Both the position numbers and the translations under genes were made by a program. This document shows positions 1 through 62,775 of a stretch of 62,775 nt of DNA, piece by piece. A model generated the notes under the pieces. It was not told the origin of the DNA and did not search any database. It saw nothing but the letters and a program-made list of their open reading frames with translations. Source of the DNA: Bacteroidota bacterium. Its GTDB lineage: Bacteria; Bacteroidota; Bacteroidia; Chitinophagales; Chitinophagaceae. The DNA lies in NCBI GenBank assembly GCA_030706685.1, contig JAUZOA010000021.1:1-62775 (forward strand), read 5' to 3'. Each line of letters begins with the position of its first letter. The first letter of the stretch is position 1.

Positions 1-617
1 CCGGAAACTTTTTCTACCTCTCCAAAAAAATAATACATCAGGTCAAGCTGGTGAGGTGAAAGATCATTAAAAAGCCCTCCGCCAGCCACCGCTTTATCTA
101 TTCTCCAGGCTTTGCCCGGTGCAGCCAATTCTGCTGATGTAAGAGATCTTTTATATATATCTGATCGCACAAAACGAATATCGCCGATTGCTTTTTCGCT
201 GATCAATTGTTTTATTTTTTTAAAAAGAGGTTGTGCCCGGCGATAATGAGCAACCACGAGCTTTTTGTTTTTTTTCCTGGCAGCATCCGCCATTTTACCC
301 GCGGAGAGGGCATTCACTGACATGGGTTTTTCAACATATACAGGCTTGCCTGCCCCGAGCGCCGCTATTGTATATTCCTCATGCGAAGAAGGCGGGGTGG
401 CGATATAAATAGCATTGATATCGGGATCATTGATCAATTTGCCGGCGTCGGCATACCATTTAGGAACATTATGACGACGGGCGTAGTCTGCCGCTTTGCC
501 CGCATCCCTGCGCATGACCGCGATAAGAGCTGAGTTCTTTACTTTATTAAAGGCAGGGCCGCTCTTAATCTCGGTAACATCCCCGCATCCAATAATGCCC
601 CAGTTGACTTTCTTCAT
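1..617 (-). CDS. Gfo/Idh/MocA family oxidoreductase (3' end outside window)
   Basis: Reading leftward from the ATG at 617 gives an open frame to the window edge, about 205 residues, so the C-terminus is missing. It starts MKKVNWGIIGCGDVTE, a Rossmann fold with the GxGxxx dinucleotide motif. It continues with IYIATPPSSHEEY and GKPVYVEKPMS, the EKP motif that is the family hallmark (the Lys is the catalytic residue in relatives). Near the break, GGGLFNDLSPHQLDLMYYF resembles the family's GGG..D.G.H.iD segment, which carries the catalytic His. The family consists of NAD(P)-dependent dehydrogenases acting on sugars, inositols or related polyols. The substrate cannot be told from this part. It is transcribed away from the methyltransferase at 800. 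Confidence 0.92.
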   Translation of the reverse strand, partial: MKKVNWGIIGCGDVTEIKSGPAFNKVKNSALIAVMRRDAGKAADYARRHNVPKWYADAGKLINDPDINAIYIATPPSSHEEYTIAALGAGKPVYVEKPMSVNALSAGKMADAARKKNKKLVVAHYRRAQPLFKKIKQLISEKAIGDIRFVRSDIYKRSLTSAELAAPGKAWRIDKAVAGGGLFNDLSPHQLDLMYYFFGEVEKVS

Positions 618-755
618 AGTTGTATACCTTAAAAGTAAATGTAAGGTGGAGAAGGTGAAATATAAAATGTAAAAGCCAGGCGGAATTTCTTCTCCCCTGC
701 CAGGCCTTTTTTTCTTTGTGTTGTTTTGCCGACAAATTGGATGCCTCCGCTGCAG

Positions 756-763
756 TAGCTTTG
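756..763 (+). promoter_or_regulatory. Bacteroidota -7 element (TAGCTTTG)
   Basis: TAGCTTTG is an exact match to TAnnTTTG. A TTG-containing stretch lies upstream, but I see no well-spaced -33 box. Transcription would start near 770. This supports the ATG at 800 as the methyltransferase start rather than the upstream in-frame ATG at 716. Confidence 0.45.
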
Positions 764-799
764 TGCCGCGAATCTTTTATTGAATACAACAGGTATACT

Positions 800-1426
800 A
801 TGTCCCGGCCATCCATACGACAAAGGTTTTTTGCCTGGATGCTTAACAAAGGCGAGAGCGAGAATGAAAAAATTTATCGCCAGATAAAAGCCAGCCTGTT
901 CAGGGATATTCATGGAACGGTGGTGGAAATTGGCCCGGGTACGGGCGTTAATTTCAATTATTTTCCGGAAGACATTGATTGGATCGGCCTGGAGCCCAAT
1001 GAAGCTTTTCATGAGAATATGCTGAAAAAAGCTGCTTCAAAAAATATTAATGCCCGGCTCATCAATTCTGTGGCGGAAAAAATTGACCTGCCCGATGAAA
1101 GCGCCGATATGGTTATCAGCACCCTGGTGCTCTGTTCGGTGAAAAATATGAAAGCGGCTTTGCAGGAAATAAAACGGGTGTTGAAAAAAGGAGGCCGGTT
1201 GATCTTTATTGAACATGTGGCGGCGCCAAAGAAGACCGGCCGGCGAAAGGTACAGCAACTCTTTAACCCCCTGAATCGTTTTATGGCCGACGGTTGTAAT
1301 TGCACCCGCGAAACATGGGTGGATATTGAACAAGCCGGTTTCTCTTCTGTACATCTCAGGCATGAAACACTAAATGGCACGATGGCCGTTTTCGCGCCTC
1401 ATATCTTTGGTTATGCAATAAAATAA
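800..1426 (+). CDS. class I SAM-dependent methyltransferase (METTL7/UbiE-like)
   Basis: A 208-residue methyltransferase with motif I VVEIGPGTGVNFNYFP (SAM binding), the acidic end of strand 2 (IGLEPNE), a post-I VISTLVLCSV segment and LKKGGRLIFIEHV. The MADGCNCTRETW segment resembles the DGC(H/N) motif of METTL7-like methyltransferases. The frame is open back to an ATG at 716, but the extra 28 residues look non-coding and lie over a promoter-like motif, so I chose 800. The substrate is unknown; lipid or small-thiol methylation is possible by family analogy only. It is monocistronic by spacing, with 73 bases before the next gene. Confidence 0.88.
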   Translation: MSRPSIRQRFFAWMLNKGESENEKIYRQIKASLFRDIHGTVVEIGPGTGVNFNYFPEDIDWIGLEPNEAFHENMLKKAASKNINARLINSVAEKIDLPDESADMVISTLVLCSVKNMKAALQEIKRVLKKGGRLIFIEHVAAPKKTGRRKVQQLFNPLNRFMADGCNCTRETWVDIEQAGFSSVHLRHETLNGTMAVFAPHIFGYAIK

Positions 1427-1499
1427 TACTATCGCCCGATTTATTTTTTGTTAGCCTATCCGCCTGAGAACATTTGGGTATATTTTTTATATTTAGCAC

Positions 1500-2264
1500 A
1501 TGGAATTTTTTGTGGACCAGCGATCCGTTGTGAGAAAAATATGGGGTAAGGGCGATACCGTTCTTTTTGTCTTTGCCGGGGCCTCCGCTGAATTTGCTTT
1601 GAACAAAGCTGTAGATTGGTTATACTTCACCGGCCGTCTTCCTGCTGATCCCCTGGGAAGATTATTTTCTACTGTCCTATATGCGCGGCAAATTGTTTTT
1701 TCCGAAACCGGCGAAGCCCTAAAAGCCATTGATAAGATTGCTGCCATACATACAGCAGTCGAAAACAGCCGCGGTGCAAAAATACCAGACTGGGCTTACC
1801 GCGATGTGCTTTTTATGCTCATACATTATTCACAGGCTTCTTTTGAACTGCTGGAACGTAAACTCACCGATGCGGAAAAAGAGGACCTTTTCGATGTCTT
1901 TAACCGCCTGGGATTGAGGATGGGTTTAAAAGGATTGCCGGCTACTTACCGGGAATGGACAATCATGCGGAATGAGCACCTGGAACAAGATCTCCTGAAA
2001 AGTGATTACAGCATTGATCTCTATAAACAATACAGGAAACATCTCGGCTTTATCCGTTACACATTATTAAAAGAATCACAGAAACTAGTAGTGCCGCCAC
2101 ATGCCAAACAATTATTGAAGCTGGGAAAGTTCTCCTGGCTCACTCCTGTCCTTTCTATCTATAAACTAAGCCGTACGATCAAAATGGATTGGTTCCTGAA
2201 ATCACTGGTATTGCCGGTGAAATACAAAAGGCAGATCAGGGAACTTGATGTGATACCTTCCTGA
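1500..2264 (+). CDS. oxygenase MpaB family protein (DUF2236)
   Basis: A 254-residue protein that matches the DUF2236/MpaB family by its overall pattern: an early VVRKIWGKGDTVLFVFAGASAEF block (read as two parts), a Gly- and Pro-rich TGRLPADPLGRL loop, then IHTAVENSRG and WAYRDVLFMLIHYS. Family members are haem-binding oxygenases related to latex-clearing protein and fungal MpaB. Haem ligation cannot be proven here, but His residues occur in the expected helices (IHTAV, LIHYS). No signal peptide. The ATG lies 73 bases after the methyltransferase stop, so co-transcription is possible. Confidence 0.82.
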   Translation: MEFFVDQRSVVRKIWGKGDTVLFVFAGASAEFALNKAVDWLYFTGRLPADPLGRLFSTVLYARQIVFSETGEALKAIDKIAAIHTAVENSRGAKIPDWAYRDVLFMLIHYSQASFELLERKLTDAEKEDLFDVFNRLGLRMGLKGLPATYREWTIMRNEHLEQDLLKSDYSIDLYKQYRKHLGFIRYTLLKESQKLVVPPHAKQLLKLGKFSWLTPVLSIYKLSRTIKMDWFLKSLVLPVKYKRQIRELDVIPS

Positions 2265-2407
2265 GCAATACTGATCTTCTGTTTCCACTATTCCCCAATA
2301 CGGTTGTTTACTATCCGGTCATAAAACTAAATGTTGCTCCGGCAGATGGATTATTTTTTTTCTGTCATTTTTCATTACCTTACTATTCTCCAAAACCAAC
2401 TACTCAG

Positions 2408-5113
2408 ATGAAAAAAATATTTTCCTTATTGCTTTTCATGCACCTCCTTATTACAGGTGTGCAGTCACAACTTACCGTACAGCACCTCCTCACCGAAAAC
2501 CTCGTCAATCCCATTGGCATCGACATGACTGCACCCCGTTTTAGCTGGCAGCTATCAACGGATAAAAGAAATACATACCAAACTGCCTATGAAATCAAAA
2601 TCACTTCAGGCAAGACGGGTGTATGGAAAAGCGGCAAAGTGAATTCGGATCAGTCCGTACAAGTAGCTTATAGCGGTAATCCTTTGCAATCAGGAAAGAA
2701 ATATAACTGGCAGGTAAGAGTATGGGATAATACCGGAGCTATCTCTGCCTGGAGTGAACCGGCTTTTTTTCAACTAGCCTTATTAAATGTGAGCGATTGG
2801 AAAGCGAAATGGATCAGCCCGGGCTTTGCCGAAGATTCTGTCAGCAGACCGGCAGTGATCTTCAGGAAAGAATTTATTATTACAAAAAAAATTGCTACTG
2901 CCACCGCTTACATTACAGCCCATGGAATGTATGAAGCGCAGATCAATGGAAAAAGAGCAGGAGATGCTTATTTAACGCCCGGTTGGACAAGCTATAACAA
3001 GAGGTTACAATACCAGGTTTATGATATTACCGGTCTTTTGTCAGCAGGCAAAAATGCGATAGGTGTTTCCGTAGGTAATGGCTGGTACCGGGGTTACCTG
3101 GCCTGGGGTGATAAAAAGAATATTTATGGCAATGATGCTTCGCTATTATTACAGGTAGCGATCGTATATACTGATGGAAGTAACGAAACAATCGTTTCGG
3201 ATGAATCATGGAAATCCTCAACCGGCTCCATACGATTTGCCGAGATCTATCATGGTGAGACTATTGATGACCGTGGAGAAAAGACAGGTTGGACGCTACC
3301 TTCTTATAGTGAGACCGGCTGGAGCGGCGTTAAAGCAAATGATTATTCTAAAGACATACTCGTCGCTGCATACAACGAGCCGGTGAGGAAACATGAAATA
3401 TTTCATCCCATTTCTGTTTTTACAACACCCAGGGGAGAACAGGTGATTGATTTCGGGCAAAACTTAGTGGGATGGGTGATCGTGAAAGCAAAAGGAAATG
3501 CCGGGGATATAATCACTATCCATCATGCCGAAGTACTGGATAAGTCCGGGAATTTTTATACTGATAATATCCGCAGGGCCAAAGCGACCGCCACGTATAT
3601 TTTAAATGGGAAAGGCGAAGAAATATTCGAACCCCATTTTACTTTTTTTGGTTTCCGTTATATCAGAGTAGAAGGCTATCCCGGCGAATTAAAACCGGAG
3701 AATTTTACAGCCGTAGCCTTGTATTCGGATATGCGGCCTTCAGGCGAATTCACGACTTCCAACCCGCTTATCAACCAGCTCCAGCATAATATTCAATGGG
3801 GTCAAAGGGGGAATTTCTTAGACGTGCCTACCGATTGCCCGCAAAGGGATGAACGTCTTGGATGGACAGGTGACGCGCAGGTCTTTTCAAGAACGGCCTC
3901 CTTTAACCGGAATGTCAATAATTTCTTTGCCAAATGGCTGAAAGATATTGCCGCCGATCAGCAGCCTGATGGCAGGGTTCCCCATGTAATACCCAATGTA
4001 CTGGGACCTGAGGCTGGTGGCGCCACCGGCTGGGCCGATGTGGCAACAATTATTCCCTGGAATATGTGGCTCGCTTATGGTGACAAAAAAATACTGGAGG
4101 ATCAATACAGCAGTATGAAGGCATGGGTAGAATTCATGCATTCAAAAAGCACGAATGATCTTTGGAATACCGGTTCTCATTTTGGCGACTGGCTTTTTTA
4201 CCGGCCAGATGATGATAATGATGGAAGGGCCGCTGTCACTGATAAATATTTTATCGCCCAATGTTTCTATGCTCATTCAACACAGATCCTGATCGATGCG
4301 GCAAAGGTGCTCGGTAAAACAAATGATGTCATTCATTATACTGAATTACTGAAAAGAATCAAAGACGCTTTTTTAAAAGAATATATCACCCCGAATGGCA
4401 GACCGGTATCAGGCACTCAAACCGCTTATGTGCTCGCGCTGAATTTTGATATGCTGCCGGAATCATTGCGGCAACAGGCGGCAGTAAGGCTTGTCGACAA
4501 CATAAAAGCTTATGGCAATCACCTGACTACCGGCTTCCTGGGTACGCCTTACCTATGTCATGTACTGACACGTTTTGGCTATGCCGATATGGCTTATACT
4601 TTATTGCTGCAGGAAACATTTCCTTCCTGGCTGTATCCCGTTAAAAGAGGTGCTACAACCATTTGGGAAAGATGGAATGGGATAAAACCCGACAGTACAT
4701 TCGCTCCCGCTTCAATGAATTCATTTAACCATTATGCTTATGGCGCCATCGGCGACTGGATGTACCGGGAGATGGCCGGACTTGATACTTATGAAGATGG
4801 TGCCGGCTATAAGCATAGCCAGGTAAAGCCACATATCGGGGGTGGCTTCACCAATGTCTCAGCAAGCCTGCAGACTTATTATGGTAAACTCAGTTGCAGT
4901 TGGAAAGTTGAAGACGGCAAATTATTAATGGATACAGAGATACCAGTGAATACAACAGCCACGGTTTTTGTTCCGGCAAAAAACGCGGATGCGATAACAG
5001 AAAGCGGTAATCCGATTGCATCATCAAAAGACTTACAGGTAACAGGAATGGAAGATGGATATGTAGTGCTGAAGTTAGGATCGGGAATGTATCACTTTAT
5101 TGTCGCACAATGA
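2408..5113 (+). CDS. alpha-L-rhamnosidase, glycoside hydrolase family 78
   Basis: A 901-residue secreted protein. Residues 1-20 form a signal peptide ending near GVQSQ. The N-terminal beta domains typical of Bac_rhamnosid_N follow (LTENLVNPIGIDMTAPRFSW). The (alpha/alpha)6 catalytic domain has the hallmark DVPTDCPQRDERLGWTGDAQ around residues 472-491, which carries the acidic catalytic cluster, and TTIWERWNG around 752-760, whose Glu is the expected general base. The C-terminal beta domain ends ...MYHFIVAQ. It should hydrolyse terminal alpha-L-rhamnose from glycosides or polysaccharides in the periplasm or outside the cell. No SusC/SusD pair is adjacent, so this is not a complete polysaccharide utilisation locus. 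Confidence 0.95.
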   Translation: MKKIFSLLLFMHLLITGVQSQLTVQHLLTENLVNPIGIDMTAPRFSWQLSTDKRNTYQTAYEIKITSGKTGVWKSGKVNSDQSVQVAYSGNPLQSGKKYNWQVRVWDNTGAISAWSEPAFFQLALLNVSDWKAKWISPGFAEDSVSRPAVIFRKEFIITKKIATATAYITAHGMYEAQINGKRAGDAYLTPGWTSYNKRLQYQVYDITGLLSAGKNAIGVSVGNGWYRGYLAWGDKKNIYGNDASLLLQVAIVYTDGSNETIVSDESWKSSTGSIRFAEIYHGETIDDRGEKTGWTLPSYSETGWSGVKANDYSKDILVAAYNEPVRKHEIFHPISVFTTPRGEQVIDFGQNLVGWVIVKAKGNAGDIITIHHAEVLDKSGNFYTDNIRRAKATATYILNGKGEEIFEPHFTFFGFRYIRVEGYPGELKPENFTAVALYSDMRPSGEFTTSNPLINQLQHNIQWGQRGNFLDVPTDCPQRDERLGWTGDAQVFSRTASFNRNVNNFFAKWLKDIAADQQPDGRVPHVIPNVLGPEAGGATGWADVATIIPWNMWLAYGDKKILEDQYSSMKAWVEFMHSKSTNDLWNTGSHFGDWLFYRPDDDNDGRAAVTDKYFIAQCFYAHSTQILIDAAKVLGKTNDVIHYTELLKRIKDAFLKEYITPNGRPVSGTQTAYVLALNFDMLPESLRQQAAVRLVDNIKAYGNHLTTGFLGTPYLCHVLTRFGYADMAYTLLLQETFPSWLYPVKRGATTIWERWNGIKPDSTFAPASMNSFNHYAYGAIGDWMYREMAGLDTYEDGAGYKHSQVKPHIGGGFTNVSASLQTYYGKLSCSWKVEDGKLLMDTEIPVNTTATVFVPAKNADAITESGNPIASSKDLQVTGMEDGYVVLKLGSGMYHFIVAQ

Positions 5114-5178
5114 AAAATCGAAAGTTATGGTTGTGGGCCAATTTAATTTTGAAACCAAAAGTTTCTAAATGGAGAATG

Positions 5179-5229
5179 GAACCACATACACATAGAACTA
5201 TGTGAAACCCCTATATGCCTATGTGGTTC
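5179..5229. repeat. intergenic inverted repeat with CATAG-type arms
   Basis: GAACCACATA at 5179-5188 pairs with TATGTGGTTC at 5220-5229. Inside, CACATAG and CTATGTG form a second small stem. It lies between convergently ordered coding ends, 65 bases after the rhamnosidase stop. The arms are built from a short phrase repeated with variation (ACCACATA, ACATAG), the same style as the other intergenic elements in this window. I find no convincing target duplication. It could also act as a terminator. Confidence 0.6.
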
Positions 5230-5344
5230 AAACTATCCGGTCCGGGATTATTCTTATTCCTTATCGTTTTTAATTACTATATACTCAAGTTGCTTATCAA
5301 TTCATTCTAAAAAAGGTTCAGTTTTATTTCCTAATTTCAAACAC

Positions 5345-6037
5345 ATGGAAGAGTCAGAAAAACTAAACCGCATTGTCGAAGCAAGGATGAAATTGAAATC
5401 CCGTTTTGAAGAAAAGATCAAACAAACTCCATCTGTCGCTGACAACAGGCCCATGGGTACCGGGAAGCCGAACCGTCATGGAATGCCGGTCATTCCCATC
5501 GGGCAAACAGAAACAAAGAAATGGCCGGTACTGGATCTTGGTATACAACCGGAAGTCTCCCTGAAGGAATGGAAATTAGTCGTTGACGGTGAAGTTGAAA
5601 ATCCGCTGGTGCTAAACTGGGACGGTTTCATGGCTTTGCCACAAACTGAAGATGATTCCGATTTTCATTGTGTCACTACCTGGTCAAAATTGAACCTTTA
5701 TTGGAAAGGTGTGCGTTTTCTGGATCTCGCGGCTTTGGCACAACCCAGGGAGATCGCTTCTTATATCCTGTGTTATGGCTATGATGATTATACTACCAAT
5801 ATTTCACTGGAAGAAGCATTGAAGCCGGATGTTTTATTGGTTCATACTGTAAACGGGCTCCCATTGCCAAAGGAACACGGCGGGCCGGCCAGGATGATAA
5901 CCCCTCAACTCTATGCTTGGAAAGGTTCAAAATGGATCACCCGGATAGAATTCCTTACCAACAATAAATTGGGCTTTTGGGAAGAAAGAGGTTATTCGAA
6001 TACAGCTTATCCCTGGAGGAATGACAGGTATAGTTAA
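5345..6037 (+). CDS. sulfite oxidase-like molybdopterin oxidoreductase
   Basis: A 230-residue single-domain member of the sulfite oxidase/nitrate reductase molybdopterin-binding family, close in size to YuiH/YedY-like 'sulfite oxidase-like oxidoreductases'. The molybdenum-ligating cysteine is Cys109 in DFHCVTTWSK. VVDGEVENPLVLNWDGF and KEHGGPARMITPQLYAWKGSKW (two separate blocks) match conserved cofactor-binding parts of the fold. There is no Tat signal, so it is probably cytoplasmic. The physiological substrate is unknown. ATG at 5345; an isolated gene. Confidence 0.9.
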   Translation: MEESEKLNRIVEARMKLKSRFEEKIKQTPSVADNRPMGTGKPNRHGMPVIPIGQTETKKWPVLDLGIQPEVSLKEWKLVVDGEVENPLVLNWDGFMALPQTEDDSDFHCVTTWSKLNLYWKGVRFLDLAALAQPREIASYILCYGYDDYTTNISLEEALKPDVLLVHTVNGLPLPKEHGGPARMITPQLYAWKGSKWITRIEFLTNNKLGFWEERGYSNTAYPWRNDRYS

Positions 6038-6124
6038 AAGCTGTCATTTTCTTTTTTACCGATACTTTCAAAGTAGTAACCTGCCTGATAGTTGCACGGG
6101 TTTCCCGGCAATAGAGAAAAGAAA

Positions 6125-6157
6125 TTGACCGCTTCCGCTAAATAAAGCGTATCTTTG
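6125..6157 (+). promoter_or_regulatory. Bacteroidota promoter (-33 TTGA / -7 TATCTTTG)
   Basis: TATCTTTG at 6150-6157 fits TAnnTTTG exactly. TTGA at 6125-6128 sits 21 bases before it, at the usual -33 distance. The predicted start near 6164 leaves about 120 bases of leader before the ATG at 6284. Confidence 0.55.
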
Positions 6158-6283
6158 ACACGATAATTTGAGTTTTATAGCTCTTGTAAGCGGATAATCG
6201 TTTTCTTGCCCGGTATTCTTCTTTACACCTGCATTCTTCTCAAGTATTTTTTATCTCATTTTCGTACAATACAGGTATACAGC

Positions 6284-6541
6284 ATGACATCAGAAATGAT
6301 CGAAAAGTTCGTCAAGCAAAAAAATCGCAAAGACATAGCCGTGAATGTCCATTTTAAGGACCGCGATACGGTAAAAGGGCTCTTTATTCTCGGTATGGAT
6401 TATGAGGAGTTAAAGTCGAAAAACTTCTGGCGTATCGTCAGCAGCAATTGCATGAAAGAATGGAAGCAGACCAATGACGTTAATCTTACCCGCATTTTTA
6501 ACGGGGTGTCATTTACACGCCTTTCAGATGAACAATCATGA
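6284..6541 (+). CDS. hypothetical protein, 85 aa
   Basis: I do not recognise a named family. The product is small and soluble, beginning MTSEMIEKFVKQKNRKDIAV. It has a VHFKDRDTVKGLFILGMDYEELKSKNFW pattern (alternating strands, then a helix), which suggests a compact alpha/beta or Sm-like small domain, but that is only an impression. The frame runs back to 6206 through a region that looks non-coding, so the ATG at 6284 is preferred. It lies 61 bases ahead of another small gene and may share its promoter. Confidence 0.6.
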   Translation: MTSEMIEKFVKQKNRKDIAVNVHFKDRDTVKGLFILGMDYEELKSKNFWRIVSSNCMKEWKQTNDVNLTRIFNGVSFTRLSDEQS

Positions 6542-6602
6542 CCCAATTATGACAGGTTCAAAAAACCGGTCATATCTCTGCCTATTAAAAAACAATTAAT
6601 GT

Positions 6603-6962
6603 ATGTTCACACAAACCTGGAAAAAATATCTCCCTGTTATTGCAATATTGCTGAAGCGGTCGGTAAATGGTGAACAGACACTGAAGATGAACCACACCGA
6701 TTTTGAAAGAGCGGCAGCCGGCAGGAAGATTAAGTTCAGCTTCAGTAACCTGCAACTCAACAACGGGCGCCTGAATACAATGGCTAAGCACACGCCCATT
6801 GTAAAAGAATTTGCCCAGTTGCTGCAGGAACATGAACTGACCCGCGGATTACTCCGTAACCAGGATCTTGAGTTCATGATGACGAATGATTTCCAACTAC
6901 TGATCAGGAATAACACCGCAAAGGTAAAAGATGTGCAGCCACAGGAGACCACCGAATCCTAA
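6603..6962 (+). CDS. hypothetical protein, 119 aa
   Basis: No family recognised. A soluble, helix-rich protein with a basic N-terminus (TWKKYLPVIAILLKRSVNGE) and the middle NHTDFERAAAGRKIKFSFSN. The C-terminus is helical (PIVKEFAQLLQEHELTRGLL). The tail VQPQETTES looks disordered. It follows the 85-aa gene closely and may be co-transcribed. No membrane segment or signal peptide. Confidence 0.55.
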   Translation: MFTQTWKKYLPVIAILLKRSVNGEQTLKMNHTDFERAAAGRKIKFSFSNLQLNNGRLNTMAKHTPIVKEFAQLLQEHELTRGLLRNQDLEFMMTNDFQLLIRNNTAKVKDVQPQETTES

Positions 6963-7092
6963 GCCCGGGAATCCCCGCAAATAATGATAATATTGCTATA
7001 TGGTACAAATGCCGGCCCGGTCTAATTGCAGATATTCGTATCGCAAAAATAAAGGGTTGAGCAGGATCATTTTTTCAATTAAGGCTAACCAA

Positions 7093-7100
7093 TACCTTTG
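7093..7100 (+). promoter_or_regulatory. Bacteroidota -7 element (TACCTTTG)
   Basis: TACCTTTG matches TAnnTTTG exactly, 43 bases before the ATG of the KAS III-like gene. The T-run around 7070-7075 is at the -33 distance but is not a clean TTTG. Confidence 0.45.
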
Positions 7101-7142
7101 CAGGGTATACCTTCTCATATAATATAAAATTGTTTGTCCGCT

Positions 7143-8216
7143 ATGTTTCGATCTGTTATTACCGGTACAGGTTCCTACATTCCTCCTTTTATCCAGTCGA
7201 ATCGTGATTTTACCAAACATGTTTTTTATTCGGAAAACCAGCAACCACTAAGTACACCGCCCGAAGAAGTAGTAGAAAAATTCAAACAGATCACCGGTAT
7301 TGAAGAGCGGCGATATGCAACGGATGAGCTTAATACTTCCGATATTGGCAGCCGGGCCGCGAAAGCCGCCATCGCGGATAGCGGTATTGATCCCGAGAGC
7401 ATAGACCAATTGATCGTAGCTCATAATTTCGGTAATGTGATCAAGCATACGATCCAAACCGATGCTGTGCCATCCCTCGCCTGCCATATCAAGCATGAGC
7501 TGGGCATACGCAATCCCCATTGCGTTGCCTATGATATCTTATTCGGTTGCCCCGGCTGGGTACAGGGTGTTATCCAGGCAGATGCGTTTTTCAAAGCCGG
7601 TGTTGCCAAAAAAGCACTGGTGATCGGTACAGAAACGTTGTCGAGGGTAATAGACATGTATGACCGCGATAGCATGATCTTCAGTGATGGCGCGGGCGCT
7701 GCCGTCCTGGAATATAAGGATGTTGCCCACGATGGCCCGGGCATTCTTGGCTCTGCCACGCAAACCCATTCGTTGGATGAAATAGATTATATCAATATGG
7801 CGATGTCTTATTATCCCGGCAGTGATCCCGGTATCCGGTATATAAAAATGAAGGGCCGGAAAGTATATGAATTTGCCATGAAATATGTGCCGGCAGCCAT
7901 GAAGGATTGCCTGGAAAAGAGTGGCGTGCAAATTCATGAACTCAAAAAAGTATTTCTTCACCAGGCCAATGAAAAAATGGACGAAGGCATTATCAAAAGG
8001 ATGTACCAGTTGTTTGGCATTACAAAATTGCCGGACAATATCATGCCTATGAGCATACATTGGCTTGGCAACAGTTCTGTCGCTACTGTTCCAACTTTAT
8101 ATGATCTTGTAAGAAAACAGCAGGTACCCGATCATCATCTTGAACCCGGCGATGTGGTCTTATTCGCGTCGGTAGGCGCCGGTATGAATGTCAATGCTGT
8201 TTGCTACCGTTACTAG
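7143..8216 (+). CDS. 3-oxoacyl-ACP synthase III-like (FabH-type) condensing enzyme
   Basis: A 357-residue thiolase-fold enzyme. The catalytic cysteine is Cys136 in DILFGCPGWVQG. The catalytic His is in VFLHQANEKMDE and the catalytic Asn in WLGNSSVATVPTLYDL. The glycine-rich C-terminus is FASVGAGMNVNAVCYRY. A TTG at 7134 is in frame, but the ATG at 7143 begins the usual RSVITGTGSYIPP. FabH-type enzymes join an acyl-CoA or acyl starter to malonyl-ACP. The monocistronic setting, without other fab genes, suggests a secondary starter unit or an OleA/aryl-polyene-like role rather than the housekeeping FabH. I would not assign a gene name. Confidence 0.9.
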   Translation: MFRSVITGTGSYIPPFIQSNRDFTKHVFYSENQQPLSTPPEEVVEKFKQITGIEERRYATDELNTSDIGSRAAKAAIADSGIDPESIDQLIVAHNFGNVIKHTIQTDAVPSLACHIKHELGIRNPHCVAYDILFGCPGWVQGVIQADAFFKAGVAKKALVIGTETLSRVIDMYDRDSMIFSDGAGAAVLEYKDVAHDGPGILGSATQTHSLDEIDYINMAMSYYPGSDPGIRYIKMKGRKVYEFAMKYVPAAMKDCLEKSGVQIHELKKVFLHQANEKMDEGIIKRMYQLFGITKLPDNIMPMSIHWLGNSSVATVPTLYDLVRKQQVPDHHLEPGDVVLFASVGAGMNVNAVCYRY

Positions 8217-8219
8217 GAA

Positions 8220-8266
8220 ATCCGTGAAGATCCTTTTAATCCGTATTATCCGTGTTCCGATCCCTC
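8220..8266. repeat. short degenerate repeats of the ATCCGTG type
   Basis: The 51-base gap between two convergent genes is made of imperfect units: ATCCGTGAAG, ATCCTTTTA, ATCCGTATT, ATCCGTGTTCC, GATCCCTC. It resembles the phrase-like arms of the other intergenic repeats in this window, but without a visible return arm. It may be one remaining half of an inverted repeat. Confidence 0.4.
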
Positions 8267-8267
8267 A

Positions 8268-9527
8268 TCAGGCACGCCGTTGCATGAATGTTTTACCGTA
8301 ACGTTTTCCTCCTCCTGCGCTTCTTCCTTTGTTCCGGAAACTGCCGGACACGGCAGGCTGATCGGCCACAACCGGCCCGGAATGTAAAGAAGGGTTATCG
8401 AAAGGATGACCTTTTACCGTGGGTATTGTTTTCTTGATCATCTTTTGGATGTCTGACAAAAATATTTTTTCGCTCCAGTCGCAAAATGAAATCGCGGTAC
8501 CGCTGGCTCCAGCCCTTCCTGTCCTGCCGATTCGATGTACGTAAGTTTCAGGCACATTCGGCAACTCATAATTAAGCACATGGGTCAATTCATCAATATC
8601 GATACCCCTGGCCGCTATATCGGTCGCTACGAGTACCCGGGTTCTCCTGCTTTTAAAATTATCCAGCGCTTTCTGCCTTGCATTCTGTGTTTTGTTGCCA
8701 TGAATGGCTTCCGCATGGATACCTGCTTTGTTAAGACTCCGGGCTAATTTATCGGCCGCATGTTTCATTTGTGTAAATACAAGTACAGTTTCAATCGTCT
8801 TATTTTGCAGTAAATGAATCAGCAGGGATTGTTTATTATGTCGTTCTACAAAATAAACAGACTGATCAATGATCTCGACAGTCGGAGACGCCGGGGTTAC
8901 TTCCACTTTAACGGGATCAGTCAATAACATATCGGCTAATTGCTTTATTTCCCCGGGCATGGTAGCCGAGAAAAATAAAGTCTGGCGTTTGGCAGGCAGT
9001 TTGGCAATAATGCGCTTTACATCATGGACAAAACCCATATCGAGCATACGATCGGCTTCATCCAAAACAAAATATTGAATATGGTTGAGTGAAATATGGC
9101 GTTGTTGCATAAGATCGAGCAAACGACCGGGCGTAGCTACTATAATATCCACCCCGCGGCGGATAGCCTGTACCTGGCTGTATTGCGGCACTCCGCCAAA
9201 GATCACTCTATGCCTGAAAGGAAGAAATCTTCCATATGCTTCAATGCTTTCGCCAATCTGAATGGCCAGTTCCCGGGTAGGTGTGAGGATCAAAGCACGA
9301 ATACTTTGTCTTGGGTCCTGCACCGGTGGTTGCTGATGCATGAGTTGCAATATAGGGATGACGAAAGCGGCTGTTTTACCCGTACCGGTTTGCGCACAGC
9401 CAAGCAGATCTCTTTTTTGGAGAATAGCGGGTATGGATTGTTCCTGGACGGGTGTAGGATGAGTGTATCCTTCTTTGCTCAATGCCTGTAATACAGGCTC
9501 AATGAGCTGTAAATTCTTAAATGACAC
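8268..9527 (-). CDS. DEAD-box ATP-dependent RNA helicase, RhlE type
   Basis: A 419-residue helicase with all core motifs: Q motif (THPTPVQEQSIP), motif I AQTGTGKT at 45-52, Ia PTREL, GG, Ib TPGRLLD, II DEAD at 155-158, III SAT at 187-189, and HRIGRTGRAGASG (motif VI) in the second RecA domain. The last 40 or so residues are basic and Gly/Arg-rich, as in RhlE proteins that bind rRNA. Expected role: RNA unwinding in ribosome assembly or RNA decay, often cold-induced. ATG at 9527. It diverges from the cold-shock-domain gene across a 513-base gap. Confidence 0.95.
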   Translation of the reverse strand: MSFKNLQLIEPVLQALSKEGYTHPTPVQEQSIPAILQKRDLLGCAQTGTGKTAAFVIPILQLMHQQPPVQDPRQSIRALILTPTRELAIQIGESIEAYGRFLPFRHRVIFGGVPQYSQVQAIRRGVDIIVATPGRLLDLMQQRHISLNHIQYFVLDEADRMLDMGFVHDVKRIIAKLPAKRQTLFFSATMPGEIKQLADMLLTDPVKVEVTPASPTVEIIDQSVYFVERHNKQSLLIHLLQNKTIETVLVFTQMKHAADKLARSLNKAGIHAEAIHGNKTQNARQKALDNFKSRRTRVLVATDIAARGIDIDELTHVLNYELPNVPETYVHRIGRTGRAGASGTAISFCDWSEKIFLSDIQKMIKKTIPTVKGHPFDNPSLHSGPVVADQPAVSGSFRNKGRSAGGGKRYGKTFMQRRA

Positions 9528-9795
9528 TTGTAAATTATTTGATTAAAAATTATGATAAGGCTATCAAAAACATATTTGATACTTTATCCGCCTTACGTTA
9601 GAACATCCTGCATTTGGGGAAAACTTACTGCCAAACAGAGAGAGCAATAACATTAAGAACAACGAAGATACGGCTAATTACTTGAATAAGAGATTCTTTT
9701 TTACGGGCTGTTGTCACCCCTTTCCATTATCTTATTATTAAATAAAATAATAGCAAGACCGGGTTCCTCACACGCAAACCGGGAGTGACGCCAGG

Positions 9796-9898
9796 GATAG
9801 TAACCCGGTTGTCCGGGAAGACGAGAAGAAAAACGACTTGTAAATCAAAACTTCCTTCCTTTCTGTCTTACGGGCCATTTTCAAACTGAGACATTACG
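9796..9898. repeat. MITE-like intergenic element, subfamily II (copy G)
   Basis: About 103 bases inside the 9528-10040 gap. The left end GATAGTAACCCGGTT and the right end AAACTGAGACATTAC are inverted versions of the same terminal sequence seen elsewhere. The interior (TCCGGGAAGACGAGAAGAAA, then TTGTAAATCAAAACTTCC) aligns with the reverse complement of the element at 60721-60832. The 8-base flanks match at only about 4 positions, so no target duplication can be claimed. I see nothing else in the 9528-10040 gap beyond the leader regions of the two divergent genes. Confidence 0.65.
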
Positions 9899-10040
9899 GC
9901 GTGAAGGGAGATGATCGTAAAGACAAATAAAAGCCGTACCTTCAAGCAAATCTTCCGAAAGCATTCACTCTTTACCAGACCCATCCCACCCCTGTCATTT
10001 CGGAAAAAAGCAGATTTAATTAATTAACCAAAGAAAAATT

Positions 10041-10487
10041 ATGGCATCAACCTGGAACAAAAAAGAAAGAGAAAAGAAAAAACAACAGAACAGAAAAGAG
10101 AAAGAAGAAAGAAAACTCGAAAGAAAAGAGAACGCAAAAAAAGGAAAAAGCCTGGAAGAAATGCTTGCGTATCTGGATGAGAACGGAAATATTTCCGCCA
10201 CGCCTCCTGATCCAAGAAAAAAAATAAATGTAAAGCTGGAAGATATTGAAATCGGCGTACCCAAACAGGAAGATATCGATCCGGCAGACCTGGTCAGGAA
10301 AGGGATCGTCACTTTTTTTAATGACGAAAAGGGTTATGGCTTTATCAAAGACCAGGAGACATCAGAAAGCATTTTTGTACATATCAATTCTTCAGACGGC
10401 CAGCTAAAACAAAACAGCAGGGTGGATTTTGAAGTGGAGAAAGGACCGAGAGGCCTTAATGCTGTCAACGTAAAGCTGACCGGCTAA
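10041..10487 (+). CDS. cold-shock-domain protein with charged N-terminal extension
   Basis: A 148-residue protein. Residues 1-45 are almost entirely Lys/Glu/Arg (a long basic helix), followed by a linker. A cold-shock domain follows from about residue 86, with RNP1 KGYGFIKD and RNP2 SIFVHI, ending GLNAVNVKLTG. It should bind single-stranded RNA or DNA. CSD proteins with basic extensions are known in Bacteroidota, and the extension probably adds non-specific RNA contact (inference). A divergent RNA helicase lies upstream, and a hydrolase gene follows 32 bases downstream, probably in one transcript. Confidence 0.93.
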   Translation: MASTWNKKEREKKKQQNRKEKEERKLERKENAKKGKSLEEMLAYLDENGNISATPPDPRKKINVKLEDIEIGVPKQEDIDPADLVRKGIVTFFNDEKGYGFIKDQETSESIFVHINSSDGQLKQNSRVDFEVEKGPRGLNAVNVKLTG

Positions 10488-10519
10488 AAATTCACACCGC
10501 TCATAAACGAAAGCTGCCA

Positions 10520-11284
10520 ATGACCCGTCATTCAATCAGTAAAACCCAGAATCATTACGTAGATGAAGGAGAAGGGGACGTCATTATTCTTTTATACGGG
10601 TTATTCGGATCGGTCAATAATTTCAGGCAGCTTATCCAACACCTCCGGCAAACCCGCAGGGTAATTGTTCCTGTCTTTCCTTTCTTTGAGATGGGTACGT
10701 CGATAAATATTTTTACCCTCACAGAGTTCCTTCATGACTTAACTGAAGAGATCGGGCTCAAGAAATTTCATTTGCTTGGCAATTCAATGGGCGGGCATAT
10801 TGCCTTGCTATATGCATTAAAGCACCCCCATAAAATAGAATCACTGATCTTAAGCGGGAGCTCGGGCCTGTATGAAAACGGGATGGGCGATAGTTTCCCG
10901 AAAAGAAAAGATTATAATTATATCAAAACAAAAACAGAGCTCACTTTTTATGATCCGGGTACCGCTTCCAAAGAACTGGTAGATGAAATATATGAGACGG
11001 TCAACAGTCTCCGGGTCATACAAATATTATCACTGGCAAAATCAGCTATACACAATAACCTCTGCAAGGAATTATCAAATATCCGCGCGAATTGTTGTCT
11101 TATATGGGGCCGGAATGATATCATTACACCTCCCGCGGTCGCATTGGAGTTTAAACGGCTTATCCCCCACTCCACTCTATCCTGGATAGATCAATGCGGC
11201 CATGTGCCTATGATGGAAAAACCAAAAGCCTTCAATAGCTTATTGGACCATTTTCTCGAGTCCTTGCGCGAGAAAACATTTTAA
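10520..11284 (+). CDS. alpha/beta hydrolase
   Basis: A 254-residue alpha/beta hydrolase. The oxyanion loop is LLYGLFGSVNNF, with Tyr where HG is usual. The nucleophile elbow is GNSMGG with Ser89. The acid is probably the Asp of WGRNDIITPP, and the catalytic His is in CGHVPMMEKP. No signal peptide. The closest pattern is the MhpC/PHA-type esterase group, but the substrate is not predictable. It starts 32 bases after the cold-shock gene and is likely co-transcribed. Confidence 0.9.
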   Translation: MTRHSISKTQNHYVDEGEGDVIILLYGLFGSVNNFRQLIQHLRQTRRVIVPVFPFFEMGTSINIFTLTEFLHDLTEEIGLKKFHLLGNSMGGHIALLYALKHPHKIESLILSGSSGLYENGMGDSFPKRKDYNYIKTKTELTFYDPGTASKELVDEIYETVNSLRVIQILSLAKSAIHNNLCKELSNIRANCCLIWGRNDIITPPAVALEFKRLIPHSTLSWIDQCGHVPMMEKPKAFNSLLDHFLESLREKTF

Positions 11285-11402
11285 ACCCTGGATTCCTGCT
11301 TATTTCAGTTAAGCCGGCGGGCGAAAAAACCTAAGTAAATTTTCGTATTAGAAACGGATTATTTTCTGCTATTTTACGCTGTCACCGTCCAAATCCAATA
11401 TT

Positions 11403-13013
11403 GTGAAAAAACCAATACTGCTTTTTATCCTATGGTCATGCATTCACTATGCAACCGCTCAGCCTCCTGCTATTGATACCTCTGTTGCTCTAAAGCCGCA
11501 AAAAGAAAATGTAATCACGGCCAATACTATCATCAAGATCGAAAACCTGGGTCCAAAGATCAATACACAATATGCTGAATTGAGGCCTACCATATCCGCC
11601 GACGGGAACTTATTATTTTTTATCTGCGAAAATCATCCTAAGAATACCAAATACAGGTCTATCAATAATTCGCAGGATATATGGTATTCGGAAAGAGATA
11701 CCCTGGGAAACTGGAGTAAAGCCGTTCATCTCAACTATCCTTTAAATACCACGCATTATAATGCTGTGTACTGGATATCGCCTGACAATAACAGGATATT
11801 GATAAGAGGATCATTTGTCAATGGCGACTATGTTGGCAATGGAGTAAGTATGTGTTATTGGACAGACAGGGGCTGGAGCAAACCGGAAATGCTGAAGATA
11901 AAAAATTATGACAAGTATGACCTCGGCCGCCAGTCCGGCGCTACCATGGCGCATGACGGAAAGACTTTATTACTTTATATGACGCCTGAAGTGAACAGTT
12001 ATAACAACGATATCTATGTATGTTTCCTCACACCTTATGGATACTGGACGGAGCCTAAAAGTATCGGCAAGAAAATAAACCTGCCCAACAATAACGAGAT
12101 GACCCCCTTTCTCGCTTCAGATGGGGTAACCTTATATTTTAGCAGTGACCGCCCGGGCGGTCTCGGTGATAATGATATCTGGATGACCAGGCGTTTGGAT
12201 AGCAGTTGGCAGAAATGGAGTGATCCCGTCAATCTCGGCAGCCCGATCAATACGCCTGACTGGGATGCGTTTTTTACATTGGATGCCGGGGGGGAATATG
12301 CTTATCTCACAAGCAGTGCTAATGGCGGTTTTGGCGAAAGTGATATAGTAAGAGTGAAACTACTGGAAAAAGAAAAACCCAACCCCGTTGTACTGGTGAG
12401 CGGAAATGTTTACAATAAAAAAACAAACGAACCTTTAAGCGCCTCACTGGTATATGAAACTCTCCCCGATGGCGCAGAAGCAGGCAATGGGGTATCCAAT
12501 TCGACAGACGGATCATTCAAGATCGTGTTACCATACGATAAGAATTACCTCATTAAGGCATCCGCTGATAAGTTCTTCGCGCAATCAGAGAACCTGAACC
12601 TTGATTCATTGGTAAAAGCAGGCTATAAAGAAATACATAAAGATCTTTATCTTGTTCCGATAGAGATTGGCCAGGTAGTAAGACTGAATAATGTATTCTT
12701 TGATTTTGATAAATGGGATCTTCGTCCCGAATCCTTTGTCGAACTGGACAGGGTAGTTAAATTGCTGACAGAAAATCCGGCCATTGAAATTGAAATGAGC
12801 GCCCATACCGACAGCAGGGGCTCGGATGAATACAATTTTAAATTAAGCGATAACCGGGCCAGGTCAGTAATGGAATATATTCTTTCCAAAGGAATAGCAC
12901 CCAACAGGATCACATCACATGGTTATGGCGAAACGCAGCCCGTTGCCACCAATGAGACCGATGAAGGCCGGCAGTTGAACAGAAGGGTCGAGTTTAAGAT
13001 TATGAAGAATTAA
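11403..13013 (+). CDS. PD40 beta-propeller / OmpA C-terminal domain protein
   Basis: A 536-residue secreted envelope protein. The start appears to be GTG at 11403 (no in-frame ATG nearby); it encodes a signal peptide ending ...IHYATAQ. Residues about 60-320 carry WD40-like PD40 repeats (LRPTISADGNLLFF, MTPFLASDGVTLYFSSDRPG, DAFFTLDAGGEYAYLTSS). A carboxypeptidase-like beta domain follows (VSGNVYNKKTNEPLSASLVY). The OmpA peptidoglycan-binding domain is at about 415-536 (VFFDFDKWDLRPES, SAHTDSRGSDEYNFKLSDNR, NRRVEFK). This order is common in Bacteroidota, where such proteins anchor outer-membrane or T9SS components to peptidoglycan. Confidence 0.93.
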   Translation: MKKPILLFILWSCIHYATAQPPAIDTSVALKPQKENVITANTIIKIENLGPKINTQYAELRPTISADGNLLFFICENHPKNTKYRSINNSQDIWYSERDTLGNWSKAVHLNYPLNTTHYNAVYWISPDNNRILIRGSFVNGDYVGNGVSMCYWTDRGWSKPEMLKIKNYDKYDLGRQSGATMAHDGKTLLLYMTPEVNSYNNDIYVCFLTPYGYWTEPKSIGKKINLPNNNEMTPFLASDGVTLYFSSDRPGGLGDNDIWMTRRLDSSWQKWSDPVNLGSPINTPDWDAFFTLDAGGEYAYLTSSANGGFGESDIVRVKLLEKEKPNPVVLVSGNVYNKKTNEPLSASLVYETLPDGAEAGNGVSNSTDGSFKIVLPYDKNYLIKASADKFFAQSENLNLDSLVKAGYKEIHKDLYLVPIEIGQVVRLNNVFFDFDKWDLRPESFVELDRVVKLLTENPAIEIEMSAHTDSRGSDEYNFKLSDNRARSVMEYILSKGIAPNRITSHGYGETQPVATNETDEGRQLNRRVEFKIMKN

Positions 13014-13368
13014 GTGGCTATTGGTCGCAACAAGAGTGGATAACCGGGGAAAGTGATCTGCTTCAAGTAAACTATTCTAATAGGCGCGATTCGCAAACCG
13101 CGTCCAGGGAATATTGAAATTTCAACCCTGGGCCAATTTCCCATTTTCCCAATCATTGCTGCCCGGGCAAAATTAGCTTTGACGGTTCAACATTAGCAGT
13201 ATAGCAGGCTTAAAATGATACGGAATCTCCTGCTCAATGGAGCTTCCGTTCCGCTTTTCCATGATAAAAAAGTAGAGCAAAAAATCAAGGCGTTAAAAAA
13301 AAGCGTGACTCAAAACTTCCTAACTTTAGCTTGTATATACGGGATATAAGTTAATAAGTGCGGTAAAG
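13014..13368. other. 355-base intergenic stretch, no gene seen
   Basis: It holds a short palindrome (CAGGGAATATTGAAATTTCAACCCTG read as two arms around 13107-13132). A 44-codon ATG frame begins around 13214, but it has no recognisable product and I do not call it. TAACTTTAG near 13318 is close to a -7 element for the following gene. Confidence 0.5.
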
Positions 13369-14676
13369 ATGAATTCCTTTCCTTCTCCTGGTTCTGCCAT
13401 TCTTAAAGATGCCTCTTCAAAGCAATTGGAACAAGCTGTTGCATCTAATCATCACGAACTTTTTTGCCTCAATGCTATTTGCCAGGGAGGTGAAGTGAGA
13501 ACTGCTGATGGTCTCACTTTGACCTATTGCGGACCCGGCAAAGGAGCAATGGTTTCTTTTCCGTCGCTGGCTGAAGATAAAGCGGCTACACAATTGGACG
13601 AGATGATGGATTATTTCCGGGTAAATCAGCCAAAAAATGTCGGGTGCTGGTCGCTTGACCCGCCACAACCATCCGATATCGGCATAAAACTCTTAGCAAG
13701 AGGATTTCAACCCGGCTGGCATCCTTGCTGGATGGCTCTGGACCTGGAAAAAATACATACTGGTCATGCTGTCCCACCGGGCCTGAATGTAAAAGCCGAT
13801 AATAGTACATCCATCGATCACGTAAAAAATCTTCCGTATGCAGGCGATAACGGCGCAATGGCTCATGCCTTGATGCAGGCACAACCGGTAAAGGCAAAAC
13901 GATTTATTGCCACTCTGCATGGAAAAATAGTAGCCCATAGTTGTATATTCCTCACCGATGGTGAGTATGGAACAGCAGGAATCTACAATGTAGGTGTAGT
14001 GCCACGCCTGAGAAAAAAAGGTATCGGGAAAGCGGTAGTTACGGCTGCCTGTTTGTATGCAAAAGAAATAGGTTATCGTTATGCGGTGTTAAATGCAACG
14101 GGTCGCAGGATGTATGAACAAATAGGTTTTCAGTGGATCGCTGATGGCTTGACGTGGTGGCTGATCAATAACAATTACAGCACTCACCCGCCTTCGCAAA
14201 AACAAATAATGATAGCCGAAGCAACCGGCAAGGGAGATACAAATACACTGGATCATTTGGCGAAACAATTTAGCGCATACGAAATTAATGAGCCAATCAC
14301 TAATGGAATGACTCTACTGCAATTGGCTGTACATTGTCAACAGCCCGCCAGTGCTGACTGGTTAACAATACATGGAGCTGTCTATAACGCGCTTGATGCA
14401 TGGGACGTTGGCTGGAAAGACCGGGCGGCAGCTTTGCTGAAAGCCGATCCGAAAGAGATAAACAAACAACATACAGACTGGCAAACAACATTATTACATA
14501 TCGCTGCAGACAGGAACGATATAGCGCTGGCAGAACTGGCCCTGTCGGCAAACCCCGATCTCACTATAAAAGATAAAATATATAATAGCACCGCGCTGGA
14601 CTGGGCAAAGCATTTACAAAGAGAGGAAATCTCCTGGCTGATTAAAAACCATCTCAAAAACATGTCTGGAGTTTAA
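13369..14676 (+). CDS. GNAT acetyltransferase fused to ankyrin repeats
   Basis: A 435-residue fusion. Residues about 1-130 resemble the N-terminal half of a double GNAT (GARGFQPGWHPCWMALDL-like segment, read here as LARGFQPGWHPCWMALDLE). Residues about 165-270 are a GNAT domain with motif A VVPRLRKKGIGKAVVTAA and a YEQIGFQ motif B. From about 275 to 430 there are ankyrin-like repeats (NGMTLLQLAVHCQQPASADW, QTTLLHIAADRNDIALAELA, NSTALDWAKHLQREEISWLI). The acyl acceptor is unknown. The repeats may recruit a protein partner (inference). No signal peptide; an isolated gene. Confidence 0.85.
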   Translation: MNSFPSPGSAILKDASSKQLEQAVASNHHELFCLNAICQGGEVRTADGLTLTYCGPGKGAMVSFPSLAEDKAATQLDEMMDYFRVNQPKNVGCWSLDPPQPSDIGIKLLARGFQPGWHPCWMALDLEKIHTGHAVPPGLNVKADNSTSIDHVKNLPYAGDNGAMAHALMQAQPVKAKRFIATLHGKIVAHSCIFLTDGEYGTAGIYNVGVVPRLRKKGIGKAVVTAACLYAKEIGYRYAVLNATGRRMYEQIGFQWIADGLTWWLINNNYSTHPPSQKQIMIAEATGKGDTNTLDHLAKQFSAYEINEPITNGMTLLQLAVHCQQPASADWLTIHGAVYNALDAWDVGWKDRAAALLKADPKEINKQHTDWQTTLLHIAADRNDIALAELALSANPDLTIKDKIYNSTALDWAKHLQREEISWLIKNHLKNMSGV

Positions 14677-14767
14677 CGTTTAAGGATTCTGATAGCGGGT
14701 TGTGTCATTTCTTTAGGCGAATTTCTACTTTATATCCCTTAAATCATTAAACCTTTAGATCCGGACC

Positions 14768-14798
14768 TTTAGCCCTGAATTTTTTTTACTTATTTTTG
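14768..14798 (+). promoter_or_regulatory. Bacteroidota promoter (TTTAG / TATTTTTG)
   Basis: TATTTTTG at 14791-14798 fits TAnnTTTG. TTTA at 14768-14771 is one base off TTTG, with a 19-base spacer. The predicted start leaves a leader of only about 14 bases before the ATG at 14819. Confidence 0.5.
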
Positions 14799-14818
14799 AA
14801 ATACTACCTTATACTATC

Positions 14819-15574
14819 ATGCTTTTTTTCAATCATTACTACTACTATCTCATCATCGGTTTGCAGGCTATTTGCGTGATTCATTGTATTCGTAAAGGAA
14901 GGTCAGCCAACTGGATATGGCTGATCGTATTCCTGCCATTGATCGGGTGCCTCATATACCTTTTCACTGAAATATTTACCGGTAGGGACATCCAAAACGT
15001 ACAATCGGGTATGATCTCGGTCTTTAATCCCGGCGGGTCAGTTCGCCGGCTTGAAGAGAACCTCCGGTTTTCTGACACATTCGCCAACAGGATTGCCCTG
15101 GCCGACGCTTACCTGGCTACCGGGAATACCGATCGTGCCATTGAATTGTATGAATCAAGCCTCACCGGCAATTTTGTCGAAAATGAGCATGTACTCAGCC
15201 AGTTGATTATCGCGTATTATCAAAAAAAACGATACAGGGACATTATCCCTATCGCTAAGAAGATTTACAACCTCCCGCAGTTCCCCCGGTCACGGCCCCA
15301 TATATTGTACGCGGCAGCCCTTGGCTATACAGGTAATTATGAACTGGCCGAAAAAGAATTTAAGACAATGAAAGCCAGGTTCGCCAACTATGAAGCAAGA
15401 TATTATTATGCCCTTTTCCTCTCAGAAACCAGTCGTGTGATGGAGGCCAGGAGGCTTTTTTCCGAAATGCTCGACGAAGTCACTCATTTAAGTTCCAGGG
15501 AAAAACGATATAACCGTAACTGGTTGAGACTCGCCAAAGAGGAACTCAGTAAATTAAATCATACGGCTGCCTGA
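14819..15574 (+). CDS. PLDc_N membrane anchor plus TPR repeats
   Basis: A 251-residue protein. Two transmembrane helices within residues 1-52 form a PLDc_N-like hairpin (the WIWLIVFLPLIGCLIYLFTE pattern is typical). Then comes a cytoplasmic linker with SVRRLEENLRFSDTFANRIA, and TPR-like repeats at about 85-240 (LADAYLATGNTDRAIELYES, LAAALGYTGNYELAEKEF-type units). It has no phospholipase catalytic HKD motif, so it is not an enzyme. It is probably a membrane-tethered scaffold. The PLDc_N + TPR pairing is seen in other Proteobacteria/Bacteroidota hypotheticals, but the role is unknown. Confidence 0.8.
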   Translation: MLFFNHYYYYLIIGLQAICVIHCIRKGRSANWIWLIVFLPLIGCLIYLFTEIFTGRDIQNVQSGMISVFNPGGSVRRLEENLRFSDTFANRIALADAYLATGNTDRAIELYESSLTGNFVENEHVLSQLIIAYYQKKRYRDIIPIAKKIYNLPQFPRSRPHILYAAALGYTGNYELAEKEFKTMKARFANYEARYYYALFLSETSRVMEARRLFSEMLDEVTHLSSREKRYNRNWLRLAKEELSKLNHTAA

Positions 15575-15954
15575 TGCCCTTTTGGGGCTGACTAAAAAAA
15601 GTATTTGCCGGAAAGACGGCAAGGCGGTAAGAAAAAGATAAATTTGAAACCCATCTTTCCGCATTACCGGCATCATTTTTCTTAAAACTTTTCGGTCAAC
15701 CGCCACTGATATTTTGCCCGATGGCAACCTTTCCCCTGTAAAAAGCAGATTTAATAATGTCCTTCTTTCGTGTAATAAGGGAAAGTACGATACCAGGTAA
15801 CAATCAAATAATATTCCAGGGAATAGTGTTTGAAAAGCCTGCCAATTGTATATAAGAATTACGGGAAGATTACTTTAAATGGCTTAAATTAGACTATCCT
15901 TAATTTTCTTATCCCAGGGTATTGATAAATTTTAAAACTCTTTTATTAGATAAT
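15575..15954. other. intergenic stretch with a repeat relic
   Basis: 380 bases without a gene. At about 15606-15672 there is TTGCCGGAAAGACGGCAAGG, then GGTAAGAAAAAGATAAATTT, then CATCTTTCCGCATTACCGGC. This is an inverted repeat whose wording matches the interior of the subfamily II elements at 9796 and 60721, but without recognisable ends. I read it as a degraded copy. The rest shows nothing I can name. Confidence 0.4.
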
Positions 15955-18396
15955 ATGCGGTTCTGCCATTTTAGATCGCAATTATTGTCCGCCTTCCTGG
16001 TCTTATGCCCTGGATATTTTGTTGTCAACGCTCAAAACTGTCCCTACAATATTGATTTCGAAACCGGCACTTTTGATGGCTGGACCTGTTATACCGGGTT
16101 TGTTACAGGTAATGGCGTCAATATAATTAATCTTACTCCTTCCGGACCCATTTATGGCCGGCATACCATGTATTCCTCATTCCCGGGGGATGGCGTAGAT
16201 CCTTATGGCGGTTTCCCGGTGAATTGTCCCAATGGCAGTGGCCATTCCATCAGACTGGGAAATAACCAGGGTGGCGGAGAAGCTGAAGGCATTTCTTATG
16301 AATTTACTATTCCCGCCAATCAAAATTATTATACACTTATCTATCATTATGCTGTTGTATTCCAGGATCCGAATCATGAAGAATACCAGCAGCCAAGGAT
16401 GGAAACAGAAATAACCAACGTTACAGATAATACGGTCATCTCCTGCTCTTCTTTCACTTTTATCCCGTATGGGTCTATACTTCCGGGATTTTTCCAGGCA
16501 GCCGATCCGCAGGGCGATACTCCCGTATGGTGTAAAAGCTGGACGGCGGTTTCCATTAATTTAGATGGGAATGCAGGAAAGACGATCAGGCTGTTTTTCA
16601 AAACTGCCGACTGTACATTCAGAAGACATTTTGGATATGCTTACATCGATGTAAACTCCGAATGCAGCGGCACATTTGTAGGCGCGGCTTATTGCCCGGA
16701 TGACACCCTGGTAAACGTGGTGGCGCCTTACGGGTATGAATCTTATACATGGTTCAACAATAATTTTACCCAGGTTCTTGGCACACAGCAAGTATTGACT
16801 TTAAGACCCCCGCCTCCGGCAGGAACAAATATCGCTGTGCAATTATTACCCTATAGCGGGTATGGCTGCCCCGATACGTTGTATGCGCAATTGTTAGATA
16901 CTTTAACTATAACAGCCAATGCCGGCGCAGATGTCATATCCTGCAATCACAATCCTGTACCAATAGGCTCTCTCCCCAAACCCGGAGTAGTATATAAATG
17001 GAGCCCGGCTACCGGGCTAACTGATCCTAACATCGCTAACCCTTATGCGGCGCCTGATATAACAACCAGCTATGTACTTACAGCCAGCCATGATGGCGGA
17101 GGCTGCATTTCAAGAGATACAGTAGTAGTAAAGGCAGGCATTATAGATACTTCAATGCAATTGCTTGGCAAAGCAATGTATTGCATCGGCAGCGGTGACA
17201 GTGCTGTGTTGATGGTCCATCCCACTGACAGTATTCAATGGATAAAAGATAATAGCCCGATCAACGGAGCTCACCAGCCCGGGTACAAAGTGACCCAGAG
17301 TGGAGTTTATTACGCACAATTGTTTAACGAAATAGGTTGCAGTCTTCCTACAACTGAGAAAACTATAACGATAACTTCAATACCTGTCGTGGGCCTTGCA
17401 CCAGGGCTTTCCAATCAATGCCTCGTGGGCAACCGCTTTGTTTTTACCAATGCCAGTACTAATGCTGTAGGTTCTATGCAATATAATTGGATATTAGGCG
17501 ATGGCAACATGGAGACAACCAGGGATGTTGCACATAGCTACACGCAGGCCGGCATATATAATGTAAAACTGGTTGTCAATAGCAGCCCGGTTTGTGCCGA
17601 CAGCACCCAGTTCAACATTACAGTATATCAAAATGCCATCGCCGATTTTACAATTAATCCTACCTGTATTAACCTGCCTGTAATAGCAATCAACCAGACA
17701 GTCGACACCCTGGGATCACGCATTAATTATTTATGGGATTTTGGGAATGGACAGACATCAACGGACCGCAATCCCCCGCCACAAATCTATCCTGTTGCCG
17801 GCAATTATACTTTCAGCCTGTCGGTGAACACGGTTCAATGTCCTGCGCCATTAAATGTTCTGAAACGCAACCTGGTCATTGATAAACCCAGACCTGCGGT
17901 TACCTATCCTGTTCAATATGCAGTGATTGATTATCCGCTTGGCCTGCAGGCAAGACAATTCGGCGTATCGGCTCTCTGGAGTCCCGGCACATTTTTAAGT
18001 ACAACGACAAGTTATACTCCTGTGTTTATGGGGCCTACCGAGCAGAAATATGCCATACAGATCAAAACAATCAGCGGGTGTATTACAGTGGATACGCAGG
18101 TCGTAAAAACAGTTAAAGAAGCCCAGATCTATGTACCCAATGCTTTTACTCCCAATAATGACGGACTCAATGACTATTTGCGGCCCATATTAATGGGTAT
18201 AAAGGAAATTCACTACTTCAGGATATTCAACCGGTGGGGACAATTAGTATATGAAAGAAAAACTGAATTGCCCGGATGGGATGGAACTGTTGGCGGCGTT
18301 CCCCAGGGCCCTCAGGTATATGTATGGATGATTGAAGGGCTTAGTGTAGACAACAGGATCATTGCCCGGAAAGGAACCACTACACTGGTGCGCTAA
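15955..18396 (+). CDS. large secreted PKD-repeat protein with T9SS type B sorting domain
   Basis: An 813-residue secreted protein. The ATG at 15955 starts a signal peptide (MRFCHFRSQLLSAFLVL..., cleaved near VNAQ). A TTG at 15922 is in frame but unlikely. Residues about 30-250 look like a concanavalin-type beta domain (FETGTFDGWTCYTG). Ig/PKD-like repeats follow (GADVISCNHNPVPIGS; YNWILGDGNMETTRDVAHSY; YLWDFGNGQTSTDRNP). The last 90 residues are the gliding-motility C-terminal domain: VPNAFTPNNDGLNDYLRP, IFNRWGQLVYE, GWDGTVGG, ending TTLVR. The product should be exported by Sec and then the type IX system and displayed at the cell surface. Confidence 0.93.
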   Translation: MRFCHFRSQLLSAFLVLCPGYFVVNAQNCPYNIDFETGTFDGWTCYTGFVTGNGVNIINLTPSGPIYGRHTMYSSFPGDGVDPYGGFPVNCPNGSGHSIRLGNNQGGGEAEGISYEFTIPANQNYYTLIYHYAVVFQDPNHEEYQQPRMETEITNVTDNTVISCSSFTFIPYGSILPGFFQAADPQGDTPVWCKSWTAVSINLDGNAGKTIRLFFKTADCTFRRHFGYAYIDVNSECSGTFVGAAYCPDDTLVNVVAPYGYESYTWFNNNFTQVLGTQQVLTLRPPPPAGTNIAVQLLPYSGYGCPDTLYAQLLDTLTITANAGADVISCNHNPVPIGSLPKPGVVYKWSPATGLTDPNIANPYAAPDITTSYVLTASHDGGGCISRDTVVVKAGIIDTSMQLLGKAMYCIGSGDSAVLMVHPTDSIQWIKDNSPINGAHQPGYKVTQSGVYYAQLFNEIGCSLPTTEKTITITSIPVVGLAPGLSNQCLVGNRFVFTNASTNAVGSMQYNWILGDGNMETTRDVAHSYTQAGIYNVKLVVNSSPVCADSTQFNITVYQNAIADFTINPTCINLPVIAINQTVDTLGSRINYLWDFGNGQTSTDRNPPPQIYPVAGNYTFSLSVNTVQCPAPLNVLKRNLVIDKPRPAVTYPVQYAVIDYPLGLQARQFGVSALWSPGTFLSTTTSYTPVFMGPTEQKYAIQIKTISGCITVDTQVVKTVKEAQIYVPNAFTPNNDGLNDYLRPILMGIKEIHYFRIFNRWGQLVYERKTELPGWDGTVGGVPQGPQVYVWMIEGLSVDNRIIARKGTTTLVR

Positions 18397-18443
18397 AATA
18401 CCTTTTGAATACTCTTGCCATTGCCCGTGCAAACCAGTCATTA

Positions 18444-19841
18444 CTACTTCTTTTCTATCAACCTGCTGCTATCCACCAAATATTGGCCAATCAGGTCAGC
18501 TATCTTTTCATACCCTTTTTCAGTAGGATGAGCATCATACCTGAAAAAATAAGCAGATTTATCTTCCAGTTTCCTGAACTCGCGGGTCAATTCAATATAG
18601 GGTGTCGCATTCTTTAAGGCAACAGACCTGTACATGGAATCAATTTTATTGTTGTTTTCATAATAGGAGTTCAAAATGTCATCGGCGCCTATGATTACTT
18701 GATGCCCGGTAAAATAATGAGTAGGCAGGTTGATAAAAACCAGGTCCGAATGGTTGGCCACACAAGTGGATTTGATCGCCTGCAAATCTTTATTCATTCC
18801 CGTTAAAGCAAATTGTGTTGCGGGATCATCCGGGTTGTTGAAGAGAGTAACCCTGCCGGGAAAATTAATATAATAAAAGAGAACACCCGGATTCAGGTCC
18901 CCATTTTGCAGCAGGGTTTTCACGGAGTCATTTAATGTATTGTAACGTGCTAATTGTGTATACGATAAATTGCTGACCATGGAGCGTACCGTGCTTTGCC
19001 AGTTCTTACTTACGGTGACTTCCGGGGGATTGTTTTTTCCGGCCAACGTGAGGATGTTCCTGACTGAATAGAACAGAAAACTCTTAATGGCATAGGTCAT
19101 TTTTCTTATAACAGGTATTGTTTCCTGTTTCCCGGCCGAAACCGGGAAATCCGATTCATATATTTGCGCCAGGTCATCCAACTGAAGTACTCCCAGCAAT
19201 ACAAGATCGGGCTTCAATATGGGAATTATTTTTTCAATATTTTCCTTATAAGAAGAGGTAAACAGTCCGGGGCGCCCGCAATTAATTACTTCAGCATTTT
19301 CAATCCCTCTCGATTTTAAAAATTGCTCCAGTTTTCCGGGCCAGCTATTTTCGCTATTTACACCCCAGCCATATGTCCATGAATCCCCAAAACAAAGAAT
19401 CCTGTATTTGTTTGCTTTATCTTTTTTTATTTCCCTGTCCCTGAGTCCGAAGGAATTGATCTCTGCTACATAATTGAATTCAACAGTCTGGTAACGGATT
19501 CTGCTTCCCGGTTCAAACAATAAGCCGGCTTCTTTAGCTTTATTGATTTTTTTTACGGTTCCGAGTAAGCCGGCCAGCCCGTTTACTAAAACAATAAATG
19601 AAAATAGTATTCCCGCCATACTTATTGAGAACAGGACATTAACCCATTTATTACCAGCCTTGTTTTTAAACACCCGGTACAATGCCCCCATCCCGCAAAC
19701 GAAAGCCAGCCAAAACAGGAAATGAATAAATTTAAATGAATAAATGGCCGTGCCGTTATAAATGAAATAAAAGCTCAGCGGGTTCCAGTAAACAAGCGCC
19801 AGTGCAATAAAAAATAAGCAAATCTTATTTTTTGACCTCAT
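18444..19841 (-). CDS. membrane-anchored SGNH/GDSL-type hydrolase-like protein
   Basis: 465 residues. Three predicted transmembrane helices lie within residues 1-95. An extracytoplasmic SGNH-like domain follows: block I CFGDSWTYGWGV (Ser154), block III-like VINCGRPGLFTSS, and block V DAHPTEKGYEKIA, which supplies the Asp-x-x-His pair (here D-A-H). The family removes or transfers acyl groups on polysaccharides; several membrane SGNH proteins are O-acetyl(trans)esterases. The substrate is unknown and no glycan cluster is adjacent. It converges with the T9SS gene (47-base gap). Confidence 0.75.
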   Translation of the reverse strand: MRSKNKICLFFIALALVYWNPLSFYFIYNGTAIYSFKFIHFLFWLAFVCGMGALYRVFKNKAGNKWVNVLFSISMAGILFSFIVLVNGLAGLLGTVKKINKAKEAGLLFEPGSRIRYQTVEFNYVAEINSFGLRDREIKKDKANKYRILCFGDSWTYGWGVNSENSWPGKLEQFLKSRGIENAEVINCGRPGLFTSSYKENIEKIIPILKPDLVLLGVLQLDDLAQIYESDFPVSAGKQETIPVIRKMTYAIKSFLFYSVRNILTLAGKNNPPEVTVSKNWQSTVRSMVSNLSYTQLARYNTLNDSVKTLLQNGDLNPGVLFYYINFPGRVTLFNNPDDPATQFALTGMNKDLQAIKSTCVANHSDLVFINLPTHYFTGHQVIIGADDILNSYYENNNKIDSMYRSVALKNATPYIELTREFRKLEDKSAYFFRYDAHPTEKGYEKIADLIGQYLVDSSRLIEKK

Positions 19842-19973
19842 GATTAACAGGTTAACTCCAAAAATAAAAGGAGTATCTATATATCGAAGAATCTTGTAAA
19901 ACGATAGCTATGCCATAGCTTTTTTTATGTGATAACAGAAATTGCCGAAATACGGGATAATAGGATATTTTTT

Positions 19974-22130
19974 TTAATGCAGCCATCGTTCAAAGAATTC
20001 CCAGGTACGTAACATCTGATCCATGCGTTGGCGGTTATTGCCGCTGCGGGTAAGCTCATGCGTGGCGCCGGGATGACGTACATATTCAACAGGGCGTCCT
20101 AATACTTTCAGGCTCCGGTAAAGCATCTCGCCTTCTACAAAACCGGTGCGCCGGTCATTATCACCATGAAAAATTATATAAGGCGTAGTAATATTTTCAA
20201 CATAGTTGATCGGCGACTCTCTTTGTAAAACAGCCTTAGTTCCTGCCTCCCAGGGATAACCGCCGAAATAATTTTGCACCAGCCTCCATGCATTGCCTTC
20301 ACCAAAAAACGTGGAGAGGTCATATACGCCCCTTTGCGAACAGGCGGCTTTGAAACGGTGATCATGCCCGATGATCCACGCAACAAGATAACCGGCATAC
20401 GACCCACCCGTCACTAAAAGCCTGGAGGTATCCGCCCATCCTTCCATGACGGTTTTATCCAGGGCTGATAACACATCACTGGCAGGTCCTGTACCCCAGT
20501 TATTAATATTGCTTCTTAAAAAATTTTCACCATAGCCCCCACTGCCACGCGGATTACAATATACCACGCCAAACCCTTTGCCGCAGAAAAACTGGAATTC
20601 ATGCCACATAGACAATTCACCCGGGCCCCACATCGCCGTCGGGCCACCATGAATTTCTAATAACAATGGATATTTTTTCCCCGGCTCAAATCCCACAGGT
20701 TTCATCACCCAGTATTCAATCGTTTGGCCAATATTGTTTTTAAAACTATGCTTTTCCGGTACAGAGATTTGTTTTTGCTGCAACCAACTATCATTCACAC
20801 CAGTCATTTTTTGAACGTTGGCAGCGTTCTCATCAGTCAGGTACAATTCTGAAGGATCAGTAACGGCCGTCTGTACATAGGCAAGTTTCCCGCCCGCCAT
20901 ATCAAAACTTAACAGGCCTGAATTCACATCTGTCAATTGGTTTACCTGTTTTGTTTTTACATCCAGCCGGTATAAAGGCGCTCCTCCATTGCTCTGGGCA
21001 GTGAAATAAATAAACTGGTCATCTTTACTCCATACCATATTACCGACATTCCTGTCAAAAGGAACAATGATCATATCTTTTTCAGTTCCTGTTAAGGGCA
21101 AAAGGGCCAGCGTGGGAACGGATACATAATTGACCTTGCTGAATTCAAAGGCCAGCCATTTTCCATTGTTCGACAATTTTGCATTGTTATAGGACATGCC
21201 TTCTTTGCCCAGCAGCTTGTGAAAGCCACTGCCATCTATACCGGTAATAAATATTTCAGACTCCTGTGAACGGTCAGGATGCTGAAGAGAATCTATATCA
21301 CCGGCTATAATGAATTGCCTGCCATCGGGAGTAAATTCCAGTTCGTTGAAACGGTAGAAGCCATGAGTGAGTGGCACAGGAATAGCATTGGGCTGAACAT
21401 TTACAAGAAAAAAATGATTGAAGCTTATATCAGCAGAAACATCCGATTCGCTCTGGAAATTCAATTTATCTAATACCGTCGCTTTTTTATCATTGGCATT
21501 CATTTCAAGCCAGGCTCTTACCTCGCCGAGTGTACCATCTGGATTGGGTTTAGCAGTTGATGATAGCATTTCTTCATTTTGCTTAAAGCCTGGTTTTTCC
21601 AACCACCAGGCCGGAACCTTCTTTCCGGGATCCAACAAAGAATCGTTCATCAATTCTTTGATCTTTACGGATGATGAAAAAGCGATTTGTTTTCCGTCCG
21701 GGCTCCACTTAGGCGCCGAAGCACCATACCTGGATTTGGTAAGTTGTATCGCTTCACCGCCGTCTAATGATAAAATAAAAATCTGCGGCTTGCCATCCGT
21801 TGTTCTTACAAAGGCTAATTGTTTACCATCAGGACTCCATGCCGGTTGCGATGCCCCATCCTTACTAAACGTTATTTGCCGGGGGACAGCGCCGGTTAGG
21901 GTACTTGTCATCCATACCTGGCTGGTATATTTATATTCCCATTTAGAACTGTCCGATTCGGGTTCGATACCCGTCACCACAAACGCCGCTGCACTGCCGT
22001 CTTCGGTGAGCGTAACACCGCTTATTGTTTTTATCTTCAACATATCGGTTACCAATACCGGCTGCTTGCCAGTTTGCGCATTGCCGATGATTGTTAAAAA
22101 AAGAACAGTCAAAACAAGAAGATAACGCAT
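19974..22130 (-). CDS. S9 family serine peptidase (prolyl oligopeptidase/DPP-IV type)
   Basis: A 718-residue secreted peptidase. The ATG at 22130 opens a signal peptide (MRYLLVLTVLFLTIIGNAQ). An upstream in-frame start at 22223 would run through a mobile repeat, so I reject it. The N-terminal half is a WD40-like beta-propeller (ASQPAWSPDGKQLAFVRT, GASAPKWSPDGKQIAFSS). The C-terminal alpha/beta-hydrolase domain has the GGSYAGY nucleophile elbow (Ser577), the Asp of GDNDRRTG and the His of GATHELTRSG. Expected role: peptide trimming in the periplasm or at the surface. Confidence 0.95.
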   Translation of the reverse strand: MRYLLVLTVLFLTIIGNAQTGKQPVLVTDMLKIKTISGVTLTEDGSAAAFVVTGIEPESDSSKWEYKYTSQVWMTSTLTGAVPRQITFSKDGASQPAWSPDGKQLAFVRTTDGKPQIFILSLDGGEAIQLTKSRYGASAPKWSPDGKQIAFSSSVKIKELMNDSLLDPGKKVPAWWLEKPGFKQNEEMLSSTAKPNPDGTLGEVRAWLEMNANDKKATVLDKLNFQSESDVSADISFNHFFLVNVQPNAIPVPLTHGFYRFNELEFTPDGRQFIIAGDIDSLQHPDRSQESEIFITGIDGSGFHKLLGKEGMSYNNAKLSNNGKWLAFEFSKVNYVSVPTLALLPLTGTEKDMIIVPFDRNVGNMVWSKDDQFIYFTAQSNGGAPLYRLDVKTKQVNQLTDVNSGLLSFDMAGGKLAYVQTAVTDPSELYLTDENAANVQKMTGVNDSWLQQKQISVPEKHSFKNNIGQTIEYWVMKPVGFEPGKKYPLLLEIHGGPTAMWGPGELSMWHEFQFFCGKGFGVVYCNPRGSGGYGENFLRSNINNWGTGPASDVLSALDKTVMEGWADTSRLLVTGGSYAGYLVAWIIGHDHRFKAACSQRGVYDLSTFFGEGNAWRLVQNYFGGYPWEAGTKAVLQRESPINYVENITTPYIIFHGDNDRRTGFVEGEMLYRSLKVLGRPVEYVRHPGATHELTRSGNNRQRMDQMLRTWEFFERWLH

Positions 22131-22204
22131 GGCAGAAAGTTTAAAGGTTTGCGAATAGAGTTTCAATATTACAGCATTACTTCGAAATACAGTTCTAATT
22201 TGAC

Positions 22205-22326
22205 AACAGTGTCTCAGTTTCAATATTTAGGTGGCCTCAGAGGACCGCCGAATAACAGGATAGTTTCTCTGTGACACTCTTTAACTCTGTGGCTCTCTGT
22301 GGCATATTTCAAACTGAGACACTATC
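22205..22326. mobile_element. MITE-like element, copy A, with perfect 8-bp target duplication
   Basis: 122 bases with inverted ends: AACAGTGTCTCAGTTT on the left, and AAACTGAGACACTATC on the right (its complement reads GATAGTGTCTCAGTTT). The identical 8-mer AATTTGAC flanks it on both sides (22197-22204 and 22327-22334), as expected for a target-site duplication. The interior carries phrases such as TCTCTGTGACACTC and CTCTGTGGCTCTCTGTGGC. It has no coding capacity. It lies between the S9 peptidase start and the tRNA gene, so it may influence both promoters. Confidence 0.88.
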
Positions 22327-22376
22327 AATTTGACTATGGCTATTTCTTACTTAAACAATATCTTTACCGCCCCATT

Positions 22377-22449
22377 GCCAACTTAGCTCAGCTGGCAGAG
22401 CATTTCATTCGTAATGAAAGGGTCGTCGGTTCGATTCCGATAGTTGGCT
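22377..22449 (+). tRNA. tRNA-Thr (anticodon CGT)
   Basis: A complete cloverleaf: acceptor GCCAACT/AGTTGGC with discriminator T, D stem GCTC/GAGC, anticodon stem TTTCA/TGAAA with loop TTCGTAA (CGT at 34-36, reads ACG). The variable loop is GGGTC-like, and the T arm is GTCGG-TTCGATT-CCGAT. The 3' CCA is not encoded. It is the only tRNA in the window. Confidence 0.96.
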
Positions 22450-22852
22450 CAAGCGTCGCCCTGGTTGAAGAAGTTCTTTTACTGTTAGTTTTCACCCTGC
22501 CGGAAAAAGTCTGTAGCCATAGCCGTTACAAACAGGAATAGACCCTTTTTCAAGGGATCAGCCAGTCGTCCGCTTATGGACGAATAAAGAGAAAATAGAA
22601 TGTTTTCTGAAATAGTGAGAACCCTGCTTAAAGCTCCCTCCGGAACGCACGATGAATGAAGGATAAACGCAGGATCGTACTGCCTATACACAACCCATAA
22701 GCTACCCGCAGGCTATCGGCGTGCAGGTGGTCTTCAGCGTTTGAGGTGAAAAGACCTTTGGGCTCAGTTCTTTGCCCGGAAGTTTTAAGGAGTTTGTATA
22801 AATGATGATAGCGCCCTGCTTCCATCATGTTGCTTACCTGCAGCCAATTCTT
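22450..22852. other. 403-base intergenic stretch after tRNA-Thr, no gene seen
   Basis: Only short frames without recognisable products occur here. Nothing resembles an integrase or a duplicated tRNA 3' end, so the tRNA is not visibly used as an integration site. Confidence 0.5.
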
Positions 22853-23479
22853 TTACTTTTTCCCATTATAGAACGCACAAACCTTATTCATCAGGCATAT
22901 GTCACACTTAGGTTGGGGCCGGCAGATCTCCCTGCCAAGAAATGACATGGCCATGCCTGCATCCCAGTCTTTTTGCGGAAGCAGATCCATGATCTGTTTT
23001 TCAATCTTCTTCGGATCAGTTCCTGATGCCAGGCCGAGTCTCGGTGCCACGCGAACTACATGCAGGTCTACAATCACTCCTTCAGGAGTGACACCTGATT
23101 CACGAAGAATTACATTCGCTGATTTTCTGCCAATGCCCGGCAATTCGGTAAGTTGATCCAGCGTAAGAGGAATATTGCTATCCTTTTTTATTTTTTGCGC
23201 AATCTCCGCCAGCCATTTTGTTTTATTGGCAAAGTTGCGCACTTTGCCGATGAGGGGATATAAAGTTTCGGGAGTAGCTTTTGCAAGAGCCTGCATATTG
23301 GGAAAAGCTTCAAATAATTTTGGCGCCAGGTTATTAATGTTCCGGTCAGAGTCCTGCGCCGATAAAACTACCATTACTACCAATTGGTAAGTATTTTCAT
23401 AATCCAGAGGGTGTTTTTTGCCTTTGTATTTTTTAAGCAGGGGCTGGATGGCTTTTGTCCAATCGGTTTTGGGAGGCAT
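22853..23479 (-). CDS. nth: endonuclease III-type DNA glycosylase/AP lyase
   Basis: 208 residues, HhH-GPD superfamily. The helix-hairpin-helix LPGIGRKSANVIL carries the catalytic Lys119, and VIVDLHVVRV carries the catalytic Asp138, at the same numbers as in E. coli Nth (K120/D138). The C-terminal 4Fe-4S loop is C-X6-C-X2-C-X5-C (CRPQPKCDICLMNKVC). It repairs oxidised pyrimidines in DNA. An ordinary housekeeping gene, monocistronic. The family is certain; the exact substrate range of this paralogue is not. Confidence 0.92.
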   Translation of the reverse strand: MPPKTDWTKAIQPLLKKYKGKKHPLDYENTYQLVVMVVLSAQDSDRNINNLAPKLFEAFPNMQALAKATPETLYPLIGKVRNFANKTKWLAEIAQKIKKDSNIPLTLDQLTELPGIGRKSANVILRESGVTPEGVIVDLHVVRVAPRLGLASGTDPKKIEKQIMDLLPQKDWDAGMAMSFLGREICRPQPKCDICLMNKVCAFYNGKK

Positions 23480-23542
23480 GATAATAAATTTAAGAAGATA
23501 AATCTACGTAAAATGATCATTCAAATCAGCTCGCCAGTCTTC

Positions 23543-24511
23543 TCAGCCGCTTTTGGTAGCCCGTGAGATAAACCAAATATTCAGGATGACATAAGCCAGC
23601 AGCACGATTTGCGCCGTAATCAAATCAAAACGGCGCGCTTTTTCAGGTTTATTGTTTGAGATAAGTTTCAGCGAATAAGCGTTCCCTGCAATCACTACAA
23701 AGATAAAAAACAGGGTAAGCCCGTGGAGCAGATCAACCAGGGTAAAAGTGGTTGACTCGGGCAATGAAGAGTCAATAATATACTTATTACCGATCACAGC
23801 AAATAATGCGCCGACGCTCAATCCAAAACGGGAATCCATGCCATCAGTATGAATGTAAAAGCAGATATAGGCGATCAGGAAAGCTATGTACATTCCAAGA
23901 AAGATTTTCCAGAATAGCCCGGCAGCATCCCTGGTAATATCCAGTCGTACTATGAATGAACTGTATTCAGTATGAGGCACCGGTATCGTGTTATCTCCAA
24001 AGGCTGTTTCATATTTCTTTATACCTGTCGAGATAGTACACTTTTCAATCGTCCACCCTCTCAGGGTAAACCTGGGATCAAAATGTTGTCCAACAGTATC
24101 CGGCACAAATACAAGATAGCGGGAATCATATTGCGAATTTTCAATCGAAAGTCTTAGACCCTGGTGATCATAAGGGAAATTGGCTATCCTCCACGAATCT
24201 TTCATGACACATTGCAATTTCATTTGTATATAGACCTTTTCACCTGAACTATCCACTGTTGAAAAGGATTTGTCTACCGTCTTTGCCTGCGGCACTTCCA
24301 GGTTTTTAAAAAAATCAAAGTCTTTATTCTTATACTTTAACCACAACCAGAAAGTAATGGTATATTCTTTTTGTTTGAAATCGATATTGTGTATACTGGT
24401 GATATAAATACCCACACTGACAGTATCTTTCTTTATTTCCTGGGCATGGGAATTAACCCCCAGGCCTGTTATACTACAGAGGAAGACAATCAACCACAGG
24501 TTCTTTTTCAT
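23543..24511 (-). CDS. pentameric ligand-gated ion channel (Cys-loop superfamily) homologue
   Basis: 322 residues from the ATG at 24511; the longer frame to 24619 adds a non-signal-like leader. A signal peptide (1-24, ending SHAQ) is followed by a beta-rich extracellular domain. This contains WRIANFPYDHQGLRLSIENS: the Pro-loop FPYDHQ at 112-117 matches the FPFDxQ hallmark, without the two Cys of animal receptors, as in bacterial channels. Four helices follow: M1 about 200-221, M2 about 226-246 (RFGLSVGALFAVIGNKYII), M3 about 258-282 and M4 about 295-315. This is the GLIC/ELIC architecture. Ligand and ion selectivity are unknown. Such genes are often left as hypothetical. Confidence 0.8.
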   Translation of the reverse strand: MKKNLWLIVFLCSITGLGVNSHAQEIKKDTVSVGIYITSIHNIDFKQKEYTITFWLWLKYKNKDFDFFKNLEVPQAKTVDKSFSTVDSSGEKVYIQMKLQCVMKDSWRIANFPYDHQGLRLSIENSQYDSRYLVFVPDTVGQHFDPRFTLRGWTIEKCTISTGIKKYETAFGDNTIPVPHTEYSSFIVRLDITRDAAGLFWKIFLGMYIAFLIAYICFYIHTDGMDSRFGLSVGALFAVIGNKYIIDSSLPESTTFTLVDLLHGLTLFFIFVVIAGNAYSLKLISNNKPEKARRFDLITAQIVLLAYVILNIWFISRATKSG

Positions 24512-24658
24512 TTTTCTGCTTTTGCAGTGGAAAGATAGAGAACTGGTAAAGAAAAAACAAAGATTAGCCGGTATAAGCGGCCTCCTATCCGGGTCTAGTC
24601 CCGGGAATTTATCATTCACTATTATTTTTTATGGGAAAAGCCGCATAGCGATACATTC

Positions 24659-24733
24659 GGTAGTGCATCAGTTTGCCGGGAAGGCGATAAGAAAAAACGA
24701 TTTGCCGATCAAAATATCCCTTCTTCGGTAGTG
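24659..24733. repeat. relic end of MITE-like element, subfamily II (copy E)
   Basis: GGTAGTGCATCAGTTT at 24659 is a good terminal sequence. The text after it (GCCGGGAAGGCGATAAGAAA, then AACGATTTG) matches the interior of copies F and G. No inverted right end follows. Instead TTCGGTAGTG occurs again in the same direction at 24725-24734. I read it as a truncated copy. The rest of the 24512-24914 gap is empty apart from the terminator below. Confidence 0.5.
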
Positions 24734-24851
24734 GCCGGATTTAATTTTACCCTGCCAACGGCGGGGTAAAGAAGTTCTCTGCCATTGATCATCTTAAAGA
24801 TTTTATCGTGAAGAAGATGGTGGTTTTTTGTACTGCTATGATAGCCCGGGC

Positions 24852-24883
24852 AAAAAAAATCTGCGAAACAGGAATTTCGCAGA
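24852..24883 (-). terminator. rho-independent terminator of the RRM gene
   Basis: On the minus strand TCTGCGAAA and TTTCGCAGA form a perfect 9-bp stem around a 6-base loop, followed by eight Ts. It lies 31 bases after the RRM stop codon. Confidence 0.85.
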
Positions 24884-24914
24884 CCGGTAATCAATATAGT
24901 TCAATATTATTGTC

Positions 24915-25184
24915 TTACCACCTTTTGTTGGGAGTACGGGCTTCTCTTTCTTTAGCGATAGAAACCGACAATGCCCTGCCTTCAATTTCCTTGTTGTTAA
25001 GGCCTTTCATGGCTGCCTGTCCTTCGGCTACAACATCCATTTCCACAAAACCAAAGCCGCGGCTCTGACCCGTTTCCCTGTCCGTTATCACTTTAGCAGA
25101 GGTTACATTTCCAAATTGAGAAAACAAAGTTCTTAAGGCTTCCTCATTGGTGTGAAAGCTTAAGTTTGAAACATACATGTTCAT
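24915..25184 (-). CDS. RNA-binding protein, RRM domain
   Basis: 89 residues, a single RRM with RNP2 MYVSNLSF and RNP1 SRGFGFVEM, plus a short basic tail (REARTPNKRW). It matches the small bacterial 'RNA recognition motif' proteins common in Bacteroidota and cyanobacteria, where they act as post-transcriptional regulators and are often cold-induced. A perfect -7 element lies upstream and gives a leader of about 140 bases, which fits leader-based control. A strong terminator follows. Confidence 0.95.
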   Translation of the reverse strand: MNMYVSNLSFHTNEEALRTLFSQFGNVTSAKVITDRETGQSRGFGFVEMDVVAEGQAAMKGLNNKEIEGRALSVSIAKEREARTPNKRW

Positions 25185-25328
25185 AAATCAAAATTTAAAT
25201 TAAAAAATAAAATGCCTGTGACTAAAGTCAGGTACAAAAAGTAGAGAAGGATAAACTATTACTGAGGGGAAGAGTAAGAATTTGAGCGGTCCAATACTGA
25301 ATGTGAGCAGAACTAAAAAATCACAGGG

Positions 25329-25336
25329 CAAAGATA
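25329..25336 (-). promoter_or_regulatory. Bacteroidota -7 element (TATCTTTG) for the RRM gene
   Basis: TATCTTTG on the minus strand is an exact match, placing the start near 25322 and leaving about 138 bases of leader before the ATG at 25184. No clean -33 TTTG is present. Confidence 0.5.
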
Positions 25337-25421
25337 GGTTAATAAAAGCCAGCTAACTAATTTATTTAAAAGAAGGAGAATATCCCCTATTGCTGAAAGA
25401 ACTATCTTGCCTGGCTCAAAC

Positions 25422-26021
25422 ATGACTATGGACAAGCAATTTGATCTGCTCATTGATAGTTACCTGGATCAGAAAGTCGGAATTGACCCTTGCTTTTTAA
25501 ACGAAAGGCTGTCAAATGGCCTGCAACAAAATATATTACAATTGCAACAGGATGCATTGATGACGACCGCAGGGACCGGGAAAGAAGATATAAAAGACCC
25601 GGGGCAAAAAATCAGGGGTGATAAAATTTACTGGATGGATAAAAGTCACGACAATGTTTATGAGCAGGAATTCCTCCAACTCGCAGAAGATTTTATTGAT
25701 CACCTGAACCAAACCTGCTATACCGGAATTAACAGCTATGAATTTCATTATGCCCTATACGAAGAAGGCAGTTTCTATCAACGTCACCGTGACCAGTTTA
25801 AAAATGACAGTAACAGGAAATATTCTCTTATTAATTATTTAAACAAAAACTGGCTGGAAGAAGATGGAGGGCTGTTATGGGTATATCAACATGAAAAGGT
25901 TCAAAAAATACTACCCCAATCGCGGACAGCTGTATTTTTTAAAAGCGATGAAATGGAGCATGAAGTAACGATGGCTAATCGCGCGAGAATGAGTATTACC
26001 GGTTGGTTGAAACAGGTGTAG
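25422..26021 (+). CDS. 2OG-Fe(II) oxygenase (prolyl-4-hydroxylase-like)
   Basis: 199 residues from the ATG at 25422 (a second ATG at 25428 is equally possible). It is a double-stranded beta-helix dioxygenase: the Fe ligands His122 and Asp124 are in YQRHRDQF and His180 is in MEHEVTMAN. The 2-oxoglutarate-binding Arg is in NRARMSITGW. The C-terminal part of the fold (EEDGGLLWVY, FFKSDEMEH) matches PKHD/P4H-like hydroxylases. It may hydroxylate a protein proline or a small molecule. No partner is visible. The next feature is a convergent broken gene whose 3' side abuts this stop. Confidence 0.88.
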   Translation: MTMDKQFDLLIDSYLDQKVGIDPCFLNERLSNGLQQNILQLQQDALMTTAGTGKEDIKDPGQKIRGDKIYWMDKSHDNVYEQEFLQLAEDFIDHLNQTCYTGINSYEFHYALYEEGSFYQRHRDQFKNDSNRKYSLINYLNKNWLEEDGGLLWVYQHEKVQKILPQSRTAVFFKSDEMEHEVTMANRARMSITGWLKQV

Positions 26022-26023
26022 GT

Positions 26024-26280
26024 TAAAACTGTTTCGACATCATTTACTTCAAAAAAGCATCCATCCTGCGAGGGATCGTCTCCATTCTCAGCTATACCGA
26101 TCTGGATATCATTCCTGCCAGGAATAGCCGATTTGCAGGGCGTATCATTCCCGATACAAGCCGGAACCCCATTATTTTTTCATAAAAAGGAATAGCAAGT
26201 TCTACATTAGCCACTGGCAGGTTCATTTTATCTTTTTGATAAGGCCATGCCGCTTTGAATACAGCGTTCAATATTGTCAT
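26024..26280 (-). pseudogene. VOC (glyoxalase/bleomycin-resistance) family pseudogene
   Basis: Frame 1 from 26280 encodes an intact VOC start, NLPVANVELAIPFYEKIMGF. After RLVS near 26150 the frame becomes nonsense. The neighbouring frame instead continues DTPCKSAIPGRNDIQIGIAE and then GCFFEVNDVETVLT, the expected middle of a VOC protein. That second part runs straight into the convergent oxygenase stop at 26021, so the last third is also missing. The gene is therefore both frameshifted and truncated. A sequencing error could explain the frameshift but not the missing end. Confidence 0.8.
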
Positions 26281-26412
26281 AAATCAGATATAAATTGAAT
26301 TTCTGAAAATAATTTAGTTGCGGTAGCATCTGCTTCGGTGCTATACGCTCAAAAAACCAATGAAATTATTATTGCAGCCATAAAAATGATGGGAATGTCT
26401 TTCAAAGCATTA

Positions 26413-28035
26413 TTACAGTAAAAGTACCTTTCTCCCCTTTTCCCTTCGAATAGTCAACAAACCCCCGTTGTTCATTGGCCTCCATTCATAGCCCTCTCCT
26501 GTTTTATTTTCGTTCAAAGGTTTATTGTCCAGCAAAACTACAGTTGGTTTCTTTCTTAGTTTTATTTTCTCTGTTCCCCTTGCGTCAAAGGCCCGGTAGA
26601 ATAATTTAACCTTATTACTATCCACATCTTCAAAATTGAGATAGATAAATTTTTTCAGGTGACCTTCATAATCGGCCTGTTGAATGACAGAAGTAGAAGA
26701 AATGATATGGTCTTCGCCGGGAGCTGTCAGACCCGGGTCGGCATCCATCGCACGCAGGTAATGCCTGACATAATCTCCATATCCATCCGTAAGCCAGGGC
26801 TCATCCTGCGGAAACCTGTTCTTCCCATCGAAATCTACCATATAAGTAGCCCAGTTCAATTCACGGACAGCATTTTCATATAATGAACTGTCGCCCGACA
26901 GGCTTACATATAATAATTCGTCGGCCGCCTGTCTTGAAGAATGGCTGTTGGCAGGCGTTTGGTAAACGGATTGCTCATTCGTTACCATCACTCCATACTT
27001 TTTCCATTTGTCGTTGGCAAAGTTCTGGTGTACCCATGCAATGATTTTCTCTACGTCGTTTTTCCAGGCCGGGAAATATTCCCGGTGCTCCATGATAAAA
27101 CGGGCGAAGGTCATAGCATTGATCTGCGTTTCGCTCCACCAGTCGACATCTTCAAAAAAAGGCCCCCATTTATTTTCTCTCATCGGGAATGATTTCATCC
27201 AGTTCAGTATTTTGTTAAACCCTGAGCGATAAGAGGCGGTATCTCCTTTTTGCAAGGCAACCAGGTCAAGAAATAATTGAAGCGTAGGCGCCCAATTGGA
27301 AGTATAACCGGCGGTATCGATCCATGTACCTGTAAAATCATGGTTACGCAACATCGCTGTTTCACCGGTAAATACATTTACTTTAAAAGGCAAAGGAGAA
27401 TAATTGCTATTGCCATCCTTTATATGTGCCACTAAGGTGTTGGCGATTTTCTCCGCCGCATCAAGATAAAGTTTGTTTTCCCCGATCTTATACAGGTGAA
27501 CGAGTTCCAACCCGAATGATCCTGCCTTATCCGGTTGCAGTATATCCCTGCCTGCCTTCATATCCCCGTCATAGATTCCTGAATAAATAAAAGTATTGTA
27601 CGGGAAAGGCATATTGGGCCATTGGGTGCCGGCAGCCGACAAACCATGTGTGAGATAATAATCTGCCATGAAAAACATATTCGCTTTTACTTTTTCATTA
27701 CCCGTATAGGGATAGTACAAACGCCAGGAAGAAAGCGCCATGGCAAACTGATCGCCACCGATACCCCGCGGATCATCGAAAGCAGGATTCCATACCTGGT
27801 GATTCATATAATAAGGCAGGCCATTCATATCCCTGCGCATGGTATCCCAGAAATTCCAGACCAGGTTTATCACGTGGTCGTAGGATTTACCGGGATTTTC
27901 ATCAAACCAGGATACGATCTTGCCATTCTTATCGGTCCGGACAGGATGATAGATCAATACTTCTTTTTGCTGGGAAAAATTCTTTGATACGCAGAGAGTA
28001 AAAATAAATAGCAGCAAGATCCTCACAGGCATCAT
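26413..28035 (-). CDS. secreted six-hairpin-like protein, possible glycoside hydrolase
   Basis: 540 residues with a signal peptide (MMPVRILLLFIFTLCVSKNFSQ). Repeating helical pairs and aromatic/acidic motifs (VWNPAFDDPRGIGGDQFAMA, PWLTDGYGDYVRHYLRAMDA, GPFFEDVDWWSETQINAMTF) point to an (alpha/alpha)-barrel of the six-hairpin glycosidase kind, with a small beta domain at the C-terminus. I do not recognise the exact family and cannot name the catalytic residues. It is probably periplasmic or surface-exposed and could act on host or plant glycans, as the GH78 and GH1 genes do. Confidence 0.72.
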   Translation of the reverse strand: MMPVRILLLFIFTLCVSKNFSQQKEVLIYHPVRTDKNGKIVSWFDENPGKSYDHVINLVWNFWDTMRRDMNGLPYYMNHQVWNPAFDDPRGIGGDQFAMALSSWRLYYPYTGNEKVKANMFFMADYYLTHGLSAAGTQWPNMPFPYNTFIYSGIYDGDMKAGRDILQPDKAGSFGLELVHLYKIGENKLYLDAAEKIANTLVAHIKDGNSNYSPLPFKVNVFTGETAMLRNHDFTGTWIDTAGYTSNWAPTLQLFLDLVALQKGDTASYRSGFNKILNWMKSFPMRENKWGPFFEDVDWWSETQINAMTFARFIMEHREYFPAWKNDVEKIIAWVHQNFANDKWKKYGVMVTNEQSVYQTPANSHSSRQAADELLYVSLSGDSSLYENAVRELNWATYMVDFDGKNRFPQDEPWLTDGYGDYVRHYLRAMDADPGLTAPGEDHIISSTSVIQQADYEGHLKKFIYLNFEDVDSNKVKLFYRAFDARGTEKIKLRKKPTVVLLDNKPLNENKTGEGYEWRPMNNGGLLTIRREKGRKVLLL

Positions 28036-28275
28036 TTTTTGATATTAAAAGTTATCAATAATGAATTGAAGATAATTATATTTTTCTTTAATGCCCGGTA
28101 AGTATCTGCCCTCATCAGTTACCTGTGCCAGCCGGAAAAACCTCCCGGTGAATATCCGGGGATCAAGGTATGTTGGGTATCCGGGCTTGAAACAGGAAAA
28201 AAGATAATCGCTACTGATCTGCGTCATCCTGTTTTATTTTTTTTGGCACTACATTTCCGGCATTATTGAAAAGCT

Positions 28276-28998
28276 ATGCTCCGGAAAAAAATAGCAGTTG
28301 CCTTTCAGCATGAAAAATTTCGCCATCGGGGTCATGAGATTGCACGCATCGAAACATTGAGTGATGCTGTTTTTGCTTTCTCCGTTTCATTATTAGTCGC
28401 CTCACTGGAAGTTCCCCAGACCTTTGAAGAATTGAGAACGATCGTGCGTGGCGCTCTTCCCTTTTTCGCAACCGTAGCTTTGCTTTTTCTATTCTGGTAC
28501 CAGCAGTATATGTTTTTCAGGCGTTATGGGTTGAATGATTTTTTGACGATCCTGCTTAACCTTATGTACCTGGGCATTATTCTCTTTTATGTTTACCCCT
28601 TAAAGTTTTTGTTTTCTATCCTGCTTACCTCCTGGACAGGCATTAACCTGTTTCCCAGGGCTACTGAAAAAGGATTGATAGTTCTTACCCAAAATGACTT
28701 TCCCGAACTTATCGTATTGTTCAGCACAGGATATTTTATTATCTGGATGATCATTTATTTCATGTATAAACGGGCTTTCTATTTCGCCCGGCAACTTGAA
28801 TTGAACCATTATGAGTTACTGTTCACGCACAAAGAAATTAAAGGCGCCCTGTGGAATGCAATGGTCGGCCTGCTGGCAATTATATTGGCATGGGCAGGTA
28901 CAGAGAGACTTGCCGGAATTTGTTATTTATCCATCCCGGTAATCTTAATCATCAATGATCTGTCATTCAAGCACCAGGTAAAGAAAATGGTAAAATGA
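28276..28998 (+). CDS. TMEM175-like potassium channel family protein (DUF1211)
   Basis: 240 residues, a six-helix membrane protein. RIETLSDAVFAFSVSLL near residues 24-40 is the family's RxxxFSD motif in helix 1 with Leu replacing Phe (LSD). Bacterial TMEM175 proteins form tetrameric K+ leak channels without a TVGYG filter. The region after helix 4 has the loop KRAFYFARQLELNHYELLFT. It diverges from the secreted protein at 28035. Confidence 0.85.
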   Translation: MLRKKIAVAFQHEKFRHRGHEIARIETLSDAVFAFSVSLLVASLEVPQTFEELRTIVRGALPFFATVALLFLFWYQQYMFFRRYGLNDFLTILLNLMYLGIILFYVYPLKFLFSILLTSWTGINLFPRATEKGLIVLTQNDFPELIVLFSTGYFIIWMIIYFMYKRAFYFARQLELNHYELLFTHKEIKGALWNAMVGLLAIILAWAGTERLAGICYLSIPVILIINDLSFKHQVKKMVK

Positions 28999-29128
28999 AC
29001 AGTCAGAGCCAGGACTATTCATAATAACAGGCTGTCGAAAAATCACATTCAATAATGATGCTCATCATTCCATGAGAATAACCCTGCTCCTAATTTTACC
29101 ATTATCGCTTGTTCAACCTTCCCAGCCA

Positions 29129-30619
29129 ATGAACCAGGAATCATTACAGAAAATATACCAGCAACTGGAATATCTCGAGAAAAAGATGCTGACAGAAGTG
29201 GAGAACCGGCAGTCGCTGTTTACAAAGATCCATCCCCGGCAGCGCGAGGCCGCGCAAAACCTGGTGCATTATTTAACACTGAGAAATGAAGATATCCGGG
29301 AACTACAGGACGAGTTGCATGTCCGGGGTCTTTCCTCATTAGCCAGTTCAGAAAGTCATATTCACAGACAACTCCAGTCTATCCTGCAACTATTGGGCAA
29401 AATGTATGCGCCGGGTGAACTGGATGCCTGTACTTATGAATTCAGCCGGAAACATACCCGGGAAAAAAGTAAAATGCTTTTCGGGCGAAAGAATGATGAT
29501 GATACTCCTTATATAATGGTAACTTTTGATTCTTCCTTTGCAGACAATTATGCATTTATCAAAACCCTGCTCCAAAATGGCATGAACGCAGCACGTATTA
29601 ATTGCGCGCACGATGATGAAGCTACCTGGTCGAGGATGATCCATCAATTGAAAAGAGCATTGCGCCATACCGGTCTCCAATGTAAAATCTATATGGACCT
29701 CGCCGGGCCAAAGATCAGGACACAATTAATTAAAAAGGGAAAGAAAAAAGGAAAGGTAAAAATAAAAGAGGGTCAATTGGTATGGTTGGCGGAGGAGGCC
29801 GGAGGGTTTACGAATGATGATATTGTAATAAGTCTTAATGAACAGGGTATTATTCCCATGATTAAAAAAGGAGAAAGAGTATACATTGATGATGGTATCA
29901 TTAAAGGGATCGTAGAAGCGATTGAAAAAAAAGGAGTCGCTATCCGGGTAGTGCGTATTTCATCTGCCAGGCAGGTGATCAAAGCGGGTAAGGGCATTAA
30001 TTTCCCTGACTCTGAAATTTCCATTTCGTCCCTCACGGATTTTGACCAGGCCTGTTTACCTTTTATTTGTGAGCATGCGGATATGATTGGTTATTCCTTT
30101 GTCCGTTATCCTTCAGACTTGTCGGTTCTGCAAGGCGCTTTGGATAAACTTTCTCCATCACCGCCGCATATTATCATCAAGATAGAAACGCCTGAAGCCG
30201 TAAAAAATCTTCCGGGACTTTTATTAAGAGGGATGTTGCACAATACTTTTGGGGTGATGATCGCGCGCGGAGACCTTGCTGTTGAAATTGGTTTTGAAAG
30301 AATGGGAGAAATACAGGAAGAAATACTCTGGATATGTGAAGCAGCACATGTTCCTGTCATTTGGGCTACCCAGGTTTTAGAGACATTAAATAAATCCGGG
30401 GTGGCTACCCGTTCAGAGATCACCGATGCCGCGCACGCAGCCATGGCCGAATGTATCCTCATCAATAAAGGAGATCATACAATTGAAGTAATCGAAACAT
30501 TGCGTGATATTCTTCATCGTATCGGTGGTCACCATATTAAAAAAAGATTTCTTTCACGCCCATTGAATATTGCCAGGATATTCATGAATGAACGAATGCC
30601 GGTAAGTACTGCTTCATGA
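29129..30619 (+). CDS. pyruvate kinase-like protein with N-terminal extension, lacking the C domain
   Basis: 496 residues from the ATG at 29129; an upstream ATG at 29072 adds a hydrophobic leader that I doubt for a cytosolic enzyme. Residues about 1-115 are helical and unlike pyruvate kinase. The barrel and B domain follow: IMVTFDSSFADNYAFIKTLL, NAARINCAHDD, YMDLAGPKIRTQ, YIDDGIIKG, HIIIKIETPEAV, GVMIARGDLAVE and WATQVLETLNKSG. These correspond to substrate, K+/Mg2+ and ADP sites. The usual C-terminal allosteric domain is absent, so the protein stops soon after the barrel. It is probably a divergent paralogue of the housekeeping enzyme. Activity is uncertain: ARINCAHDD replaces the usual RxNFSHG. 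Confidence 0.8.
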   Translation: MNQESLQKIYQQLEYLEKKMLTEVENRQSLFTKIHPRQREAAQNLVHYLTLRNEDIRELQDELHVRGLSSLASSESHIHRQLQSILQLLGKMYAPGELDACTYEFSRKHTREKSKMLFGRKNDDDTPYIMVTFDSSFADNYAFIKTLLQNGMNAARINCAHDDEATWSRMIHQLKRALRHTGLQCKIYMDLAGPKIRTQLIKKGKKKGKVKIKEGQLVWLAEEAGGFTNDDIVISLNEQGIIPMIKKGERVYIDDGIIKGIVEAIEKKGVAIRVVRISSARQVIKAGKGINFPDSEISISSLTDFDQACLPFICEHADMIGYSFVRYPSDLSVLQGALDKLSPSPPHIIIKIETPEAVKNLPGLLLRGMLHNTFGVMIARGDLAVEIGFERMGEIQEEILWICEAAHVPVIWATQVLETLNKSGVATRSEITDAAHAAMAECILINKGDHTIEVIETLRDILHRIGGHHIKKRFLSRPLNIARIFMNERMPVSTAS

Positions 30620-30624
30620 CACAG

Positions 30625-31251
30625 TTACATAGCCAGCAGCACTGCTACATAATGGCTGACAGCCCCCGCGAATACAAACAAATGCCATACTGCATGGGTA
30701 TAAAAATGTTTATCCCAGATATAAAAAAAAACGCCGAGGGAATATAACCCGCCTCCTGTGCAAATAAAGACTAATACCGGCCCGGGCATATCGTGAAAGA
30801 ATCTCCGGCCTCCTGTCACCATGATCCATCCCATGAGCAAGTAAATGATAGTGGAAATGATCTCGAATCTCCCGGTAAACCGAATCTTAAAAAAAATACC
30901 CACCACGGTAAGCCCCCACAATACAGATAAGATAGTAATGCCAAAATCATTATTCATATATACCAGCAGCAAAGGCGTATAGGTCCCTGCTATCAGGAAA
31001 TAAATACTGATATGATCAAAAATTTTAAACACCTTTTTTACAGCCGGCTCCTGTGCGAAATGATAAACAGTTGAACTGGTAAAAAGCAATAAAAAACAGA
31101 AACCATAAATACCCGCTCCTACGATACCCGGTATGTTATCATGGGTAGTAGCCAGGCCGATTAAAACAGGAAGACCGCTGAGACCAAAGAGCATCCCGAT
31201 AGCCGATGTGAGGCCGTTGACAATTTCCTGCTTCCGTGTATATGTAACCAT
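30625..31251 (-). CDS. trhA: hemolysin III family membrane protein (TrhA/PAQR)
   Basis: 208 residues with seven transmembrane helices. The family metal-site motifs are present: SSTVYHFAQEP, FDHISIYFLIAGTYTPLLL and the C-terminal THAVWHLFVFAGAVSHYVAV with its H..WH..H pattern. Bacterial members influence membrane lipid fluidity; despite the name, haemolytic activity is rarely shown. It converges with the pyruvate kinase-like gene with a 5-base gap. Confidence 0.93.
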   Translation of the reverse strand: MVTYTRKQEIVNGLTSAIGMLFGLSGLPVLIGLATTHDNIPGIVGAGIYGFCFLLLFTSSTVYHFAQEPAVKKVFKIFDHISIYFLIAGTYTPLLLVYMNNDFGITILSVLWGLTVVGIFFKIRFTGRFEIISTIIYLLMGWIMVTGGRRFFHDMPGPVLVFICTGGGLYSLGVFFYIWDKHFYTHAVWHLFVFAGAVSHYVAVLLAM

Positions 31252-31569
31252 AGAAAATGTTTTTCCTTACGGTACTGCAATTTAGTATGAAACTTCTTCT
31301 TTGCAGCGGTACACCGGGTTTCGGTAGTGATCCCGGCAGTTCGCAAAAGATTATTTTAATATATATAAGTGTTTTTTATCCTGATTAGAGCGATTGTGTA
31401 CCTTTAAGCTTCCACCTCCAATCTGCTCCCCGGAACAGTTCTTGTATCACTCAGACTCCCCTTTTCTTAACCATTTAATATTTTTTTGATAACCTGGTCA
31501 GCAAACCGGGCAACCAGCAAGCCATTACATTTGAAAACAAGTTTTTCTAAAACCTTAAAATCTTTTTTT
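31252..31569. other. 318-base intergenic stretch between divergent genes
   Basis: TACCTTTA at 31399-31406 is a near match to a -7 element for the hydrolase, giving a long leader. GGTAGTGATCCCGG at about 31323 looks like a lone terminal sequence of the MITE-like family. No gene seen. Confidence 0.4.
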
Positions 31570-32295
31570 ATGACAAACAAAATTAACATCGTGCTGGTAC
31601 ACGGAGCATGGGCCGACGGATCCAGTTGGAGCAAAGTGATTCCGCATTTACAACAAGCAGGGTATAATGTAGTAGCCACTCAAAACAGCCTGAACTCCTT
31701 AGCGGAGGATGCAGAGACAACACGCCGTATGGCGGAATCGCAACCCGGGCCAACGATCCTGGTTGGACATTCCTACGGTGGCGCTGTAATTACAGAAGCT
31801 GCACATCTGTGCCCGAATGTTGTCGGGTTAGTTTATATCGCCGGCTTTGGTCCTGACGCCGGAGAAAGTTTAGCCAGTTTAGCTGCGGCAGGTACAGAAC
31901 CTCCTCCCGGAGCTGCCGCCATACGTCCCGATCAATACGGTGTGCTCTGGATCGACAGACAAATGTTTCCCGACAATTTTTGCCAGGACATTGATAAAAC
32001 GGAAGCACAGGTGATGGCTGCAACACAAAAGCCGATCACAGTAAAATGTTTTGAAGATAAAATAACCCATGCAGGCTGGAAAAACTTACCTGCCTGGTAC
32101 CAGGTATCAGAGAACGATAAAATGATCCCGCCGGGTGCAGAACATTTTATGGCGGAACGCATGAAAGCGAAAATGATCTCTTTACCTTCCAGTCATGTCT
32201 CCATGGTTTCTCACCCGGAGGAAATAGCTGATTTTATTCTGAAAGCTGCTGACGAACTGGTGGGAACGGCTGTTATGGAAGCATCCATGAATTAG
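31570..32295 (+). CDS. alpha/beta hydrolase (EstC/MenH-like small esterase)
   Basis: 241 residues from the ATG at 31570 (the frame is open upstream to a TTG without coding character). IVLVHGAWADGSSW holds the oxyanion HG. VGHSYGGAVITEA holds nucleophile Ser68. SSHVSMVSHPEEIADFIL holds the catalytic His. The length and the HGAW...GHSYGG pattern match the widespread 'alpha/beta fold hydrolase' group related to plant methylesterases and EstC. No signal peptide. It is followed by an inverted-repeat element. Confidence 0.92.
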   Translation: MTNKINIVLVHGAWADGSSWSKVIPHLQQAGYNVVATQNSLNSLAEDAETTRRMAESQPGPTILVGHSYGGAVITEAAHLCPNVVGLVYIAGFGPDAGESLASLAAAGTEPPPGAAAIRPDQYGVLWIDRQMFPDNFCQDIDKTEAQVMAATQKPITVKCFEDKITHAGWKNLPAWYQVSENDKMIPPGAEHFMAERMKAKMISLPSSHVSMVSHPEEIADFILKAADELVGTAVMEASMN

Positions 32296-32340
32296 GCAGA
32301 TGAGATCCACTCCGGCCTGGCATAAATACGGTTTATTTTG

Positions 32341-32481
32341 AAATGAGACTGTCTTCAAAAGGTATTTATTTCCCGCAACGGCCAACGACACAAAGAAAAG
32401 CAGGTTGATTCTAAACGTTGCGTCCCCGCGGGAAATTTTTCTTTCGAGGCTTGGTTTTCTACATAGAAGACAGTCTCATTT
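32341..32481. repeat. inverted-repeat element with CGCAACG-type interior (copy K)
   Basis: A perfect 16-base inverted end, AAATGAGACTGTCTTC at 32341-32356 and its complement at 32466-32481, encloses 109 bases. The interior has a second pairing (TTCCCGCAACGG against CGTTGCGTCC...GCGGGAA). GAGACTGTCTTC is partly similar to the family end GGTAGTGTCTCA. The flanks give no clear 8-base duplication. Frames inside it are not genes. The rest of the 32296-32750 gap shows nothing. Confidence 0.75.
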
Positions 32482-32750
32482 TTTTATGGCCGGTAACTTT
32501 CACCCCGCGCTTGCCACGAAACAGTCTTACTTTCAGCATTACGCGGAAATAGTAAAAAAGCAAGAGTATTTCCTATCTCCAATAAAAGCAACTACTTAAT
32601 TCTTACAGCAAAATACCGGGTTGATCAAGATCATTACCCGGTTGACGAAGATCATTGAAAATGTACTGTAACAGGGGCGAATTTTGCCTGTTATTCGATG
32701 ACGAAGTTTTACTTCGCCCTTTTACACAAACATGAAAATTAGCACTCTCT

Positions 32751-33443
32751 ATGAAAAAAACATATATACTGCTTGCTTCTTGTATTTGCATCTGCCTGTT
32801 ATTATCTTTTCCCGGGTCCCGGCTCTGGGCTCAAAACAATTCTGACGATACGTATGATAGAATTGACACCGCCGATTCAAATCCCACTTCACCATTGTCC
32901 TGGATAAATGTAGTGGCGTATCGTCAAAACAGGTTCGTTAAGATAGACTGGACAACCGCTACAGATGTGAATGTAAAAGGTTTTGAAATAGAACGCAGCT
33001 TAAATGGTAATGACTGGAGCGCTGTGGTTACCGATATCCCCGCTTTTATACGTCCGGGTATTAGTTCTTATGAACAAATTGATACAGCCTTCAATCCAAA
33101 AAGATTAATCTACCGCATCCGCCAGGAAGGTTTTGACGGCAGCTATACCTATTCGCCTGTGCGGATTGTATCGGCTGTTTCTGCTATGGATAAAATCATC
33201 ATTCATCCTGTTCCGGTGAATAACAATTTTCGTACCGGCAATGTTAATCCCCGGTAATGTAAAAGTCGTATAGCTTATTTCAGTAAACGGAAACCGGATC
33301 AAGAACTGGAATCAATTTCAGGCCCCTTATGATATCCGGGCCATACGATTAAAAAAACAATAAAGTCTTTTGCGCAGCCGGAGGCAGGTACATAACCTGC
33401 ATACTCACCGGGCATATCTTCAGGAAAAATTCAAGTTCTGTGA
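32751..33443 (+). pseudogene. secreted protein with broken T9SS type A sorting domain
   Basis: The intact part (32751-33257) encodes a signal peptide (ending LWAQ) and a fibronectin-like beta domain (FVKIDWTTATDVNVKGFEIE, common just before T9SS tails). At IIIHPVPVNNNFR the sorting tail begins but the frame ends at 33257. Pieces of a normal tail follow in other frames: IPGNVKVV (then a TAG), LISVNGNRIKNWNQFQAPYD, GRYITCILTG, and GKIQVL-stop ending at 33443. Several shifts plus an in-frame stop indicate real decay. The product could be secreted by Sec but not attached by T9SS. Confidence 0.75.
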
Positions 33444-33636
33444 AGAGAATGGTTGAGCATTATGACTTCTTTTCCTGTTTGACAGAAATATACCTGGAAG
33501 TGGCCGGAAGAGTAGTTGCGCAATACCTGTCGCCGGAATGATTTTACAATGACCAGGATCATATCCCAGGCGATTTTTCCCGCGTAATTTTATCAAAATA
33601 TTTAATCGATTTCTAAAGAATTTTAAAACAATTACA

Positions 33637-34086
33637 ATGAAAAGGTTATTGATATTGCTTGGTGTTGCTGCTGCTCTTAGTACAACCACGACTTCCTTTA
33701 TCCCGCGGCAGGAAGATCCATGGAAAGTTCCTGAAAAGTATAAAAAACTGAAAAACCCTGTTGTACCGGATGAAGCCTCCGTAAAATTCGGCGGAGAATT
33801 ATATGAATCCTACTGTAGTTCCTGTCATGGAATGAATGGCAAAGGTGCAGGAAGAAGATCTGATAAGCTGGATGCTAAGCCAACTGATTTTACTTCTGAC
33901 GCATTCCAGCAGCAATCGGATGGCGAATTACTGTATAAAATTTATTTTGGTCATAAGGATATGCCCGGATTTAAAAAGAAAATCCCGGGTAATGAAGACG
34001 TAATCGGTGGTACTTTTGGTAAAACAAGGGTTCCGGGCGATTTAATAAACTATATCCGGACCTATGCTAAAAAATCGCAACACTGA
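33637..34086 (+). CDS. c-type cytochrome, single haem
   Basis: 149 residues. A signal peptide is followed by the haem motif CSSCH (Cys60, Cys63, His64) in YCSSCHGMNGKG. The likely distal Met is in DMPGFKKKIPG. The rest of the fold (GELLYKIYFGHKDMPGF, GDLINYIRTYAK) is class I cytochrome c. It is an electron carrier in the periplasm. No partner dehydrogenase is adjacent. Confidence 0.93.
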   Translation: MKRLLILLGVAAALSTTTTSFIPRQEDPWKVPEKYKKLKNPVVPDEASVKFGGELYESYCSSCHGMNGKGAGRRSDKLDAKPTDFTSDAFQQQSDGELLYKIYFGHKDMPGFKKKIPGNEDVIGGTFGKTRVPGDLINYIRTYAKKSQH

Positions 34087-34182
34087 TCATACGGGTACTA
34101 CAGGTTAATGCATCAATTGTTTTTGATTCATATCCGTGATGTTGGCCTTTTGAAAGAGACAAACTCAGTAAGGAAAAGTGTT

Positions 34183-35193
34183 TTATTTTTTAAAATAATA
34201 TAACAAGAGCCCATATCCTACCCCTGCAGGGTCAGTTGTCCTGGCCGATTGAAAGGCCATAAATTTTCCATCGGTAGAAACAACAGGGTTGGATGCTTTA
34301 CCCCCGGTATAGTCATTGAAATTTGTCAATCGTACAAAATCTTTTCCCGTTCCATCAAGTTTCAGTTTCCAGATATCTATATTACCGGCGCCGGGTTCGC
34401 CCCCAAGCCATTGGCATTGCCGGTCGGATTCCACACAAGTATATAAACCGTCGGGAAAAATGCCTTCCGCTTCATTATAAGTTCCGGGCGCTTTTGAAAA
34501 ATTGGTCACCTCGTTTGTTTCGAGGTCTATCCCCATTACAGAAGCCTGTCCATGTGGCTCGTAACAAACAAAGGTCAATTTGGTATCATTATCATAAAAA
34601 TCCTGGGCTTCAAGACTACAGCTTTGATCCTTGCTTTCATACACTGTTTTTTTATTGATAAGCTTCGGTGTATCGCCTGAAAGATCTACATCCGCCATAA
34701 TAATTCGCGAAGCTCCGGGCGCAAGATCCGGCGCCTGTGTATGTGTTTGTGCAAAGGCAATTCTCATGTTCTTTTTGGAAATCGCCGCTCCCTCGCTCAT
34801 CTTTTGTCCAAGTTTGACCGGCTTTGCACCGCGTTCTTTACTAAGGAACCAAAGTTCGTTATCTCTTGAGCGGCTAACCTGTATATTTTCAAAATGATCA
34901 GGGCCGATGAGGATATAATCGCCGGTGGGCAGGTGCATAACACGAAGAAACGCGGCTGCGGGCACATTGCAGGTAAGGCATTGTATGATATGTGTTCTCA
35001 GGTCTATGACCATCGCGTCCCCAAAACTCTTTGACATGAAAGCCACGCTTTTATTATCGGGCGAGATATCTGCCCGCTCGCCAAAATGAGTCAGTATTTC
35101 AATATTTTTTGGAAGATGATCCAGCGGGTTCCCGGGTTTCCTTTTGTCAGTAAAAAAGAACAACAAAATTAACCCGGCCATGAATGGTTTCAT
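34183..35193 (-). CDS. secreted beta-propeller protein (TolB/PD40-like)
   Basis: 336 residues with an N-terminal signal or anchor (MKPFMAGLILLFFFTD). WD40-like repeats follow (ADISPDNKSVAFMSKSFGDA, GAAISKKNMRIAFAQTHT, NPVVSTDGKFMAFQSARTTD). The similarity is to the propeller of TolB-like and S9 peptidases, but there is no enzymatic domain. Cys pairs (CLTC, ESDRQCQWLGG) may form disulfides. The role is unknown; probably a periplasmic binding scaffold. Confidence 0.8.
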   Translation of the reverse strand: MKPFMAGLILLFFFTDKRKPGNPLDHLPKNIEILTHFGERADISPDNKSVAFMSKSFGDAMVIDLRTHIIQCLTCNVPAAAFLRVMHLPTGDYILIGPDHFENIQVSRSRDNELWFLSKERGAKPVKLGQKMSEGAAISKKNMRIAFAQTHTQAPDLAPGASRIIMADVDLSGDTPKLINKKTVYESKDQSCSLEAQDFYDNDTKLTFVCYEPHGQASVMGIDLETNEVTNFSKAPGTYNEAEGIFPDGLYTCVESDRQCQWLGGEPGAGNIDIWKLKLDGTGKDFVRLTNFNDYTGGKASNPVVSTDGKFMAFQSARTTDPAGVGYGLLLYYFKK

Positions 35194-35332
35194 ATTGACA
35201 TATTCATTTTAGTTGGGATAAAAACGATCCTGATTAAAATTATGTTTTTTTACCTATGATTTAAAAAGCAATTAATGAATGAGGTATTTCTTTATAGCAG
35301 AAAGACTATCAATGTCCACTTACCGGCATCCG

Positions 35333-35463
35333 GGCAGCGTCCCGGGGTGAAATATGGCCACAGAGTATCCCGGAGAAACAGGGAGCCGTGAGGGTTTCTC
35401 CGTGGCACTCTTTAACTCTGAGGTTCTCCGTGGCCATATAAATATTGAAACTGGGACACTGCC
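35333..35463. mobile_element. MITE-like element, copy B, with perfect 8-bp target duplication
   Basis: 131 bases. The left end GGCAGCGTCCCGGGGT and the right end AAACTGGGACACTGCC are inverted copies. GGCATCCG flanks it on both sides (35325-35332 and 35464-35471), and the match extends to 11 bases (CCGGCATCCGG) through coincidence with the element ends. The interior has GGCCACAGAGTATCCCGGAG and CTCTGAGGTTCTCCGTGGCC as inverted arms. It sits in the divergent promoter region between 34183 and 35592; the rest of that gap shows no gene. Confidence 0.88.
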
Positions 35464-35591
35464 GGCATCCGGAATGAGAAAGGAAAAAAGTCTACATTTA
35501 GTAATTAGTTTCATTTTAAAACCTGTTGCCCGGATCAATGCCCCGGAAAAAATCAACCAGGATGTAACGGAAGCGATCAATACAATTCATT

Positions 35592-36362
35592 ATGAAAGTT
35601 ATATCCTTTTTCTTACTATATATAATTGCCATGAACGCATTTTCACAGCTAAAACCGGTACCATCAGGTGTTATTCATTGGTCTGACCTGCCTGTAAAAA
35701 AAGATAACCAGCGGGAAACCCGCCGTATTGCTGAAGGTATTACCAACGAATTTGAATATTTCGAAATACATGCCACCACCCAGGAAAAGGGAGCTGCGCC
35801 AAGACCGCCCCATACCCAAAAAGACATAGAAGAGATAATCATTATAAAGGAAGGGGCACTAAAGTGCACTATAGGAAATAAAACGGCCGTACTGGGTCCC
35901 GGAAGTGTAATACTGATACCACCCCTGGAAATGCAAGCTTTTGAAAATACCGGGGACGGACCAGTCACTTACTATGTATTTATGTTCCGTTCCAAAAAAA
36001 CGATGAATATGGAAAGAAGCGCCCGGGCCGGCGGTGTTTTGTTATTAAATGCCGACTCATTAGCATTTAAAGAAACAGATAAGGGAGGCGCCCGGAAATA
36101 TTTTGACCGCCCTACAGCCATGTGTGAAAATTTTGAAATGCATGTCACAACCCTTAAAGATAAAGGACCCAGTCATTCACCCCATTCACATATTGATACA
36201 GAAATCATCCTGGTCATTGACGGTAACACTGAAATGAATATTGATGGAACCGTTTATAAAGCCGGGCCCGGCGATTTATTCATAGCCGAAAGCGGCAAAA
36301 TGCACGGTATCAGCAATGCGGCTGAAAAGCCCTGCAGCTATTTCGCATTCAAATGGAGATAA
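35592..36362 (+). CDS. secreted bicupin-domain protein
   Basis: 256 residues. The signal peptide ends at FSQ. Two cupin barrels follow: the first contains PRPPHTQKDIEEIIIIKEGA and VLGPGSVILIPP, the second SHSPHSHIDTEIILVIDGNT and KAGPGDLFIAESGKMHG. The second keeps the HxH...E...H metal-site pattern; the first is partly degenerate (one His, two Glu). Such pairs occur in dioxygenases, isomerases and (S)-ureidoglycine aminohydrolase-type proteins. Secretion makes a metabolic enzyme less likely; the function is unknown. Confidence 0.85.
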   Translation: MKVISFFLLYIIAMNAFSQLKPVPSGVIHWSDLPVKKDNQRETRRIAEGITNEFEYFEIHATTQEKGAAPRPPHTQKDIEEIIIIKEGALKCTIGNKTAVLGPGSVILIPPLEMQAFENTGDGPVTYYVFMFRSKKTMNMERSARAGGVLLLNADSLAFKETDKGGARKYFDRPTAMCENFEMHVTTLKDKGPSHSPHSHIDTEIILVIDGNTEMNIDGTVYKAGPGDLFIAESGKMHGISNAAEKPCSYFAFKWR

Positions 36363-36454
36363 TAGTTTTTATGCATAGCCGGTATACTTTGTGCCGGGCG
36401 CGCGGAAGTGAAATGATCATGCGTATCCTGAATAAGCATAGAAAAAAATAGAAC

Positions 36455-36462
36455 TACTTTTG
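36455..36462 (+). promoter_or_regulatory. Bacteroidota -7 element (TACTTTTG)
   Basis: An exact TAnnTTTG match 18 bases before the ATG at 36480. It would give a very short leader. The -33 region is not conserved. Confidence 0.4.
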
Positions 36463-36479
36463 CCGCAGATGCTATAATT

Positions 36480-37907
36480 ATGAAAGCGATCCAGTTCACC
36501 AAGCCGGCGATTTTTCTTTTTTATGCAGTCGCCTGTATCAACAAAAATCATAGTGAAACGATAAAAGACAATACTACAAAGGATACCGTTGTTGCCGCAA
36601 AGACTGTTATCTCCGATACATTTGAGGCAGGAAAAGTGATCCCCGCTGTTTTTTGCAGGGCCAATACCACTCAATCTTATGCTTTATACATTCCGGCAAA
36701 AGGCAATAACGAAGCCATGCCGGTTATTTATTTCTTTGACCCCCATGGCGCGGGGTCGTTCCCCTTGCAGAAATACAAAGCATTGGCGGATCTTTATGGT
36801 TTTATTTTGATAGGAAGCAATAATTCAAAGAACGGAAACGACTGGTCAACTCTTGAAAGTACCTGGAGCGCATTGTTTGACGATTCGCAGAAACGGTTAA
36901 AGATTAATGACAGCCGCATTTACACTTGTGGCTTTTCGGGCGGCGCCAAGGTCGCCAGCTATATGGGAATGAATCATCCTGAAGTAAAAGGCGTTATAGC
37001 CAACGGCGCTGGTTTGCCTGATATGACCCATGCCGGTAATTTTCATTTCAGTTTTACAGCTATTGCCGGAGAAGGAGATATGAATATGACCGACCTCGTT
37101 GCCATCAATAGCAGCCTTGACAAAACACCAACAAGGCATCGCATCCTCGTCTTCGACGGCAAACATGAATGGGCGCCTGAAAATACGATGAGCATCGCGT
37201 TTACCGGTTTACAACTCGATGCAATGCTGGAAAAACAGATCCCTTTAGACGAAGCCTTTATCAGCCACTATATTGCCGGCAGCAAAAGGAGAATTGATGC
37301 TCATTTAAAAACAAACAACTACCCGGAAGCTGAATCAGAGTGCCGGCTTTCCATCAACCTGCTCGACGGGTTGACCGGTAATGTAAATTGGTTTAAAGAA
37401 AAAGACGCTTCGCTTAAAAACAGTCCTGTATATCAAAAACAATGGCAGGCCAAACAAAATTTGCTTGCTGCCGAACAAAACACAAAGGAATTGTATATGC
37501 AGCAATTCCAGCAGGGCGATGTGAATTATTGGGTTAAAACTATCACCAATCTGCAGGCAAAGGCCAAAGCTTCAACCGCTGAAGGAGCCATGAACCAGCG
37601 TCTCCTGGCTTATTTATCACTCGCCTTTTATTCAATCAGCAACCAGTTGATAACAGGTCACCGGGATAAGGAAGCACAGCATTTTGTTGATCTCTATAAA
37701 ATGGTGGACGCTACCAACAGCGAAGCCTGGTATTTCTCCGCTATACTCAATGCCCGGAATAATAACGCTAACGCAACCCGGGACGATTTATTGAAAGCTG
37801 CCGCTAACGGTTTTAAAGATAAAGACCGGATGATGCAACAACCGGAATTTCTGAACCTCGGAACTCAAATCAACCTGGTAGAAATAGAATCTTTAATGGA
37901 GAAGTGA
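36480..37907 (+). CDS. lipoprotein esterase-like protein with helical C-terminus
   Basis: 475 residues. The N-terminus ends in a lipobox-like FYAVAC (Cys19). Residues about 55-260 form an alpha/beta hydrolase of the PHB-depolymerase/Esterase D kind: VIYFFDPHGAGSF, nucleophile elbow GFSGGA (Ser153) and FDGKHEWAPE (His). Residues about 265-475 are helical, TPR-like (AESECRLSINLLDGLTGN; QLITGHRDKEAQHFVDLYKM). It is probably a surface or periplasmic hydrolase tethered to the membrane. Substrate unknown. The esterase plus TPR layout is unusual but intact. Confidence 0.78.
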   Translation: MKAIQFTKPAIFLFYAVACINKNHSETIKDNTTKDTVVAAKTVISDTFEAGKVIPAVFCRANTTQSYALYIPAKGNNEAMPVIYFFDPHGAGSFPLQKYKALADLYGFILIGSNNSKNGNDWSTLESTWSALFDDSQKRLKINDSRIYTCGFSGGAKVASYMGMNHPEVKGVIANGAGLPDMTHAGNFHFSFTAIAGEGDMNMTDLVAINSSLDKTPTRHRILVFDGKHEWAPENTMSIAFTGLQLDAMLEKQIPLDEAFISHYIAGSKRRIDAHLKTNNYPEAESECRLSINLLDGLTGNVNWFKEKDASLKNSPVYQKQWQAKQNLLAAEQNTKELYMQQFQQGDVNYWVKTITNLQAKAKASTAEGAMNQRLLAYLSLAFYSISNQLITGHRDKEAQHFVDLYKMVDATNSEAWYFSAILNARNNNANATRDDLLKAAANGFKDKDRMMQQPEFLNLGTQINLVEIESLMEK

Positions 37908-37929
37908 GAAGGAAAAATGCCTTCGCTTG

Positions 37930-38088
37930 TTATGCTTTTTTCAGGTTATCCGCCGCCAGGAATACAACACCGATAACCGCCCAAAAAACAGCTTTGATCC
38001 AATTGTGTGTTTGAAAAGCTTCCAACATAGCAACACCAAAAAAAAGCAGGAATACCGTAAAATTTGTACTCAGTTTTATCTTTTTCAT
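37930..38088 (-). CDS. small two-helix membrane protein, 52 aa
   Basis: On the minus strand an ATG at 38088 opens MKKIKLSTNFTVFLLFFGVA, then HNWIKAVFWAVIGVVFLAAD, ending NLKKA. The two hydrophobic helices are joined by a short polar loop with His-Asn-Trp, and the ends are positively charged. This is a convincing small membrane protein despite its length. I do not recognise a family. It converges with the esterase-like gene (22-base gap). Confidence 0.7.
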   Translation of the reverse strand: MKKIKLSTNFTVFLLFFGVAMLEAFQTHNWIKAVFWAVIGVVFLAADNLKKA

Positions 38089-38162
38089 GATACTGTTTCA
38101 AATATTGATAGTCTAAGATGAGTCGTAAAAATTAAATAACCAATGATCTTTGTCAGGTCAGG

Positions 38163-38687
38163 ATGGATACCCAACAGGACCAGAATGACCTTCCTAAAAC
38201 CTTTCCCGTAACCAGCGTTAAAATGGACAGGATACGTTTTGAAGAAGGAGCCGCTATGATCAGCAATGTGCGCATTGCCATAGGCGCCCCTGATATGCGG
38301 AACAAATTACTCACGGAAGGAAAACTGGTCAGTTATGGTATCTATTTCGATGTGAACAAAGCAGCGGTGAAGAATGAATTGACAAAGTTATTTGACATTG
38401 ATGCGGCAAGGATTGAAACAAATGGCAAAGGTGAATCACAATCTATGACGCTGAATGACACAGCTTCGAACAAGGCATTGAACAGGAAAGTAGAATTTAT
38501 TAAGCTTGAATCCGGCCACCGATACAAGACCGGCAGAAAGAGAGTCAGAGCGCAAGCAAGCCATTTATTCGATAGAGCCCCGGTTATTAACGAGATATCG
38601 CTAATGAAAACCACTAATACCCACCAATACGGATACACTCTGCTTCGGGAATTGGATATATTTAAAGTTCTAAAATTCTATATTTAA
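38163..38687 (+). pseudogene. decayed OmpA-family C-terminal domain
   Basis: ISNVRIAIGAPDMRNKLLTE and LVSYGIYFDVNKAAVK are the normal entry to an OmpA domain. They are joined directly to LTKLFDIDAARIETNGKGES and NKALNRKVEF, which belong to its end. The 40-50 residues that hold the peptidoglycan-binding TD...N...R core are deleted. A stop lies just upstream of 38163, so the N-terminal part is also lost. After residue 120 the frame is nonsense up to 38687. It cannot bind peptidoglycan as it stands. Confidence 0.75.
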
Positions 38688-39187
38688 TGAAACGGAGTTA
38701 CCTGCTTCTCATTGTAACCCTGCTTACTGTATCGGCAATAAAAGCGCAAACACCTGTACAGTTGAATGATGATCTGGCCGGTATTACCGACTCCCTTTTT
38801 TCAAAAGGGCAAAAATGGGGTCTTACATTTACTGATGCTTATAAAGACGGCAATTACAGCCCGCTGAAACCGCTAACCGCCGGCATGTTGATATTTATCA
38901 ATTCCAAAATTGCTTATGTGCAAAACATGAAGGATATAAAAAACAGTAAGCCCCTGCGAATGGCGATGCTGGATCTGCTGGCTTTCGAAAAACAGATGAT
39001 TTCGGAAGATTTCCGCGCTTTTGAACTATTCGATTCCACTACGACGAAAGAAAAACTGCAAGCTGCACTGGATCAACTTACAGAAAAATCAAAGGAAGAA
39101 GATGCTTATGTCAGGAAAGTGGCTGCAGCGCAGCAGGTATATGCGGCTGAAAATGGTTTCACCATTGAGCCCGGGAAGCAGGAATGA
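38687..39187 (+). CDS. secreted hypothetical protein, 166 aa
   Basis: A signal peptide (MKRSYLLLIVTLLTVSAIKAQ) is followed by an all-helical domain: QLNDDLAGITDSLFSKGQKW, SKIAYVQNMKDIKNSKPLRM and TKEKLQAALDQLTEKSKEED. It resembles the 'LIC11966 family surface protein' group in general layout, but I am not certain. Its ATG overlaps the stop of the decayed OmpA frame. A lipoprotein gene follows 157 bases downstream. Confidence 0.75.
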   Translation: MKRSYLLLIVTLLTVSAIKAQTPVQLNDDLAGITDSLFSKGQKWGLTFTDAYKDGNYSPLKPLTAGMLIFINSKIAYVQNMKDIKNSKPLRMAMLDLLAFEKQMISEDFRAFELFDSTTTKEKLQAALDQLTEKSKEEDAYVRKVAAAQQVYAAENGFTIEPGKQE

Positions 39188-39344
39188 AAAAGCGATTCCT
39201 GTAAAATTGGCGATTGGTCAGAAACATTATTGGAAACTGTTGTTTTTAAAGCCTAATTTCATCAACCATTCAAACCGCGCTCAACTATCCCTCCGGAACA
39301 AAGTTTTTACTGACTTACAATTTTATAACCAAAACTACAAAAAC

Positions 39345-39869
39345 ATGAAACAGTATTTTTTATTATTGCTTGCGTCCACCGCGATTATCGTCGCCTGTAA
39401 CAACAAGGATGAAACAAAGACCTCTCCTGCTTCTACTTCAGGCAATCTTAAACTTCCGTACACAGCCGGTTATACTACCGACTTCAGCGATAATGTTTCC
39501 GATGAAGACTTATTATTGGTGCTTAATTCCTACAAATACTGGGAAACCGCCGACCTGAAAGCTTTGCGGGGCACTATGGGAGACAGCATGGTTGTTGATG
39601 GCGCCACCGGTTTTAAATTCCGGGGGCTCACCGATTCCCTCATGCCCAAATGGACGCTTTCAAGAGATAGCCTCAGTTCTGTAGTAATTACGATGGATGC
39701 ATGGAGGAAAAACCATACGAATAAAGACAGCATGAACTATATTACCACCTGGTACAAAGAAATTGATACGTATAAAACTGGGCGGGTAGACTCTGCCAAT
39801 TACGCGGACATCAACCAGGTAAAAAAAGGAAAGATAATCTGGTATTCCTCCTTTAAACAGAAATTATAG
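39345..39869 (+). CDS. lipoprotein with NTF2/SnoaL-like domain, 174 aa
   Basis: The ATG at 39345 opens MKQYFLLLLASTAIIVAC, a lipobox with Cys18; the longer frame back to 39021 overlaps the previous gene and is not used. The mature part NVSDEDLLLVLNSYKYWETADLKALRGTMGDSMVVDG (two adjacent segments) has the helix-then-strand layout of SnoaL/NTF2-like folds. Then come KWTLSRDSLSSVVITMDAWR and WTYKEIDTYKTGRVDSA-like strands. No enzymatic residues are obvious. It is probably a membrane-attached binding protein. A strong terminator follows. Confidence 0.75.
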   Translation: MKQYFLLLLASTAIIVACNNKDETKTSPASTSGNLKLPYTAGYTTDFSDNVSDEDLLLVLNSYKYWETADLKALRGTMGDSMVVDGATGFKFRGLTDSLMPKWTLSRDSLSSVVITMDAWRKNHTNKDSMNYITTWYKEIDTYKTGRVDSANYADINQVKKGKIIWYSSFKQKL

Positions 39870-39894
39870 TAAAGCCTGTTTTCACGGATTGGAT

Positions 39895-39928
39895 ATCCCG
39901 CTTGGATAATTACAGGCGGGATTTTTTT
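39895..39928 (+). terminator. rho-independent terminator after the lipoprotein gene
   Basis: ATCCCGCTTG and CAGGCGGGAT form a 10-bp stem with one mismatch, followed by TTTTTT at 39923. It separates two convergent genes (39869 and 39944). Confidence 0.85.
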
Positions 39929-39943
39929 GCAGGTTGAAGAAGA

Positions 39944-42124
39944 CTATTGGACATACCTGGACGCATTAAAAAGTTTAAGCACAAAGAGGCTCGCATTTTT
40001 TGTTGGCGGAATATATTCATTGAAAAGATTAAGCACGAACTCATCCTTCCGGAACCGGATGGCCAGTTCCTCCCATAACTTTATCCAGATAAGATCCTTT
40101 TTATTTTGCAGCGCCCTGTTAATCGTCCCGAGCATGGGGTCATTGATAAATTTTGATCCTGCTTTTTTTGAAACAATGATCTGCGCATCGGGACTGATAT
40201 CGGAAACGCTTAAGATATTGCTGTAACTGCCACAAGACCCCAATATTACCAGCTTAACCGACGGCTGCAATCTTTTCAACGTGTGGCCCAGGTGATAACT
40301 ATGCCCGCGGTGAACGAGAATGACGGGTACAATAGATTGCTGTTGCAAAAAAGCGCTTAAAGAATCCTGCGCCTGCAAATCCATTTCTTTTTCATTATCA
40401 AGCGGCAGGTTAGCGTAAACGATAACCGGTTGACCGGAAACAGAGCGGATAGTAACCCAGAGTTCATTTTTTGAAATCACCCATTTATGCGGATCTTTAA
40501 AAAGGTTAAGGAAATTACGGAAAGAGGAAATCCCATCTTTATCTCCATAAAATAGCACCTCTTCAATGATTTCGCCTGCTTTATTTTGCAGCGCTTTGAA
40601 TTCCAGTTTCCCATGATTGCCGAGATATGTCCATAATTTATTGACGGAATCTTTTTGGGTTACCAGTTCATATACTTGTTGCAAGATGCTATACAGGCGT
40701 ATGCCCGGATATAACTGACCGGACCGGCAGCGGTCAAGATTGGATTGAAGTTCGTTTTCGATCCATTCATTGATCCAGGGAACAGCACCCAGGCCGGTAA
40801 AAGAATCAGCTATGTCCATAGCTTTTTCAAGCCCTGAATCCGTATCACTTTCAATTCCCGTAATAAACCTGTTTAATAATTCCGCAGCTTTTTCCCTTGG
40901 CATACAGCTCAAAAAATCCGCCAGCGTATTATAATTAGCAGCCATCTGCATGAATTCCCGAAAATTATCATACTGCACTGCCCTGAACAATGAATCCGCC
41001 GGTTGAACCCTGAAATATTCCATCAGGCGCCTGTATAAGCCGAGATAACTCGACGTGTACAGTTCTTCCTGGCAACTGGTTATGATATAATATATATCTT
41101 CCATGCGCAGATCTTTTATCACGGCAAACCGGGTATTGTAGGGAGAATTATGCAGTTCATTTATCTGCTTCACATAAAAGGAAAAAGATTTTTCCTTTAT
41201 AGCATTCCTTAACGGAGCCTGGAAAATAAAAGAAGAATGGTTGGTATCGGCTATCTCTTCTTTTAGTGTATTGACCATGGATTGGAAATAGTCAGTAATA
41301 TCCATTCGTTTTTCAAGGATATCTCCGGCTGTTATTCTTTTTTCGGCCAGGGGCACTATAAAAGGCAGAAGCGTTGCTACGTCCGGATCATCAGAAATCG
41401 CTAGTACCTGTTGCAGGTATATATTTTTTTCGTTGCGAATGATCTCCTGCAAACCGGATTTACCCTTGTGCAGGTAAGAAGCCATTTTAAGCGGATCATG
41501 AGCCGCTGCAACGAGCAATAATGAATCGGCTAAAGGAAAGCCGGGAAACCATTCCAGGAAATGGAAAATATGTCCCGGGGAAGAGACTACAAGCTTATAA
41601 AGGGTGATTTCTTCAAGCAAAGTACATTCATCATATTGCCAGAAAGCAGCCGCCAGCAACCGGCTTCGCCCTGGGCTAAGGGATACCAGCCTATCAGCAT
41701 AGGGCTTGTGATAAAGCAGGGCGCTGAGTACCTGTTTATACGATTCCAGTACGCCGGGAATATCATATACGTCAATTTTTTTTAAGGAAATAGCCTGGTT
41801 CAGTTCCTTCATAAAATATACCAGGCTTTCTGTTGCTTTTACTTTTTCATCATCGGGTAATTCACCATCCTTCATTATATGCCGGTGAATACTGTCTGCT
41901 TCCGGCACAATAAACCGGGAAAGCCTGTCAGTAACGCCGGGATCCATCGAAGTCTTGTTAACATACCCGAGAAAACTGTATTGTTCTTCTTCCAGTTGTT
42001 CCCTCGCCACAACAAAAGCGGGAGGCTGTGCAAGGATCGAAAAGGGCATTGCTACCAGGAACGAAAGAAGGAAACATGTGACTATTTTTCGCCATACTAT
42101 CCATCTTATGATAAAAATATACAT
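39944..42124 (-). CDS. large secreted helical protein with clan CD (caspase/gingipain)-like C-terminus
   Basis: 726 residues. The signal peptide ends near SILAQ. Residues about 35-520 are helical and unlike anything I can name. Near the C-terminus PVILVHRGHSYHLGHTLKRL supplies His605/His608, and VKLVILGSCGSYSNILSV supplies Cys631 after a hydrophobic strand. A His-Gly motif plus a hydrophobic strand ending in xxSC is the catalytic layout of clan CD peptidases (gingipain, legumain, CHAT). The 23-26 residue spacing is a little short for the clan. The activity is an inference; it could equally be an inactive relative. Confidence 0.7.
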   Translation of the reverse strand: MYIFIIRWIVWRKIVTCFLLSFLVAMPFSILAQPPAFVVAREQLEEEQYSFLGYVNKTSMDPGVTDRLSRFIVPEADSIHRHIMKDGELPDDEKVKATESLVYFMKELNQAISLKKIDVYDIPGVLESYKQVLSALLYHKPYADRLVSLSPGRSRLLAAAFWQYDECTLLEEITLYKLVVSSPGHIFHFLEWFPGFPLADSLLLVAAAHDPLKMASYLHKGKSGLQEIIRNEKNIYLQQVLAISDDPDVATLLPFIVPLAEKRITAGDILEKRMDITDYFQSMVNTLKEEIADTNHSSFIFQAPLRNAIKEKSFSFYVKQINELHNSPYNTRFAVIKDLRMEDIYYIITSCQEELYTSSYLGLYRRLMEYFRVQPADSLFRAVQYDNFREFMQMAANYNTLADFLSCMPREKAAELLNRFITGIESDTDSGLEKAMDIADSFTGLGAVPWINEWIENELQSNLDRCRSGQLYPGIRLYSILQQVYELVTQKDSVNKLWTYLGNHGKLEFKALQNKAGEIIEEVLFYGDKDGISSFRNFLNLFKDPHKWVISKNELWVTIRSVSGQPVIVYANLPLDNEKEMDLQAQDSLSAFLQQQSIVPVILVHRGHSYHLGHTLKRLQPSVKLVILGSCGSYSNILSVSDISPDAQIIVSKKAGSKFINDPMLGTINRALQNKKDLIWIKLWEELAIRFRKDEFVLNLFNEYIPPTKNASLFVLKLFNASRYVQ

Positions 42125-42253
42125 GGCACGAGCAAAAGATTGTCACTAAAGGTAGCCCCCCATGCAGGCTTTATTGCTGACAGCAGGCATATAACGGGCT
42201 GAATTTGATCAGGAATATTTTCTAAGCTCCGGGAGGAGTCTCCTGCAATTTCC

Positions 42254-42373
42254 CGGTGAGGGTGTATCAAAAATCAGGGGAGAAAAACTTCTCGCAAAGA
42301 GCGACGGCCAAAAGTCTTAAATTTATCTCTTTACTCTTTTGGCCGTTTCATTGCGGGAAATACAAATACCCTT
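42254..42373. repeat. possible degraded inverted-repeat element (copy L)
   Basis: TTCTCGCAAAGAGCGACGGCC and its partial complement GGCCGTTTCATTGCGGGAAA (joined by CAAAAG...CTTTTG) form long imperfect arms. GGGTGTATCAAAA on the left and ACAAATACCC on the right are weakly inverted. It has the same style as copy K (CGCAACGG/CGCAAAG arms) but degraded ends. It lies between the peptidase-like gene and a small helical gene. Confidence 0.45.
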
Positions 42374-42402
42374 TGAAAGTCTTTTCTTATATCTCTCATT
42401 CA

Positions 42403-42633
42403 TTACTTTTTACCCGGAAATTTGTCAGCGACCTTGTTCAATAAATCTTTGGCGCCTTCTTTCAAATTTCCCAATTTCCCTTTGGCCTTTTCTGCCAGTT
42501 CGCTTTCTTTCGCTTTGCTTACCAATTCTTCTGCTTTTCCTTTTACTTTTTCTTTTACGTTTTCAGTAACAGTTCCGGCCTTGCTAAGCAGGGTTTCTTT
42601 TGTACCCTGTGGTACTTTCATTTTCTCTTCCAT
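42403..42633 (-). CDS. small Lys/Glu-rich helical protein, LEA-like
   Basis: 76 residues, nearly all charged or small, with amphipathic 11-residue periodicity (GTVTENVKEKVKGKAEELVS, KAKESELAEKAKGKLGNLKE, GAKDLLNKVADKF). This resembles CsbD/late-embryogenesis-type stress proteins, which protect membranes or proteins during drying or osmotic stress. A frame on the other strand over the same bases has no coding character. No signal peptide. Confidence 0.75.
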   Translation of the reverse strand: MEEKMKVPQGTKETLLSKAGTVTENVKEKVKGKAEELVSKAKESELAEKAKGKLGNLKEGAKDLLNKVADKFPGKK

Positions 42634-43000
42634 ATACTATTGTTTTTTAAGTTATTAATGTAAACAAGGTACAAACCCCGGAGAACCGGCCGCAATGACG
42701 GTCGTCAGCTTACCAGGTGAGTGCCATTAGCTGAAAAGTTCTCGTTCATCCCTTCGCTATCACTCTGCACAACCCCCATAGCGAAAACGGCATGGTCATT
42801 TTGATGAGCACCAGCAGTAGCGGAAATCATTCAGGACAATGCTTCTCTTGAAGTTGATATAACTAGCCGGCTCACCAATGAAAAGTAAGTGGCCAGCAGC
42901 ATTTGTTCTTCCGGTAAGGCTTTTGAATAAAGAAACAATACATCTCTGCCGGATTCGACTAGGGGAGCATGTTGTAGGAATGCATATGATTTTCCTTTCA
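42634..43000. other. 367-base stretch, no supported gene
   Basis: On the minus strand a 36-codon stretch (AFAMGVVQSDSEGMNENFSA-like, ending HLVS) near 42711-42830 has coding-like wording but no neighbours in frame. It may be a remnant of an older gene. Otherwise nothing is visible. Confidence 0.35.
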
Positions 43001-43605
43001 TCAAACATATCCCTGGAGTACTTGCAAAGATTTTACATTTTTCCCATGCAACGGTATAACTTTGAATAAAGGTTTACTAAAGAAAAAATCGTTGCCGGCT
43101 TTTATGTAACCATTCATGTGAGAAGAGTCAAAATACTTGTCTGGCTTTAAATGCCCAAAATGAACCCTTACTTCGTCTTTTATTAGCGGGTATTGAATGG
43201 TAGTGGTTATCATTTTCTTATAAGTTGTGGTCTTTTTTTCATATTCGTCATAGCCAGGCGCCTTTCTATCTGGTGGTAAAATAATGGACAGTAATAATGA
43301 GGTTTCTTCCTCCTCCTTATAGATATTCAGGTTCGCATAACGAATGCTGTATTGAAATGAATCAGTACCAAAGGGCATTTTCCATTCGTCAGCAACGGCC
43401 ACAAGGGAAGAACGGGGAATGATTAAGCCATAGGTTAAAGTACTGTTTTTATACGCTGATTTTACCAAAGAGTCGCTAAAAGCCCTGAATTCCAGTATCC
43501 ATACCAGATTATCTTTTAAAACCTAGTGTCTATATCATCTGCCCTGAAATTGTTATCTAACCCTTCCGGCAATGATAGCTTGTTTAGCCAGGATTCTCTT
43601 CAAAC
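43001..43605 (-). pseudogene. broken gene of unknown family
   Basis: A 155-codon open frame reaches 43468 but has only a TTG there. The frame continues as coding-like text (DNLVWILEFRAFSDSLVKSA) back to a TAG at 43523. Just before it, the neighbouring frame reads WLNKLSLPEGLDNNFRADDI, then stops at 43516. The join suggests a frameshift in a single gene, with a further TGA at 43600. The body (FGTDSFQYSIRYANLNIYKE, KKTTTYKKMITTTIQYPLIK) is a soluble alpha/beta protein of unknown family. It could still be an intact short gene using TTG. Confidence 0.5.
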
Positions 43606-43695
43606 TTTCTCAACCTGATCTGAAGTCGCAGATTATAGATAACGACCGAAGAGCCTTTATTTTATTGAACGCTAAAGATTCGGGGGAAATATTTT

Positions 43696-44151
43696 CTATT
43701 TTTTGCTCTTTTTTATTTTGTTTATCTGCCAATTTATCAAAAAAAGCTTTGCAACAAAGAATAATAATATTCCAGGCAATAAAGTCAATATTACATAACT
43801 CAAGCTTATGACAAAAAAATATCCAACTAGTGAAATAATATAAAAAATGGAACCGATGACTGCAGTGCCCATATATACACCATATATAAAACGGTCTACC
43901 TCTTCTTTCTTATTTGATTGATCTTTTAACTCATTCAAATATGACTCCCTTAGTCCAATAAAAATTACTGGTATAGTTAATGGAATAGTTATCGCAATCG
44001 TTATAATAATGAGTTTTATAAATTCAAGGTTATTAAATAAATCTCTTTTATAAATGAATAGAAAAAATAATCCAGACGGAAGTAAAAATAAAAGAAAAAA
44101 AATCATTGCAATCCACTTTTTCACTGGCAGTTTTAACAACTCTTTAAACAT
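43696..44151 (-). CDS. AT-rich membrane protein, 151 aa
   Basis: Four hydrophobic segments: about 14-33 (IAMIFFLLFLLPSGLFFLFI), 45-67, 95-120 and 115-140. A basic C-terminus follows (INWQINKIKKSKK). No family recognised. The gene and its surroundings (about 43500-44470) are visibly richer in A and T than the flanking genes, with many AAA, ATA and TTT codons. This suggests recent acquisition. It may be an immunity or orphan accessory protein, but nothing supports that directly. Confidence 0.6.
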   Translation of the reverse strand: MFKELLKLPVKKWIAMIFFLLFLLPSGLFFLFIYKRDLFNNLEFIKLIIITIAITIPLTIPVIFIGLRESYLNELKDQSNKKEEVDRFIYGVYMGTAVIGSIFYIISLVGYFFVISLSYVILTLLPGILLFFVAKLFLINWQINKIKKSKK

Positions 44152-44477
44152 AACAAAATTTTTAAGTAAAGTACTTTATAGCTCAATAAGACTACCCTAA
44201 CTTAACAAAGATGCTATAAGGTTTTATCAGAACTATAAAGATTCAATTTTCATATTGCAGTATAACAACCCTAATGAAACTTCGAAAGTTATGGGAAACG
44301 ACTGCGTAATGAACTCTCTGTTACCCTCAATGTATTTAATATTAACGATCGACTCCTAAATGGAGAATCTCAATAAGCGATGTTACAAGTAATGCAATTG
44401 GCTAAAAAGGGCTCTTCAATGACTCGACAATATCTAAGATATGATTTTCTTTTCCATTTTATACTCAGTAGAAACCC
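44152..44477. other. 326-base AT-rich stretch, no gene seen
   Basis: It continues the AT-rich composition of the preceding gene. Only short frames are present. No tRNA, repeat ends or insertion-sequence ends were found that would mark an island boundary. Confidence 0.4.
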
Positions 44478-46451
44478 TTATTTCACAAACCCCACCATCC
44501 TATGCAACCCCACCGGATCATATAACTGCCCATCCTTTACCACCATCGATACCTGGCGAATATTGCGTATCTGCTGCAAAGGGTCGCTGTCAATAATTAT
44601 AAGATCAGCTCGCTTGCCTTCTTTAAGAGAGCCTGTTTGCTGATCCATCTTCATTACCCTGGCGGGTACAATAGTAGCGGATTGTATGGCTTGCAAAGGA
44701 GTAAGCCCTGCTTCCACATATAATTCCAGTTCGCGGTCAACACTATATCCCGGGAAACCCATATCAGTACCGGCTACTACGATAATGCCTTTATCATAAA
44801 GCGTCTTTACTAAATTTCTCATGGCTTCATAAACAGGTTTATAGACTTTTGCCTGCGCTTCGGGCATACCCGTATTTTTAAATAAGACCTGCAAAGGCAG
44901 GGGCAGCGAATAAAAAGCAGGCTCCATAACGGTGATATCATCTTTTAAAGAACGGAAGGCCAGTTCAAATACGCCAACGGTAGCATCAATGACGGTGTTA
45001 TGTTCTTTCAAAAAATTCAGCGTGGCCATACTCATGGAGTCATTCATATTCACCGACTGGTCTTTGTTTTTTTTCATAGCCGCATACACATACTGAATAT
45101 GGTTCACTCCATCCATCCCGGAATCGACGCCCTGCTGTATGGTCATACCACTTGGGATATGACCGGTAACGGTAAGGCCAAGACGATGTGCTTCATCACA
45201 GATCGCTTTTACAATGGGAGGTTTTACCGAACTGTAGATTTTTATTTGCGCAAAACCATTGTTCTTGTATAATTGTACATCCTGGATGGCTTCTTCTTTG
45301 GTAGCTGCTCTTACTATTCCAAGTCCCCGGGAACCGGGCCCATCAATGATTCCCGCTTTCAATATTTCCGGGCCAATGCCTTTATGGCCGTCAATCGCCG
45401 CTTTGATGGCATTGATATAACCGAATTCATTGCCGCAATCCCTTACCGTCGTTACGCCCGCGGCTAAGTAAGCGGGCCCCCACTCTGCCTGTTCAAAATG
45501 CGAATGCATATCCCATAGGCCCGGTACAACGAACTTGCCTTTGGCCCGGATGATGGTAGTATTGGCGGGTATCCTGATAGTACCGCTCGCGCGTATCTGT
45601 TTAATCAAACCATTTTCAACCAGGATATCCTGATTGGGGATTGTTCCACCACCATCCACATCAATAACGTTGACGCCAATTATCGCCAATACACCTTTAT
45701 TGGCTGCATTCATCTTCACGGAAGAACTGAACAATTCCATCCCGTATTGCGCGGCACGGGTGAGCAGATCTGGCAACAGGGTTTCATATTGCTCCTGCAT
45801 CATCTCCAATTTATCGCCTTCGGCATCATTGGTGATCAGGCATACGAGATGAAGATCCTTATCCGTCCATATAATTTCATTGCCCCATACCAGCCCGCTG
45901 ATCACGTATCTTTCCAACGGGATCTTTTGTCCCCGGAAAGAAAGAGTATCCTTTCCCTGTCTTGAAATCTTTACTTCGCCGGTTGGCAATAAGGGGATGC
46001 TTTTCGGTTCTTTATTTTTTTTCCAGTATTGCAACAGGAGCATCTGTACCGTACCGGGTGAATAGCCGCCAACGGGAAAAGCAAAAGGTTTCAGCGATTC
46101 CTGCCAGGCAGAATCATCCACGCGGATATTCGCTTGCTTGTTGGCAATATGTATCGTATCATTAATAGTAGAAAAGCGGGAAGTGCTTCCTTTGATGAAA
46201 AAACTTACCGGATCCAATGAAGTACTGGTAACCATTTGCGCCTTTAATGGAACAGCCTGGCCACGATCCACAAACCTGAAATCAATATCGTAGCGAACGG
46301 TATTGGCTTGTTTGGTTACGGTATAAGATTCCCTGCCGATATTCTGGGCGAACTTATGGAGAAAGAAACTGCCGCTGTCTGTCGCAGTGTTTTGAGCCAT
46401 GACTGTACACACACCCGGTGTAAGCACAAGGCTTAATAAGTATTTTTTCAT
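44478..46451 (-). CDS. amidohydrolase family protein (imidazolonepropionase-like)
   Basis: 657 residues from the ATG at 46451; the frame reaches 46502 but the inner start begins a signal peptide (MKKYLLSLVLTPGVCTVMAQ). Residues about 20-260 are a beta domain without clear assignment. The amidohydrolase barrel follows: GLWDMHSHFEQA (metal HxH), AQIKIYSSVKPP (Lys ligand position), RLGLTVTGHIPSG and DGVNHIQYVYA (His ligands) and VVAGTDMGFPG (catalytic Asp). The metal site is complete. It is probably a periplasmic hydrolase of a dipeptide or cyclic amide. The substrate is unknown. Confidence 0.9.
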   Translation of the reverse strand: MKKYLLSLVLTPGVCTVMAQNTATDSGSFFLHKFAQNIGRESYTVTKQANTVRYDIDFRFVDRGQAVPLKAQMVTSTSLDPVSFFIKGSTSRFSTINDTIHIANKQANIRVDDSAWQESLKPFAFPVGGYSPGTVQMLLLQYWKKNKEPKSIPLLPTGEVKISRQGKDTLSFRGQKIPLERYVISGLVWGNEIIWTDKDLHLVCLITNDAEGDKLEMMQEQYETLLPDLLTRAAQYGMELFSSSVKMNAANKGVLAIIGVNVIDVDGGGTIPNQDILVENGLIKQIRASGTIRIPANTTIIRAKGKFVVPGLWDMHSHFEQAEWGPAYLAAGVTTVRDCGNEFGYINAIKAAIDGHKGIGPEILKAGIIDGPGSRGLGIVRAATKEEAIQDVQLYKNNGFAQIKIYSSVKPPIVKAICDEAHRLGLTVTGHIPSGMTIQQGVDSGMDGVNHIQYVYAAMKKNKDQSVNMNDSMSMATLNFLKEHNTVIDATVGVFELAFRSLKDDITVMEPAFYSLPLPLQVLFKNTGMPEAQAKVYKPVYEAMRNLVKTLYDKGIIVVAGTDMGFPGYSVDRELELYVEAGLTPLQAIQSATIVPARVMKMDQQTGSLKEGKRADLIIIDSDPLQQIRNIRQVSMVVKDGQLYDPVGLHRMVGFVK

Positions 46452-46532
46452 GTGATAATTTAAATAAATGCAATGATCTGAATGATGTGCTAAAGTAGGC
46501 AAAAGGATCGTAAAGGCTTAGCTTATGATCTT

Positions 46533-46774
46533 GTGGTAGTGTGTTAATTGGCCGGGAAGCCGGGAAAAAAATTATTGGTAAATCAAATCTTATGGTCTCA
46601 GGTAGTGTCCCGGTTTCAATTTTCATGTTGACCACGGAGGATCACAGAGAAACAGAGAACCTCAGAAGGTGCCTGATTGTTTCTCGTGACCCTCTTTTAC
46701 GCTGTGGTTCTCTGCGGCCATGTCTCAAACCAGGACACTACCCGATCTCACCCCTCCCCGGCTTTTTGGTAGTG
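46533..46774. repeat. relic element (subfamily II) split by copy C
   Basis: GGTAGTGTGTTAATTGGCC at 46533, followed by GGGAAGCCGGGAAAAAAATT and TATTGGTAAATCAAATCTT, reproduces the left half of the subfamily II elements (copies E, F, G). It is interrupted at 46600 by copy C (46601-46742), then resumes as CCCCTCCCCGGCTTTTTGGTAGTGC. Removing copy C and one 8-base repeat restores a continuous relic of about 90 bases. Confidence 0.45.
46601..46742. mobile_element. MITE-like element, copy C, nested in an older element
   Basis: 142 bases. GGTAGTGTCCCGGTTTCAAT on the left and its inverted partner CTCAAACCAGGACACTACC on the right. The 8-base flanks TGGTCTCA (46593-46600) and CGATCTCA (46743-46750) agree at 6 of 8, so the duplication is present but worn. 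The interior has ACCACGGAGGATCACAGAGA and CTGTGGTTCTCTGCGGCC arms. The rest of the 46452-46814 gap belongs to the relic in which it sits. Confidence 0.8.
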
Positions 46775-46814
46775 CGTAAAAAATAAGACAAATAAAAGCG
46801 ACTTCATGCATAGC

Positions 46815-47846
46815 TCATGGTTTGGCGATGGTAACACTGATCTTTGTTCCCTTCCCGGGTTTACTTTGAATCGTTAATTGCCCGTTGATGGAAGTCACAC
46901 GCTCCCGTATGCTTGTCAACCCGCGTGTCTCTTTCTTGTCCTTCACATTGAATCCTTTGCCATCATCAGTAATAGTGAGCACTATATTGCTGCCATTTTC
47001 TGTAATGCTGATCCCGGCATTTTCGGCCCCGGCATGGTATATGATATTGGTAAGCGCTTCCTGGCAGATCCGGAAAAAGTCCAGCCTGATCTCATTCGTT
47101 AAACAAGATTCATCATAGGCGCTTTCAAAGCGGCAGGGAATTTCATTCAGGATGGAAAACTCCGTGCAATACCATTCCAGCGCAGCATCCAACCCAAGAT
47201 CTTCCAGCATATTCGGGCTGATCGAAAAAGAAATTCTCCGGATAGAATTGATAAGAAGGTCCGATACTGCCAACGCATGCCCGATCCTGTTTTTCGAAGA
47301 TTCCTGCAGGTCAGGCTCACTGGAGCCGACGCTGTCAATATCCATCTTAACCACAGAAGCCAGTTGCGCCAGCTCTTCGTGCAACTCAACGGCAAGGTAT
47401 TTCTTGTTCTCTTCCAGGCTACTTTTAAAATGGGTGGCTAAACTTTTAAATTTTTTATATTTTTCCTCAATCTCTTTTTCCCTTTGTTTCCCCTGGGTAA
47501 TATCTTTCGCGATAGCGAATACCACTTCTTTCTCGGGGATATAAATGGAAGTCCATTCTAACCAGACGGTCTTTCCATTTTTCGTCATATAGCGATTTTG
47601 AAAATTGACCAGCGCCTTGCCTTTTAATAATTTCGTCCGCTCGCGGTGAGTGAGGTCCTTATCGTCGGGATGAATGAACGAGGATATTGGCTTTGCAAAT
47701 AATTCTTCACGGGTATACCCTAATTTGCCGATGACAGCCGGGTTGACTTTTCTGAAATAACCGTCTTTCCCGGCAATACATACCAGGTCCGGCGTCAACT
47801 CAAAAAAGGCAAACATTTCAAATTCGGGATCTTCCCAATTGGACAT
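46815..47846 (-). CDS. PAS-domain sensor histidine kinase (NarX/HisKA_3 type)
   Basis: 343 residues from the ATG at 47846 (a TTG seven codons upstream is in frame). A PAS domain at about 10-125 (LVCIAGKDGYFRKVNPAVIG; WLEWTSIYIPEKEVVFAIAKD) is followed by a coiled linker. The HisKA_3-type dimerisation box has AVELHEELAQ (His156). The HATPase domain has FRICQEALTNIIYHAGA (N box), ITDDGKGFNV (G1) and GLTSIRERVTSINGQL (G2). No transmembrane helix, so it senses a cytoplasmic signal. No response regulator is adjacent; it is an orphan kinase. Confidence 0.92.
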   Translation of the reverse strand: MSNWEDPEFEMFAFFELTPDLVCIAGKDGYFRKVNPAVIGKLGYTREELFAKPISSFIHPDDKDLTHRERTKLLKGKALVNFQNRYMTKNGKTVWLEWTSIYIPEKEVVFAIAKDITQGKQREKEIEEKYKKFKSLATHFKSSLEENKKYLAVELHEELAQLASVVKMDIDSVGSSEPDLQESSKNRIGHALAVSDLLINSIRRISFSISPNMLEDLGLDAALEWYCTEFSILNEIPCRFESAYDESCLTNEIRLDFFRICQEALTNIIYHAGAENAGISITENGSNIVLTITDDGKGFNVKDKKETRGLTSIRERVTSINGQLTIQSKPGKGTKISVTIAKP

Positions 47847-48011
47847 AGACACAGAAAATTTCGGCAATATTATCTCAGAAACAAGTGTAACCCAAGTGAA
47901 CCTGTCCTTTTAGTTTGTGAAAGTTGACCCAACAAGGCATTCATCTTAAATTTCCGTTATATGTTTCTTTCCTGTTAAGTGTTTTCCTTATGAAAGTGAT
48001 AAAAGAGGATC

Positions 48012-48056
48012 TTAAAAAAGAGGCGGTCCTGGCTGTTTATCGCAGGCAGGGCCGCC
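48012..48056 (-). terminator. strong hairpin with T-run (minus strand)
   Basis: GGCGGTCCTGGCTG (48022-48035) pairs with CAGGCAGGGCCGCC (48043-48056) at 12 of 14 positions around a 7-base loop. On the minus strand it is followed by CTCTTTTTTAAG. It lies 52 bases downstream of the His-rich lipoprotein gene, so it is most likely that gene's terminator, placed just upstream of the sensor kinase. Confidence 0.7.
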
Positions 48057-48107
48057 GGGTGCAAACACTCGCCGTTGCGTATCTTTTGAAATCTCTTTAG
48101 CGAGGGG

Positions 48108-48284
48108 TCAATTATGAATATGGATATCTGCACCTACACCCACTTCTGCCCTGTGATGATGCCGGTGTTCATATCTTTCGTGATGACGATACTCCCGGTG
48201 AGAATATTCAGGCCCCATACAGCCGGATAAAAATGACATAATCACTATGGCGGTAAAAATTATTATGAATATCAGCTTTTTCAT
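48108..48284 (-). CDS. small His-rich lipoprotein, 58 aa
   Basis: The ATG at 48284 gives MKKLIFIIIFTAIVIMSFLSGC, a lipoprotein signal with Cys22. The mature part is only 36 residues and very rich in His, Glu, Arg and Tyr (EYSHREYRHHERYEHRHHHR), followed by ADIHIHN. The longer frame to 48365 is not used. The clustered His residues could bind Ni, Zn or Cu, but this is a guess from composition. It is followed by a strong hairpin terminator. Confidence 0.72.
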   Translation of the reverse strand: MKKLIFIIIFTAIVIMSFLSGCMGPEYSHREYRHHERYEHRHHHRAEVGVGADIHIHN

Positions 48285-48451
48285 ATTCTTAAATTTATAC
48301 AGTAAGTAGTTTAAAAACCATGCCAGTTGAATGAAGAATAAATTAACAGGAACATCTTTTAACAATCAGGGAAATTTGTAGAAGAATGATTTATTAAAAA
48401 AGCGTTAATAAATTGGTACGATTAGGATACCATTAACAGGGCAAACGGGCG

Positions 48452-48600
48452 GGTAAGAAACCCCATGTCTCCCGCTAAAACACAAAGAAACCCATGTCTC
48501 CCACTAAGACACTAAGAGCACAAAGCACTTATAATTGATTGAAATTTCTTTGTGATCTTAGTGTCTTAGTGGGAAAATGTTTTTCGACCAGGATACTGCC
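48452..48600. repeat. inverted-repeat element with ACTAAGACAC-type arms (copy I)
   Basis: CCCACTAAGACACTAAGAGC (48500 onward, to 48525) pairs with GATCTTAGTGTCTTAGTGGG (to 48573). On the left side the opening phrase is doubled: ACCCCATGTCTCCCGCTAAA and then ACCCATGTCTCCCACTAAGA. GACCAGGATACTGCC closes the right side and resembles the family's end AGGACACTACC, but no matching left end or 8-base duplication is visible. The rest of the 48285-48650 gap is empty. Confidence 0.65.
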
Positions 48601-48649
48601 TGAATTGACGCAACTTTGTATCCTGGTAACAGTAATATTATGATCCGGA

Positions 48650-49120
48650 AAGCGGCATAGCATGATTTTAATTTTATTTACAGCCTGCATATACACCCGC
48701 AGGTAAACCGTTTTTTATTTTATGAAATAGCGAATGAAGAAGAGTTCAAACCGGTCTTCGATAAACTTTTGAAGCAGGGTATTTTATATGTATATGAAGA
48801 AGAGGGTATCCTGAAGGGAATGTTCAAGCTATCGCCCAAAGAGCATCGCGCTTCCCATATTGTCGCCCCCGGTGGCTCGTTATCCATCCCTCCTTTTCCG
48901 GCCAGGGTTGTGGACAGCGGTGTTGAATCACATTATTTCATTTGGCAAAAGGAGGGGTTTTCTTCGCATGGAATTGGGTGTCTCTAGTATCAATACCCGG
49001 GCGATTCACCTGTATGAAAAAGCAGGCTTTCAAAAAGAAGGCCTGCTAAAGAAATACATTTATCTTAAAAAGGAAGATCTTTTCCTGGATGATGTGCTGA
49101 TGGCTTACTTATATGACTAA
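48650..49120 (+). pseudogene. GNAT family acetyltransferase pseudogene
   Basis: Three pieces of one GNAT protein lie in order but in different frames. First DFNFIYSLHIHPQVNRFLFY and EIANEEEFKPVFDKLLKQGI, running to KGMFKLSPKEHRASHIV. Then, shifted, HPSFSGQGCGQRC (the acetyl-CoA-binding R/Q-x-x-G-x-G/A loop region), ending in a stop. Last, shifted again, GFLRMELGVSSINTRAIHLYEKAGFQKEGLL up to AYLYD and a normal stop at 49120 (segments read in turn). No single frame covers the protein. Confidence 0.8.
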
Positions 49121-49198
49121 AGTGATTATTGATTACCGGCAATGCTGCGCTTATTTTTATCGCAAAGCCGGAGTTAACCAGCAAGTTGAAATGACGAT

Positions 49199-49747
49199 TT
49201 ATGTTTTTAAACAGGCGTCTTTCAGCATCTGCATATAAACGATGCCTTTTTCACGGGCAAAATTTATATTACGGCCGGGGATATCTTCGGGGCTTTTATA
49301 ATTTTTTAATGCCTGCTCAATACTTTCTTCCCGCAACAAATGGAGCATCGGGTAAACAGACCGGTTAGTATAATTAGCCGCATCATCAGCAGGCGAACCG
49401 GCAAAACGGTAGAGAGGATGAAAACTGGCCAGTTGATAAATGCCTTCGTAGCCGTTTTGTTTTAATCGTTTTTCCGCCAGCGATACCATATCAAGGTAGT
49501 CATGAAACAAGCCGAATGAATTGGGAAAGATCAGGAAGCTTGTTTCGATCCCTGGTTCATTATCCAGGCGGGTCATCTCCCGCGAAAAAGAACCCAGGCA
49601 TATAGCCGGGGAAGTACTGTTTTCTACATAATAATGTACCCTCTCCTGCTTGATTGCAGAAGCGGCGAAAGGACAGAAGTTACATCCCAGCACCACATCG
49701 TTAATCCATTTTTTGGTTTGATCAATTACCTGCTGAGATGCGCTCAT
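49199..49747 (-). CDS. DUF1415 family protein
   Basis: 182 residues from the ATG at 49747 (the frame extends to 49819 without coding look). It matches DUF1415 throughout: TKKWINDVVLGCNFCPFAAS near the N-terminus with a CxxCPF motif, LIFPNSFGLFHDYLDMVSLA, then YQLASFHPLYRFAGSPADDAANYTNRSVYPMLHLLR (adjacent conserved blocks). Its function is not known; the family is cytosolic and conserved in many bacteria. Confidence 0.9.
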   Translation of the reverse strand: MSASQQVIDQTKKWINDVVLGCNFCPFAASAIKQERVHYYVENSTSPAICLGSFSREMTRLDNEPGIETSFLIFPNSFGLFHDYLDMVSLAEKRLKQNGYEGIYQLASFHPLYRFAGSPADDAANYTNRSVYPMLHLLREESIEQALKNYKSPEDIPGRNINFAREKGIVYMQMLKDACLKT

Positions 49748-49864
49748 TCCCTGTTTTTTTTGAGGAGCGAAGCTAACCTTATTTATCAGAAGCCAGTAAC
49801 TTAAATCAACAACCCTCAACCGGAAGATTATAATTTTTTCCCCCGAAGAAATGAGCTGTCACTT

Positions 49865-50007
49865 GGTAATGGGTCAGTTTGAAATATGTCCACTGAGAAC
49901 CGCAGAGATAAAGAGTGCCACAGAGATACTATCATGAATCCTCTGAGATTCTCTGTTTCTCCGCGGTTCTCAGTGGCCCACATAAATATTGAAACTGACC
50001 CGCTACC
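49865..50007. mobile_element. MITE-like element, copy D, with perfect 8-bp target duplication
   Basis: 143 bases. GGTAATGGGTCAGTTTGAAA on the left; on the right GAAACTGACCCGCTACC (its complement reads GGTAGCGGGTCAGTTTC). TGTCACTT flanks both sides (49857-49864 and 50008-50015). The interior is a long imperfect hairpin: TGTCCACTGAGAACCGCAGA against CCGCGGTTCTCAGTGGCCCA. No coding capacity. It fills most of the 49748-50043 gap. Confidence 0.88.
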
Positions 50008-50043
50008 TGTCACTTCTTTATCGCATCGAAGAACCTGCGATCC

Positions 50044-50448
50044 CTATTTTGTAACTACGGTTACTGTTCCTGTCATTGTGGGATGAATCGTACAATGATA
50101 GGAATAGCTGCCCGTGGCCGAAAATGTTTTGCTGAAATGGCCACCCATTGGGATACTGCCGCTGTCAAAACTATTATCATCGGCTGTAACAGTATGCGCC
50201 ATATTATCATTATTATTCCAGGTAACGGTAGCGCCCGCCATCACAGTAATCGCGGCAGGGCCAAAGGACATATTCGCAATGTTAACGGTATTAGCCACTA
50301 CAGGGGGATTGCTATTATTACTGCTGCTTTTAGAGCAAGAAAACAGCAGGATCACGGACAGTAAAAACAAGCCTATGATAGTGGCATTTTTTCTTTTACT
50401 TGTGGTCAGACCTTGCCTGGCGTCAACAACCATTGCGATGTTTTTCAT
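50044..50448 (-). CDS. cupredoxin-fold lipoprotein (plastocyanin-like)
   Basis: 134 residues. A long basic leader ends in a lipobox SVILLFSC (Cys38). A blue-copper domain follows from about 55, with the first ligand His in NDNMAHTVTADD and the rest in SYHCTIHPTMTG (Cys, His, Met). FSKTFSATGSYSYHC is the typical approach to the copper loop. It is probably a periplasmic copper electron carrier or copper-binding protein. No oxidase or copper-export gene is adjacent. Confidence 0.88.
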   Translation of the reverse strand: MKNIAMVVDARQGLTTSKRKNATIIGLFLLSVILLFSCSKSSSNNSNPPVVANTVNIANMSFGPAAITVMAGATVTWNNNDNMAHTVTADDNSFDSGSIPMGGHFSKTFSATGSYSYHCTIHPTMTGTVTVVTK

Positions 50449-50685
50449 ATTCTTTAAATTTTACTTACCAGCAAAATCGCCAGTAGTAACTGTAATTTAA
50501 AATTAACTATACCGCGATGTTGTTAATTGTTTTCTTTTAACATAACCCTTCAGCGCTTATGGAACTTTTTTATTCACAGTATATGTTCCTTGAAGTGAAT
50601 TGTCATGTGTTTGCAAGATATGATCAACCATATATAGCGAATAACCATAATCCCGGGATTCTTTGCCTTCATCAATGAATGAATG

Positions 50686-51177
50686 CTATTTCAACAAAGC
50701 CATCTGCCCAAGATGATAAGCGAGGTGACTGGTGCGGTTGATAATTATATTCAGCTTGTTCCTGTGCGGTTCTTTGGCAAAATCTCCTTCGGATACCGCC
50801 ATATGTCTTTCAAACCATTCCATATCTGTAGTGGATTGGATATGCGAGCCCAGCTTTTCATTCACTGCTTCCAGGTATTTTTTCAGTTCAGCCACAGTCG
50901 GTTTTTCCAGCCCCGATTTATCAGGGTTTTTGATAAAGACATTCTCTAATTGCGGATACAACTTCTCACCAAAGTCCAGTATGGGCAGCATACTATCGCT
51001 CACGGCGATTAAATGACCCAGCAAATAAATACCGGTGTTTTTGCCGGGAGCAATTTCCTTTGAAAGCTGTTCAGCGCTTAAAGATTCCAGCCATTTAGTA
51101 AGACTGCTGTTTTGCGTATTCCAGGCGGCCAATACCATTTTAATAAATAATTTTTCCTGTGTCGCGATGGTTTCCAT
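50686..51177 (-). CDS. DinB family protein
   Basis: 163 residues, a four-helix bundle with the DinB metal triad pattern: LLGHLIAVSD (His), MEWFERHMA and TSHLAYHLGQMALLK (His-x3-His). ATG at 51177. Such proteins bind divalent metal and include putative thiol-S-transferases or stress-induced proteins; no clear activity is known for this group. The reading frame stays open for 45 more codons after the TAG (see findings). Confidence 0.88.
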   Translation of the reverse strand: METIATQEKLFIKMVLAAWNTQNSSLTKWLESLSAEQLSKEIAPGKNTGIYLLGHLIAVSDSMLPILDFGEKLYPQLENVFIKNPDKSGLEKPTVAELKKYLEAVNEKLGSHIQSTTDMEWFERHMAVSEGDFAKEPHRNKLNIIINRTSHLAYHLGQMALLK

Positions 51178-51441
51178 TTTAGTAGTAGTTTAATTGGTGA
51201 GTAATTTTTTGTACGGCCCTGCCATTTCCCCGGCGGAAAGGTATAAAAATCCTTTTTGGCATATTGCCGGACCATTCCTGATCCTTCATAACACAAAATT
51301 CCCGGCGAAAGTTTTGACCACCAGAGATTTATTTTCAAACAGAACACTTTACGAAAAAATATAAATCATTTTACAACATGACCATCATCATTGCATCAGC
51401 CGCCTGTAGCGATCTACTTTTACTCACTTAACTGTTTTCCC

Positions 51442-52041
51442 ATGAAAAGACTACTCATGAGGGGTGGAGGGGTGGTTATTGTGATTGCCCTGATGGCTTT
51501 TACTGCCCCGGTAAAACAATTTTGTTTTTCTGTATTTACTACAAAAGCAAGCTATATGACACAAGATACATTAGCCCCCGTGAAGGTGGAATTGGAGAAA
51601 ACGAGTATCAAAGACATGCCCGTGTTGTTTATTCACGATACGGCCGCTACCACAGAAGCCATTAAAGATGTACTGGGCAAAGCTTATGGAGAACTGATGC
51701 AATATACCGGGCAAAATAAGCTGCAGCCCATGAAGTTTTTGGCCTGGTATTATTCCATGCAGCCCCCCTGGTCCATAGATATAGCGGTTGAAACGGACAG
51801 GATACCTGCCCAGCTCAATGGCCGGATACAATCAAGAATTCAGCAGGGAGGAGAAGTATTAATCGCCCATATGTGGGGGGCTTATGACCAGGTTGGCCAG
51901 GCTTACATACAGATTGGAAACTGGCTAAGGCAAAATAAACGAAGAGTAAAAGGAAATTCCTTTGAAGTATATATCAATGACCCGTCCACCGTAAAAAGCT
52001 CTTCAGAGATCCGGACAGATATATACCAGCCATTAGAATAA
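51442..52041 (+). CDS. secreted GyrI-like small-molecule-binding protein
   Basis: 199 residues from the ATG at 51442 (the upstream frame begins at 51391 without a start-like context). It has a signal or anchor (MKRLLMRGGGVVIVIALMAF). The mature domain matches GyrI-like/AraC effector-binding folds: VKVELEKTSIKDMPVLFIHD, AYGELMQYTGQNKLQPMKFL, SIDIAVETDRIPAQ, GEVLIAHMWGAYDQVGQAYI and FEVYINDPSTVKSSSEIRTD. These domains bind small ligands, but no DNA-binding part is present and the protein is exported, so it is not a regulator. Function unknown. Confidence 0.82.
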   Translation: MKRLLMRGGGVVIVIALMAFTAPVKQFCFSVFTTKASYMTQDTLAPVKVELEKTSIKDMPVLFIHDTAATTEAIKDVLGKAYGELMQYTGQNKLQPMKFLAWYYSMQPPWSIDIAVETDRIPAQLNGRIQSRIQQGGEVLIAHMWGAYDQVGQAYIQIGNWLRQNKRRVKGNSFEVYINDPSTVKSSSEIRTDIYQPLE

Positions 52042-52070
52042 ATTATTATCAGGACGGTTGATGAAGGAAA

Positions 52071-52108
52071 AACCTGCCTGCTGCAGCGAGCCTGTTTGCA
52101 GGCAGGTT
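52071..52108. terminator. bidirectional terminator between convergent genes
   Basis: AACCTGCCTGC and GCAGGCAGGTT form a perfect 11-bp stem around a 16-base loop. An A-rich run precedes it and CTTT follows, so it can end transcripts from both sides. Confidence 0.85.
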
Positions 52109-52132
52109 CTTTCCGGAAATACCCGGAATTTA

Positions 52133-52558
52133 TCAGTTGGCTTCCGTATATTTTTTAAAATTATCGAGGATAGCCTGCCAGCCGCCTTTCTGCAATTCCA
52201 CTGAATTCATATTTTCTGCTTCAAAGTTTTCCGTCACTTTCGTTTTGTTTCCTTCCGCGGTGAAGGTCACTTTTACTTTCCTGCCATCGCCGATCGTATA
52301 CTCGATATATTCATTATTACGGACTACGTCATAAACCCCTCCGAAATCAAAACCAAAACTGCCGTCTTTAGCTTCCATCCTGGAAACAAAGCTCCCTCCT
52401 GCCCGCAGGTCATTTTCCACGCGCGGGGTATGCCAATCATCGGAGGCATTATTCCACCGGGTGATGTGTTCAGGCTTTGTCCAGAACTCCCAGACTTTTT
52501 TGACCGGGGCATTAATGGTATTCTCCACCGTAATGACTATTTTTTCCTGTGTTTCCAT
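52133..52558 (-). CDS. SRPBCC/AHSA1 family protein
   Basis: 141 residues, starting METQEKIVITVENTINAPVK. The START/AHSA1 hallmarks VWEFWTKPEHITRWNNASDD and GGSFVSRMEAKDGSFGFDF are followed by the C-terminal helix GGWQAILDNFKKYTEAN. These small beta-barrel/helix proteins bind hydrophobic ligands; many are annotated as 'SRPBCC domain-containing' or polyketide cyclase-like. No catalytic prediction is possible. It ends against the terminator shared with the GyrI-like gene. Confidence 0.92.
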   Translation of the reverse strand: METQEKIVITVENTINAPVKKVWEFWTKPEHITRWNNASDDWHTPRVENDLRAGGSFVSRMEAKDGSFGFDFGGVYDVVRNNEYIEYTIGDGRKVKVTFTAEGNKTKVTENFEAENMNSVELQKGGWQAILDNFKKYTEAN

Positions 52559-52986
52559 TTTGTTTTACATTTTATGGTTAAATGTTTTGTTTTACACTGC
52601 AAACATCCGGCGATTATCCGGGATAAATGCTGTGCGAACACGACAATCCAAGGGGATGTTTGCGACAGTTCCCGGACAGCAATTCCAATAAAAGGGTGTA
52701 CTAAACCTCAATATCTCCATCCGTGCCTGGCCGTAAAAGTATTCCTTTTGAATGGGATAGCAGCCGATCCTGTGCCTGTGACGGTCAGAGCAAGATCCAG
52801 GGTGGGTCAATAGGGAAAACTATCCTGTGTGCGCGGGGAAATAATTTCTTTTTTTAATCAAATAAGACAGATACAGGGGGAAAAAATTCTCACCCGGTAT
52901 GTCAATCAGCCGGGCAACCAGTTTGCATACGGAATAATCCAGGCATTATTGAGCTGCATCCAATTTTATTATCAAACCAAAAAACA
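52559..52986. other. 428-base intergenic stretch, no gene seen
   Basis: Only short frames without coding character are present. I see no inverted-repeat ends of the MITE-like family and no tRNA. Confidence 0.45.
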
Positions 52987-54900
52987 TTATAGTTTAAGAT
53001 TCAATGAACAGCTTTCACAATACATTTTCTTTAACCCTTCATTTTCCAGCAATTGCATACTGGCTCCACCTTTGTTAATAGGCCTGAAAAATTCACAAAA
53101 CCTCTCCCGGTTAAGGTTGATAGCATTCAGTATGGCATTTTTAAATTGATCAGTGCCGTAATCCAAAGGATGATAAAATCCAAGATTGACATAATAGAAA
53201 ACAATATCTTCACTTACATCAATTTTGTCAATGCGTGGGCCAATCAGCGCTTCTGCCCAATCCTGGTGGGCATAGAAAGAAAAATATTTTGCCAATGAGA
53301 AGAGCTCTTCATCCGTAAGTTTCAGAGCCGGGTAAGTATTTTTTATAAATAACAATGATTGATCCTTTGCGCTATAATTAAAACGGGTTATATATTCACT
53401 ACACTTGAGAATGTGATAGTTGATCATCATTCTTTTTATCAATGAGTTGTCAATACCCTGTTTTTCCAGAGCACTGATATCCTGCAATAAAGACTTTGTG
53501 TCAACTGAGTCTCCGAATTGCCAGAGAAAAAATCGTAGTGTGCAGATATTATAATTAATGCGGCCATTTGAAGGGTCCAGTTTTTTCAGTTGCAGGAAAT
53601 TTTCCAATGCCTCGTATTCAGAGGTGGTTCGAAGAAGATATTTGTAAATTTCCCTGTCATTTAAAACGAGGCAATAGTCCCTTGACATAGGGATTTCAAG
53701 ACGATCGAGGTACTCTTCCGGCAGTTTATTATCAAGAATCCGGTTTACCAGTTCCTTCTGGATGATCCTTGCCCTTTGAATGTCTTTACCGACAATGGCT
53801 TTACTGAATGCTGAAATAATATTATTGCCCGGGATCCCGCTGGCCTCGGTTTTTGAATCAAGGTAGATGGTAACAATAGCTTTTCTATGACCGGCCAGTA
53901 TGGGCTCAAGTTTTTCCGCGACTGCTTTATCCAGTAATTTTAGTTTTACCTCAGCTTTTGACAGAGTTGATAAGTTCCGGAACTCAGAATTCTTAATGTC
54001 CCGGAAGAACTCCAGCCAGTTCTCGGCGGAAACTATTTTTATCCGTTTCATGGAGGGCTGGAATTGCTGCAGGGCCCTGATCATAGCATTGGCGCGGCCC
54101 TTCATCAGCTCGATATTAACTCTTTCGGGCCCTTCGACAGATGAATAAGCCCGTATTTCTATTTTTTGAATGATGAAATCCTTTAAATTTAAAGAATCGT
54201 AAAGAGGTTTAATGTCGTTGCTGCTGAAGGTAGTCTTCCCTTTTGAAAAAGGCACCCCTACCTGTATTTTTCTTGTATAAGTAAAAGGAATGTTTTGCAT
54301 ACCGGTATCCAAAACCGCCCGGTTGACTAAGGTATCAGTATACAAGCCCATGGGTAATAAATCCCAGACGTTCCTGTCAATATTTACAAAGTTTGTATAG
54401 TAACAGATCGCTGAACCATTTACAATAACCAGGTTCCCTTCCAGTTCCTTATTTAATAAATTAGGTGGAAGTGTTCCTATCTTGATAGTAACATGCCCAT
54501 CCTGCAGATCTATCCTGTTTTGTTTAAAATTTTCTTTATACAGCGGGCGTAAAAGATGCCCTCTCAGTTGATAACTTCCGGATTGCAAAGCATTGTTGCA
54601 GTTATAGCGATCCTTCGATACAATGTCTACGCTTATGCCGGATGTTGAAGAAGCAAATATCTTTTCAAACCATTGGCTGTTATTCATAGAAAAATAAACT
54701 TGCCCGTCCTCATGTATGTCCACGCCAAACAGGACTTCCGGCGGCATCTGGGTTATTAGCTTATCGCAACTCTGGCAGCGGAGATCGCCATCTCTGCCAT
54801 CCACCAGTCCATAAGGTAACTGGGCATGAGCAGAGTGAACGGCAAATAAAAAAGTAGTAAGCAGAATTATGCAGCGTATTGCCAATTTCCGTATATGCAT
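52987..54900 (-). CDS. large secreted protein of unknown function with OmpA-like segment
   Basis: 637 residues from the ATG at 54900 (signal peptide ending VHSAHAQ); the longer frame to 54963 is not used. Near the N-terminus DLRCQSCDKLIT contains CxxC. A central segment, FSKGKTTFSSNDIKPLYDSL, then IQKIEIRAYSSVEGPERVNI with ELMKGRANAMIRAL, has the rhythm of an OmpA domain (strand, E(I)xAYS, then a helix with R-xx-A). The C-terminal 250 residues are helical, TPR-like. No signal for T9SS. Function unknown. Confidence 0.7.
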   Translation of the reverse strand: MHIRKLAIRCIILLTTFLFAVHSAHAQLPYGLVDGRDGDLRCQSCDKLITQMPPEVLFGVDIHEDGQVYFSMNNSQWFEKIFASSTSGISVDIVSKDRYNCNNALQSGSYQLRGHLLRPLYKENFKQNRIDLQDGHVTIKIGTLPPNLLNKELEGNLVIVNGSAICYYTNFVNIDRNVWDLLPMGLYTDTLVNRAVLDTGMQNIPFTYTRKIQVGVPFSKGKTTFSSNDIKPLYDSLNLKDFIIQKIEIRAYSSVEGPERVNIELMKGRANAMIRALQQFQPSMKRIKIVSAENWLEFFRDIKNSEFRNLSTLSKAEVKLKLLDKAVAEKLEPILAGHRKAIVTIYLDSKTEASGIPGNNIISAFSKAIVGKDIQRARIIQKELVNRILDNKLPEEYLDRLEIPMSRDYCLVLNDREIYKYLLRTTSEYEALENFLQLKKLDPSNGRINYNICTLRFFLWQFGDSVDTKSLLQDISALEKQGIDNSLIKRMMINYHILKCSEYITRFNYSAKDQSLLFIKNTYPALKLTDEELFSLAKYFSFYAHQDWAEALIGPRIDKIDVSEDIVFYYVNLGFYHPLDYGTDQFKNAILNAINLNRERFCEFFRPINKGGASMQLLENEGLKKMYCESCSLNLKL

Positions 54901-55158
54901 AGATAACAAGGCACAGTAAAGATAGTATTCCACAACCAGAACCCAATGATGAGTAAGTTCCAAAAAGCTTTCTTTTCCGGCAGCCCTCCCATGATATTTT
55001 TTAACCAGTTACTTCAAACTCGGTCACGGAAGTATCCTTCGATCAAAGAGCAATTCAAGCCCCTGGTAACCCGGCATATATTCTTCTGCCCTATAAAATA
55101 ACAATAGCTTAATACCTGCGTAACCATTCCATCATCAACTTCGTGCAAACATTGAAAT

Positions 55159-56505
55159 TTGTCTGCAATCAACGCTCAATCTTTTGGCCGGGATTTTCTA
55201 TGGGGTGTAGCCATAGCATCCGCGCAAAACGAAGGCGCTTATAACATTGATGGACGGGGTCTTTCCATCTGGGATGTATTCGCGAGGCGACAGGGGAAAA
55301 TAAAAGGAGGCGCCAAACCCTATGAAGCCTGTGATTTTTATCACCGCTATAAAGATGACCTGCTGCTGGTCAAAGCGCTTGGCTTTAGTGTATTTCGTTT
55401 TTCCTTTTCCTGGAGCCGGATCTTTCCGGATGGTACCGGCAGGGTCAACAAAGAAGGAGTTTACTTTTATCATAAGATCATTGACGAATGTTTGCTGCTG
55501 GGGCTTATACCTTTTGTTACCTTGTATCACTGGGATCTCCCTTATGCTTTGCAGAAGGAAGGTGGCTGGGCAAATATTCACCTGCTAAGATGGTTTACCC
55601 GCTATGCCAGCTTTTGCGCGGAAGAATTTGGCGATAAGGTAAAGAACTGGATAATATTAAATGAGCCGATGGGCTTTACCTCATTGGGCTATATGCTGGG
55701 AAAACATGCGCCGGGCAAAACCGGGATAAATAATTTTTTACCCGCCATACACAACGCGGCTATGGCGCAGGCCGAGGGCGGAAGGATCATAAGAAAACTT
55801 GTACCCGGCGCTTATATTGGCACCACTTTTTCCTGCAGCGAAGTAGTACCCTATACCGAAAAGAAAGAAGAGATCGCGGCAGCCAAACGAATGGACATTC
55901 TCCTCAACCGCTTATTTATTGAACCTGCACTGGGCCGTAATTATCCTCATGGCGATTTCCCGCTGATGGATAAACTCCACCTGCGCAATACTGCCTGGAG
56001 ATATACGGATCGCATGCAGTTCGATTTTGATTTCATTGGCCTGCAGAATTATTTTTCTGTTACGGTAAAACACAATTCTCTTATTCCGTATGTGCAGGCG
56101 AGTGAAGTAAAAGCCGTTGCCCGTAAAGTGCCGCATACCGCGCTTGGCTGGGAGATCAACGCAGATAGTTTTTACCGGATGCTTAAGCGTTTTTGGCTCT
56201 ATGGCCAGGTAAAAGAAATTATCGTTACAGAGAATGGCGCCTGCTTTAAAGATATATTACAAAATGGCCGCGTGCCGGATGAGCAGCGGATACGCTACTT
56301 CCGGCAATACCTCAGTGCCATGAAAAAAGCAAAACAGGAAGGCGTTAAAATCAGAGGATATTTTGTATGGACGCTAATGGACAATTTTGAATGGAATGAG
56401 GGCTACCATGCAAGATTTGGTATCATACATGTAGATTTTAAAACCCAGTTGCGCACGATAAAGGACAGTGGTTACTGGTGGAGGGGCTTTTTGACAGGCA
56501 GGTAA
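55159..56505 (+). CDS. glycoside hydrolase family 1 beta-glucosidase
   Basis: 448 residues. The only workable start is TTG at 55159: the preceding in-frame codons reach a TGA at 55153, and the first internal Met is too late. The barrel is complete: FGRDFLWGVAIASAQNEGAY, TLYHWDLPYALQKEGGW, the acid/base Glu169 in LNEP and the nucleophile Glu358 in TENGAC. YHARFGIIHVDFKTQLRTIK closes it. No signal peptide, so it is cytoplasmic. Expected to hydrolyse beta-glucosides or related disaccharides. Confidence 0.95.
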   Translation: MSAINAQSFGRDFLWGVAIASAQNEGAYNIDGRGLSIWDVFARRQGKIKGGAKPYEACDFYHRYKDDLLLVKALGFSVFRFSFSWSRIFPDGTGRVNKEGVYFYHKIIDECLLLGLIPFVTLYHWDLPYALQKEGGWANIHLLRWFTRYASFCAEEFGDKVKNWIILNEPMGFTSLGYMLGKHAPGKTGINNFLPAIHNAAMAQAEGGRIIRKLVPGAYIGTTFSCSEVVPYTEKKEEIAAAKRMDILLNRLFIEPALGRNYPHGDFPLMDKLHLRNTAWRYTDRMQFDFDFIGLQNYFSVTVKHNSLIPYVQASEVKAVARKVPHTALGWEINADSFYRMLKRFWLYGQVKEIIVTENGACFKDILQNGRVPDEQRIRYFRQYLSAMKKAKQEGVKIRGYFVWTLMDNFEWNEGYHARFGIIHVDFKTQLRTIKDSGYWWRGFLTGR

Positions 56506-56593
56506 CTTAAGTTTACTACCCGGGGAAATTTCGATCCCCTGAATGATAAGGCGGCCTTAAGAAACGAAGTTCTCATTCCGGCAAAGCAGTGAA

Positions 56594-57931
56594 CTATTTT
56601 ATTTTCTTACAGGGAATTTTGGCGCCGTTCTGATGCAGGATAAAGCCATTTATTGCTTTCTTATCATCTCTTGTAAACTCTATCTGTATATCGGCTGATT
56701 TCAGAAAGAAAAAATCTTCCCTTTCCCCATAAAGTATGGCGGTGGGCTGGCCTGTCGGCGCCGCTACCAGTTCTCCTGCTTTTATACTCATCGTCACATT
56801 CAGTCCCGGCTTTATCTCATATTCGCCTTCGTACTCTTTTAGTTTTTCTTCCGGTACTTGTATAGTAGTTCTTTCCTTTGGCAATTCATATCCCTTACCA
56901 TACAGGATGGCAAATATCCTTTGGGTCATTTCCCCCAGGGTATTATCCGACGCGTTACTAAGCAGGACGACACATACATCATCTTCGGGGACCCTGGCAA
57001 TATTGGTAGTAAAGCCGGGAATACCGCCTGCGTGCGAAACCCGTCTTCTGTCCTCTATGCTGTCTATACTCCACCCATAACCATACTGATTTTTGACAGG
57101 TGTATAGGCTTTCTCCTGCTCTGGTTTGGATAAGACGATATTTTGCTGCAATGCCCTATGCCATAGATACAAGTCTCCCGTGGTAGAATAAATGGCGCCC
57201 GCGGAAAAGGAAACTGAAGAATCGACAACAGGCGCGGTTGTGGCTTCCGTATCATCGAGTTTAAAATACCCCGTCGCCTTTTCATCGCTTTCTAAACGGG
57301 TAAAATCAAAACCACTATGTGCCATCCGCAACGGAGTAAATATATACTTGCGTACAGCTTGTTCATAGGATTTCCCGGTTACTTCTTCAATAATATATCC
57401 CAGCAGGCAATATCCGCTATTGGAATAATTCCAGCCCGTGCCCGGCGAAAAGTCAAGCGGTTTATCCCTGAACAGAGCCATCATCTTTTCCCGGCTGGCG
57501 TGTTTGCCTGTTTCATTAGCCATAAAATCACGGTTGTTCGTATAATTGTAGATCCCGGAAGTATGCGTCAGTAACTGCCCGATAGTAATACTATCTCCCT
57601 TTGGGTAGCCGGGAAAATATTTACTGAGCTTATCCGATACGCTGAGTTTTTTTTCTTCCTGCAGTCTCAGGATGACGGCCGAAGTAAATTGTTTTGTAAT
57701 GGAACCTAACTGGAAAATAGTTTGTTCATTGTTGGCGACTTTATTGGCGGCATTACGGTAGCCATATCCTTTATTCAGCAATATAGTGCCATTCTTAGCT
57801 ACCAGCACCGAGCCATTGAACTTATGCAATCTTGCATAAGCGTTTATCAATGTGTCAAGCTGGTCACTGGTCTGTGAAAAACATGGATGAACCATGCACA
57901 GCACGGCAATCAGAAGAAAAATTTTTTTCAT
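56594..57931 (-). CDS. serine hydrolase, beta-lactamase/PBP fold
   Basis: 445 residues from the ATG at 57931 (signal peptide MKKIFLLIAVLCMVHPCFSQ); the frame reaches 58000 without coding look. The catalytic motifs are Ser77-x-x-Lys80 in GSITK, Tyr169-Ser-Asn in WNYSNSGY, and SHAGG for the KTG-like third motif (H-x-G). This is the class C/EstB-like family of D-aminopeptidases, esterases and penicillin-binding relatives. The C-terminal 100 residues (LKEYEGEYEIKPGLNVTMSI) form the usual lipocalin-like domain. It is periplasmic. Antibiotic resistance cannot be inferred. Confidence 0.92.
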   Translation of the reverse strand: MKKIFLLIAVLCMVHPCFSQTSDQLDTLINAYARLHKFNGSVLVAKNGTILLNKGYGYRNAANKVANNEQTIFQLGSITKQFTSAVILRLQEEKKLSVSDKLSKYFPGYPKGDSITIGQLLTHTSGIYNYTNNRDFMANETGKHASREKMMALFRDKPLDFSPGTGWNYSNSGYCLLGYIIEEVTGKSYEQAVRKYIFTPLRMAHSGFDFTRLESDEKATGYFKLDDTEATTAPVVDSSVSFSAGAIYSTTGDLYLWHRALQQNIVLSKPEQEKAYTPVKNQYGYGWSIDSIEDRRRVSHAGGIPGFTTNIARVPEDDVCVVLLSNASDNTLGEMTQRIFAILYGKGYELPKERTTIQVPEEKLKEYEGEYEIKPGLNVTMSIKAGELVAAPTGQPTAILYGEREDFFFLKSADIQIEFTRDDKKAINGFILHQNGAKIPCKKIK

Positions 57932-58202
57932 GCAACAATGAATTGGACGACAGGGGGCAATGTAATCAGTCGCAACAAATATTTTAGGCTTACTGCGCAA
58001 ACATAAGTTTTAATTTCTTTATGGGCAATGAAGAAATGGCTACTTTGAAAGGGCTTTTAAGCGGCTGCCGGTCTTAGTTCTGCGACAAAGTGAATGGCCC
58101 TCAACAACAGTTTTGAAAGAAATGGGCTGATCCCCTGTTGGCTTACACCAGGACAGCCTTCGGCAATTCCCGCTTACTCTACAATATTAAGAATGCTATA
58201 TA

Positions 58203-60665
58203 TTACCTGATCAGTAAAAATGTTCCTTTTAAAAAAACAGGGCCGTTATCATCTGAGCCCGAAACAATATAAACAAAAACCCCGCTGTCTATTTTAATAC
58301 CACCCGATTTGCCGTCCCAACCCTTGTTTAAATCATTAGTCCTGAAAACCCGGTTTCCCCATCGGTCGTAAATAGAAAAATCGGTTAGGGACATTCTAAC
58401 ACCTTCCGGGATACGATAAATATCATTCAACCCGTCGCCATTGGGAGTAAATGCCGTCGGCATGAATAACTTTAAAAATATTTTTATGCTATCCCTTACT
58501 GTAGCGGTGCAGCCATCGGGAGAAATAACCGTCAATTCAAATCCAGTATTCTTATATAGGGAAACCGTTAATGGATTCAATGAATTGGGATTGGTAAGCA
58601 TCGAAGCAGGTGTCCATTGAAAAGAACTGGTACCGCCAGGGATATTTGCCTGTAACTGAACCTGTGTTCCTATATATACTGTTGTATCCGCGGGAAGCAG
58701 GATAATAACCGGAAGCGGCTTCACCGTTATCAGTTCAGCAGCAGATGAAACAGGATTGCCGGAACATCCGCCCGCACCCGGGGCAATTTCACAAATCACC
58801 TGGTCGTTGTTGGAGAAATTACTGTAAGTAAAGACAGGATTGCTGTTACCTGCCGGCAAACCATTCACTTTCCATTGGTAAGTTGGCGAAGCTCCCGCAT
58901 TTTGTACGTTAGCGGTAAATGTTACCGGTGTTCCGGGACATATATCATTACCGGAAGCAGCTATCGATATAGACGGAGATAAGACCGCGGAAACAATCAT
59001 AGTAATCGTATCAGAATTGGTGGAGAGTGGCAAGCCGCATGAAAAGAGCGGGTCAGACATAATGGTACAACTGATTTTATCGCCGTTTGATAATCCCGTT
59101 GCCGAAAAAGAGGAGCTGTTGGTTCCTGTGTTTGTTCCGTTTAATTTCCATTGATAGGTTGGATTAGTCCCCGCATTTTGCGGAATGGCAGTAAAGACAA
59201 CATTTTGACCCGTGCAGATGGTCGTATCATCAGCAACAATAGAAATGAGCGGCGGCGATGCCTGGCCGCCTGTCATGGTAATGAAATTACTATTTGTGAA
59301 AAAAGTATTATTACATTCCGTAACAAATAATTTGCAGGCTACCATATCACCATTGTTCAAAGCGGATGTAGTAAAAGTTGCCGGGTTTGTGCTTACCTGG
59401 TTCCCATTCACTTCCCAGCCAAAGAGAACCGGGTTTACCCCGGGATTCGTCACGGTACTTGTAAATGTTACCGGGGTACCCGGACAAATAGCTGTAGCCG
59501 AAGCTGAAATCGTTATACCCGGGCTAATGGCCGGGGGCAAAGTCATAACCGGGCTGATTTTCCTTATACGGTGATTATTATTATCTGCTACAAACATATC
59601 TCCGTTTGTAGCCAGGCACAGACCCATCGGATCATAAAGGGTCGCATTCAATGCCTGGCCAGCGTCGCCGCTGAATCCATTCACTCCCGTACCTGCAACC
59701 GTGTTGATAATCCCTGAACTTATGTCCACTTTTCTTATACGTGAATCATCATATTCAGATATGTATATATTTCCGGGGCCATCAACAAAGAGACCGGAGG
59801 GATCAAATAAACTGGCAGCGGTTGCGGGGCCGCCATCCCCGCTGTAAGCATAACTTGAATTACCCGCTACTGTACTGATAATGCCAGTAGCTGCATTTAT
59901 TTTTCTTACGCGTGAGGTATTTCCACTAAATACTTCAATAAAATAGATATTGCCACTACCGTCAATGCTTACATCTACCGGGTAAGGAGTCCCGGCATTA
60001 ATGGCAGGGCCGCCATCACCGCTATAGGAGGCAACTCCTGTTCCTGCCACAGTAGTAATAATTCCTGAGACTGCATCTATTTTTCTTATTCTCGAGTTGT
60101 AGGTATCTGCAAAATAAATATTACCGGATGCGTCGCAGAAAATTCCCTGTGGCCTGTTGAGAATCGCAGACGCAGCAGGTCCTCCATCACCTCCGTAACC
60201 ACCGCTTCCATTGCCTGCCACAGTCGAAATTATTCCTGTGCTGATATTAATTTTCCTGATATAATGACCGCCCCATTCTGTTATATACAGGTTGTTATTG
60301 TTATCTATGCAAAGATCGTAGGGTGATTGAAGCGTAGCGCCGACAGAAAATCCTCCATCACCGGAATGGCCATAGGTGTCTGAACCGGCAACCGTTGCAA
60401 TTGTACCGCTACCCAGGCTTATTCTCCTGATAGAATTGGAAACGGTAAGATAAAGGTTGCCATTGCCATCCAGGCATAGTCCCTTTGGATAAGGGATACC
60501 GGCGCAAATTGCCGGCGTATTATTAAAATTATACGTATTCAGGTTAGAGCCGTCACCACCGATAGTATAAATTAACTGGCCACGGCTAAAAAGCGAAATA
60601 AAAAAGAATAAAAGAAGCAGGTTTGTTTTTAAAGCAATTTGTCCAGTTTGTTTTTCCCGGCGCAT
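58203..60665 (-). CDS. secreted NHL-repeat protein with T9SS type B sorting domain
   Basis: 820 residues from the ATG at 60665 (signal peptide ending FSRGQ); a frame up to 60779 would cross a mobile repeat. Residues about 25-330 are NHL propeller blades with clear repeats (ISTVAGNGSGGYGGDGGPAA; ITTVAGTGVASYSGDGGPAI; ISTVAGNSSYAYSGDGGPAT). Then come three Ig-like repeats with CPGTPVTFT and NPTYQWKLNGT. The gliding C-terminal domain closes it: MPTAFTPNGDGLNDIYRI, YDRWGNRVFR, GWDGKSGG, ending LIR. It is a large surface protein secreted by T9SS. Confidence 0.93.
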   Translation of the reverse strand: MRREKQTGQIALKTNLLLLFFFISLFSRGQLIYTIGGDGSNLNTYNFNNTPAICAGIPYPKGLCLDGNGNLYLTVSNSIRRISLGSGTIATVAGSDTYGHSGDGGFSVGATLQSPYDLCIDNNNNLYITEWGGHYIRKINISTGIISTVAGNGSGGYGGDGGPAASAILNRPQGIFCDASGNIYFADTYNSRIRKIDAVSGIITTVAGTGVASYSGDGGPAINAGTPYPVDVSIDGSGNIYFIEVFSGNTSRVRKINAATGIISTVAGNSSYAYSGDGGPATAASLFDPSGLFVDGPGNIYISEYDDSRIRKVDISSGIINTVAGTGVNGFSGDAGQALNATLYDPMGLCLATNGDMFVADNNNHRIRKISPVMTLPPAISPGITISASATAICPGTPVTFTSTVTNPGVNPVLFGWEVNGNQVSTNPATFTTSALNNGDMVACKLFVTECNNTFFTNSNFITMTGGQASPPLISIVADDTTICTGQNVVFTAIPQNAGTNPTYQWKLNGTNTGTNSSSFSATGLSNGDKISCTIMSDPLFSCGLPLSTNSDTITMIVSAVLSPSISIAASGNDICPGTPVTFTANVQNAGASPTYQWKVNGLPAGNSNPVFTYSNFSNNDQVICEIAPGAGGCSGNPVSSAAELITVKPLPVIILLPADTTVYIGTQVQLQANIPGGTSSFQWTPASMLTNPNSLNPLTVSLYKNTGFELTVISPDGCTATVRDSIKIFLKLFMPTAFTPNGDGLNDIYRIPEGVRMSLTDFSIYDRWGNRVFRTNDLNKGWDGKSGGIKIDSGVFVYIVSGSDDNGPVFLKGTFLLIR

Positions 60666-60720
60666 ACATTCTTCATCGCTTTGACGATTTTCAAAATTAA
60701 AAATAAAATACGGAGAATTG

Positions 60721-60832
60721 GATAGAGTCCCGGTTTGAAAATAGCCGGTGCGACGGGAAGGCGGGAAGTTCTGATTCACAAGTCTCTTTTTCTTCTCGTC
60801 TTACCGGCTTCCCGGCAAACTGATACACTACC
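60721..60832. mobile_element. MITE-like element, subfamily II (copy F)
   Basis: 112 bases. GATAGAGTCCCGGTTT on the left and AAACTGATACACTACC on the right. The flanks GAGAATTG (60713-60720) and CGGAATTG (60833-60840) match at 6 of 8. The interior (GACGGGAAGGCGGGAAG and CTTACCGGCTTCCCGGC as arms) is unlike copies A-D but aligns, reverse-complemented, with copy G at 9796. It lies in the divergent region between the NHL gene and the small gene at 61056; nothing else is seen there. Confidence 0.75.
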
Positions 60833-61055
60833 CGGAATTGGGAGGCTCAGTTTCTGGTTTATTGTTGCGGGTGGCGGGACACACCCGGGCATCCGGAGCG
60901 CAAAGTTTATTTCTCTTTACATACGCCGACGGAGTTCGGGGAAAACATTCACAAAACGAGGGCGTCCTGACAGGCGTCACATTAATGAGTAACCCCCGTC
61001 ATTAAAATTCTTTCCAGGTAAAATTATCTTGCTCATCATATAACAAACATCTTTT

Positions 61056-61478
61056 ATGAAAAAGGTTCTTATAATTGTGCTGATAATCGTATTGGGTATT
61101 TCAGCGAACAGTCAGCAAATTGAACTCATAGAGCAATTAACAAACCAGGATTACCTGCAAAAAAGTAAGGGCCAGAATACAGCAGCATGGATATTTACCG
61201 GAGGTGGCGCCGCTTTAGTCATAAGCGGCTTAGCAGTCCGTAATTCACAAAGAAGCTTTTTCCCCAATGAAACAACAGGTAATGTGTTGATGATATGCGG
61301 TGCCGCTGCTATTACAACAGGTGTTATATTATTCATTGCATCAGCCAGGAATAAAAACAATGCTGGCAAAAAGGACAGGGCATTCAACCTGAAATTAGAA
61401 AAGGCCGTTCTTGTTCAAAATGCAGCGGTAAGAAACAACTATTTTCCGGCCCTGTCATTAAATATCCGGTTGAAATAA
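61056..61478 (+). CDS. hypothetical membrane protein, 140 aa
   Basis: A signal peptide (MKKVLIIVLIIVLGISANSQ) is followed by two hydrophobic helices, about 45-60 (AWIFTGGGAALVISGLAV) and 75-95 (VLMICGAAAITTGVILFIAS). The basic C-terminus KKDRAFNLKLEKAVLVQNAA ends in LSLNIRLK. It resembles small Bacteroidota proteins annotated only as hypothetical, often near outer-membrane genes. No function can be given. Confidence 0.75.
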   Translation: MKKVLIIVLIIVLGISANSQQIELIEQLTNQDYLQKSKGQNTAAWIFTGGGAALVISGLAVRNSQRSFFPNETTGNVLMICGAAAITTGVILFIASARNKNNAGKKDRAFNLKLEKAVLVQNAAVRNNYFPALSLNIRLK

Positions 61479-61532
61479 CAACAATAAGGAATTTGCTCGC
61501 AGGTGAATCCCGTTACCATAGGTGTAATTCAT

Positions 61533-61563
61533 TTTTTTTAGCCCCCCACATTTTTTACCTTTA
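61533..61563 (+). promoter_or_regulatory. promoter-like element for the molybdoenzyme operon
   Basis: TACCTTTA at 61556-61563 is one base from TAnnTTTG. A TTTTTTTA run at about 61532-61540 lies at the -33 distance. The start would be near 61570, 16 bases before the ATG. Confidence 0.4.
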
Positions 61564-61585
61564 GACAACAAATAAAAAAATCAAA

Positions 61586-62044
61586 ATGCCTATTTACAAT
61601 CTAAACATAAATGGAAAGGAATATCGCGCTGATGTAGCAGCCGATACGCCGCTTTTATGGGTACTCAGGGATCATCTTGGTTTAGTAGGTACCAAATATG
61701 GTTGTGGTATCGCGGAATGCGGCGCCTGTACCGTTCTTGTCGATGGCAATGCGATCCGGTCATGCACATTCATTGTTTCAAGAGTAAAATCGTTACCCGT
61801 TACAACGATTGAAGGCTTATCAGCAAACGGAGACCATCCTTTGCAATTAGCCTGGGATGAAATAGACGTACCTCAATGCGGCTATTGCCAGGCCGGCCAG
61901 ATCATGACAGCGGCGGCATTATTAAAACACAACCCCAAACCAACCGATCAGCAAATTGATGATACCATGCACGACACGCTATGCCGTTGCTGTACGTACC
62001 ATCGCATAAGAGAAGCGGTAAAATTAGCCAGCACTAAAATATAA
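61586..62044 (+). CDS. (2Fe-2S)-binding subunit of a molybdenum hydroxylase (IorA/CoxS type)
   Basis: 152 residues. The N-terminal plant-type ferredoxin domain has Cys40, Cys45, Cys48 and Cys60 (C-GIAE-CGAC...C). The second helical domain has Cys98-x-x-Cys101 and Cys133-x-Cys135 (CGYC...CRCC). This is the small subunit of isoquinoline 1-oxidoreductase or aldehyde/xanthine dehydrogenase. It feeds electrons from the molybdopterin centre. The large subunit begins three bases after its stop, so the two are co-translated. Confidence 0.95.
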   Translation: MPIYNLNINGKEYRADVAADTPLLWVLRDHLGLVGTKYGCGIAECGACTVLVDGNAIRSCTFIVSRVKSLPVTTIEGLSANGDHPLQLAWDEIDVPQCGYCQAGQIMTAAALLKHNPKPTDQQIDDTMHDTLCRCCTYHRIREAVKLASTKI

Positions 62045-62047
62045 TAT

Positions 62048-62775
62048 ATGTCAACTTTAAATAGAACCAACAGAAGAGATTTTATTAAAATAACTTCTTT
62101 TACCGGCGGTGGCTTACTGCTCGGATTTAGTTGGTTCAGTACAGAAGCGGAAATGCCGGTCATTATGACCAAAGCCAACTTTACCGGCGAACTCGGTTTC
62201 AATAGTTATTTATCCATAGGCACCGATGGCACCATTACCATTTTTTCACCCAACCCTGAACTGGGTCAGAATATCATGACTTCTTTCCCGATGATAGTCG
62301 CTGAAGAGCTGGATGCCGACTGGAGCAAAGTGAAAGTGATACAAGCACCGCTTGATACGAAAAAATTTGACCGGCAGTTAACAGGAGGTAGCGGAGCTAT
62401 CCCCCATTCCTATAAAAGGCTTAGAGTTGCCGGCGCTACTGCCAGGCAGTTACTGGTGACTGCTGCCGCTGCCCGCTGGAAAGTGGACGCGGCTGAGTGT
62501 ACAACCAGCAATGGTTTTGTTGTACATGCAAAGACAGGAAAAAAACTGGGCTATGGTGAGCTGGCCGATGAAGCTTCTAAACTAACCGCACCCACTGATG
62601 TTCCCCTCAAGAACCGGAAAGATTTTAAGATCATTGGCACTGCTGTCAGGAATATTGAAAACAAAAAGATCATTACAGGCAAAGGAATGTTTGGTTTGGA
62701 TTTTCACCGCGAAGGAATGGTATTAGCCATGATTCAACGCCCTCCTGCTTTTGGCACAAAAATTAAATCGGTAGA
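62048..62775 (+). CDS. molybdopterin-binding large subunit, xanthine dehydrogenase family (IorB-like), 3' end outside window
   Basis: The ATG at 62048 opens MSTLNRTNRRDFIKITSFTG, a Tat signal (RR-D-F-I-K). The frame stays open to the window end (242 residues). LGFNSYLSIGTDGTITIFSP, ELGQNIMTSFPMIVAEELDA and TGGSGAIPHSYKRLRVAGAT match the N-terminal part of the IorB family. IITGKGMFGLDFHREGMVLA is the start of the first molybdopterin domain. The active-site Glu lies beyond the window. The Tat signal places the mature enzyme in the periplasm. Confidence 0.9.
   Translation, partial: MSTLNRTNRRDFIKITSFTGGGLLLGFSWFSTEAEMPVIMTKANFTGELGFNSYLSIGTDGTITIFSPNPELGQNIMTSFPMIVAEELDADWSKVKVIQAPLDTKKFDRQLTGGSGAIPHSYKRLRVAGATARQLLVTAAAARWKVDAAECTTSNGFVVHAKTGKKLGYGELADEASKLTAPTDVPLKNRKDFKIIGTAVRNIENKKIITGKGMFGLDFHREGMVLAMIQRPPAFGTKIKSV

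Follow-up and report, generated by a model that had tools for sequence, protein, structure and literature searches.

A copy of a short non-coding element and the question of what moves it

How does a DNA element that encodes nothing come to carry the marks of transposition? Copy A, a short element lying in the 62,775-nucleotide stretch of a Bacteroidota bacterium genome analysed here (the window), raises this question. The first-pass annotation had described it as one of a family of elements with inverted ends, a perfect 8-bp target duplication and no coding capacity. Inspection of the sequence bears this out: two 16-base inverted ends face inward, the same 8-mer adjoins both (Table 1), and each of the six reading frames of its 122 bp is interrupted by a stop codon. 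Bases 4-16 of the left end equal the consensus of the ends of the IS1-like transposons described below. A tRNA-Thr (CGT) gene at 22377-22450 begins 42 bases past the right duplication, and a minus-strand frame at 19974-22223 has its nominal start codon inside the element; either may be affected by copy A.

Copy A is not alone in the window. The end pattern of the first-pass annotation, allowing up to 3 mismatches, has 23 matches against 6.1 expected, and 23 was reached in none of 100 shuffles. A motif-free scan for inverted 16-mers (up to 4 mismatches) with identical flanking 8-mers, 60-5000 bp apart, returned exactly three pairs: copy A and the copies starting at 35333 and 49865, all of the copy A family. 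Further copies, with two types of core (alpha and beta), are given in Table 1. The window also contains another palindromic repeat at 48499-48574 (beginning CCCACTAAGACACTAAG) with 37-nt arms that are 86% complementary, around which the motif-free duplication scan found no end pair.

Table 1. Copy A, its parts and related elements in the window.
Feature	Coordinates	Strand	Remarks
MITE copy A	22205..22326	+	122 bp; core type alpha (CTCTGTGGCTCTCTGTGGC); foldback DNA, DNA fold z -4.8; core cluster of 23
Copy A, left 8-bp target duplication	22197..22204	+	AATTTGAC
Copy A, right 8-bp target duplication	22327..22334	+	AATTTGAC
Copy A, left terminal inverted repeat	22205..22220	+	AACAGTGTCTCAGTTT
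Copy A, right terminal inverted repeat	22311..22326	-	GATAGTGTCTCAGTTT
Alpha-core copy	35333..35463	+	131 bp; perfect duplication GGCATCCG
Alpha-core copy	46601..46742	+	142 bp; flanks 6/8 alike (TGGTCTCA/CGATCTCA)
Alpha-like copy	49865..50007	+	143 bp; BLAST match to copy A; perfect duplication TGTCACTT; strongest foldback of five copies tested (z -8.2)
Beta-core copy	60721..60832	+	112 bp; CCGGGAAG type; flanks 6/8 alike (GAGAATTG/CGGAATTG); weak foldback (z -2.0)
Probable decayed beta-core copy	9796..9898	+	flanks 4/8 alike
Single end and core piece	24659..24692	+	possible fragment of a beta-core copy
Single end and core piece	46535..46566	+	adjoins copy 46601; possible beta-core fragment

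The miniature family in its own genome

As a BLAST query, copy A has 47 matches in its own genome, and the end motif occurs at 92 places there against 40 for a reversed control. Pair statistics, which cover the window and 100 loci of this genome (L001-L100), give 79 end pairs of 60-320 bp, some of them nested or overlapping. Among the 61 pairs of 90-160 bp, the flanking 8-mers are identical in 15 and differ by no more than two mismatches in 38, where 2000 runs of flank shuffling gave a mean of 1.9 and a maximum of 7. The expectation that the genome would hold further copies with matching flanks is thereby borne out. Exact duplication peaks at a length of 8 (15 pairs), with one pair at length 7 and none at 4-6 or 9-12. 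The pair criterion is conservative, the perfect-duplication copy at 49865-50007 not having been picked up. The duplicated 8-mers of the 38 elements with up to two mismatches are A/T-rich at their centre. The cores of these 38 miniatures fall into three clusters of 23, 10 and 5, whose members nowhere align across clusters over 45 nt or more at E 1e-3. The family has the characters by which MITEs are recognised: the elements are short and lack a transposase gene, are bounded by inverted ends and a duplication, exist in many dispersed copies, and have the ends of an autonomous transposon.

Some miniatures stand in tandem (L044:1375-1666, L059:73-295 and L084:533-1027). Neighbouring copies in L044 and L059 have one 8-mer between them, which suggests that a duplicated target was re-used or that unequal recombination took place. 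At L076:540-764 two different cores are apparently joined end to end with no intervening 8-mer and a perfect outer duplication (AAAGAAAA), as if the double core had moved as one unit.

The same ends bound larger transposons

The end pattern was sought in 294 genomes of the window's taxonomic family, several of which have inward-facing ends 3.4-5.7 kb apart. Eight such large pairs were fetched by the end motif alone (L177-L184), and seven have perfect 8-bp duplications; the pair in G093 (L181) has no matching duplication, nor was one found for a 577-bp pair in G232 (L185). Two identical end-like matches in G042 are gene repeats and not elements. When these loci were searched for IS1-like genes, six of the seven large elements with perfect duplications proved to contain an IS1-like transposase gene, which is broken in G228.

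Selection by the transposase led to the same ends. A species-genome collection scanned with a transposase alignment yielded at least 593 stretches with the pattern, at least 508 of them encoding relatives, and the best 80 of these at least 508 were kept as loci (L214-L293). A search for perfect 8-bp duplications adjoining inverted ends, made without the motif, found a pair in 64 of the 80 loci, 63 with the family end; here the perfection of the duplications and the presence of a transposase follow by construction, and the common end sequence does not. The first pair at L230 was a chance pair, and its proper ends were given by a motif scan, which added L230 and L261 (perfect duplications) and L292 (one mismatch in the duplication). 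Family ends thus bound 66 of the 80 transposase-chosen loci, 65 with perfect duplications and one with a single mismatch. At the remaining 14 loci the motif scan found no ends; in several of these the transposase gene sits near the end of a contig. The first-pass annotation had proposed looking for a transposase gene bounded by the ends of copy A, and such a gene indeed exists, IS1-like and carried in 2-5 kb transposons with 8-bp duplications.

Resolved hosts include Bacteroidota, Alpha-, Beta- and Gammaproteobacteria, Desulfarculus, Nitrospirae and Acidiferrales; ends were not found in two Ignavibacteriae loci. The assembled set comprises 73 elements of 1964-5690 bp (median 3299). Their sequences number 71, since L214 repeats the record of L180 and L269 is identical to L270. 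End positions 1, 6, 12, 14 and 16 are invariant in all 146 ends of these 73 elements, the two duplicate sequences included. Since the 1.08 Mb of L214-L293 yielded no miniature with family ends, it may be that only some Bacteroidota have them.

In the genome of copy A itself a single IS1-like transposase was found, an open 287-aa frame on contig C158, which is not the contig of the window. An end (GGTAGTGGTACAGTTTGAAATTA) lies 0.7 kb downstream of it, with GTAC at its centre where copy A has TCTC. The left end of this transposon lies beyond the contig start, and a RhuM-like gene runs off the contig; a second RhuM match, on contig C27, has no end motif.

Origin of the miniatures

Comparison of the 38 miniatures with the 73 elements and the C158 piece gave 1168 alignments at E up to 0.1, of which all but 7 extend to within 12 nt of a miniature end. 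Most (1087) have a length of 15-25 nt, with a maximum of 42. The sequences thus give no sign that the miniatures are shortened transposons. When 394 other genomes of the phylum Bacteroidota were searched, the alpha core, with its CCACAGAG repeats, was present in 20. In 30 alpha-core loci that were fetched, the end motif is nearby at all three from the genome of copy A and at none of the 27 from elsewhere. A beta-like core without ends occurs in L216. In a genome of the same genus (G001) a different core (CACGGATGCACGGA) lies between ends of the same type, and some copies there have perfect 8-bp duplications.

Internal deletion is the usual origin given for MITEs, and the miniatures might accordingly be deletion relics of the cargo transposons, possibly with the same mover. 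A few beta cores do align over 32-42 nt with transposon ends, which speaks for such an origin. We nevertheless consider it unlikely, given that the alignments are nearly all terminal and short, and that alpha cores occur in other genomes at loci devoid of the end motif. Capture of hairpins is preferred over internal deletion because miniatures and transposons have little but their ends of about 20 nt in common. We infer that pre-existing hairpin repeats were captured by the ends: the miniatures would have been born once a pair of such ends had enclosed hairpin sequences of a kind that other genomes contain independently. A distant genome of the phylum (G333, contig 24; L320:1480-1720) has repeats of the CTCTGTG/CCACAGAG type in a tandem array with a spacing of about 118 bp, without IS1-like ends.

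The transposase is IS1-like

Five transposases, that of the genome of copy A included, were compared with family models. All five pass the cut-off of the Pfam model DDE_Tnp_IS1 (29-42 bits against 24.1), and all five score below the cut-off of 100 on the NCBIfam IS1 model (60.6-75.1 bits). In an hhalign comparison with InsB of E. coli IS1A the catalytic stretches align with a probability of 95 (E 3e-8), and four of six plasmid matches are already annotated as 'IS1 family transposase' in public records. IS1 duplications are 8-9 bp long. The full-length transposons agree with the family in this respect, their duplications being 8 bp long, and also in having ends that begin GGTRRTG.

Several IS families produce 8-bp duplications, so the miniatures could in principle be moved by another transposase of this kind (IS1595, IS256 or others) whose ends resemble those of the IS1-like transposons by chance. 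The first-pass annotation had named IS1595 as a candidate parent, and the IS1595 model does register on four of the five transposases (P0003 has no listed score). These scores, 24-34 bits, fall far under the cut-off of 75 while the Pfam IS1 cut-off is passed, and the IS1595 candidacy is not upheld. IS256/Mutator was tried as a parent and rejected, PF00872 (Transposase_mut) having no match in the genome of copy A. With an IS1-like gene in six of the seven large elements chosen by their ends, albeit at loci searched for IS1-like genes, movement by such another transposase appears very improbable. More improbable still is a REP/REPIN-type nature of the elements, with movement by a single-strand RAYT/TnpA-REP enzyme that recognises GTAG-headed palindromes. 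RAYT-type movement is not known to leave a target duplication, and the family has a strong 8-bp duplication signal and ends that also bound DDE transposons. In favour of this reading are the GTAG within the ends and the good DNA foldback of most window copies examined (four of five, with z between -3.8 and -8.2, against -2.0 for the other).

Probable mobilisation in trans and evidence of movement

Matches to the end occur in 14 of the 15 family genomes with the transposase and in 76 of the 279 without it (294 genomes, apparently the same set in both searches; Fisher p 3e-7). Part of this association is to be expected, as any intact transposon contributes two ends of its own. Many ends without a transposase at E 1e-20 are found in G110 (12 end matches), G128 (14) and G103 (8), which suggests that the transposase was active there in the past.

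Very probably an IS1-like DDE transposase acting in trans mobilises copy A, a miniature element that is not autonomous. The view of the first-pass annotation that the family, with its 8-bp duplications, is moved in trans gains support from the fact that the same ends bound IS1-like transposons and that one such transposase is encoded on contig C158. The IS1-like transposase, or a past relative of it, would recognise the GGTAGTGnnYCAGTTT-type ends of the miniatures, cut there, and join the element to target DNA whose strands have been cleaved 8 bases apart. The 8-bp duplication does not by itself identify cut-and-paste movement; IS1 uses more than one transposition pathway.

Full-length relatives have left traces of movement. 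In Sphingopyxis PET50 a 3316-bp element occurs in two identical copies, whose sites are unrelated and whose duplications differ. A 3370-bp element with perfect ends, flanked by CGCTGGTG, lies on a Mesorhizobium loti plasmid, and the corresponding site lacks the element on two further Mesorhizobium plasmids. At these empty sites the 60-base flanks match with 2-3 mismatches and overlap by exactly 8 bp, and the 8-mer is present once (CGCTGGTA, one base different). This pair of filled and empty sites is direct evidence of insertion for a full-length relative, and not for the miniatures. An empty site of copy A was sought in G001-G006 and none was recovered: similarity stops at about position 22195 of the window in G003 and earlier in G001, G002 and G006, and G004 and G005 have no match to the gene queried.

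A Hoeflea element (L299) has the family ends and a perfect duplication, and no family ends were found in L298 or L301, which are also plasmid or phage matches. In L298, from an Acidiphilium multivorum plasmid, the IS1-like transposase adjoins a RES/Xre-type pair, with an IS256-matching stretch further right. L301:3001-3900, from the 321-kb Brevundimonas phage vB_BpoS-Gurke, is an unannotated stretch that encodes a protein distantly related to the IS1-like transposase (32% identity).

Cargo of the transposons

All 72 transposase-bearing elements are longer than their transposase gene by 1109 bp or more, and a bare form is thus absent from the resolved set. Insertion sequences with passenger genes are known as 'transporter IS', and the present elements are of this kind, carrying an IS-type transposase and genes unrelated to transposition inside the same ends. 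Cargo was surveyed at 72 loci, with L270 excluded and both L180 and L214 retained. From each locus up to two frames were taken, the longest ones reaching 100 aa, which gave 135 frames, some of them possibly spurious. Pfam matches include Peptidase_M78 (22), HTH_3 (22) and P63C (14), and 19 frames match an NCBIfam spr1629-type repressor/antitoxin. PADLOC gave up to 20 matches for RmrA, 5 for RmrT, 14 for PD-Lambda-2_B, 17 for capP and 8 for capH, models that overlap on one kind of protein. RmrA and RmrT are the components of the RosmerTA defence system (PMC11883136). The cargo thus includes RosmerTA-like, XRE/M78 and P63C genes. The largest cargo cluster (37 elements) came from single linkage, which possibly joined unrelated frames, and was set aside.

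Not every large element has an IS1-like transposase of its own. L184:884-6573 is a 5690-bp cassette with family-like ends (GGTAGTCCGTCAGTTTGAAA) and a perfect duplication CTCAGGCG. It encodes a Type ISP restriction-modification protein but lacks an IS1-like transposase; large cargo can therefore also be non-autonomous. Two elements of G272 agree over their left 307 bp and have transposases that are 97% identical as proteins, and at a filter of 85% identity over at least 300 nt the remainder differs. At the same filter L232/L234 and L233/L237 each have one common stretch of about 0.9 kb, over the transposase. Such comparisons suggest that cargo has been swapped between constant ends.

More tentatively, the near-invariant pair of ends of about 20 bp could be viewed as a pan-phylum IS1-like 'container' in which any payload moves, from a 100-bp hairpin to the 5.7-kb transposase-less restriction-modification cassette. 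The transposase form would never be bare, its swappable toxin-antitoxin/defence modules may serve as addiction genes, and in the genus of the window the ends would have captured and multiplied genomic hairpins. We regard this wider picture as possible, with somewhat more doubt than confidence. An orphan MITE family is tied to a concrete transposase, and a 20-base signature finds widespread IS1-like transposons whose cargo is in good part defence- or toxin-antitoxin-like. The signature draws element borders at base resolution, often the obstacle in the study of mobile defence genes. With cores unlike leftovers of the parent, the family also offers a test case for the birth of MITEs.

Comparison with known systems

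The end sequence and the core strings searched for were not found in the PMC literature. Among the matches listed there was no description of a cargo-bearing IS1-like family, ISfinder and subscription journals lying outside this search, and the term 'IS1 family' is absent from a review of prokaryotic MITEs (PMC10969869). MITEs believed to be moved by an IS with the same ends are already known; the cargo-bearing IS1-like group looks new relative to the PMC matches listed.

IS1 itself, represented by IS1A of E. coli K-12 (L304), has a catalytic region homologous to that of the transposase here. The ends of IS1A start with GGTAATG and GGTGATG, and 11 and 8 of their 20 bases are as in the family end. 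IS1A is 768 bp long, with two overlapping frames (insA/insB) and no cargo, whereas the transposons here are 2-5 kb long with a single frame of about 287-306 aa; relative to InsB, their transposase has about 40 extra residues ahead of the glutamate motif. They depart from the classical IS1 layout (about 0.8 kb, two frames, no passenger genes) in having one frame and, in the 72 transposase-bearing loci, lengths of 1964-4951 bp. Single-frame members of IS1 do exist.

Tn7-like transposons have unrelated multi-protein machinery and a different target choice, whereas the transposons here consist of one IS1-like gene and 1-4 kb of cargo. The likeness is that Tn7-like cargo often includes defence genes (PMC8649781). 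A MITE of Porphyromonas gingivalis likewise belongs to the Bacteroidota and appears to be a different element (PMC4596501). A close parallel is MITEAba12 of Acinetobacter, a 113-bp non-coding element that has only its terminal repeats and the length of its duplication in common with a DDE insertion sequence, ISAba12. That parent has different ends (GGCTTTGTTGCACAAA), 9-bp duplications, a length of about 1 kb and a single transposase frame; MITEAba12 is thought to be moved in trans, and there too no derivation from an IS could be established (PMC6382973). The copy A family differs from MITEAba12 in having three types of core and parents that bear cargo.
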